Of a stretch of 33,874 nucleotides of DNA, positions 1-33,874 are shown piece after piece (the first letter of the stretch is position 1; the number at the start of each line of letters is the position of its first letter). A model generated the notes under the pieces. That model was not told where the DNA came from and did no database searches. It saw nothing but the letters and a program-made list of their open reading frames with translations. The DNA is from a virus. The stretch lies in IMG/VR virus record IMGVR_UViG_3300025840_000124, positions 1 through 33,874 of that record. One strand, written 5' to 3'. Position numbers and translations under genes: made by a program.

Positions 1-94
1 ACTCATACATGACTGGCCACATTTGATATCTTACACTGATATCTTCTTCTGGACCAAAGGTTCCATTATGTAGATTGTGAATATATTTTTTCAT
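1..94 (-). CDS. Partial unidentified gene downstream of gp44 (runs off window edge)
   Basis: Only the first 31 codons are visible, beginning MKKYIHNLHNGTFGPEED. The start overlaps the gp44 stop as ATGA, and a GGAG Shine-Dalgarno lies about 10 nt upstream inside gp44, so translation is probably coupled to gp44. In T4 the gene after 44 is 62 (clamp-loader small subunit). The visible residues do not resemble the gp62 N-termini I can recall, so I do not assign it. No domain can be called from this fragment. Confidence 0.5.
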   Translation of the reverse strand, partial: MKKYIHNLHNGTFGPEEDISVRYQMWPVMYE

Positions 95-1026
95 TTAAAT
101 TTTACTCCTGCCATAATTTCTGTACAACATGCAACCATGTTTAATTCATGGTCTGCAACAAAGCTATTCTTATATTGATAATCTGCAAGTATGAGAACCA
201 TTTGTGGAATACTAGATGGTTCAACATGCTCATTCATATTATCATACATTTTACGAAACATTGAAGCTGGTTCTACGTCGATATTATCAGCTACCCACTG
301 TCTCATAAGTTTAAAGTCTTTAAGTTTAAGATGCTCCATCAAATCTGCTATTGCGACATCTGATGTATTAACTAATATGCCACTATCTATCTTACCAAAG
401 GTAGCATATCTCTGCAACTCATTGATTGTTCTTCTAAAGTCTGGAAAGTATTTCATAATGAGTTCAGCAATAACTTGCTCATCATAATTAATAACTTCAG
501 CTTTAAGAATATTCATAATTCTCGTCATAAATGAACCAGCTATAGCTTTTCTTTCTTTCTTAGGAATAGCAAACTCAATAACACTACATCTTGAGTGGAG
601 TGGTTCTATAATACGATTCTTAAAATTACATGTTAATATAAATCTACAATTGGATGAAAACTCTTCGATAAATCCACGAAGAGCAGGTTGGGTGGATTGG
701 GGATTCAAGTAATCAGCCTCGTCCAGAATCACAACTTTGTATCCACCCGATAAGGAAACTGAGCTTGCAAATTGTTTTATTTTGTTTCGTAGTGTATCAA
801 TACCCGATTCTTCAGAACCATTAATAATGATATAATCGAGATCCAATACGTTACATAATGCTCTTGCAACTGTCGTTTTACCAGTACCAGCAGTACCAGT
901 AAACATCATATTTTGAATCTCACCTTGTTCTATAATTTGTGTAAATGTTTTATAAAGATCTGCCGTGAGTATACACTCTGATATTGTCTTTGGTCGATAT
1001 TTCTCAACCCATAAAAATTCGTTCAT
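91..1026 (-). CDS. 44: Clamp loader large subunit gp44 (AAA+ ATPase)
   Basis: Loads the gp45 sliding clamp onto primer-template DNA for the phage replisome. Numbering from an upstream in-frame ATG at 1038, the Walker A motif GTAGTGKT is at residues 48-55, the Walker B DEAD box at 106-109 and the SRC arginine-finger motif at 149-151. The N-terminal LWVEKYRPKT is typical of RFC/gp44 proteins. I take the start at 1026 because a GGGAG Shine-Dalgarno sits 5 nt upstream and because this start overlaps the preceding gene's stop as ATGA. The protein is 311 aa, close to T4 gp44 (319 aa). It lies with gp45 in a replication cluster, as in T4. Confidence 0.95.
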   Translation of the reverse strand: MNEFLWVEKYRPKTISECILTADLYKTFTQIIEQGEIQNMMFTGTAGTGKTTVARALCNVLDLDYIIINGSEESGIDTLRNKIKQFASSVSLSGGYKVVILDEADYLNPQSTQPALRGFIEEFSSNCRFILTCNFKNRIIEPLHSRCSVIEFAIPKKERKAIAGSFMTRIMNILKAEVINYDEQVIAELIMKYFPDFRRTINELQRYATFGKIDSGILVNTSDVAIADLMEHLKLKDFKLMRQWVADNIDVEPASMFRKMYDNMNEHVEPSSIPQMVLILADYQYKNSFVADHELNMVACCTEIMAGVKFK

Positions 1027-1277
1027 TTTTTCTCCCATGATATAACTGTGTCTAATCTAAAGCTTCTCCAAGCTTTTTTATCCAAAGCCCAAGCAACAAA
1101 GTGATCGGACTCAGCACTCATATTAAGAGTCATTGCAACTCCATTATCTTGTAGTACTGTGGGATTAATTGTACAAGGCATAACTCTTATCTCTTCGGTG
1201 TCGATTTTCTTAAATGTGACCTCAACAATGCCTTGTTGAAGAGCGAGTAATAGATTTGATTTTTCATTTGAATTCAT
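1023..1277 (-). CDS. Small SH3-like beta-barrel protein (DUF2693-like)
   Basis: This 84-aa protein carries the pattern I associate with small SH3-barrel proteins of T4-like phages: an N-terminal helix, then VEVTFKKIDT, a short CTINP segment and a C-terminal WALDKKAWRSFRLDTVISW. Its molecular role is not known to me. An AAGGA Shine-Dalgarno lies 8 nt before the ATG. It sits between the gp45 and gp44 clamp genes and overlaps gp44 by 4 nt, so it is probably co-translated with the replication cluster. A hairpin resembling a weak terminator lies just upstream of it. The family assignment is by recalled pattern, not by a search. Confidence 0.75.
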   Translation of the reverse strand: MNSNEKSNLLLALQQGIVEVTFKKIDTEEIRVMPCTINPTVLQDNGVAMTLNMSAESDHFVAWALDKKAWRSFRLDTVISWEKK

Positions 1278-1295
1278 AATATAGTCCTTAAAATA

Positions 1296-1315
1296 AGAGG
1301 GGATTGCTCCCCTCT
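1296..1315 (-). terminator. GNRA-loop hairpin, possible attenuating terminator
   Basis: On the minus strand an 8-bp perfect stem (AGAGGGGA/TCCCCTCT) closes a GCAA tetraloop and is followed by TTATTTT. It lies between the stop of the acidic small protein (1320) and the next start (1277). The U-run is short and interrupted, so termination is probably partial. Confidence 0.6.
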
Positions 1316-1319
1316 ATAA

Positions 1320-1574
1320 TTATTCTGCTGATTCTTCTGCAGGTTCTTCAACAACTTCAGGTACTTGACCTTCTGGTGTCTCACCGTCTTTAGGTGTAGC
1401 GGCATTTAAGAATCTTACGACTCTATTTCTTAGTCCGCCTACTGCCTCAAGTTCTGGACCTTCGAATCCACCTCTTTTCGAACAGATGTCGATAATCTGA
1501 ACCATTGTGGCGATGTCCTGTAAAGACAGTTGAACTTGCTCTTCAGCATTTTCAGTTTTCACTTCTTCTGCCAT
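1320..1574 (-). CDS. Small acidic-tailed conserved phage protein
   Basis: An 84-aa protein. The central segment, LQDIATMVQIIDICSKRGGF then a GPELEAVGGLRNRVVRFL-type helix, resembles small hypothetical proteins that recur beside clamp genes in marine T4-like phages. The C-terminal third is rich in Glu and Pro and probably disordered. I take the start at 1574 because AAGGAG lies 7 nt upstream; an in-frame upstream ATG at 1625 has no comparable site. A late-type TATAAATA lies about 70 nt upstream over the gp45 stop. Function unknown. Confidence 0.8.
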   Translation of the reverse strand: MAEEVKTENAEEQVQLSLQDIATMVQIIDICSKRGGFEGPELEAVGGLRNRVVRFLNAATPKDGETPEGQVPEVVEEPAEESAE

Positions 1575-1643
1575 GATTTTCTCCTTTGCAAAGTAGTTAA
1601 CAAAATGGAAAGACCCACCTGGCATCTTTCCTCTCTTCGATTA

Positions 1644-1651
1644 TATTTATA
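1644..1651 (-). promoter_or_regulatory. T4-type late promoter (TATAAATA)
   Basis: An exact TATAAATA on the minus strand overlaps the end of gp45 and faces the acidic small gene starting at 1574. T4 late promoters consist only of this box, which is recognised by gp55-type sigma factors; such a factor is encoded at 9155-9718. In DNA this AT-rich a few such octamers occur by chance, so position is the main support. Confidence 0.55.
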
Positions 1652-2342
1652 CATTAAATGTCGAAGTTTTCTCAAGAGCGATAAAATATTCTACTGGATA
1701 ATTTCCATTAGTCCAGTTTGAAATAAGCTTAGATGATATACTTACAAAGTAATCACCAGGTAGTAATTTCAAATTAGGAATACTTACCACAAAGTTAAAC
1801 TCATTTCTACATGAGTTATCTTTATCCAATTCAATCTCGAATAGATTAGATGTACTGTCTCTTGTGTCGACAACTGAAGCAGTTATAATACCATCCTTTC
1901 CTGAAATGGATAATTCAGAATGACCAAGTACAGCAGCAGCTTTTCGAATTTGATTTAATACATCTTCTTCGAGATTAACGCCAACTTCTGGATCGGGCAT
2001 TTGAATATCTTTTTGAGGTGTAGTAAGTATATCAGGTTCTGAGAAGAAGTATCTTATCTTCTGAGAATTAGGTAACTTACATCCACCTACATTGTTTTTA
2101 ATTAATACAGCTTTATCTTCAAATTCTAGAGTAGGATTCTCGATTAAGCTATACACTGACAAGAATTCGTTTAAGTCATAGACTCCAAACTCTTGTGGGA
2201 AATCTTCTACAATCTTAGCTCTAGCTAGTATGGTCTTTGCTTCAGATATTGTCTTAAGCTCTTGACCAGGTTTAAATACTAGATTTGGATTAATAGAAGC
2301 AAAGTTCTTTAGAACGTTAAGTGTTTCATCACTAATTATCAT
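1647..2342 (-). CDS. 45: Sliding clamp gp45 (DNA polymerase processivity factor)
   Basis: A trimeric ring that tethers the phage polymerase to DNA and, in T4, also activates late transcription together with gp55 and gp33. The 231-aa product (T4: 228 aa) begins MIISDETLNVLKNFASINPN, the characteristic gp45 N-terminus, with the expected all beta/alpha clamp pattern and no catalytic motif. I take the start at 2342 with GAGG about 9 nt upstream; the in-frame ATG at 2357 forms part of that Shine-Dalgarno. It overlaps the upstream DUF3310-like gene by about 11 nt. The clamp loader gp44 lies downstream in the same run of genes. Confidence 0.93.
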   Translation of the reverse strand: MIISDETLNVLKNFASINPNLVFKPGQELKTISEAKTILARAKIVEDFPQEFGVYDLNEFLSVYSLIENPTLEFEDKAVLIKNNVGGCKLPNSQKIRYFFSEPDILTTPQKDIQMPDPEVGVNLEEDVLNQIRKAAAVLGHSELSISGKDGIITASVVDTRDSTSNLFEIELDKDNSCRNEFNFVVSIPNLKLLPGDYFVSISSKLISNWTNGNYPVEYFIALEKTSTFNV

Positions 2343-2634
2343 TTTTATTTTCCTCATTCAAATCATGTACATGTAACGCAATGATGGTATAGTGTAGAAT
2401 TTTTAAAAGGTCTGCTCTATTGAGACCTTCTTTCTTTCCATACCTTTGTGCATACTTAAGTACATTTCCAATTGCAAAACCCATACCGTGGCCACAATCA
2501 ATAATAAATTCAGTAGACTGAAAATTGTTTTTAGAGTAGTGACCTCCATAGGTTTTATTTATATAATCAAGGAGCTCTTTTACAAGGGCTCCCTCATTAA
2601 ACTTGTAGTTTATTTGTTCTTTTCTTTTAAACAT
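2332..2634 (-). CDS. DUF3310-like small protein
   Basis: A 100-aa protein with the arrangement seen in phage DUF3310-type proteins: an N-terminal helix, then a Y-x-x-HY segment, then TEFIIDCGHGMGFAIGNVLK, a KYAQRYGKK motif and a C-terminal helix. Proteins of this family are sometimes labelled as nucleotide-kinase related, but I see no Walker motif and do not infer an enzyme activity. It overlaps the AAA+ gene upstream by 8 nt and gp45 downstream, so it belongs to the same polycistronic run. Two conserved His residues in the Cys-Gly-His segment could be functional. Confidence 0.75.
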   Translation of the reverse strand: MFKRKEQINYKFNEGALVKELLDYINKTYGGHYSKNNFQSTEFIIDCGHGMGFAIGNVLKYAQRYGKKEGLNRADLLKILHYTIIALHVHDLNEENKNDN

Positions 2635-3775
2635 TTTCCTCCTCTTCAGTAGTTTCAGGATTCTCTGCTGTTAACACACCATCATCTACTTTTGAATAGA
2701 GATCTAAGAAAGCAGCTTTAGTATCTTCATCAAATCTTGAGATGCAAAGATCAATTGCTTTATCTCTTTTATTAAAAATAGAGAATGTTTGTACAATGTG
2801 ACAAAGTCTTCTTGTTGAAATGACTTCATCGACACCATCATCAAAGAATGTTTTTCTGATGATATCTGCCCATGTCACAAGTTTATCAGCAAAATCTTCA
2901 TCGACTGAGCCAAACTTTTTCATATGTTTAAGTACAATTTTCTTTTCGATATTAAGACCAGGAAACTTCTGATCAATAGAGATAGTAAATCTCTCAAGGA
3001 ATGCTTCATCAATAATAGAAGCTGCAGTGAATCTACCATCTTCAGAACCTTTACCTTTTGTATTAGCTGTGGCAATTACATTAAAACCTTCTGCAGGTTT
3101 TACAATTTCACCAGTCTTTTTGACCAATACAGGTTTTCCTTCTAGGATTCCTTGTAAACACATGATCTTATTGGTTGCTCTATCGATCTCATCAAGGAGA
3201 AGTATAGCACCATTTTCCATTGCTTTAAGTACAGGACCTTTGGCAAAAACTGTTTCACCATCAATCAATCTGAAACCACCGAGTAAATCGTCCTCATCGG
3301 TCTCTGGATTAATTTGTACTCTAATAAATTCTTTACCAACTTTAGCACATGCTTGTTCGACCATAAATGTTTTACCATTACCAGATAAACCAGATATGTA
3401 AGTTGGATAAAACATATTTGATTTAATAATTTTTGAAATGTCGAAGTAAGCACCCCAAGGGACGAATGTATCGTCTTGAGAAGCAAAGTTCTTTTCATCA
3501 TTTACAATTGATTGCATTTGTGCTGCATTCTTTGGAATTGTATTGACGATTGAAGTATTAACATCAGCTTTAATTGGTTCAATTAATCCAGCTAAATCAT
3601 AGGTACCAATTTTAACTCTATTCGCATTAGTAGTTAAATCTTTCCAATCTTTACCTGAATAACCAAATTCTTTACCGATGTCAGTAATAACTGATTTACG
3701 AAATTGAGTTTGATCTGGATATCTAGATACAAGCTCTTTTAAGATTATTTGGGTTGAGGCTTTCAAATTATTCAT
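2627..3775 (-). CDS. cobS: MoxR/CobS-like AAA+ ATPase
   Basis: A 382-aa AAA+ protein: Walker A GLSGNGKT at residues 129-136, Walker B LLLDEID at 192-198, an ATANTKG sensor-1 segment near 235-241 and an ERF arginine finger at 261-263. The LLGGFRLIDG insert is typical of the MoxR/CobS branch. In bacteria such ATPases work with a VWA-domain partner in metal chelatases or protein remodelling, and the adjacent gene at 3872-6073 encodes exactly such a partner. cobS-like genes are common in marine T4-like phages. No cobN-like chelatase subunit is in the window, so cobalt insertion is unproven. AAGGAG lies 12 nt before the ATG, and the gene has its own promoter. Confidence 0.88.
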   Translation of the reverse strand: MNNLKASTQIILKELVSRYPDQTQFRKSVITDIGKEFGYSGKDWKDLTTNANRVKIGTYDLAGLIEPIKADVNTSIVNTIPKNAAQMQSIVNDEKNFASQDDTFVPWGAYFDISKIIKSNMFYPTYISGLSGNGKTFMVEQACAKVGKEFIRVQINPETDEDDLLGGFRLIDGETVFAKGPVLKAMENGAILLLDEIDRATNKIMCLQGILEGKPVLVKKTGEIVKPAEGFNVIATANTKGKGSEDGRFTAASIIDEAFLERFTISIDQKFPGLNIEKKIVLKHMKKFGSVDEDFADKLVTWADIIRKTFFDDGVDEVISTRRLCHIVQTFSIFNKRDKAIDLCISRFDEDTKAAFLDLYSKVDDGVLTAENPETTEEEENV

Positions 3776-3809
3776 AATATATATTATCTCCTTATCATTT
3801 TATAGTTAT

Positions 3810-3838
3810 ATTGTACCACAGTTAGAGAACATTGTACA
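3810..3838 (-). promoter_or_regulatory. Promoter of cobS-like gene (TGTACA-N17-TACAAT)
   Basis: On the minus strand -35-like TGTACA (3833-3838) and -10-like TACAAT (3810-3815) are separated by exactly 17 bp, with TGG directly before the -10 (extended -10). An A-tract (AAAAAAA) and a 22-bp palindrome lie immediately upstream. It faces the gene starting at 3775. Four other sites in the window share this layout. Confidence 0.75.
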
Positions 3839-3848
3839 TAGTTTTTTT

Positions 3849-3870
3849 GCAAAAACATGCATGTTTTTGC
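3849..3870. promoter_or_regulatory. Perfect 22-bp palindrome upstream of cobS-like promoter (possible operator)
   Basis: The sequence GCAAAAACATG and its mirror complement form a perfect dyad ending 1 nt before the stop of the cobT-like gene and exactly 10 bp upstream of the -35 box. The same dyad, slightly degenerate, sits at the same distance upstream of the cobT-like promoter. That conserved phasing argues for a protein-binding site. A terminator is less likely, because on the minus strand the hairpin is followed by As rather than Us. Confidence 0.6.
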
Positions 3871-3871
3871 G

Positions 3872-6073
3872 TTATTTTTCAGCAACTGCTCTACCAAAAT
3901 TAGTTAAAAGCGACTTATTATTCTTTTTGGATTTACTGTATCTCTTAAATTGAGATCTAATTGTACCTGTTGAAGCATCATCTGCTACATCAAATCCATC
4001 ATCATCTGTTGAGAAATTCTTTCCATTCTTTACAATATAGAATTGATTATAACCAAGCTTATTATTAAATGTTACGCATTTATGTTTTGAATATTGTCTA
4101 TTAAATGGTTTACGCTCATCTGATCCATATACATAAGCATCTTCTGCATGTTCAATCTTTCTCCAAAAGTTATATGAACCATCTGCAATAAAGAATCCTA
4201 GAGTACAAACTCCATAATTCTTTTGTAGGTTTTCTAATAAAGCTCTAGTTCCACCAGATGATCTATCTGGTAAAGTAACTTTTCTTCCATCAATGTGAAT
4301 AATAGTTTTACCCCATCTATCTGTAGTATTAAGGTAATTAATTTCTCTAGATCTTTGAATATGAATATTATTTGCCTCACCATCAGATAATACAACTAAA
4401 TTCATTTTATCAACTGCATGTTTTGCTTTAAATTTATTGATTAAATCATGGGATCTAATAAGAGCTTCGTTAAGAGGTGTTGAACCATAGTCTTCGTACT
4501 TAGAAAGTATATCTCTTTCATACCAACCATGATCACCTTCACCTAAATACTTTCTCATATAGATATGAAATAGTGCTTCTTCGTAATCACCCTTTTTAAG
4601 AGTTGATGAAATAATATGTGGTAATGAAAGTCCACCATTATGTATTTCACTTTCTTTAGACTCAGCTAAAGGTGTTATAACTTCTTCACCCCATCTATCC
4701 TTACCAAATCTAGTATTATCTGAAGTAAATCCATAAACATCGAATGGTATGTTAACAGTTTTGCAGAATACAACTAAATGTAAAAGTTGATCCATTACAT
4801 TAGACATTGTATTATTCATTGATCCAGAGTAATCAATTAGCATTACCATACCATGATTTTTGGCATCAGCTAATTTTGTGACTTTTGCAAAAATATCATC
4901 ATTAGTCTTATATGACCATAATCTATTAATGTCTAATGAACCTGTTCTTGCAGTTTGAGCTCTAGTATAACGATATGCAGCTTTTCTCATTTCAAATTCT
5001 TTAACTGCATAGTTAACATTTTTCTTAACTTCTTTAATATAAGATTTAAAGTTGCCTTTATATGTTTCATTATTTAAATACTCTGTCCATTGAGAGCTAG
5101 CAATTCTATCTCCTTGTAGGTCAGAGTATTCAATAATCATTTGTTTAGCAACCTCTTTGTTAAACTCATTAGCAACTGTATCTTGATTGCCATACTCATC
5201 TCTATCTAAGAGAGTATGTTCATTACGTCTGAAGTTCTCATCTGTTAATGAGACATCTTCGTCTTTATAAGTTTTTCCATCTCTTCCAGTTGCTGAAGAT
5301 TCCTCTTCGCCTCTATCAGATTCTCCTGCATCTCTGTTATTAGATTCAGCGTCTTCTTCTTGAGCTTTAGAGTCTCCATTAGGTTGACCTGTAGATTGAT
5401 CTCCATCTTCTTCTCCTTTAGATTCCATATCATCATGACCCATTTGTAAAGGATCATCGTTATTTTCATTTTCTTGTTGTTCATTGTTTGGTGCTGCAGG
5501 TGGTTCCATTAATTCTTCTTGGTTTTCTTTGGTATAAGCAAGAATATCTCTGCATAATTGAGTTACTTCCTCAAAGGTTTCTGTTGTCATTGCTCTATTA
5601 TAATAAACAATTTCTTCATCAGTAAATGGTACATCAATATGATCACCAATTTTTGCTTTAAGATTAATTTTATCAATAAGCTTTACTTGATCCCAATCCA
5701 TGTCTGAAAGATCACCAAAGAATTCTTCATCAAATAATTTTTTGTATCCTCTTGACATTGGGCCAATAAGACCAGCATAGTTTTGCTTTATATTTCTTTC
5801 AATACGAGCATCTTCGATTACGTTAATATAAGATCTTGGACAACCTTCGAGTTTCTCTGGACTATCATGCCAACCTTCAAAGGGTGTAAATAGAGCATGA
5901 CCAACTTCGTGACCAATTAATAAATCAGTAACATCTTTACCCATGTCTTTCCACTGTGGAAGACCAAGGATACGATCTTTAATATCAAACCATGCAGTCT
6001 GATAATTACCATATTGAACAGTAATATTTTCCTTAGCTAATAATTTTGCGAGTGTTGATTTTTGATTTGCCAT
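3872..6073 (-). CDS. cobT: CobT-like protein: HExxH metallopeptidase plus VWA domain
   Basis: A 733-aa protein in three parts. The N-terminal part (about 1-180) has a zinc-protease helix HEVGH at residues 55-59, followed by an INVIEDARIE helix at 83-92 that could supply a further metal ligand. A strongly acidic, low-complexity linker spans about 185-275. The C-terminal von Willebrand A domain has a MIDAS motif D414-Y-S416-G-S418 and a later VVLSDGEAN segment. VWA proteins of this type pair with MoxR/CobS ATPases, and that gene follows directly. The linker and VWA resemble CobT of cobaltochelatase, whereas HExxH suggests proteolysis; metal chelation and protein maturation are both open. AAGGAA lies 6 nt before the ATG. 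Confidence 0.87.
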   Translation of the reverse strand: MANQKSTLAKLLAKENITVQYGNYQTAWFDIKDRILGLPQWKDMGKDVTDLLIGHEVGHALFTPFEGWHDSPEKLEGCPRSYINVIEDARIERNIKQNYAGLIGPMSRGYKKLFDEEFFGDLSDMDWDQVKLIDKINLKAKIGDHIDVPFTDEEIVYYNRAMTTETFEEVTQLCRDILAYTKENQEELMEPPAAPNNEQQENENNDDPLQMGHDDMESKGEEDGDQSTGQPNGDSKAQEEDAESNNRDAGESDRGEEESSATGRDGKTYKDEDVSLTDENFRRNEHTLLDRDEYGNQDTVANEFNKEVAKQMIIEYSDLQGDRIASSQWTEYLNNETYKGNFKSYIKEVKKNVNYAVKEFEMRKAAYRYTRAQTARTGSLDINRLWSYKTNDDIFAKVTKLADAKNHGMVMLIDYSGSMNNTMSNVMDQLLHLVVFCKTVNIPFDVYGFTSDNTRFGKDRWGEEVITPLAESKESEIHNGGLSLPHIISSTLKKGDYEEALFHIYMRKYLGEGDHGWYERDILSKYEDYGSTPLNEALIRSHDLINKFKAKHAVDKMNLVVLSDGEANNIHIQRSREINYLNTTDRWGKTIIHIDGRKVTLPDRSSGGTRALLENLQKNYGVCTLGFFIADGSYNFWRKIEHAEDAYVYGSDERKPFNRQYSKHKCVTFNNKLGYNQFYIVKNGKNFSTDDDGFDVADDASTGTIRSQFKRYSKSKKNNKSLLTNFGRAVAEK

Positions 6074-6096
6074 TTATTTCCTTATCTTATGTATCT

Positions 6097-6125
6097 ATTA
6101 TACCACGGTTCTTATCATTTGTACA
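6097..6125 (-). promoter_or_regulatory. Promoter of cobT-like gene (TGTACA-N17-TATAAT)
   Basis: On the minus strand TGTACA (6120-6125) and TATAAT (6097-6102) are 17 bp apart, with TGG before the -10. A run of seven As and a degenerate copy of the ACATGCATGT palindrome lie upstream at the same spacing as in the cobS-like promoter. The predicted leader is about 18 nt and contains AAGGAA. Confidence 0.78.
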
Positions 6126-6135
6126 GGGTTTTTTT

Positions 6136-6157
6136 GCAGAAACATGCATGTTTTTGA
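6136..6157. promoter_or_regulatory. Imperfect palindrome upstream of cobT-like promoter (possible operator)
   Basis: Perfect 14-bp core AAACATGCATGTTT (6140-6153) with partly paired flanks. Its left edge is 10 bp upstream of the -35 box, as at 3849-3870, with the same seven-T run (plus strand) between. It lies between the tRNA-like minihelix and the promoter. Confidence 0.55.
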
Positions 6158-6160
6158 TGC

Positions 6161-6198
6161 TGGAGCCACCCACCAGGATCGAACTGAGCTAGGGTGGC
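6161..6198 (-). ncRNA. tRNA-like minihelix (degenerate or miniaturised tRNA)
   Basis: Reading the minus strand from 6198: GCCACCC, then TA, then GCTCAG (typical of a tRNA D arm), then the T-loop TTCGATC, CTGGT, GGGTGGC and TCCA. The 7-bp acceptor stem is perfect, and a discriminator T and CCA follow. GCTCAG and CTGGT can pair around the T-loop as a 4-5 bp T-like stem. The anticodon arm is missing altogether. The simplest origin is a deletion from the D arm to the T arm of a full tRNA. Its first G is the last base of the gp46 TAG stop. It cannot decode; it may be a remnant or an RNA-processing element. Confidence 0.6.
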
Positions 6199-7913
6199 TA
6201 TTTGATCTTTGAAAAGTTACGATCCTTAAAGAATTCAATCTTACTTCTAAATTTATTCTCTAGTATATCGCCTTTATGAGATATGATAAAGACATTAGAT
6301 CCATCGTCCAATGTTTCAAGGATCTTAGTAAGATTGTCAATACCATCATGATCTAAACTAGAATCAAATGTCTCATCTAATATGAGTAGATTAGATGCTG
6401 CACTATTCTTCATTTTGGCGATTTGTCTCCAAGTAAAGAGAAGTGATAAATCAATTCTTTGTTTTTCACCTTCTGAGAATGAAGCATAATTAAATGAGTC
6501 ACGATGTCTTGATCGTATTGTTTCATTAAAGTTTTCGTCTAAGTGAAATGATACAAAGAAGTCTAATACTTGTAGGTAACTGTTAATTAATCGATTCATT
6601 ACTGGCAAATACTGCTTAATGACTTTCGTTTTAATTCCTGTGTCTTTTAGCATTTCACCTATGACTTCATTATAGGTTCTTTCTTCTACATACTCGAGTT
6701 TCTTTTCTGTTGCTTTATCTTTTTTCTTTCTTAATGAGTTAAGTTCACGTTTTGCTTTTGAAACATCTCCACTCTGTCCTTGAAGATTATTAATTTCTTT
6801 TTGTATCTTATCAATCTCTTTTTGTAATAGTGTAATCGCATCATTATTACTATTAATACGATTCTGTTTCTGTCTTAGCTTATTAAGATTATTAGATACT
6901 TCTTGTTGATTAGCTTTTATTTCTAATATATTCTTTTGAAGATCTTCTTTAGCATCTTGTATTTCTCTGGCCTTTTCTTTAATTGAAGATATTTTTTCTT
7001 CTTTTTTAGCTTCTTCAATACTTTGATCACATGTTGGACAATTATCGTTCTCTTCATAGAATCGTGATTCAGTTACAAGTGAATGTATTTTTTCATTAAA
7101 TTGAGTATCATATGAATCTAATTGAGATACCTTTTTAATTAATTCAGTACTATGTTTCTCTTCAGCTGTAATTGAAGCTGATAAATTCTTTCCAAGTGTT
7201 TTACTTTCTTTAAATAGACGATTAATCTCTTCTTTATGTGTATCAATACTAGATTGTTTCTGTACTATCTGATCATCATTAAGCTCTTGTAAATCTTTAA
7301 TATACTTTGATTGACTATCAATCTTTGTTTTAAAGATATCTATCTGATGATTAATATCTGTGAGTTCATCTCTTATTTTTGTATTGCGTTCCTTTAAAAG
7401 CATATTCATTTTAGAAAAGATATTAATATCCAATAAATCTTCAATGATATTTCTTCGTGACCAAACTGGTAGTTGCATAAAAGGAATAAATGAGCTACTT
7501 CCTAATACAACTACTTGGTGAAAAGATTTATGATTTAACTTAAGTATATTCTGCTCAAGATATTTCTGATAATCTCGTACATTAGAAGCTTGATTAATAA
7601 GGTTACCATTCTGATAGATCTCAAATTTAGAAGGTTTAATTCCTCTAACAATTTTAAAATGTGCAGTACCTATTGTAAAGTTAACTGTAACAACTGTACC
7701 CTTTTTATTGATACTATTAATCATTTGATTTTTATTAATATCACGATGTGGTTTGCCAAATAAAGCAAACGATAAAGCATCAAGTAAAGTTGATTTACCT
7801 GCTCCGTTTTGTCCTACGATTAGTGTTGTTGGTGATCGATCCAATAAAATTTTTATAGGATCATTTCCAGTGGAGAGAAAGTTCTTCCACTCGATAGATT
7901 CAAAATGTATCAT
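6198..7913 (-). CDS. 46: Recombination endonuclease subunit gp46 (SbcC/Rad50-like)
   Basis: ATPase subunit of the gp46/47 complex (Rad50/Mre11 type), which resects DNA ends for recombination-dependent replication. Walker A GQNGAGKST is at residues 34-42. Two long coiled-coil arms flank a CPTC zinc hook at 292-295. The C-terminal ABC signature FSEGEKQRIDLSLL and the Walker B NLLILDETFD are intact. Length is 571 aa (T4 560 aa). The start overlaps the gp47 stop by 4 nt (ATGA), so the subunits are translationally coupled. Its stop codon abuts the tRNA-like minihelix. Confidence 0.96.
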   Translation of the reverse strand: MIHFESIEWKNFLSTGNDPIKILLDRSPTTLIVGQNGAGKSTLLDALSFALFGKPHRDINKNQMINSINKKGTVVTVNFTIGTAHFKIVRGIKPSKFEIYQNGNLINQASNVRDYQKYLEQNILKLNHKSFHQVVVLGSSSFIPFMQLPVWSRRNIIEDLLDINIFSKMNMLLKERNTKIRDELTDINHQIDIFKTKIDSQSKYIKDLQELNDDQIVQKQSSIDTHKEEINRLFKESKTLGKNLSASITAEEKHSTELIKKVSQLDSYDTQFNEKIHSLVTESRFYEENDNCPTCDQSIEEAKKEEKISSIKEKAREIQDAKEDLQKNILEIKANQQEVSNNLNKLRQKQNRINSNNDAITLLQKEIDKIQKEINNLQGQSGDVSKAKRELNSLRKKKDKATEKKLEYVEERTYNEVIGEMLKDTGIKTKVIKQYLPVMNRLINSYLQVLDFFVSFHLDENFNETIRSRHRDSFNYASFSEGEKQRIDLSLLFTWRQIAKMKNSAASNLLILDETFDSSLDHDGIDNLTKILETLDDGSNVFIISHKGDILENKFRSKIEFFKDRNFSKIK

Positions 7914-8971
7914 ACTACCTCTAGATTCTGTGCTTCTGTATAAAGCTTTCTCAATTCAACCTTTAGATGTTCTTTATCTAAATCTGTATCAACAGCTTCA
8001 ACATAAGAATCAAGTAGAGTAGTAGTATCTTCAAGGGATATTTTCTCGTCTTCTACGCTTTCTCCCAGATACTCTTCAAAGCTTTCTGCTATCTTGAGTT
8101 CATATGTTTCTATATTCTGTAATCTATCTACAAATTTATCAAACATGTAAAGGTCATTTTTATTTATAACAATCAGCTTAATAAACTTTTTCTCATATTG
8201 TGAGACATCAATTTTATCATAGTCAGTTTTACTGTCGTCATATATTACTTTCTTAAACATCGTAATTGGATTACGAATTGCTTCTACCTCTCTTGTCTCA
8301 GTATCGAGAACATGAAAGTATTTTGGATCATCTACATCTGCCCAGGTAAACTCCATTTGAGAACCTAGGTAGTGTACATTACCTTGATGTGACTTGGTGT
8401 GGAAATGACCTGATAGAACCATTTCAAATTTAGAAAAGACATCTGCATTCATACCATGTGGATTAGGCATTCCTGCCATCATATCAAATCCTTTTAACTC
8501 TAAATGAGCACCTAAGATAGATGCACCACATTTTTGAGCCCATTCAGTATATTCTTTATAATTAGAATTATTAATCCAAGGTATTACTGCAACTTTACAA
8601 CCATCATAATCTAATACTGTTGGTTTCATACAGATATTAACATTCGATGTAAAATAACCTAGTAACTCTTTTAATGAACATAACTCATTGGTGTTTTTAA
8701 AATAAACATCATGGTTACCTGGAATAATATCCATTGTCATACCAAATTTTTTAAGTGGTTCTAAAAAATGTTTACGATTAGCATTAAGAGCTTTAAAGTT
8801 AACAAACTTACGATGCTCATAGTAATCTCCTAAATGCAATACATTCTTTATACCATGTTCATTACAATAAGGAAAGAATACTTCTGAATAGAATCTATCT
8901 TGATATTGCAAAAAGATATCTGAACTATTTCTTACACCACAATGTGTATCGTTAAGAATTGCTACTTTCAC
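7910..8971 (-). CDS. 47: Recombination endonuclease subunit gp47 (SbcD/Mre11-like)
   Basis: Metallophosphoesterase nuclease subunit partnering gp46. Metal-binding motifs are in the Mre11 order: NDTH at residues 7-10, GDYYEHR from 48, GNHD at 85-88, GAHLE at 154-158 and SGHFH at 187-191. Length is 353 aa (T4 339 aa). The first 20 nt overlap the end of the upstream small basic gene, and the end overlaps gp46 by 4 nt. It acts in recombination-primed replication and double-strand break repair together with UvsY and UvsW, which are encoded just upstream. Confidence 0.96.
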   Translation of the reverse strand: MKVAILNDTHCGVRNSSDIFLQYQDRFYSEVFFPYCNEHGIKNVLHLGDYYEHRKFVNFKALNANRKHFLEPLKKFGMTMDIIPGNHDVYFKNTNELCSLKELLGYFTSNVNICMKPTVLDYDGCKVAVIPWINNSNYKEYTEWAQKCGASILGAHLELKGFDMMAGMPNPHGMNADVFSKFEMVLSGHFHTKSHQGNVHYLGSQMEFTWADVDDPKYFHVLDTETREVEAIRNPITMFKKVIYDDSKTDYDKIDVSQYEKKFIKLIVINKNDLYMFDKFVDRLQNIETYELKIAESFEEYLGESVEDEKISLEDTTTLLDSYVEAVDTDLDKEHLKVELRKLYTEAQNLEVV

Positions 8972-9158
8972 GTATCATCCTCATTCTTTCTGCAAACATT
9001 TTTCTTTGGAGTTTACCTAATCTTCTTCCTGAGATTCGGATTCTCTCCATAGTCATTGCTAGCTCTTTTCTTTTTACTTTACGTTTAAGCTCTTTCTTAA
9101 ACCTTACTTTGTTTCTTCTGATTTGACCGACTCTTTGTTTTTCGCTTAAATGTTTCAT
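8952..9158 (-). CDS. Small highly basic protein between gp55 and gp47
   Basis: A 68-aa product with about a third Lys/Arg spread along a predicted continuous helix, and no Cys or recognisable domain. The start overlaps the gp55 stop as ATGA, with GGAG about 12 nt upstream, which is a typical coupled arrangement; it overlaps gp47 by 20 nt. A nucleic-acid-binding role would fit the charge but is inference. It could be a chance open frame, though nothing else would fill the roughly 180-nt gap in this tightly packed region. Confidence 0.6.
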   Translation of the reverse strand: MKHLSEKQRVGQIRRNKVRFKKELKRKVKRKELAMTMERIRISGRRLGKLQRKMFAERMRMIRESSNS

Positions 9159-9718
9159 GACATGAATAACTCCAGCTTTTCAGCTTCCTTTTCTTTTTTA
9201 GCAAATTCTTTAATAGCAGTATCTTTTTGTCTTACTGTACTAATTCTTTGTCTTAGTGTATCGACATATGCCATAGTTTCACTTGCTGTATCGTTATCCA
9301 TACCCATTGAAACAAAATCTTCAATACCCATTTTCTCAATGAATCGAAACTTAATGTCTTGTTGTTTCTTTTCTTTTGTTATTCTACGTATAAATGCAAA
9401 ATAGCAAATTTGAGTAAAGTAACTAAAAGCATTTGGCTTTCCTGTGCGAGTTGCAGTATCTATATTATAGTTACCAATTGCTCTTAAACAATTTTCAACA
9501 GCATCCATAACCATTTCTTCTCTATAAGTATATCGTACAAAGTTTGGTCGATGTGATAGACCCTCTGCAATTCTTATAAAGCATTTTGCAATATAGTCTG
9601 TAACTTTAGGAATTTCATTTCCTTTTTCTCTAGCTCCTTGTGCCTCAACAGCATAATCAAAAACAGCTTGAGAAAATTCTTTATTATTAACATAATGTGC
9701 TTTATTTTTTTGGCTCAT
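9155..9718 (-). CDS. 55: Late-transcription sigma factor gp55
   Basis: Directs host RNA polymerase to TATAAATA late promoters. The 187-aa protein (T4 185 aa) contains a sigma region 2-like core: YREEMVMDAVENCLRAIGNY, then an NAFSYFTQICYFAFIRRI segment that matches the melting and -10 recognition helix of gp55 and sigma-70 proteins. Several exact TATAAATA boxes in this window are its expected targets. Its own promoter is of the other class (TGTACT-N17-TATAAT), as expected for a gene needed before late transcription. GGAG lies 8 nt before the ATG. Confidence 0.94.
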   Translation of the reverse strand: MSQKNKAHYVNNKEFSQAVFDYAVEAQGAREKGNEIPKVTDYIAKCFIRIAEGLSHRPNFVRYTYREEMVMDAVENCLRAIGNYNIDTATRTGKPNAFSYFTQICYFAFIRRITKEKKQQDIKFRFIEKMGIEDFVSMGMDNDTASETMAYVDTLRQRISTVRQKDTAIKEFAKKEKEAEKLELFMS

Positions 9719-9741
9719 TTTATTTTCTCCATAATTATAGT

Positions 9742-9770
9742 ATTATACCATAGTTTTAGCGAAAAGTACA
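9742..9770 (-). promoter_or_regulatory. Promoter of gp55 (TGTACT-N17-TATAAT)
   Basis: On the minus strand TGTACT (9765-9770) and TATAAT (9742-9747) lie 17 bp apart with ATGG before the -10. It is one arm of a mirrored pair with the promoter at 9794-9822. Predicted leader about 17 nt, with GGAG. Confidence 0.77.
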
Positions 9771-9793
9771 TATAATTTATTTCATTAAAACAC

Positions 9794-9822
9794 TGTACTT
9801 TTGTCAAGTTTTATGGTATAAT
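9794..9822 (+). promoter_or_regulatory. Plus-strand divergent promoter (TGTACT-N17-TATAAT)
   Basis: Same layout as the minus-strand set, but facing the plus strand: TGTACT (9794-9799), 17 bp, TATAAT (9817-9822) with ATGG before the -10. No plus-strand gene of credible size follows. The transcript would run antisense into the 127-aa gene and uvsW. A CCTCCGGAGG palindrome (9832-9841) lies near its predicted 5' end. Confidence 0.65.
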
Positions 9823-9857
9823 ATAATAGTACCTCCGGAGGGAAGGAATACAAATTT

Positions 9858-10241
9858 CTAATGTATCGTCTTCTTCTCAACTACAGGTACACCATTATCA
9901 GCATACTCATTCACAAGCTCATTCTCATAATCTTCTAAGATCTCAAGATCAGACCTCGTTTCAGGCTTACTGATTTTATCTAGTTTCAATGCAAAGTGCA
10001 CATAACTAGTTTTTACTTCTTCAGCTATAGGAACATGTTGAATAATATTAGATTTTAATATTTTAAATTGTTTGGAATCCGAGAATGGAAACCAAGGAGT
10101 AAATTGAAAGCCACCCAATAAATTAGCATGTATACTAACAGGTCTTTCAATTATAAAGTTATCATCGTTTTTAACTGCTACGAGTCCGATAATATCATCT
10201 CCATTCATGAGTTTAAAATGTCTAATATTTAATTCTTCCAT
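9858..10241 (-). CDS. Conserved small phage protein next to uvsW (possible Sm-like barrel)
   Basis: A 127-aa protein. The first 60 residues show a beta-rich pattern, FKLMNGDDIIGLVAVKNDD then an IIERPVSI segment, reminiscent of Sm/Hfq-like small barrels found in marine phages; the C-terminal 35 residues are acidic. I cannot name a function. The start directly follows the uvsW stop (TAA-ATG), so re-initiation is likely. There is no good Shine-Dalgarno, and a late-type TATAAATA ends 5 nt before the ATG. It is followed by the divergent promoter region. Confidence 0.75.
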   Translation of the reverse strand: MEELNIRHFKLMNGDDIIGLVAVKNDDNFIIERPVSIHANLLGGFQFTPWFPFSDSKQFKILKSNIIQHVPIAEEVKTSYVHFALKLDKISKPETRSDLEILEDYENELVNEYADNGVPVVEKKTIH

Positions 10242-11738
10242 TTATATATTTATATCCCATAATTTGTAATTAAATCGTTCTTTAGAATATATCTTTATGC
10301 GTTCTGCTGCATGTTGTAATGTATAATTTTTATTAGATTTCCAATGTAAATCATCTGCTATATCATATATCTTTGTATCTTGACCAGTGGTACTCTTTCT
10401 TAGTCCTCGGCCGATGGATTGAAGAACCCTAATTTGCGACTTACTAGGTGAAGCAAAGATGATATTGTGTAGATTCCTAATGTTAATCCCAGTAGAAAAA
10501 GTCCCAATACTTGCGACGATAATTGCATCTTTTTCTTTCTCGGTAATCTCACGGACTGATTCTCTTGTATCGACATCTGTTTCTCCTGATACATAAAATA
10601 ACTTTCTATTACTATTTATCTTTTCTTTTAACAGAGAGTGTAATGGTTTACCATGTTTATCAACATAATTAAATAGCAATAAAGTATTACCTTTCTGATC
10701 TAACGCTAGGTTAGCAATAAAATTATTTCGTGGTTCATATCTTACAATAAAGTCCAGTTCTTCTTGATATTTTAGACCAGATATAATTTTACATATCTCA
10801 TCTTTATATTTAAGTATAAGTATATCTATTTCTAATTGACTTAAGTCGTTATTATCTATTAATTGTTTAGTTGTAGTGACCTGATATACTGGACCAAACA
10901 ATCCTTCTAATACTAATTGATGGGTTTGAGTACCATCTAATGTTCCAGTCGTACCAATACGATATTTAGCTTCTGTACATTTTTCTAATATTGCAGTAAG
11001 TGATTTGGCTTTAAAATTATGTGCTTCATCGCCTATTACCATACCATATCTTTCAAACCATTCATGATTCATTTTATAAATGGATTGCCAGGTTGTTATT
11101 GTAACTCTTTGTTTAAAATGATATTTGTCTTTTCCAGAATATATTCTATGACAATTTTCGGCACAATCCCAGGTATCCTTACTGGAGTAGTCAGCAAAGT
11201 CCGAATACATCTGTTCAACTAAGGATGTTGTAGGGACAATAATGAGTACATCATTATCATAAGTTTCTAGGTAATATCTTAATGCCATATAAATGATTAA
11301 AGATTTTCCAGAAGCCGTTGGTGATAGTAAAAGGCTTTTAGTTTTTCTCATAATGAGCGAGAAGGCCTCTAATTGATAATCCCTGGGGTATATATCCTTT
11401 CCATTCACGCTAGCCTTCAATTTACTCAAAAAGGTGTCTAGATCATGATTAAGGTCTTCGTCAGGAGTGCCATAGAAGGCATCCTCATTTATTACAATTT
11501 TATAATCTCTTTGTTCTGCGAATTCTGCTAGATACTTATATAAACCAGTATATAATGTTTTCTTTCTTTGATCAAATAATCGTATCTTTCCATCCCACAT
11601 ACGATTTTTATAAGCAGGCATAAATTTATATCCAGGAACAAAGAAGCAAAAGTGTTCAGACAATTCTCGCTCTATAGAAGGTTCACATTCTAACGATAAG
11701 AATGCTTCGTTTCTTTTAGTGACAATAATTGTTTCCAT
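10242..11738 (-). CDS. uvsW: DNA/RNA helicase UvsW
   Basis: Superfamily 2 helicase that drives branch migration, fork regression and R-loop removal, and so helps switch from origin-dependent to recombination-dependent replication. At 498 aa it matches T4 UvsW (503 aa). An N-terminal T4-specific domain (about 1-110) precedes the Walker A SPTASGKS at residues 139-146 and the DEAH box at 237-240. A GTTGTLDG motif III and the motif VI QSIGRGLRKS follow near the C-terminus. The start overlaps the uvsY stop by 1 nt (TAATG), so the two recombination genes are co-translated. Confidence 0.95.
   Translation of the reverse strand: METIIVTKRNEAFLSLECEPSIERELSEHFCFFVPGYKFMPAYKNRMWDGKIRLFDQRKKTLYTGLYKYLAEFAEQRDYKIVINEDAFYGTPDEDLNHDLDTFLSKLKASVNGKDIYPRDYQLEAFSLIMRKTKSLLLSPTASGKSLIIYMALRYYLETYDNDVLIIVPTTSLVEQMYSDFADYSSKDTWDCAENCHRIYSGKDKYHFKQRVTITTWQSIYKMNHEWFERYGMVIGDEAHNFKAKSLTAILEKCTEAKYRIGTTGTLDGTQTHQLVLEGLFGPVYQVTTTKQLIDNNDLSQLEIDILILKYKDEICKIISGLKYQEELDFIVRYEPRNNFIANLALDQKGNTLLLFNYVDKHGKPLHSLLKEKINSNRKLFYVSGETDVDTRESVREITEKEKDAIIVASIGTFSTGINIRNLHNIIFASPSKSQIRVLQSIGRGLRKSTTGQDTKIYDIADDLHWKSNKNYTLQHAAERIKIYSKERFNYKLWDINI
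10247..10254 (-). promoter_or_regulatory. T4-type late promoter (TATAAATA) for the 127-aa gene
   Basis: An exact late box lies at the very end of uvsW, 5 nt from the next ATG. If used, transcription would start at or next to the start codon. It falls in coding sequence, so chance occurrence in AT-rich DNA is possible. Confidence 0.4.
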
Positions 11739-12184
11739 TAAATTCCGCTAGTAAATTTCCGCCATTCGATCATGTTCTTAATGTTTTGATGTCGCCATTT
11801 AACATTCTCTAATATTTCTTTTAATGTAGAACATAATTCTTCTAGATATTGTATTTTGGCCTGATGTTCTTGAATAACTGGATCTGAATCATAATAATAA
11901 TCCATGTCTCCTTTGAGTACAGTTAATCCACCTAAAGGATCATAATCCCATCCTTTTGTATCAATTTCTTCTTTACTCATTTTGCCATTAAGATGCAACC
12001 ATTTGTCCTTAAGTAGCACTTTAAATTCAAGTTCGGCTTTTTTGAGTTTCATTCGATTTACAGAAAGTAATTCGAGATATTTACCATGTAATTTTGCGGA
12101 GTCTCTTGATGCTTCATCGAGATTCATATCATCGATAATAGAGTCTTTTTTCCACATTTCTAATATTTGTTGCAAATTATTCAT
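11738..12184 (-). CDS. uvsY: Recombination mediator UvsY
   Basis: A 148-aa protein (T4 UvsY 137 aa) that loads the UvsX recombinase onto single-stranded DNA covered by gp32. It starts with MNNLQQILEMWKKDS, a typical UvsY N-terminus. The rest is helical, with a LHLNGKMSKEEID segment in the middle and a C-terminal helix pair thought to form the oligomerisation region. It lies directly before uvsW, a partner in the same pathway. It has its own promoter, but the -10 ends 6 nt before the ATG and no Shine-Dalgarno is visible, which suggests a leaderless mRNA or an unrecognised start. Confidence 0.88.
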   Translation of the reverse strand: MNNLQQILEMWKKDSIIDDMNLDEASRDSAKLHGKYLELLSVNRMKLKKAELEFKVLLKDKWLHLNGKMSKEEIDTKGWDYDPLGGLTVLKGDMDYYYDSDPVIQEHQAKIQYLEELCSTLKEILENVKWRHQNIKNMIEWRKFTSGI

Positions 12185-12190
12185 ATTATT

Positions 12191-12219
12191 ATTATACCAT
12201 CATAAAGTGATTTTGTACA
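12191..12219 (-). promoter_or_regulatory. Promoter of uvsY (TGTACA-N17-TATAAT)
   Basis: On the minus strand TGTACA (12214-12219) and TATAAT (12191-12196) are separated by 17 bp, with ATGG before the -10. The start codon follows the -10 by only 6 nt. Confidence 0.75.
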
Positions 12220-12237
12220 GTGTTTTAAGTAAAATAC

Positions 12238-12708
12238 TTATACAAATTCAAAATTAGTATATGCAAATGTAACATCCATTTGTACATACTCTACACTTTC
12301 AACTTGTGCATCAAATTCCACTGGTGTTATATTTGTTGGAAATACATCTTTAAACTTAATTTCTTTTGTGACATTATTATGTGACGATAAGATTAAAAGA
12401 GTAGCATCTGCTTTAAATCCTTCAGCATTATTTGATTGAGCAATATTATGTAACCAATCAAAGGTTTCAATATAGTTTTCCATATCTTCTGTTACATTAA
12501 CTCTTAATGCCAAATCTTCAAAGCTTAATCTGTCGCCTGTAAAAGCTAAATTAACACCTCGATATGGAGTATCTACTGCTGATATACTAATTCCTGGAAG
12601 CGTAGCAGCAACAGCAAAGTATTCGATATTAGGATACTTTGTGCTATCTACTTTAAATTGAAAGCCTACTGGGCTTAAGAAGTTTTTATTTGTAGTTAAT
12701 GTTGCCAT
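12238..12708 (-). CDS. Tail-tube-like protein, second copy (gp19 paralogue)
   Basis: A 156-aa protein whose ending, FPTNITPVEFDAQ followed by a beta strand pair, parallels the gp19 tube protein at 17917 (FPTNISEIEVSYDSENT). The overall order also matches: an N-terminal FQFKVDS strand, a central LALRVNVTEDMENY segment and WLHNI. It is probably a tube-family structural protein, such as a tube initiator or terminator, or a baseplate component (in T4, gp48 and gp54 have tube-like folds). I chose the ATG at 12708; a TTG at 12726 is possible. Neither has a Shine-Dalgarno, and a late box lies 5 nt before the ATG. It follows the gp23 terminator. Confidence 0.78.
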   Translation of the reverse strand: MATLTTNKNFLSPVGFQFKVDSTKYPNIEYFAVAATLPGISISAVDTPYRGVNLAFTGDRLSFEDLALRVNVTEDMENYIETFDWLHNIAQSNNAEGFKADATLLILSSHNNVTKEIKFKDVFPTNITPVEFDAQVESVEYVQMDVTFAYTNFEFV

Positions 12709-12713
12709 ATATC

Positions 12714-12721
12714 TATTTATA
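12714..12721 (-). promoter_or_regulatory. T4-type late promoter (TATAAATA) for tube paralogue
   Basis: An exact late box between the gp23 terminator and the tube-like gene. It ends 5 nt before the ATG, so the predicted transcript would be leaderless or nearly so. Placement directly after a strong terminator makes chance unlikely. Confidence 0.7.
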
Positions 12722-12729
12722 CGCAAAGA

Positions 12730-12753
12730 AAAGGGGAACCGAAGCTCCCCTTT
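12730..12753 (-). terminator. Rho-independent terminator after gp23 (UUCG tetraloop)
   Basis: On the minus strand a 10-bp stem (AAAGGGGAGC pairing with GTTCCCCTTT, one G-T pair) closes a TTCG loop and is followed by TCTTT. It starts 22 nt after the gp23 stop. This is the clearest terminator in the window and ends the head-gene transcript. Confidence 0.9.
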
Positions 12754-12774
12754 AAAAAGAGTATTAACTCTGGC

Positions 12775-14112
12775 TTACACCATGATGTCGTCAACTCTGA
12801 AGATTCTAAAGTATTGGTTACTTCTGTCGTTACCAACACCATCAAGAGCTACGAATGGGTTTGCAACCATACCGTATCTTGTTTTGAATCCTATTCTTGG
12901 TTGGAAATCATTCTCACCAACGGCTTTAACCATTGTTAGTGGAACGTATGGGCAGTAGAATAAACCTGCGTCATATGGATTAGATCCTCTGTAACCAACA
13001 CAAACAAAGTCTACAGTTGAATATGGATCAATGTAAACTTTTAATCTTCCGTTAAGAACACCAGCAAAAGTATTACCTGTGTCGTCAACGTTTAGATTAG
13101 AAGAAAGTGCAGGTGTGTAATCTAACATACCAGCAGCTGCTAGAGCTGAAGCTACGTCTGAAGAACAAAGGATAAAGTTACCTTTACCACGTCTTGTTTC
13201 TTTTGCAATTACGTTACACTCTCTTTCGATTTGCATGATTAAGCCTTTGAATCTCTCAACCATCCATCTTCCATCAGAGTCTGTATTAACATCGAACACA
13301 CCTGAAACAGCTGTTGAAGACTGTAAAGCTCCGATTTTAGCAGTTTTAAGAACTGTTCTAACAACTTCTCTGTTGATCTCTGCAAGGATCTCAGCAGATA
13401 GAATGTTAGCTAGTTCGCCTTCTGCATCTAAACCGTGGATAGCTTTAAGGTCTTGAGCTAGTTCCATTGTGTATTCAGCTTTAAGAGCTCTTGACTTAGC
13501 AGTCACAGTTGATTTCTCAATTGTGAAAGCCATTTCACCGTAAGCACCGTCTCCGGTTTCACCTACGCCGAGTCTTTCAGCAGCTGATGTAGCTAAACCA
13601 CCACCGAATGTTGAAACTGTGTCAGCTTCGTCGGCAATTGTTCCGTCTGTATCAGCATCTACGACACCGCTTAATCCTGTTGGATCAGCTTGGTGTGTAC
13701 CAGTTCCAGAGAAAGCAGTATCAGCTTCATTAAATAAAGCTTCTGTACCACTCTGTGAGCTGTATTTTGATTTCATTGCAAAGATAAGTCCTGTAGGACC
13801 ACTCATTGGTTGAACACCAGCGATATCATATGCAATCAAGTTAGGCATTGCTCTTCTTACAAGAGAAATTAATACTGGGTCAAAAGTACCGATGTTATTC
13901 GGTGCTGAACCTGAACCAATATTGTTAGCAGCTGCTGCTTCAGAAATGAAATTTCCTTGGCTTTGTGCTCTTTCTTCTCTTAGGGCAACCTCTTGGTTTT
14001 CTAATAGTCTAGCTGTAACAGCTTTTCTATATCTGTCGGAAATAGGTGCTGCTGACTCGTGCTCGAGAACAGGACCCCATTTTTCCATTAATTTTGCGTC
14101 TGCTTGAAACAT
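12775..14112 (-). CDS. 23: Major capsid protein gp23
   Basis: The 445-aa precursor of the head shell protein (HK97-type fold); the N-terminus is removed by the gp21 protease during head maturation. Recognisable T4-family landmarks: the start MFQADAKLMEKWGPVLEH, a DPVLISLVRRAMPNLIAYDI segment near residue 80, an ECNVIAKETRRGKGNF segment and a PYDAGLFYCPYVPL block near the C-terminus. It is shorter than T4 gp23 (521 aa), as is usual in marine T4-like phages. It lies 17 nt after gp22, with a purine-rich AGGGGAAAA site before the ATG. A strong terminator follows. Confidence 0.97.
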   Translation of the reverse strand: MFQADAKLMEKWGPVLEHESAAPISDRYRKAVTARLLENQEVALREERAQSQGNFISEAAAANNIGSGSAPNNIGTFDPVLISLVRRAMPNLIAYDIAGVQPMSGPTGLIFAMKSKYSSQSGTEALFNEADTAFSGTGTHQADPTGLSGVVDADTDGTIADEADTVSTFGGGLATSAAERLGVGETGDGAYGEMAFTIEKSTVTAKSRALKAEYTMELAQDLKAIHGLDAEGELANILSAEILAEINREVVRTVLKTAKIGALQSSTAVSGVFDVNTDSDGRWMVERFKGLIMQIERECNVIAKETRRGKGNFILCSSDVASALAAAGMLDYTPALSSNLNVDDTGNTFAGVLNGRLKVYIDPYSTVDFVCVGYRGSNPYDAGLFYCPYVPLTMVKAVGENDFQPRIGFKTRYGMVANPFVALDGVGNDRSNQYFRIFRVDDIMV

Positions 14113-14129
14113 TTTAGTTTTCCCCTAAA

Positions 14130-15251
14130 TTATTTTACAAAGTTTGTTATAGCTTGAGTGTATCTAGCCATAGACTCGGAAACTGCTTCTTCAGCAACCT
14201 CACCATCGCCTAATAGACTATCAACTTCGTCAACTGATTCTTCAGAATCTTGTTTGAAGTATGATTCTTTAACAGTTTTCACTTTCATTTCGAAAGATTC
14301 TTTGTTATCGAATTCGATATCTTCTACTAAAGATGCTAATTTCTCAGCTTCTGTTTCTGCAAGCCCTGAAGATTGTTCTCTTACTACTTCTTTCTTTTCA
14401 AATTCTTGAACAGCTGTGTGTAGTTTGATATTATCTTCTGTGGTTTTGTTTAAAGTTTCTTCAAGTTCAGTGACTTGTTCGTTGAGTTCATCAACTAAGT
14501 CAACTTTACCTTCAGGTACTTCGATATAGTGTTCTTTAAACACTGACTGTAAAGAAGTCATAAAGTCTTCAGCAATTTCGGTTCTTAAACCGTTTTGTAC
14601 TGCAACTTCATTTTCTTTCATCCAATTTTCAACTACGTAGTTTAAATATGAATCTACTTTTTCTACTAATTGATTTTGAACGTCAGATACTTCTTCTTCT
14701 AGATTTTGTGCATATTCACTCTCTAATCTATCGATTTCTTGTGATAACTTAGATGTTAACACAGCTTCGAAAATAGCTTGAGCTTTACCACGGAATCCTT
14801 CTGAAAGAGTAGCCTCTTCTTTAATGATGTTTTCTAAATCTTCATCAAAATCTATAGCTTCAACCTTAGCTTTTGCTTTAGGATCAGCAGCTTTCTTAAC
14901 ACCTTTTATAGCGTCGTCAGCTGATTTGACAGATTCTTCTTCATCATCACCGAGAACCATCTTTGAGAACATGGCCTGAGCCTGTTCTTTTCTAGCAGCT
15001 TTCAGCATATCTACTGCAGCTTGAATTACGCCAGCTTTCGTTTTTGGAATATTAACACTTTCCTTTTTAGGCTCGTGCTCTTCTTCCTCGTCCTCATGCT
15101 TGCCTTCTTCAAGAGTTTCTTCTTCAGTAGTTTCAACTTCCTCGTCTAAAATTTCTTCTTCAACGAGCTCTTCTGAAACTTCTTCTGTTTCCACTACCTG
15201 CTCTTCAGATATGTCTTCTGCTACTTCGTTTTTAATAGCGTCGTCTGACAT
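14130..15251 (-). CDS. 22: Prohead core scaffold protein gp22
   Basis: Main internal scaffold around which the gp23 shell assembles, later degraded by gp21. The 373-aa protein is highly acidic: residues 1-65 are mostly Glu/Asp/Val. A TKAGVIQAAVDMLKAARKEQ helix near residue 75 and long coiled-coil-like helices follow. This composition and the position between gp21 and gp23 are diagnostic. I take the start at 15251 because AGGAG lies 7 nt upstream; the in-frame ATG at 15257 would be only 1 nt from it. Confidence 0.92.
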   Translation of the reverse strand: MSDDAIKNEVAEDISEEQVVETEEVSEELVEEEILDEEVETTEEETLEEGKHEDEEEEHEPKKESVNIPKTKAGVIQAAVDMLKAARKEQAQAMFSKMVLGDDEEESVKSADDAIKGVKKAADPKAKAKVEAIDFDEDLENIIKEEATLSEGFRGKAQAIFEAVLTSKLSQEIDRLESEYAQNLEEEVSDVQNQLVEKVDSYLNYVVENWMKENEVAVQNGLRTEIAEDFMTSLQSVFKEHYIEVPEGKVDLVDELNEQVTELEETLNKTTEDNIKLHTAVQEFEKKEVVREQSSGLAETEAEKLASLVEDIEFDNKESFEMKVKTVKESYFKQDSEESVDEVDSLLGDGEVAEEAVSESMARYTQAITNFVK

Positions 15252-15261
15252 AATCATTCTC

Positions 15262-15921
15262 CTATGATTTTAGATTTAACTTAGAGAGGAAATTCTTAAA
15301 AGCTCGTATCTCAGCTTCCGGCAATCCAGTAGCTGGAGTGCTTTTAATTTCAGTCTCAATTTCTTCAATATCTCGTTGACGAATAAGTCCATTATCCCAT
15401 ACCCATTCAACTCCTTCCATAACACCATTTACAAATGCAGACGGTGCGGATGGATCTTGAACAATATCTACTGTTGATAACATAAAGTCATCTCCAACAT
15501 ATTGGACTCCATTCTTCTGTACAAGACTTCCCATACCACGACTTGATACACCAAGCTTAACACCACCTTCGAGCAAACCTTCAACGATTTGTCCCATAGG
15601 GGTCTTAAGAATTGATGCTTTTCCTATAACATCATTTCCCTGCCAATGCAGATCAGTGATCTTATGTGAAACTTTATCAAGATTAACTGTTGGTCCTTCT
15701 GGATGATTTAACTCTCCAACAGCTCTTCCTGTTTTAACTTGTTCAGTCACATATTTGTCAACGGCTTTCTCCATGACTCTTTTTTCGTATATGCGACCAT
15801 TTCTGTTCTTTTGATTTGATTGCATGAATACACCTTCGATAAAATAGTTCTTTGAACCATCTTTCTTGGCTTCACAAATCATTTCTAAATTGTTTTCTAC
15901 GTATTCAGTAATTAACTTCAT
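15262..15921 (-). CDS. 21: Prohead core protease gp21
   Basis: A serine protease that cleaves the scaffold and the capsid N-terminus during head maturation. The 219-aa protein (T4 212 aa) shows the family's catalytic neighbourhoods: His73 in GELNHPEGP and Ser126/127 in LGVSSRGMGSL. The YFIEGVFMQSNQKNRNGRIY segment before them is typical of gp21 proteins. It lies 1 nt from the stop of the 74-aa gene upstream and 10 nt before gp22, in the T4 order. Confidence 0.95.
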   Translation of the reverse strand: MKLITEYVENNLEMICEAKKDGSKNYFIEGVFMQSNQKNRNGRIYEKRVMEKAVDKYVTEQVKTGRAVGELNHPEGPTVNLDKVSHKITDLHWQGNDVIGKASILKTPMGQIVEGLLEGGVKLGVSSRGMGSLVQKNGVQYVGDDFMLSTVDIVQDPSAPSAFVNGVMEGVEWVWDNGLIRQRDIEEIETEIKSTPATGLPEAEIRAFKNFLSKLNLKS

Positions 15922-15922
15922 A

Positions 15923-16147
15923 TTAGATACCTAATAGTTTAATCATATCATCTGCTGCTTTTTGAGCTTCTTGTTCGTTTTTGTAGTTATTATCGAGTAG
16001 TTCGTCATCTACATAAACGCCAAATTTGCTACCCTTTTTAGTTAAAGTAACTTCAACGCCATTACGCTTTCCGGCTTTAAAAGATTTAATCTTTTTCTCT
16101 CCACCAGCAAGTTTTACTTTTTCTCTTAATTCAACAAATGATATCAT
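15923..16147 (-). CDS. Small basic protein in the gp68 position (prohead core candidate)
   Basis: A 74-aa, Lys-rich protein with a compact alpha-beta pattern: an N-terminal FVELREKVKLAGG helix, strands around VEVTLTKKGSKFGVYVDDEL and a C-terminal EAQKAADDMIKLLG helix. It occupies the place of T4 gene 68 (minor core protein) between gp67-like and gp21 genes. I see no clear similarity to T4 gp68, so the assignment is by position. Its start lies 3 nt from the upstream gene's stop. Confidence 0.72.
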   Translation of the reverse strand: MISFVELREKVKLAGGEKKIKSFKAGKRNGVEVTLTKKGSKFGVYVDDELLDNNYKNEQEAQKAADDMIKLLGI

Positions 16148-16150
16148 TTA

Positions 16151-16318
16151 TTACTCTTCTTCAGCTTGTTGTTTACGCTGAACTAATCCAGATGCTATTT
16201 CTATTTTTTTAGCATCCAATGCGGCTGTCATTTTATCAGCCATAATTCCTTCGAATTCTTTATTGGCTTTTACATTATCGCCATCTTTTAAATTTTGAAT
16301 CAAATCATTTACTGCCAT
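16151..16318 (-). CDS. 55-aa prohead core protein candidate in the gp67 position
   Basis: A short gene of 55 codons beginning MAVNDLIQNLKDGDNVKANK, with a FEGIMADKMTAALDAKKIEI segment and an acidic, Gln-rich end. That ALDAKK-type helix is what I recall from small core or scaffold proteins of marine myoviruses. It lies between the portal and gp68-like genes, where T4 carries gene 67. A GAGGA Shine-Dalgarno and an exact late promoter lie directly upstream. Like T4 gp67 it could be a gp21 substrate; this is inference from position. Confidence 0.78.
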   Translation of the reverse strand: MAVNDLIQNLKDGDNVKANKEFEGIMADKMTAALDAKKIEIASGLVQRKQQAEEE

Positions 16319-16337
16319 ATTGTTTTCCTCTATTATA

Positions 16338-16345
16338 TATTTATA
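16338..16345 (-). promoter_or_regulatory. T4-type late promoter (TATAAATA) for the 55-aa core gene
   Basis: An exact late box in the 43-nt gap after gp20, with a leader of about 19 nt that includes GAGGA. It would drive the core proteins, protease, scaffold and capsid genes as a unit. Confidence 0.72.
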
Positions 16346-16361
16346 AGTTTTTAACTTTCAA

Positions 16362-17861
16362 TTAATCAAATCTTGGATCATCTGGATCTGGCATATCGTT
16401 TTCACCAGATTTATTCTCATCCTCAATTTGCTTTTGTATCTCTTCGATTTCTTCTTCAGAGAATCTAAGAACATTTTTTCGTACCCATTCGTTGGATATG
16501 AATCTTCCAATATGCTCATCTAACGATGATAACATATCAAATCTTTCTCTTATCATTTCAGATTGTTTTAACTCTGAGAAATAGTTATCTTCAATAAAAT
16601 CAAAGGTAATTGTTTCTTTCCAGGTTTTCCAATCATCTTTAGTAATAATACCCTTTAATAAGAGTTGTGTTTTAAGTAATTGCATGAATAGATCAGAGAA
16701 TCTCTTTCTTAATCTATCAATAAACTTCTTAAACTTAACTTCGTCTCTTGTAATCTCAGTTGTTCTACCTAAACTATACTGAGCTTCTTGTTCTAATCTA
16801 TTAACTGGTACATTTAAACTCTTATAGAGTTTCTTTTGGAAGTATAAAATATCATCAATCTGACCTAGGTTTTCACCACCAGGTAGTGTTGATATCTCTG
16901 TTCCTCTTCCGCCTTCTCTTCTTGGTAGGAAGAAATCTTCCAACATTGACATATGCTTACGATCATCTTTGATATCGCCTGTTTTAGCATCATATACCAA
17001 TTTGTTTCGATATTGGTTCATAATACCTCTTAGATATTCTTCTGCCTTACCTTTTGGTAAGTTACCAACATCAATATAAAAAATTCTTCGTTCTGGAGCT
17101 CTTGATATACGATATATCACCAATGAGTCTTCCATCATTCTTAACTGATTTACAGGCTTTAATGCCTTATGTAAATATGATAAGATTCTTTTTCTACCTG
17201 GATCCATTTGTCCAGATGTACAATAAGCAATTGAGTCAGGATATATTTTTAATCCCTGATTGGCCGCATTCATTGTTTTATCTTGATATAAGAAGTATTC
17301 ATCTACTTTCTTAATCAATTTTGCTCCAGTCTTAGGATCAGTTTCTTCTTCTATTTCTTTGATCTTTCTTAACTTTGTAGGATCAATATATCTTAATTCT
17401 TTTATTCCTTGTTTAGGATTTTCATTGTTAATAATAATATGATATGGTAATCTTCCATCAACATACCATTTTCTAAAAATATCATGCGCGTATGAATTGA
17501 AATTTAAGAGTTTTAATATCTCATCAAATTCATTTCTTACAGCTTCTTTAATTTTATCCGATATTTCCAGTTCGTCTAATATTAAATTAACAGGTGCTTC
17601 ATCATGATCACCAACAATTGCTTCATTAACAATATCTTCGATTGCAGCATCGCATTCAGGCTGTGAAGATACATCTCTATATTTTAATATTAAATCAACA
17701 TCGGTTTTAGCTTTATCGCCGTCCATGTCGATATATGCACCAAAGTGACCACCAGCTTGTATAACGCCAGCACCGTCATCTGCATCTGTGCGTGGAACGA
17801 ACGAAGGCCTTACAGGCTCTTTGCTTTTCCTATTGATTTCGAATCCAAAAAATTCTGCCAT
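16362..17861 (-). CDS. 20: Portal vertex protein gp20
   Basis: Forms the dodecameric ring at the unique head vertex through which DNA is packaged and to which the tail attaches. The 499-aa protein (T4 524 aa) has family landmarks: an early ECDAAIEDIVNEAIVGD segment, a FRKWYVDGRLPYHIII segment, IYRISRAPERRIFYIDVGNL in the middle and a DFFLPRREGGRGTEISTLPGG loop region. A GAGGT Shine-Dalgarno lies 6 nt before the ATG. The leader contains a GNRA-loop hairpin downstream of a late promoter. Confidence 0.96.
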   Translation of the reverse strand: MAEFFGFEINRKSKEPVRPSFVPRTDADDGAGVIQAGGHFGAYIDMDGDKAKTDVDLILKYRDVSSQPECDAAIEDIVNEAIVGDHDEAPVNLILDELEISDKIKEAVRNEFDEILKLLNFNSYAHDIFRKWYVDGRLPYHIIINNENPKQGIKELRYIDPTKLRKIKEIEEETDPKTGAKLIKKVDEYFLYQDKTMNAANQGLKIYPDSIAYCTSGQMDPGRKRILSYLHKALKPVNQLRMMEDSLVIYRISRAPERRIFYIDVGNLPKGKAEEYLRGIMNQYRNKLVYDAKTGDIKDDRKHMSMLEDFFLPRREGGRGTEISTLPGGENLGQIDDILYFQKKLYKSLNVPVNRLEQEAQYSLGRTTEITRDEVKFKKFIDRLRKRFSDLFMQLLKTQLLLKGIITKDDWKTWKETITFDFIEDNYFSELKQSEMIRERFDMLSSLDEHIGRFISNEWVRKNVLRFSEEEIEEIQKQIEDENKSGENDMPDPDDPRFD

Positions 17862-17879
17862 AATTTACCTCATATTATT

Positions 17880-17897
17880 GGGGGAGTTTCCTCCCCC
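17880..17897 (-). other. GC-rich GAAA-tetraloop hairpin in the gp20 leader
   Basis: On the minus strand GGGGGAG pairs with CTCCCCC around a GAAA loop, forming a 7-bp stem. It lies between the late box and the gp20 Shine-Dalgarno. No U-run follows, so it does not look like a terminator. It could protect the 5' end of the gp20 transcript or mark a processing point after gp19. Confidence 0.7.
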
Positions 17898-17906
17898 GCC
17901 AATATT

Positions 17907-17914
17907 TATTTATA
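17907..17914 (-). promoter_or_regulatory. T4-type late promoter (TATAAATA) for gp20
   Basis: An exact late box 2 nt after the gp19 stop, facing gp20 with a leader of about 40 nt that contains the GAAA hairpin. Confidence 0.7.
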
Positions 17915-17916
17915 CC

Positions 17917-18444
17917 TTAAGAAGTTGTGTTAGATTCCCAGTACTGGACTTGGAATTCAACAGTAAATTCTTCAATTGTGTTTTCTGAGTCATAACTGAC
18001 TTCAATCTCTGAGATATTTGTAGGGAATAATCCTCTAAAATCATATCTCTTTGTCACTTCACCAGCTTTATTCAATTGTTCTACAATTGCGTCTGCTTGG
18101 TAGTCACTTGGATTTGAAAGTCCGGTATTTTCGTTATGACTATTAATGCCGTTCATCCAACGCTCCATTGCATTTCGAACTTCGAAACCAACATCGTTAA
18201 TAACAGTGATTGTCCAAGGATCAAATGTTCTATCACCAGCTATTTGTAATTGTCTACCTCTGAAAAGTACAGGGATAGGTGCAATTACTGATGAAGGCAT
18301 TTGAGCTGTTTTACACATGAATGATGTCAATTCAACATCACCTTGTGCGTAACTTGGATAATTCATAGTTACTTTGAATAGGTTGGATCTTGCGCCACCG
18401 CCTACTAGTTTAGATTTAAAATCATCTACTCCTAAAATTGCCAT
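17917..18444 (-). CDS. 19: Tail tube protein gp19
   Basis: Subunit of the inner tail tube on which the sheath polymerises. The 175-aa protein (T4 163 aa) starts MAILGVDDFKSKLVGGGARSN, followed by the KVTMNYPSYAQGDVELTSFM segment, a FDPWTITVINDVGFEVRNAM segment and a GLFPTNISEIEVSYDSENT ending, all typical of gp19. It lies 12 nt after gp18, as in T4. A shorter relative is encoded at 12238-12708. Confidence 0.95.
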   Translation of the reverse strand: MAILGVDDFKSKLVGGGARSNLFKVTMNYPSYAQGDVELTSFMCKTAQMPSSVIAPIPVLFRGRQLQIAGDRTFDPWTITVINDVGFEVRNAMERWMNGINSHNENTGLSNPSDYQADAIVEQLNKAGEVTKRYDFRGLFPTNISEIEVSYDSENTIEEFTVEFQVQYWESNTTS

Positions 18445-18456
18445 GTCTTAATCCTC

Positions 18457-20142
18457 CTATTGTCCAGCGATCTCGGAGAATTCAACTCCGGTTCTGGTTG
18501 CTATGAAGTTCAATGTAATGAAGTTAATAGATCTTGCTGGTTTGATATACATATCAGCTACAAATCTATTTGCATCAATTACTTGACCTGTGTTATTTGT
18601 TTCGTCACAAACTACTAAGAAGTCAGTTATACCTCTTCTACCTTTGACATCCCTTAGGAATGGCTCGATAAGATTTCTAAACTGAGCTCTTGTAAATTCG
18701 TCGTTAAATTCAAATAGTTGTGCCTTAGCGGCTGTACTAATTGCTTTTTCTAATACGATGAATAATCTACGAACATTAATTCTATCGAATGCAGAAGGTC
18801 TACTTAATAAAGTTTTGTCACCAAATAATATTGTACCTTGTCCAGGTAATGATACTAATGGATTAACTCTTGCTTTATAAAGAGTATCTCTGTCTGCTTT
18901 CTTAGGGTTAAATGCTAATTTTGTTACGCCTAGAAGTTGTCCTCTGTTAACACCAGCTGGTGAGAACCATGCATCAGCAACATTGTCTGTATTTGCACAT
19001 AGTCCTGCATGATGTCCAGCAGCTCCAATCCATCTGTATACATCGTTATATTTGTCATATACATAAAGAGCTGTTGAGTCACATGCTGCATAAGAGCTTG
19101 ATGTTAATCCATCAGCAAATGCTTTCACATCTGCAGCTGGGCTTGAACTTCCAACGGTATCTTCTATTGGAGGTGATACAAAGGCCATACAATCTTTTCT
19201 TGCATTCACAATTGAAATTAAATCTTCTGCCATTGTATCAGCGCCATTAGCATCTGGTACTCCGAAAAGAAGATTAACATCTACTGTTTCTGCATCTTCG
19301 AATAGATCGTAACCTAATTGTAATTCACCTGTTGTAGGAGCGTTATCATCTGAACCACCAGAAAGTGAATCAGAAATAACAGCACTTACAGTTGTAAAGG
19401 CGTTTTGAGCAGCTATTGTATTACCAGCTTCTGTTAAAGTAGATTCATGGCCAATCCACCAAATATACTCAGAGTTATTGTTAATAACATCTTTATAATA
19501 ATTTGATGTACCATCATCTTTCTTTGCATCAGAACCTTGTGATACATATGCAAATGTTTCTAATACTGTGTTAACAGTACCTGATATAGCACCATCTTCA
19601 TCAACTACTACAATGTGTAGTTCGTCGTCAGATGATGATTTACCTAAATCACTTGCATAATTTGATGTACCAGGAGCAGAATCAAAGTTACCAGCATATG
19701 CCCAGGTAGAGAAACCTCCGCCGGGTGTACATACTTCAACTTTTAAACTGTTACCTAATTCACCAGGATATTTAGCAGCCCAAGGTCCTTTACTGGACTG
19801 TGAACCGTTAGCATAATTATTTTCGTAGTCTTCATCGTTTTTGATGAGTTGTCCTGAACCATCAACGGTCGCGTTATCGTGACCACTGGCTGCACGGACT
19901 ACTTTCAGTGCGTTTCCATACTTTAAGAATGACGCAGCTACGAGAAAGTATTTTGCGGTATTGTTGTCTGGTGTTCCAAATTTCTCAGCAAGTTCTGATT
20001 CAGAACCTACTGTTACTATTTCTTCGACCGGACCCCAATTAAAAGAACCAACAAATCCACCTATTGAAGTTGAAACTGCTGGTACTACTCCGGTAGCATC
20101 GATCTCTTTGATCTCTACGCCGGGTGATACTTGAAATGCCAT
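18457..20142 (-). CDS. 18: Tail sheath protein gp18
   Basis: Contractile sheath subunit. The 561-aa protein (T4 659 aa, with protruding domains often reduced in marine phages) starts MAFQVSPGVEIKEIDATGVV and has the conserved GGFVGSFNWGPVEEIVTV N-terminal block. The conserved C-terminal core includes LPGQGTILFGDKTLL, a FDRINVRRLFIVLEKAI helix and RARSINF-like strands near the end. A late promoter lies about 65 nt upstream, and GAGGAT precedes the ATG. Confidence 0.96.
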   Translation of the reverse strand: MAFQVSPGVEIKEIDATGVVPAVSTSIGGFVGSFNWGPVEEIVTVGSESELAEKFGTPDNNTAKYFLVAASFLKYGNALKVVRAASGHDNATVDGSGQLIKNDEDYENNYANGSQSSKGPWAAKYPGELGNSLKVEVCTPGGGFSTWAYAGNFDSAPGTSNYASDLGKSSSDDELHIVVVDEDGAISGTVNTVLETFAYVSQGSDAKKDDGTSNYYKDVINNNSEYIWWIGHESTLTEAGNTIAAQNAFTTVSAVISDSLSGGSDDNAPTTGELQLGYDLFEDAETVDVNLLFGVPDANGADTMAEDLISIVNARKDCMAFVSPPIEDTVGSSSPAADVKAFADGLTSSSYAACDSTALYVYDKYNDVYRWIGAAGHHAGLCANTDNVADAWFSPAGVNRGQLLGVTKLAFNPKKADRDTLYKARVNPLVSLPGQGTILFGDKTLLSRPSAFDRINVRRLFIVLEKAISTAAKAQLFEFNDEFTRAQFRNLIEPFLRDVKGRRGITDFLVVCDETNNTGQVIDANRFVADMYIKPARSINFITLNFIATRTGVEFSEIAGQ

Positions 20143-20206
20143 CGCTTTATCCTCTATTTATTGAGTTAGTTAATAAGTTACACATAATACGAATAATCAA
20201 CACTAT

Positions 20207-20214
20207 TATTTATA
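20207..20214 (-). promoter_or_regulatory. T4-type late promoter (TATAAATA) for gp18
   Basis: An exact box in the 90-nt gap between the ATP-grasp gene and gp18. The local sequence TATTTATAAATA is self-complementary, so a TATAAATA also reads on the plus strand at 20211-20218. The minus-strand box faces gp18 with a long leader of about 60 nt. Confidence 0.65.
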
Positions 20215-20232
20215 AATATACATGTTTCAACA

Positions 20233-21666
20233 TTAATGGTCTGAGTTATCATTTCTTAATGCAACATCACTTACAATAAATAATCTATCAGGATGTACTG
20301 AAACTCTAAATTGTGTCATTGTTTTTCTATTGACTAACATTTCAGAAGCTGTATCCTTCTCTGTTAGTCCTATTTCTATTGTATATTTACGATTATTAAA
20401 TGTTACTCCATGTTCTATTACGGGTCTTTTATCAAATGGTTCCATACCTCTAGTAGGTTCTGATATATCAACTATTTCACTTTTGAATGTATGACCATTC
20501 TTTTTCCAAGTAACTATATCGCCGTCAATATCAATTTTATCTACATGTAACATAGTTGCTGATGCTGAGTTACCAGTATCAAATTTAGCTCGTATTGGAT
20601 TTTCTTCCATACCATCTAATATAATACTTTCAATATAACCTACTTCATATCTCATAAATGGTCTACGTCTTCGTTCTTGGCCAAACCAATTTAATATAAT
20701 ATCTAATGTTTGTTTGTCTGTAATTTTCTTTGTATGAGTTCCATCTTCTATATTATATCCCATAAAATGTGATCGTATACCTGGTGAACCATTCACTTCT
20801 AATATATAAAAATCTTTACCAACCTTACAGTGATCAACACCGCAGTATGCAGCTCCAGTTGCTCTTGCAGCATTAATTACTAATTGTTTTTCTTTTTCTG
20901 ATAAAATATAAGGTAATGTTTCTGCACCTAAATGAACATTGTTTCTAAATTCGCTTTTATTTTGCTTAATTCTTTCTGCACTTGCAACAATTTTACCATC
21001 AACCAATAATGTTCTTATATCAGATTTTAAATCAAAGTATTCTTGTATTAATAAATCAGCATTAAACTTCCAAAGTGATTGAGCAACTGAGATTAAAGAT
21101 GCCATATCATTGACTTTTGAAACACCTACACCTTGTGTACCTTTAAGTGTTTTAATAATAACTGGAAATTTACCACCAATGTTTTTATGAGCCTGCTCAA
21201 TTGATTTAACATTATTAATAATTGATGTTCTTGGGACTGGAATATTATTTCTTTCAAGTGCAATAATATTTGACATTTTATTATCGCATAATAACATTGT
21301 TTCTAAATCATTTACAAGAAAGAATCCAATTGTTTGTAATGATGATACTAATGATTGGGCAGTCAGCGTTTTAATTGCTCCAGCTCTCACAAAGACTAAA
21401 GAATCTTTTACTTTAAGAGATACTTCTTTATCTTTACCATCAACATTATGAATTGTCACCTCTCCAATCTCAACATCCTTTGAAGCAATATAAGCTTCAT
21501 CAACGTCGATCATCGTACTCTTCATTCCATACTTAGATACAAGCTCTTGCATATGATCAGCAAAAGTACCTTCTTCGTCTCCAAGACCAAGTATTATGAC
21601 ATGAAGATCTTTCATTGGAATTTCTTTATGATTATCTTCTATTAAAAATTTTGTGAACCCTTCCAT
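20233..21666 (-). CDS. RimK-like ATP-grasp ligase fused to RimB-like retropepsin domain
   Basis: A 477-aa two-domain protein. Residues about 20-330 form a RimK-type ATP-grasp ligase: PVIIKTLKGTQGVGV at 168-182 (ATP lysines and glycine loop), QEYFDLKSDIRTLLV at 208-222 and the metal-binding EVNGSPG at 290-296. In bacteria RimK adds glutamates to ribosomal protein S6. Residues about 340-470 match RimB-type retropepsin proteins: AKFDTGNSAS with catalytic-type DTG at 363-365, RPVIEHGVTF, and a MLVNRKTM ending block. The gene sits between terminase and sheath genes. I keep the ATG at 21666: GAGGT lies just upstream and FTKFLIE resembles leader sequences of marine phage proteins. An ATG at 21615 is the alternative. 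Confidence 0.88.
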   Translation of the reverse strand: MEGFTKFLIEDNHKEIPMKDLHVIILGLGDEEGTFADHMQELVSKYGMKSTMIDVDEAYIASKDVEIGEVTIHNVDGKDKEVSLKVKDSLVFVRAGAIKTLTAQSLVSSLQTIGFFLVNDLETMLLCDNKMSNIIALERNNIPVPRTSIINNVKSIEQAHKNIGGKFPVIIKTLKGTQGVGVSKVNDMASLISVAQSLWKFNADLLIQEYFDLKSDIRTLLVDGKIVASAERIKQNKSEFRNNVHLGAETLPYILSEKEKQLVINAARATGAAYCGVDHCKVGKDFYILEVNGSPGIRSHFMGYNIEDGTHTKKITDKQTLDIILNWFGQERRRRPFMRYEVGYIESIILDGMEENPIRAKFDTGNSASATMLHVDKIDIDGDIVTWKKNGHTFKSEIVDISEPTRGMEPFDKRPVIEHGVTFNNRKYTIEIGLTEKDTASEMLVNRKTMTQFRVSVHPDRLFIVSDVALRNDNSDH

Positions 21667-23255
21667 TCTACCTCTAACCAGACGTTTCCTTCAGCGTCTT
21701 TTGTATATTTATTCTCTTGATAACTACCGCTTTCGACAAAGCCAAATGGTAACATATCATCTTGTATTGCCTTTAATCTTTCTTTATATAACATATCTTT
21801 CATATCAATATTCGTTAATGATTGAAAAATATCAGTTGTTGTAAACCAAGCAAATAATACTAGATTCATCATTAAATCATCATGATTTGGTGCAATTGCC
21901 ATAAAGGTATTTCCTCTACTAACAAATGTACTCATTTCAATTATTGTTTGTGAATCATGTATAATAAGCTTATTCTGTTCTATTAAGTCTTTAATACTTG
22001 AACATCCAATTCTTTTTACTCTTCGAGTCATTGTTGCACCAAGAGCATTTGCTTTAATACTTGACTCTACAAACATATTTTCATATTCTAAATCATAATA
22101 TAAACCATTACAAACAACAGCACCCTGATCATTACTTTCAATTACAACATATGCATCATTATAAGTTTTTGCATATTTGTATATTATATCTGGTAATAAC
22201 ATTGGAGATATATTATTATCTCTAAATGTTGCTACTTGTTCAAAAGGCTTTTCAGTTACATCAATAATAGTAAATGTACTATAGTCTTGATTACGTCCTT
22301 TCGAAACATCCACGGTCATTACATATTCATGGCCTTCTTTAGGTTGCTCATATATAAAGGTATTCTCTTTATAGAACTCAGGATCTCTACTTTGTTGTGC
22401 TAATAAATGATTAGCTCCAATAAGTGTATTTCCTCTACCATGAAATGTATTACCGAACTCTTGTTCAAATTGTAACTCAGAAGTATTATTTATTGTCTCT
22501 TGTTTCCACTTTTCATCTCTTCCTGGTACATCCCACCAATCGACTCTGAATGGTTTAAACTCATTTGTTCCTTGTACAGCACCTTCCCACAATTTATGAT
22601 ATACATTACCTATACCATTTGCAGTAGATGTAATTACAATCTGTGTATCTCTACCAGCAGATACTACAGGATATGTTGATGTATAAAACTGTGCATCATT
22701 TTCTACAAATGCAAACTCATCTAAAAACAATAAATTAATAGAAAGACCACGAATAGAACTACCACTTGTAGCCGATGCGATAATCTTACTATTATTACTA
22801 AATTCTATACTTCCTTTATTTAATGCCTTACAACCTGGCTGTAAAAAGAAAGGAAGATTTTCTAATGCAAGAGTAATCCTAGCCAACATTTCTCTTGCCA
22901 CTGCACCCTTATTTGCTAGTATTGCAATTGTTTTTTCTGGGTGAAAACATGCATACCATAAAAGATATACAACGGATGAAATTGATTTACCACTCTGTCT
23001 GCATGCTAATACAATACTAAATCTATTATCTTTAAAATGCTTAAACATTTCTTCTTGATATGGATAAAGATTAAATGGTACTAATCCTTCATCTAACGAG
23101 ATAATCTTTACATAATTACTTGCAAAGTATGCAGGATCTGACATACATTTTTGATATTCTTGGATTTCTTCTTTTGTAAAAGAAGTCTCTACGCCATCAC
23201 GCTTAACGTTAGGATTACCAAGATATCCATATTCATTATTCTTGATTCTCTGCAT
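21642..23255 (-). CDS. 17: Terminase large subunit gp17
   Basis: DNA-packaging motor ATPase and headful nuclease acting at the portal. The 537-aa protein (T4 610 aa) has Walker A CRQSGKS at residues 85-91 and Walker B LLFLDE at 175-180, with the TSTANGIGN coupling motif after them. A C-terminal RNase H-like nuclease has the acidic TVDVSKG, VIESNDQGA and late APNHDDLMMNL motifs. It overlaps gp16 by 20 nt and the ATP-grasp gene by 25 nt, so these are tightly coupled. Confidence 0.96.
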   Translation of the reverse strand: MQRIKNNEYGYLGNPNVKRDGVETSFTKEEIQEYQKCMSDPAYFASNYVKIISLDEGLVPFNLYPYQEEMFKHFKDNRFSIVLACRQSGKSISSVVYLLWYACFHPEKTIAILANKGAVAREMLARITLALENLPFFLQPGCKALNKGSIEFSNNSKIIASATSGSSIRGLSINLLFLDEFAFVENDAQFYTSTYPVVSAGRDTQIVITSTANGIGNVYHKLWEGAVQGTNEFKPFRVDWWDVPGRDEKWKQETINNTSELQFEQEFGNTFHGRGNTLIGANHLLAQQSRDPEFYKENTFIYEQPKEGHEYVMTVDVSKGRNQDYSTFTIIDVTEKPFEQVATFRDNNISPMLLPDIIYKYAKTYNDAYVVIESNDQGAVVCNGLYYDLEYENMFVESSIKANALGATMTRRVKRIGCSSIKDLIEQNKLIIHDSQTIIEMSTFVSRGNTFMAIAPNHDDLMMNLVLFAWFTTTDIFQSLTNIDMKDMLYKERLKAIQDDMLPFGFVESGSYQENKYTKDAEGNVWLEVEWKGSQNF

Positions 23256-23646
23256 CTATAATATTGTCCTTTTTTAATAACATTCTTTGTAAATCAGTAG
23301 TACTACCAACAAAGACATTATTATTCGTCACTCGTTTAGCTTCTTCAGTTTCTTCTTTTGTTAAATCTTTCTTTTGCTTTTGAAGATCCATTAGGTTCTT
23401 TGTCACATCACTTATATTTTTTATTGTTTGTGATAATACTTCAAAAGCTCTTGGATGTTCTGATTCTCTGGCTAATTCAGATAAAACATCCATTGACCTT
23501 GTTCCTGTGTAAATTAAATCTTTATATGTTTTACGAGAAAATTCATAATCATCTTTCACATCTTTATCAATTGAAAGTGGTCTATCTCGTTTTACCTCTG
23601 GCAAATTTTTATTTAAGCTTGCCATCATTTTTTCTTTCTTTTCCAT
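23236..23646 (-). CDS. 16: Terminase small subunit gp16
   Basis: Ring-forming DNA-recognition subunit that regulates gp17. The 136-aa protein has the T4-family pattern: a DDYEFSRKTYKDLIYTG helix, the SEHPRAFEVLSQTIKNISDV helix pair and the NVFVGSTTDLQRML ending close to T4 gp16. The start is uncertain: the first ATG (23646) has no good Shine-Dalgarno, while in-frame ATGs at 23628 and 23625 follow a purine-rich GAAAAGAAAG run. Confidence 0.9.
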   Translation of the reverse strand: MEKKEKMMASLNKNLPEVKRDRPLSIDKDVKDDYEFSRKTYKDLIYTGTRSMDVLSELARESEHPRAFEVLSQTIKNISDVTKNLMDLQKQKKDLTKEETEEAKRVTNNNVFVGSTTDLQRMLLKKDNIIDAENQE

Positions 23647-23647
23647 A

Positions 23648-24394
23648 TTAACTTATTGTGGTAATTACAGTGTAATTATCATCTTCATCTGCAGTATTAG
23701 GATTAATTGTAATATCCATATTTTCTAAAATATTAGCACCACTGCTATCTTCATTAAAATCAATATTAATTTCTCGTATAATACCAGTATTTGATGTAGG
23801 ACCGTAAAACTTCATTTTCATAGTAAAGTCTAGTTGATATATGAGAACTCTTCGTTCTGTAAACTCACCTTCATATTGATCATCTATTTGTACTCCACCT
23901 AATATAACAGCAACGTCTTGTTTATGATCCCATCCATCAATAGGTTTTATTGTGACATTATATTCTGGTGAAAAATAAGGGAGTATCTGTTCGACTATTT
24001 GTAACCCATCGTCTTGATTCTTCGCCATAATATAAAGTGACATTCCTATGTCATAAGAAGTAAAGTGTTTAATTGTTTTCTTTTTTGTTACATCAGAAGC
24101 ATGTAATTCAACGACTTGATTACGTTTTGCAAGTTTCTGTGTAGTATCTATTGTAAGAGATGTAATCTCAAATGCCATTCTTGGAAGCTTAATTGCCATA
24201 GGAGCATCAAACCCAGTCTCTTGATCTAAACGTGCTAGGAACTTTTGTTTTGGTCCATAGGCCAAAGGAACTCGTACCTGATTTAAAACACTACCATCAG
24301 CAGCTTTTCGTATGACTTTTAAATTATTAAATAGTGTACCAAATACGGCCACTGATTTTCTCATTGTTGCGTGATAAAAATGATCTCCAAACAT
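23648..24394 (-). CDS. 15: Tail terminator/sheath stabiliser gp15
   Basis: Caps the finished tail and joins it to the neck. The 248-aa protein (T4 272 aa) starts MFGDHFYHATMRKSVAVFG, followed by FNNLKVIRK and a VPLAYGPKQKFLARLDQ segment, all conserved in gp15 proteins. A later RRVLIYQLDFTMKMKFYGPT block also matches. It overlaps gp14 by 1 nt (TAATG) and is followed 1 nt later by gp16. Confidence 0.95.
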   Translation of the reverse strand: MFGDHFYHATMRKSVAVFGTLFNNLKVIRKAADGSVLNQVRVPLAYGPKQKFLARLDQETGFDAPMAIKLPRMAFEITSLTIDTTQKLAKRNQVVELHASDVTKKKTIKHFTSYDIGMSLYIMAKNQDDGLQIVEQILPYFSPEYNVTIKPIDGWDHKQDVAVILGGVQIDDQYEGEFTERRVLIYQLDFTMKMKFYGPTSNTGIIREINIDFNEDSSGANILENMDITINPNTADEDDNYTVITTIS

Positions 24395-25338
24395 TAGTAT
24401 GTCTCCGATGGATCACCAAATGGATTTGATTCTGAGAAGTCAATAAATCCATCAGCATCTATTTCAAAATCTACATTTTGAGCAGCCCCATCTGTCGCCC
24501 ATGCTTGTTCAGTAGTATCTGTTAGGTCACTATATATTGTAGCAATGGTACCTGTATAACTATTTGTTCTACCAGTTATTGTACCATTAACACTAAAATC
24601 TTTTGCTACTGTTGTACCAGAAGCTCCAATATGTCCTACCCATATTTTTAAAAGTACATCTGATATTTTTGTTCTTTGTAACACTTCACCAAAGACTTTA
24701 ACTGCTGGAGTATCACCGTCTGCAGCAGTTAAAGTTTGTTCAACAATTTCGCCAACTTCAAAATGATTACCTCCTGTAATGGTAATATCCATCGCAAGCT
24801 GATATGCTGATTGAGAAGATTTATCATCAACTTCAACAATACCTGTATCAAAGTCCTCATCATTATATTCAAAGAGACTACATTGCATGCGATATACTGG
24901 AAGATTTGAGAGTTGATAAAATGGTTGATCATCTTCAACATAAGATATTTCAAAGAATGAATTTGTCATTGGTAAGAAGATTAGATCACCTTCTTGTGGT
25001 CTTGGATCAATTACATTATCTGAAAAGATACCTACTCTTGTTTCCCATCTTCTTCGTGATACAATAAATGTACATTCATCTCGTATTTCTAATCCAAACT
25101 TAGAATATAAATCACCCGAGCCTTCAAAGCCTTCGGTGTTTTCAATATACATTTCTAAGAGATATGCATCATCGAATTTTGATGCTGGGTCTTCGTTTAG
25201 GATATCATCGCGATTGACAAGAGTACGAGGAATATAATAGACATCTTGTCCATATATTTTTAATGATTCGATTATCAGGTCTTCGTAAAGATTCTGTTCA
25301 GATTTTACGGCCTGAGAAAAATATACATTTCTCGGCAT
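24394..25338 (-). CDS. 14: Neck protein gp14
   Basis: Head-completion/neck protein linking the packaged head to the tail. The 314-aa protein (T4 256 aa) has the gp14 start MPRNVYFSQAVKSEQNLYED, the IYGQDVYYIPRTLVNRDDIL segment and the LIFLPMTNSFFEISYVEDDQ block. The C-terminal 100 residues contain Thr/Gly-rich beta repeats beyond the T4 length and may be a surface-exposed extension. It lies 3 nt after gp13. Confidence 0.94.
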   Translation of the reverse strand: MPRNVYFSQAVKSEQNLYEDLIIESLKIYGQDVYYIPRTLVNRDDILNEDPASKFDDAYLLEMYIENTEGFEGSGDLYSKFGLEIRDECTFIVSRRRWETRVGIFSDNVIDPRPQEGDLIFLPMTNSFFEISYVEDDQPFYQLSNLPVYRMQCSLFEYNDEDFDTGIVEVDDKSSQSAYQLAMDITITGGNHFEVGEIVEQTLTAADGDTPAVKVFGEVLQRTKISDVLLKIWVGHIGASGTTVAKDFSVNGTITGRTNSYTGTIATIYSDLTDTTEQAWATDGAAQNVDFEIDADGFIDFSESNPFGDPSETY

Positions 25339-25341
25339 GTT

Positions 25342-26091
25342 TTATCCTGTCATGAAGTCGACTGGTTTTTCCCAATTCAATCGTGCTTCTTCTTCTAATT
25401 CTTTTAACTCTTCATTTGCATCATCAAATATTTGACGACCATTGAATGTAACTCCACCTGGCATTACCATACCTTCGAACTTAATTAAGTTTTGACCCCA
25501 TTGTCTTTTAATTAAAGCAGTTGCATATTTTTTTAAGAAGTAATCGTTATATACATCTGTGAATGTGTCGGGATCAATAATACGATAACATTCAATGATT
25601 AGATTATCACCAACCTCTACTTCTTCTGACCAGTCCATAAAAACTGTTAAGCGATTTTGATGTCTTTCAAAGTTTACATGCTTTTCGTCTGAATCAATAA
25701 CAAGATCGAGTAATGATAACCATTGTTGTGCCATTACATATTCTGTAAGACTTCCCATAAAGCCAAGAGCATATATATCATTTAAATGTATTTGATATCG
25801 AATATCAAACATGTCCGTTGAGGATACTGTTTCTCTTAAAGGTAGGATTCGAACAACATCTGTAACTAAATCGTTAATGGGTATATAACCGTTTGTAATA
25901 TCGTCTGCAGTGACTATATGTTTAAGATACACTTTTTCAATTGCATCATCATGATATGTTTGATAGAATTGTAAAGCTTCGTCTATTCTATCACTGACTT
26001 GATCTTCGTCAACATTTATTTCGATCACAGGTTCACCCAATGATCTTAAGCAATAATCAATAAGTGTTTGTCTGCTGTTAGGTTTTGCCAT
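25342..26091 (-). CDS. 13: Neck protein gp13
   Basis: Head-completion protein that acts with gp14 and gp15 in joining head and tail. The 249-aa protein starts MAKPNSRQTLIDYCLRSLGE, followed by VIEINVDEDQVSDRIDEALQ and FYQTYHDDAIEKVYL, which are the hallmark of gp13 in marine T4-like phages. A later YNDYFLKKYATALIKRQWGQ helix also matches. It has an AGGAAT Shine-Dalgarno and a late promoter 22 nt upstream of the ATG, and begins the neck-packaging transcript. Confidence 0.95.
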   Translation of the reverse strand: MAKPNSRQTLIDYCLRSLGEPVIEINVDEDQVSDRIDEALQFYQTYHDDAIEKVYLKHIVTADDITNGYIPINDLVTDVVRILPLRETVSSTDMFDIRYQIHLNDIYALGFMGSLTEYVMAQQWLSLLDLVIDSDEKHVNFERHQNRLTVFMDWSEEVEVGDNLIIECYRIIDPDTFTDVYNDYFLKKYATALIKRQWGQNLIKFEGMVMPGGVTFNGRQIFDDANEELKELEEEARLNWEKPVDFMTG

Positions 26092-26112
26092 AGTAAATTC
26101 CTATTATAATTC

Positions 26113-26120
26113 TATTTATA
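26113..26120 (-). promoter_or_regulatory. T4-type late promoter (TATAAATA) for gp13
   Basis: An exact late box in the 77-nt gap between the terminator hairpin after the fibre genes and gp13. The predicted leader includes AGGAAT. Confidence 0.75.
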
Positions 26121-26141
26121 ATAGTTTACACTTTAAAATAG

Positions 26142-26168
26142 TATAATGCGCCATAAAGACGCATTATA
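26142..26168 (-). terminator. Hairpin terminator after the fibre gene cluster
   Basis: On the minus strand TATAATGCG pairs with CGCATTATA (9 bp, 9-nt loop), directly adjoining the stop of the 115-aa gene and followed by CTATTTTAAAG. The U-run is short and the stem AT-rich, so moderate strength is expected. It separates the fibre transcript from the gp13 late promoter. Confidence 0.65.
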
Positions 26169-26516
26169 TTAACCAACTAATGTTCTTGTTACTGAAGTAG
26201 GTGTTACTAATTCAGCAATTTGTGCATCCAATCCATCTTTAAGTTCTTGTACCATATCAGCGCCTAATGCTGCCTCTACCCAACCTTGAACTTGTGAAGC
26301 AGTTACATCATCAAAATCTGTAAAGTCAGATATATCTGATGTATCTAATGCTTGAGAACCATAGTTACTTGCTGTTAGGTTATTTCCTTCTGAATCTTGA
26401 TTTGCATCATCTTCAGCAATTAATCGCCAGTGTACATTATGAATCACATTGCTATGATCTCCTTCAGTTGGATAAGTATCTACTGTTGATACGTTCCATG
26501 TATATGATATTGCCAT
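26169..26516 (-). CDS. Conserved 115-aa phage protein after the large fibre
   Basis: Starts MAISYTWNVSTVDTYPTEGD and continues with an NVIHNVHWRLIAEDD segment, a pattern I recall from small proteins next to fibre genes in marine phages. The C-terminal half (DFDDVTASQVQGWVEAALG then a helix) looks globular. It could be a fibre-associated or assembly protein; no function is established to me. It lies 18 nt downstream of the 1598-aa fibre with a GGAG site, and ends at the terminator hairpin. Confidence 0.78.
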   Translation of the reverse strand: MAISYTWNVSTVDTYPTEGDHSNVIHNVHWRLIAEDDANQDSEGNNLTASNYGSQALDTSDISDFTDFDDVTASQVQGWVEAALGADMVQELKDGLDAQIAELVTPTSVTRTLVG

Positions 26517-26534
26517 ATTTTTCTCCTTTTTGTT

Positions 26535-29500
26535 TTAGCTTTCTAAAGCTGCTATACGAGCCTCTAAAGACTCAATTATTGTTTGTTGTTCTTGTAATGC
26601 TTTGGTTAAAAGCGGTACAAGTTTTGCATGATCCATTGTCTGAGCATCTATAGTGCTGCCTGGTATTTCGTTTCCATCAGCATCTAAAAATGCATCTTTA
26701 ATTGCATCTTTTTCTCCAATCACCGAATTTGGTACAACTTCTGCGGCTTCGTGGGCTATGAAACCGTCTATTGGAGTATCTGTTTCATCTGCTATCCAAT
26801 TAAATCTACAAGGTTTTAATTGCTTAAGTCTTGTAATTGCATCCCAGTCATAGACAACATTTTCTTTTAAACGATAGTCTGATGAAGTGCTATATGTTGT
26901 AGCTGAATAAGTATAAGTGATTTGACCTGCAACACCAGCACCTCCATTAAAAAACTGCAATGGAGTATCTGTTGAACTTGTGCTAGTGGCTTTAAATGCT
27001 ATTCCTCTCTGTCTGCCTGTTGAGTGCTGAATCCACATATTTGAATATCCAGGCGTTCCATATCCACTTGTTGTATTTATAAATATGCTTTGACTTTCAT
27101 CAATTCGCATTGCCTCTGTGTTGTTAGTAGCAATTACTGTAGGGCTATTTGCTTTGCCCCAAAGATATGCTGCACCTGTGTTGGCAGCCATATAAAAATC
27201 GCCTGTTGCCCCATGACTTATTCTTACTGCGGTAAAACTTGCACCAACATCATCTAGTTCTAAACCACCACCATTTGAACCAAAGCCAGAAAAGTCTGGT
27301 GATGTTTCATTTATTCCAACATTGCCTGCAGAGTCAATAATCATGCGAGTGCTACCACCCAAGTTATGAGTAGTTGCATTATGTGTACCTAGGTAAATTT
27401 CAGTTGCTGGATTTAATTCATAAGGACCATGTCCAATATATACTCTGTTACTACTTGAGTTTGAAAAAGAACCAATTATCATTACACCAGCATTACCATC
27501 ACCATTGCCTGAGCCTGTTGCTTCGTTATAATGAGTCCCTCCAAGAGACGCCCATTTGTCTACACCACTTCCGTGTGCACCCATGATTATATTTCCACGG
27601 TTAGTATTACCAATATTTTCAAATACAGCTTGACCTAGAACGTGTAATCTTTCTTCAGGCACAGTCGTTCCAATGCCAACATTGCCTGAAGTATCAATAG
27701 CAAGTCGGTATGCAGAATTTTGATTATCTTTTATACCAAATAAATTTCCTCCACCAATACCAGAATGTATACCCCAATCTACTGACCCGCGTGATAAAGA
27801 TATACTAGTTATTGGCGTACCAGCTGCCCCTGTACCATCTAAAGATAAATTAACACTATCTCCCGATAAATGTAATTTTGTTGTTGGGTTAGTTGTCCCA
27901 ATTCCAACATTGCCTGATGAGTCGATACGCATACGTTCAGCTGAAGCGGTATAAAATTCTAGATGGTCATCATTATGAAAATAATTAATAGCTCCTGCAT
28001 ATTCACCAGCTCCACTATCTGAATCAGCAAAGAAAATACTTGTTTGACTACCATCTGTTGTAGCAATAGTCATTCCTTTTTGACCAGAACCAGCTATAAC
28101 TAAATCATTTGCTGCACCACTATAGTTAGAAGGACTACTCGTTCCAATTCCAACGTTGCCTGCTTCAGTAATTCTGAACCTCTCTTGATTACTTCCATCT
28201 ACACCATCTGATAAAGATATAAAAAAGTCTGAACCAAAATTAGCACCAACTCTATTTGCACCCAATACAACATCACATGCTTCTGAGTCTGCGTTAGATA
28301 GCTTAATAGCAGCAGTTGTTCCGCCAGCGTTTGTTGAATTTACAAAATCAGCAACAATTCCATTTGTAGGAGATGCTGATACAACTTCTAATGGTACGTC
28401 AGGCGAAGTCGTTCCAATTCCAACGTTGCCATTAGCTAAAATTCTAGCTTTTTCACTATTATTAGAACCTTCATTTGTACGGAAAGCTATATCTCTACCA
28501 AAATCTTCAAAGGCAATACTTGCGCCGTCTAAATCTCCATCTGATTGAGATAAAGCTCCAACTCTACCCATTTGGCCTGAGAATGCTGATTTTAAATAAA
28601 CTCCATAAGTAGTTGATCCTGATGCTTCTACTAATAAAATATTATTATCATCATTAGAAGAATTTTTAACATGAAGTCTTTTTGTAGGAGAACTCGTACC
28701 AATACCAACTCTATTATTTGTAGAATCAACTACTAAAGTAGATGTATCAAAAGTAACATCGCCTGTAAAATCTGGACTTGCCAATGGAGCTTTCAATGCA
28801 ATACTATTCGTAACGGTTGTACTAAAGTCTGCATCATCATTTAAAGCTGCAGCTAATTCATTTAATGTATCTAATGTGCCGGGAGCAGAATCAACAATTC
28901 CTGCAACTTCTGCATCTACGTATGCTTTTACTGATTGTTGAGTTGGTACAAGCGTTGCAGAGTTTGAAACCATGTTGTCTTCATCTGCAAAACCAGTTAT
29001 AGTTATTGTACCATCTGAAAGGCTTCCAAAGTTTGCTGTACCTGAAAGGTAGAGGTCTTTGAATCTGTCAATTGTTCCACCTAAACTGATGGCATCACTT
29101 CTGCGGTCTCCACTTCCGTCTCTTGGATGAATAACATCATAAGTTCCATTAACGGCTAGTGAGACGTCTCCATTAGCAAAATAAGTATTAGTAGTAAATA
29201 CACCAATACTTCCAACTGTTGTGTTGTCTTTTTGGAAGGTTGCAATGTCTCCGTCAGAAGTCTTACGATTAGCAAGTAAAGGGCTGCCAGAAGACATAGT
29301 AGCGTTAATACGACCGTCTGGTTTAAGCTCTGCACCTACATTGTCTTTTGAAGCACTAGTCTTACCCACCAACAAGTTGCCTGATGAGTCTATTCTCATG
29401 GCTTCGCTGTCTCTTGCAACGTGAAACCTTAAATCCATATGTGCGCCACTGGCTACTCTAGTAGAGACGATACGGCTCCCAACCGCTGAAGAATCGGATG

Positions 29501-31331
29501 TTCCTACAAAATCAATAGAAACACCTCTAGTACCAGTGTTGTCTGCCGTATTAGCTTGTAACTTTAATAAGGGATGTATTCCAGTAACAACTTGCTGATG
29601 GAGATGTAAAGCATTTGCAGGCGAAGTCGTACCAATACCAACGTTGCCTGATGAGTCTATGCGCATCTTCTCAGAAGTATTAATCAAGAACTGGTGTGAT
29701 GCCGCCCTAGTTTGTAAATTCTGATAAGCGTTTGTACTTCTGTCATAGTTGAGTATAAGATTTGTGTCATTAGTATTTTCAGGGAAAAACTCAAAACCCA
29801 CATTTCCTGTTTTAATATCAAGTCTTCCAATTGGACTACTCGTACCAATACCAACTCGCCCTGATGAGTCGATACGCATTGCTTCTGAGCCTCGCATAAG
29901 AAACCGAAGAGACTCGGTAGCAGTAGAATTGTCATTAGGGTCAACGCTTAGAATCATCGTCCCTTCGTAGTTAGTAATTGTATTTATGCTGTTATTAGTG
30001 CTGTTCGTATCTTCAAATGTAACTACTGTGCTTGTATCAGCTAAGTGGAGTTTAGACACTGGCGAAGTAGTTCCAATTCCCACGTTGCCTGATGGTGTAA
30101 TTCTCATGCGTTCACTACCAGTCAAAGTAGTGTTATTAGCTGCTGTATAAAATAAAATGTTATTAACTGCATTAGCAGAACTTATACCACCACCAATACT
30201 AACAGTTCCGCCTGTTACAGATGATGATGATGTCATTAACATACCAGTAATAGGCTCTTCTGCATTAGTATAATGAGAACCAACAATAGCACCATATTTA
30301 ATTGTTGCATCGCTTTCTGTATTGCTTACTCTAAACTGAGTTGATAAACCTGAATTTACAATGTTTAAAGCTGCACTGGGCGAAGTCGTACCAATACCCA
30401 AAGACTCAGCACTTGCATCCCAGAAGAACTTAGCCGTTGTGCCTGTATCCTCGTAGAAGGAGATGTCACCTGAACCCTCTACTTTAAGATGCGTCTTGGG
30501 TGTTGCGGCTGTGTTTGTTCTGAATTCAAAGGTAGAGCCTGTACCACTCCAAGAATTATCGAAGATAAAACGAGTCTCGTTAGCAGAATCATAAGAGATA
30601 ACTCCTTGATAACTTGCGTTTTGACCCAGTTCAATGGCTCCTGAATGAGTTGCCGCCCCACCAGTTGCAGACCATCCACTAAACTTCCCTTGCGTATCTG
30701 TAGTGTTAACAGAAGTAAGCCCATCCATTGTGGCTGTACCTGTTACGTCTATACCTGTTGAGGTTGTAGCTAGTTTGGCTGAGTTATCGTAGTAAAGAAC
30801 AACTTGTGCATCATTATTACAATAAATATAATTTTCTCCAGTATTACTTTGTAAAAACAAGTCATTATATTGAATATATAAATTTCCTGTCCCAGCCTCT
30901 GTTATGTAACTATGACTGCCATCATGGTAAATCTGTAAATCTGAACCTGCTCCAAAGACTGCTTTGTCGCTATCGCCAAAGTTTAAGTCGCCTGTGAGTG
31001 TTCCTCCAGCTAAAGGTAATTTAGTAGCAATACTGTTTGTTACAGTGGTACTAAAGTTTGCATCATCATTTAAAGCTGCAGCTAATTCGTTTAATGTATC
31101 TAATGCTGCAGGAGCGCTATCTGTTAAGTTTGCAATAGCTGTTGTTACAAATGCAGTACTTGCGACTGTTGTATCATTATCTCCCGCTGATGCTGTTGCA
31201 ACCGTTATAGCTTTACCTGTTAGATCTAAAGTTGCAGCTAATTTGTCAGCTGTAATACTTGTATCTGCAATTGAAGCAGTACTTATGGCTCCTGCTTCTA
31301 TAACGTTTGCTGTAATTTTTGTTAATGCCAT
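26535..31331 (-). CDS. Large tail fibre protein with S74 self-cleaving chaperone domain
   Basis: A 1598-aa fibre. The N-terminal part has ALTKITANVIEAGAI and a TLNELAAALNDD block that recurs near the middle. The shaft carries about eleven copies of a GNVGIGTTSP-type motif, often preceded by EAMRIDSSG, which is typical of phage fibre shafts. The C-terminus is a peptidase S74 intramolecular chaperone starting at SDYRLKEN (about residues 1484-1491), with the likely cleavage serine, and ends in a coiled coil (EQQTIIESLEARIAALE). In known S74 proteins the chaperone is released after trimer folding. A GAGGT site precedes the ATG. The two halves may derive from duplication of a shorter fibre. Confidence 0.92.
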   Translation of the reverse strand: MALTKITANVIEAGAISTASIADTSITADKLAATLDLTGKAITVATASAGDNDTTVASTAFVTTAIANLTDSAPAALDTLNELAAALNDDANFSTTVTNSIATKLPLAGGTLTGDLNFGDSDKAVFGAGSDLQIYHDGSHSYITEAGTGNLYIQYNDLFLQSNTGENYIYCNNDAQVVLYYDNSAKLATTSTGIDVTGTATMDGLTSVNTTDTQGKFSGWSATGGAATHSGAIELGQNASYQGVISYDSANETRFIFDNSWSGTGSTFEFRTNTAATPKTHLKVEGSGDISFYEDTGTTAKFFWDASAESLGIGTTSPSAALNIVNSGLSTQFRVSNTESDATIKYGAIVGSHYTNAEEPITGMLMTSSSSVTGGTVSIGGGISSANAVNNILFYTAANNTTLTGSERMRITPSGNVGIGTTSPVSKLHLADTSTVVTFEDTNSTNNSINTITNYEGTMILSVDPNDNSTATESLRFLMRGSEAMRIDSSGRVGIGTSSPIGRLDIKTGNVGFEFFPENTNDTNLILNYDRSTNAYQNLQTRAASHQFLINTSEKMRIDSSGNVGIGTTSPANALHLHQQVVTGIHPLLKLQANTADNTGTRGVSIDFVGTSDSSAVGSRIVSTRVASGAHMDLRFHVARDSEAMRIDSSGNLLVGKTSASKDNVGAELKPDGRINATMSSGSPLLANRKTSDGDIATFQKDNTTVGSIGVFTTNTYFANGDVSLAVNGTYDVIHPRDGSGDRRSDAISLGGTIDRFKDLYLSGTANFGSLSDGTITITGFADEDNMVSNSATLVPTQQSVKAYVDAEVAGIVDSAPGTLDTLNELAAALNDDADFSTTVTNSIALKAPLASPDFTGDVTFDTSTLVVDSTNNRVGIGTSSPTKRLHVKNSSNDDNNILLVEASGSTTYGVYLKSAFSGQMGRVGALSQSDGDLDGASIAFEDFGRDIAFRTNEGSNNSEKARILANGNVGIGTTSPDVPLEVVSASPTNGIVADFVNSTNAGGTTAAIKLSNADSEACDVVLGANRVGANFGSDFFISLSDGVDGSNQERFRITEAGNVGIGTSSPSNYSGAANDLVIAGSGQKGMTIATTDGSQTSIFFADSDSGAGEYAGAINYFHNDDHLEFYTASAERMRIDSSGNVGIGTTNPTTKLHLSGDSVNLSLDGTGAAGTPITSISLSRGSVDWGIHSGIGGGNLFGIKDNQNSAYRLAIDTSGNVGIGTTVPEERLHVLGQAVFENIGNTNRGNIIMGAHGSGVDKWASLGGTHYNEATGSGNGDGNAGVMIIGSFSNSSSNRVYIGHGPYELNPATEIYLGTHNATTHNLGGSTRMIIDSAGNVGINETSPDFSGFGSNGGGLELDDVGASFTAVRISHGATGDFYMAANTGAAYLWGKANSPTVIATNNTEAMRIDESQSIFINTTSGYGTPGYSNMWIQHSTGRQRGIAFKATSTSSTDTPLQFFNGGAGVAGQITYTYSATTYSTSSDYRLKENVVYDWDAITRLKQLKPCRFNWIADETDTPIDGFIAHEAAEVVPNSVIGEKDAIKDAFLDADGNEIPGSTIDAQTMDHAKLVPLLTKALQEQQTIIESLEARIAALES
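26600..31100. repeat. Repeated fibre-shaft DNA segments
   Basis: Inside the large fibre gene, short near-identical DNA blocks encoding the GNVGIGTTSP motif recur about eleven times (for example near 27680, 27905, 28150, 28420, 29640 and 30075). A longer pair encodes the LNELAAALNDD block: 29 nt are identical at 28831-28859 and 31060-31088, with similarity extending on both sides. Such repeats invite recombination that lengthens or shortens the fibre. Confidence 0.7.
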
Positions 31332-31332
31332 T

Positions 31333-31557
31333 TTAATTTACCTCTGGTATTCCTGCTATAGTTATTTCTATATCTGTGCCTGGAACAGTAACAATTTTAT
31401 CTTGTCCTGGTTGTAACCATACAGGGAAAAAAGTACCTTCATAATGTGCCATAAAACAAGTCATGCTTGTTCCATTTGTCATTTCTAAAATATCTCCTTC
31501 TTGCAATTCTGTACCGTCTGGTCTTGTTGTTACTTCTATATTGCTATTTATTATCAT
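31333..31557 (-). CDS. Small 74-aa protein between fibre genes
   Basis: Starts MIINSNIEVTTRPDGTELQE. The body is beta-rich with GDILEMTNG and an FPVWLQPGQDKIVTVPG segment, which suggests a small barrel. I take the start at 31557 because it overlaps the upstream stop as ATGA with AGGA nearby; a longer open frame to 31632 has no support. The gene ends 1 nt before the large fibre's ATG region. An accessory virion or fibre-chaperone role would fit the position, but I do not recognise the family. Confidence 0.7.
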   Translation of the reverse strand: MIINSNIEVTTRPDGTELQEGDILEMTNGTSMTCFMAHYEGTFFPVWLQPGQDKIVTVPGTDIEITIAGIPEVN

Positions 31558-32225
31558 AGTGGAAATCCTGATGACTTGAACTGTATGTTCATAGTTACGT
31601 TTGCCCCAGGAGTACCGTAAGTAGTACTCCAAGGAATTTTATAAACTCTTCGATTTGATAAATCTCCTACAACCTCTGTAGTAGTATTTATATTAAAATT
31701 ATGATCAAAAATTGTACTACTTCCTAACTGAACTCTTATTCCGTGTCTATAAGGTAGCGTACATCCCAAAGCGGTTTGACCATCAGAACCAGAAGTATAT
31801 TGAAAAGTTTTAATATACATAGTCCATACACCAGAATACAGCATCCAATATATTCCTTCATAGAGTATTCCATTTCCTCCTGAATTAGCGTGATACAACA
31901 CTTTACTTGCGTTTTGCAGTCCTCCTGTATTTAGAGACCAAGTATGCGAATTAGAACCAATAGTCGAACAACCATATCCAGTTCCATTTGTTGGAACTTT
32001 ATCATTAAATTCAAGCAAACTTAATGTTTGCATTGCAAGAGACCCTCCTCCATAATAAAGAAGTTTTCCTCTTAAATTATTTATGCTAATTGTTCCAGAT
32101 GTAGGCACACTTACTCCTGAGCTATAATACTCATTCAAGCCAATTGGGTCTGATCCTCCAAATTCACTTTGTACATTTGATAAACTCGCTGTACCTGTAG
32201 GAACTCCACTCGTAAAATTTGCCAT
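31554..32225 (-). CDS. Virion protein with marine-phage adhesin-type N-terminus
   Basis: A 223-aa protein. The N-terminal 55 residues, SLSNVQSEFGGSDPIGLNEY then VPTSGTISINNLRGK, form a module that recurs at the start of structural proteins in many marine phages and probably anchors them to the particle. The remainder is beta-rich, Gly/Ser/Tyr-rich and not recognisable; it may form a small receptor-binding or decorating domain. The start overlaps the stop of the upstream fibre by 1 nt. No signal peptide or catalytic motif is visible. Confidence 0.8.
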   Translation of the reverse strand: MANFTSGVPTGTASLSNVQSEFGGSDPIGLNEYYSSGVSVPTSGTISINNLRGKLLYYGGGSLAMQTLSLLEFNDKVPTNGTGYGCSTIGSNSHTWSLNTGGLQNASKVLYHANSGGNGILYEGIYWMLYSGVWTMYIKTFQYTSGSDGQTALGCTLPYRHGIRVQLGSSTIFDHNFNINTTTEVVGDLSNRRVYKIPWSTTYGTPGANVTMNIQFKSSGFPL

Positions 32226-33874
32226 TATTTAATCTCTTTTAATTGTTTCTTAAGATCATTAACTTCTGTTTTAAGTTCTTTGATAGCTTCGATAAGAAGT
32301 CCTACCATGTTACCGTATGCTACTGATTTGGTTTGCATTTCATCATCAGCCGTAATTACAGCTTCGGGTAGTACCTTTTCAACCTCTTGTGCAATTACAC
32401 CAGTCTGTCTGTGTGGTTCTTCTGTGTCTGTTCTATTAAATGTAACTCCTCTTAATTGAGATACTTTTTCTAATGCACCATCAATTACAAGAATGTTATC
32501 TTTTAGTCTTTCATCAGAGTAAGCTGTTACGTTACCAGTTGCAGTAAAATGACCTGCATCATCAAAGGTAAACCGTGTGGTTGTTCCATCTCGAATATAC
32601 CAGTTTCCAATTCCAGAATTAAGGTCGGTATACATATGTGTGCCATTACAGAAGAACTCCACATCATCACCTGAACCAAAACGCAATATGTCACTGTCGG
32701 CAAGATCAATTGCGTTTCTAACGCTTAGAACTCCATTAACAGTTAAAGTTGTTCCTGTTAAAGTTGTGAAAGTATCAGTTGCGTCACTTCTTAGGAATGA
32801 AGCTGAAGAGATACCGTCTAACAAGTCGGCATCTAGACCAGAACCAGACCCGTCTACTGTTTTAATTTTAGTAAGTACGTCTGATGCTGTATATGAAGAG
32901 GATGCTAAATATCCTGCACTTGCGTGGTTGCCCCAGCCGTAAGCAGTATCCCAATTTGAATCTTTTCTTGTGCCTGCCCCAGTACCACTACTAGGTTTAG
33001 AATATATACCTTCACCATACATTAACTTACCATCGGCAAGAATTGTTGTAGTAGCTTCGGTGCTACCTAAAATAAATGAAGCGCCCGATCCGTAAGACAT
33101 TGAATCACTATGAAAAAATTCTATACTACCTGCTTGTGCATAGCTACTACCTGCACTATCGCTAAAATCAATTCCAGCACCTACAGCATTTGTTGCTGCT
33201 CTTATTTTTAAATTAGTATTATTTGTAAAGGTATAAGCGCCTGTTAATGTATCAGTAGCATCGCTTCTAACAAAAGAAGCTGAAGAGATACCATCAAGTA
33301 AATCTGCATCTAAGCCAGAACCAGCTCCATCAACGGTTTTAATAGCTGTTAATATCTCAGCAGCAGTTTGATCTGCGGTAGCACCACTCTCAATACCATC
33401 TAATTTAGAGCCATCGGATGCAACATCTCTTCCATCGACTGTGCCTGTTACAGTTATGTTTCCTGTAACTGCTGCTACACCTTCTGCTAGATTTAAAACA
33501 GTGGTTAGATCTGTGGAAGTTCCACCAGTTACTCCACTTTTAACTTCAAAATTCATTGAAGCATCGGTTGAAGAATCTGTGTTTACCTCAATTCTTGCAG
33601 CATTACCATTTTGATCTGGTACTCCATCTTGATGATTAAAAGTTACATTGCTATTTCCCTTGCCATCATTGATTGTCAATGCAATAGAGCCTGATCCTCT
33701 ACCTGCAACCAAATCTCCGGTGGTTGAATAATCACCTGTTCCTGAAGTCTTGCCTGTTAAATTATCAAAGGTATGGGTATGTGAATCATTTGCTATTACT
33801 ATAGCGTTATAAGTTCCTGATACATCTCCACCAAAAGATGTTGATGTTGTTAAAGCACTTGAAGCAGGTTGATA
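32225..33874 (-). CDS. Tail fibre protein with S74 chaperone domain (5' end beyond window)
   Basis: The reading frame is open to the window edge, giving at least 549 aa. The visible start of the fragment contains FGGDVSGTYNAIVIANDSHT, a common fibre repeat, so the true start lies outside. Two copies of an IKTVDG(A/S)GSGLDADLLDG block follow, a well-known shaft repeat. The last 97 residues are an S74 chaperone domain beginning SDERLKDN, with QTGVIAQEVEKVLPEAV and a C-terminal coiled coil. It is followed directly by the 223-aa protein. A TTG at 33712 is not needed as a start. Confidence 0.92.
   Translation of the reverse strand, partial: YQPASSALTTSTSFGGDVSGTYNAIVIANDSHTHTFDNLTGKTSGTGDYSTTGDLVAGRGSGSIALTINDGKGNSNVTFNHQDGVPDQNGNAARIEVNTDSSTDASMNFEVKSGVTGGTSTDLTTVLNLAEGVAAVTGNITVTGTVDGRDVASDGSKLDGIESGATADQTAAEILTAIKTVDGAGSGLDADLLDGISSASFVRSDATDTLTGAYTFTNNTNLKIRAATNAVGAGIDFSDSAGSSYAQAGSIEFFHSDSMSYGSGASFILGSTEATTTILADGKLMYGEGIYSKPSSGTGAGTRKDSNWDTAYGWGNHASAGYLASSSYTASDVLTKIKTVDGSGSGLDADLLDGISSASFLRSDATDTFTTLTGTTLTVNGVLSVRNAIDLADSDILRFGSGDDVEFFCNGTHMYTDLNSGIGNWYIRDGTTTRFTFDDAGHFTATGNVTAYSDERLKDNILVIDGALEKVSQLRGVTFNRTDTEEPHRQTGVIAQEVEKVLPEAVITADDEMQTKSVAYGNMVGLLIEAIKELKTEVNDLKKQLKEIK
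32774..33357. repeat. Duplicated shaft block in the second fibre
   Basis: Segments 32774-32880 and 33251-33357 are diverged direct repeats. Each encodes an IKTVDG(A/S)GSGLDADLLDG block followed by a SSASF(V/L)RSDATDT segment. Confidence 0.7.

What the first reader, a model, noticed from the sequence alone, without database searches (positions are those of the whole stretch)
20233..21666. RimK-type ligase fused to a RimB-type retropepsin inside the virion operon
Seen: one 477-aa protein with RimK ATP-grasp motifs (GTQGVGV, EVNGSPG) followed by a DTG retropepsin-like domain, lying between terminase gp17 and sheath gp18 and overlapping gp17 by 25 nt. Established: bacterial RimK glutamylates the C-terminus of ribosomal protein S6, and RimB is a retropepsin-like protein encoded in rim operons. 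Inference: the phage may carry both an amino-acid ligase and a trimming protease in one chain, acting on host ribosomes to redirect translation or on a virion protein. Late expression with tail genes favours a virion or late-host target.
Basis: partly seen in the sequence, partly recalled or inferred. Interest (0 to 1): 0.7.

Follow-up and report, generated by a model that had tools for sequence, protein, structure and literature searches.

The report
Phage ligase–protease with head-packaging tag
A gene common in ocean T4-like viruses of bacteria joins an enzyme that probably adds amino acids to proteins and one that probably trims them off again, and it starts with a short tag like the one T4 uses to load proteins into its head for injection, so these viruses may inject a protein-modifying (perhaps ribosome-modifying) machine.

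Summary
ORF 20233-21666 encodes a 477-aa RimK ATP-grasp ligase (residues ~21-335) fused to a C-terminal RimB/Rlo-type retropepsin (~342-465), confirmed by Pfam, PDB profiles and AlphaFold2. It is no artefact. IMG/VR holds over 500 relatives. Type A (this window) lies between gp17 and gp18 in every informative contig; type B (~28% identical, e.g. Pelagibacter phage Mosig) lies between regA and gp43. The genomes checked carry one copy, and both domains are under purifying selection. [quoted passage not shown] the phage order is reversed and its RimK domain forms a separate clade. New here: the first ten residues (MEGFTKFLIE) match the T4 capsid-targeting sequence in exact register (MKTYQEFIAE). 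The strict pattern picks only this ORF in the window, only ipII and ipIII in a T4 control stretch, and none of >1,900 interior methionines. Late-promoter motifs place the gene last in the gp13-gp17 unit, and the YerA41 homologue was detected in virions. Best reading: a late-made enzyme packaged in the head and injected, adding and trimming a C-terminal tail on a host protein. The target (bS6 or other) is not shown.

The parts
20233..21666 (-). RimK-RimB fusion protein, 477 aa
   Evidence: ORF and translation; >500 relatives; median dN/dS 0.148
21637..21666 (-). residues 1-10 MEGFTKFLIE: T4-type capsid-targeting-like sequence with possible gp21 site after E10
   Evidence: same register as T4 IPII/IPIII MKTYQEFIAE; strict pattern in 100/120 type A loci, 0 of 1041 interior Met; kept where it does not overlap gp17; role of residues 4, 7, 8, 10 from PMC9026906
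20662..21606 (-). RimK-like ATP-grasp ligase, residues ~21-335
   Evidence: Pfam RimK; AF2 Z 28.8 to 7qys; catalytic-core residues R94 K130 K172 R218 R232 D278 E290 N292 conserved
20272..20643 (-). RimB/Rlo-type retropepsin domain, residues ~342-465
   Evidence: Pfam Zn_protease 31.9 bits > 27; PDB profile 9g59 E=5e-7; AF2 Z 14.1/13.6/12.6 to 2pma/9g58/9g59
20572..20580 (-). DTG active-site motif, D363-T364-G365
   Evidence: invariant in types A and B and YerA41
20207..20214 (-). TATAAATA late-promoter motif in front of gp18
   Evidence: present in 113/114 type A loci, against about 0.03 expected per gap
26113..26120 (-). TATAAATA motif in front of gp13; next one downstream on this strand is 20207, so gp13-gp14-gp15-gp16-gp17-fusion look like one late unit
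   Evidence: identities of gp13-gp15
21642..23255 (-). terminase large subunit gp17, overlaps the fusion gene by 25 nt
   Evidence: PHROG terminase large subunit
18457..20142 (-). tail sheath gp18
   Evidence: PHROG tail sheath E=2e-134
15262..15921 (-). head maturation protease gp21, the enzyme that would remove the tag
   Evidence: PHROG E=4e-82
9155..9718 (-). late sigma factor gp55
   Evidence: PHROG E=5e-51

Best explanation
A two-in-one protein-tailing enzyme of marine T4-like phages that is made late, probably loaded into the prohead by an N-terminal capsid-targeting sequence (cut after E10 by gp21), and delivered with the DNA. In the host, the RimK domain would ligate amino acids (most likely alpha-linked glutamate) to a protein C-terminus using ATP, and the retropepsin domain, working as a dimer, would trim the tail or set its length, as RimB does for RimK. 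The most likely single target is a host translation protein (bS6 or another), because RimK family function and the regA linkage of the sister lineage point there; the target is inferred only. Shown: both domains, their catalytic residues, selection, synteny, late-promoter context, tag similarity. Inferred: enzyme activity, packaging and injection, target.
For: Both domains by sequence and fold. Residues equivalent to RimK R64, K100, K141, R189, R203, D248, E260, N262 are invariant in types A and B, YerA41 and Melnitz; DTG invariant. Purifying selection, strongest on the protease: dN/dS 0.146 ATP-grasp, 0.102 RimB. N-terminus M..[FY]..[FY][LI].E in the register of T4 IPII/IPIII: 100/120 strict and 118/120 M..ar..ar in type A; F..[FY][LI].E in 80/80 type B although A and B are only ~28% identical. 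Strict pattern: the fusion alone in the window, 0 of 187 Mosig and 0 of 56 HTVC008M ORFs, 0 of 1041 interior Met, and exactly ipII and ipIII among 18 T4 ORFs. Kept in 17 type A and 19 type B loci where the motif lies wholly outside the upstream gene. Late unit. YerA41 relative annotated structural protein; listed as 'ribosomal protein modification protein', detected by LC-MS/MS of purified particles (PMC7354516). regA linkage in type B.
Against: No activity, processing or virion detection has been shown for types A or B. The YerA41 N-terminus lacks the tag motif, its gene is middle-expressed, and 63 proteins incl. polymerases were found in that preparation, so carry-over is possible. Type B has the motif about two residues further in than T4's. 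20 of 120 type A loci miss the strict pattern, incl. L146. Type B lies in a replication/translation-repression block, 71 of 78 without a TATAAATA within 600 nt, which does not suggest late expression. Acceptor-chain residues S7/R8/S14/S68 are not conserved, and the bacterial RimBK studied did not glutamylate RpsF (PMC11957791), so bS6 as target is weak.
Confidence: 0.45

Rival explanations
1. Same enzyme, not packaged: an auxiliary gene expressed in the infected cell that modifies the host ribosome (bS6) to redirect translation; the N-terminal motif is an unrelated leader.
For: RimK family function; type B and Melnitz RimK lie next to the translational repressor regA; bS21 occurs in the same phages.
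Against: bS21 is reported as core in pelagimyophages (PMC7029224) and HTVC008M lacks any RimK match, so that link is not specific; late expression in type A is late for redirecting translation; leaves the conserved tag unexplained.
Confidence: 0.25
2. The enzyme modifies a phage head, packaging or tail protein during assembly (adds and trims an acidic tail).
For: Position between gp17 and gp18, late unit; cyanophage RimK genes also lie among virion genes; gp16 and gp67 often end in Glu (69/89 and 35/55).
Against: The sister lineage has it beside regA; no neighbour ends invariably in Glu.
Confidence: 0.15
3. The ligase acts on a different acceptor or amino acid (small peptide, poly-Glu in solution, or another tag), and the protease recycles it; RimK-like by descent only.
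For: Chain-binding residues S7/R8/S14 are not conserved, N-terminal domain is the most variable part (dN/dS 0.228); scores below the NCBIfam rimK_fam and S6-ligase cut-offs.
Against: Catalytic and glutamate-contact residues R64, R189, N262 are kept; a poly-Glu-type protease is fused to it.
Confidence: 0.15

Closest known systems
Bacterial RimBK hybrid (Desulfotalea psychrophila DP2392; PMC11957791)
   Same: RimK ligase and RimB retropepsin in one chain
   Different: RimB is N-terminal in the bacterial protein (also seen here in Thioclava and Aureibacter) and C-terminal in the phage; the phage RimK domain is a separate clade, 100/99
Pseudomonas RimK + RimB (separate genes)
   Same: Same two domains and catalytic-core residues
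   Different: One chain; chain-binding residues not conserved; viral, no RimA; target unknown
RloA/RloA2 retropepsins (9g58, 9g59)
   Same: Closest solved folds of the C-terminal domain, Z 12.6-13.6
   Different: Rlo proteins are secreted single-domain enzymes with signal peptides (PMC12239564)
T4 internal proteins IPII/IPIII
   Same: First 10 residues in the same register
   Different: The rest is an enzyme, unrelated to the small T4 proteins; packaging not shown
Pelagibacter phage Mosig QOI68969 ('putative glutathione synthetase') and YerA41 QSM00767 ('structural protein')
   Same: Full-length RimK-RimB fusions, same order
   Different: ~28-29% identity; other genomic context; fusion not noted in their annotation
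Cyanophage 'S6 glutaminyl transferase' (PHROG 2599)
   Same: Phage RimK-like ligase
   Different: No protease domain; groups with a Pseudoalteromonas ligase, 100/99

Membership tests
RimK-type ATP-grasp ligase | RimK fold over both the N-terminal and ATP-grasp domains | tested here: met
   AF2 vs 7qys Z 28.8, 289 residues, 2.8 A; Pfam RimK 120.6 bits vs cut-off 21
RimK-type ATP-grasp ligase | ATP/Mg and inner glutamate-contact residues (R64, R189, D248, E260, N262) | tested here: met
   R94, R218, D278, E290, N292 invariant
S6--L-glutamate ligase RimK (equivalog) | Curated NCBIfam cut-offs | tested here: not met
   rimK_fam 137.9 vs 143.4; PRK10446 87.7 vs 331
S6--L-glutamate ligase RimK (equivalog) | Growing-chain contacts S7, R8, S14, S68 (PMC10092738) | tested here: not met
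   G27, L28, F35, I98 in the window; variable in relatives
S6--L-glutamate ligase RimK (equivalog) | Glutamylates bS6 C-terminus | not testable with these tools
RimB/Rlo retropepsin (DUF785, clan AA) | Profile and fold | tested here: met
   PF05618 31.9 bits vs 27; 2pma/9g58/9g59 top fold matches
RimB/Rlo retropepsin (DUF785, clan AA) | DTG catalytic motif | tested here: met
   invariant KFDTGN
RimB/Rlo retropepsin (DUF785, clan AA) | Homodimer; cleaves poly-Glu | not testable with these tools
   no complex prediction or assay available
Bacterial RimBK hybrid | RimB at the N-terminus of RimK | tested here: not met
   RimB is C-terminal
Bacterial RimBK hybrid | Groups with bacterial RimK/RimBK | tested here: not met
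   phage types A, B, YerA41, Melnitz on one side of a branch, 100/99; long branches noted
T4-type CTS-tagged internal head protein | N-terminal 10-residue CTS, aromatic at 4 and 7, I/L at 8, E at 10 | tested here: met
   MEGFTKFLIE vs MKTYQEFIAE; conservation and background
T4-type CTS-tagged internal head protein | Late expression | tested here: inconclusive
   late-promoter motifs fit for type A, not for type B; no transcript data
T4-type CTS-tagged internal head protein | Cut by gp21, present in virion, injected | not testable with these tools
   only the distant YerA41 homologue was detected in particles

The most novel reading that the evidence does not exclude
Abundant marine T4-like phages pack and inject a self-contained writer-eraser enzyme (ligase plus trimming protease, reversed order of bacterial RimBK) that resets the C-terminal tail of a host translation protein from the first minutes of infection: a virion-borne ribosome-modifying enzyme.
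Probability: 0.22. Interest if true: 0.85.

Novelty: new variant of a known kind. Interest (0 to 1): 0.62.

Why it matters
Head-injected effector enzymes are well known in coliphage T4 (Alt, internal proteins; from general knowledge) but little explored in the ocean's T4-like phages. If this protein is cargo, hundreds of marine phage genomes carry an injected protein-tailing enzyme whose substrate can be found by mass spectrometry in an existing phage-host pair (Mosig on Pelagibacter HTCC1062). It also gives a second, reversed RimK-RimB fusion, useful for asking how ligase and protease are coupled, and the tag pattern offers a simple way to list other candidate injected proteins in these genomes.

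Tried and rejected
Assembly artefact: rejected, hundreds of independent contigs with the same fusion and neighbours. Descent from the bacterial RimBK hybrid: not supported (order reversed; separate clade). A Vibrio RimK-RimB fusion suggested by a long tblastn hit: rejected, two adjacent genes in one frame. A neighbouring virion protein as the obvious acceptor: none ends invariably in Glu. bS21 co-occurrence as support for a ribosome target: not specific. Conserved N-terminus as a mere by-product of the gp17 overlap: rejected, kept where there is no overlap. Host S6 C-terminus: could not be reached. A scan with the YerA41 protein found nothing in IMG/VR; bacterial genome scan gave only weak RimK-only hits in Patescibacteria. 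No Rfam match in the window. PDB fold lists of the full model were filled by the ligase, so the protease was folded alone. Literature searches found no paper on a phage RimK-RimB fusion.

Full report
What is there. The gene is on the minus strand of a 33.9-kb fragment of a marine T4-like phage (a virus record). Reading along the gene's strand the order is gp13, gp14, gp15, gp16, gp17, the fusion, gp18, gp19, gp20, gp67, gp21, gp22, gp23. The fusion starts inside the last 25 nt of gp17 and is 477 aa long.

Both halves are real. Residues 128-302 match Pfam RimK (E=7.9e-35) and the AF2 model (mean pLDDT 80.6) superposes on whole RimK structures (7qys Z 28.8; RimK with RpsF, 5zk6, Z 28.6), ahead of LysX/ArgX (27.4), synapsin and glutathione synthetase (~22). 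Residues 334-477 alone pass the Pfam Zn_protease cut-off (31.9 vs 27 bits), match RloA2, RloA and DUF785 chains by profile (E 5e-7 to 1e-4), and their own AF2 model (pLDDT 82) matches 2pma, 9g58 and 9g59 at Z 14.1, 13.6 and 12.6, well above retroviral proteases and Ddi1 at about 9. All 36 relatives scanned carry both domains.

Catalytic residues. Aligned with bacterial RimK, eight core positions (R64, K100, K141, R189, R203, D248, E260, N262 of E. coli numbering) are identical in all phage relatives. Of the residues that touch a bound poly-Glu chain in P. aeruginosa RimK (PMC10092738), the inner ones are kept (R64, R189, N262) and the outer ones (S7, R8, S14, S68) are not. The protease keeps KFDTGN throughout types A and B. 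dN/dS is 0.148 overall, 0.228 for the N-terminal domain, 0.146 for the ATP-grasp part and 0.102 for the protease, so the protease is the most constrained part.

Distribution and place. A first scan of IMG/VR gave 104 relatives, a profile scan at least 563. Type A (60-100% identical) lies between gp17 and gp18 in every informative contig; one 58% relative (L082) is in another context. Type B, about 28% identical, which includes isolate Mosig, lies right after regA and on the gp43 side: 73 of 84 loci in that count show regA on one side and the next gene of the gp43 block on the other, 6 more show regA with the contig ending downstream. Mosig has gp17 directly followed by gp18, while type A contigs G002 and G012 have regA but their only RimK at the gp17/gp18 site: one copy, two places. 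Pelagibacter phage HTVC008M has neither domain, so the gene is accessory. Melnitz has the RimK part only, also after regA.

Origin. In a maximum-likelihood tree of the RimK domain, types A and B, YerA41 and Melnitz lie on one side of a 100/99 branch, bacterial RimK and RimBK and the cyanophage RimK on the other; long branches make the inner order unsure. The published bacterial hybrid has RimB first (PMC11957791), as have two plasmid-borne ones read here. The phage fusion therefore looks separate. Neighbouring rimK-rimB genes in that order exist in Vibrio, so such a fusion is easy to picture.

Expression. TATAAATA, the T4-type late motif, occurs 13 times in the window against 5.7 expected, none of 100 shuffles reaching 13. 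On the coding strand it stands before gp13 (26113) and before gp18 (20207) with none between. In 113 of 114 type A loci the gap between the fusion gene and gp18 holds it, and 117 of 120 have none in the 300 nt upstream of the fusion gene. The window also encodes the late sigma factor gp55. So in type A the gene is, by inference, the last of a late unit. Type B shows no such pattern.

The N-terminal tag. T4 internal proteins enter the head by a capsid-targeting sequence of ten residues; positions 4 and 7 matter for targeting, 8 and 10 for cutting by gp21 (PMC9026906). Read from the T4 record, IPII and IPIII start MKTYQEFIAE. The window protein starts MEGFTKFLIE: aromatic at 4 and 7, L at 8, E at 10. 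The strict pattern holds in 100 of 120 type A loci, the aromatic pair in 118 of 120, and F..[FY][LI].E in 80 of 80 type B loci. In the window the strict pattern picks this ORF only; in a T4 stretch of 18 ORFs it picks ipII and ipIII only; no interior methionine in any genome tested shows it (0 of 1041; 0 of 1914, partly the same genomes). The 103-kb relative G001 has three more ORFs with it, all at true N-termini. Because the first codons overlap gp17, the conservation could have been gp17's; but 17 type A and 19 type B loci keep the motif where it lies wholly outside the upstream gene. AF2 gives the segment low confidence, as expected of a removable tag. The window has its own gp21, and gp23 in the same window carries a comparable ...NFISE|AAA... 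stretch (seen in the translation; cleavage inferred). The pattern was chosen after seeing the sequence, so the counts describe how rare it is elsewhere; they are not a blind test.

Virion evidence. The distant YerA41 relative is annotated as a structural protein; the paper lists g112, 'ribosomal protein modification protein', as middle-expressed and detected in purified particles (PMC7354516). That g112 is QSM00767 follows from its place after the ribonucleotide reductase genes. Carry-over is possible.

Mechanism. The most economical account is a protein-tailing writer-eraser: RimK domain adds residues to a C-terminus, retropepsin domain trims, perhaps also stimulating the ligase in cis as RimB does for RimK (PMC11957791). 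If packaged, it acts at once on entry, like other T4-type internal proteins. The target is open: bS6 is the family precedent, but the changed outer pocket, and the lack of RpsF glutamylation by the one bacterial hybrid tested, keep that below even odds.

Verdict. It is a new variant of a known kind (RimK-RimB fusion), with an unexpected possible role as injected cargo.

Noticed in passing
L260:11896-12987, 18265-19011; L261:14047-14652 (strict); L260:13609-13968, 19635-19910 (relaxed), all in relative G001: Five other ORFs with T4 capsid-targeting-like N-termini (e.g. MKRFKSFIYEA, MKTFKEFRKE); one is HAD/polynucleotide-kinase-like, the rest match nothing. Candidate injected proteins.
   Followed up: partly
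L082:4708-7260: A 58%-identical relative in a third context: in frame behind a cytidylyltransferase-like/DUF5824 stretch, with neighbours that start MLNFKSFLIEA and MKSFSAYLEL.
   Followed up: partly
L237:2950-3828 (S-RIM8) and L239:2686-3564 (S-RIM32): Cyanophage RimK-only genes also lie among virion genes, 763 nt upstream of gp17 and between gp23 and the tail completion gene, though they are not close relatives of this RimK.
   Followed up: partly
L032:1163-2753 and L051:610-2134: The gp17 reading frame breaks about 550 nt before the fusion gene (frameshift, or sequence error).
   Followed up: no
window 12238-12726 (-): A second gp19-like tail-tube protein after gp23, besides gp19 at 17917-18444.
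   Followed up: no
window 2627-3775 and 3872-6073 (-): AAA ATPase with a CbbQ-type C-terminus next to a 733-aa protein without Pfam match that reads like a metal-ion/VWA partner; a MoxR/CobS-CobT-like pair.
   Followed up: no
L098, L099 (G002, G001): Type A relatives encode ribosomal protein bS21, as do Mosig and Melnitz.
   Followed up: partly
L242:811-2187 (Aureibacter plasmid): A bacterial RimBK hybrid whose protease motif reads DSG rather than DTG.
   Followed up: no
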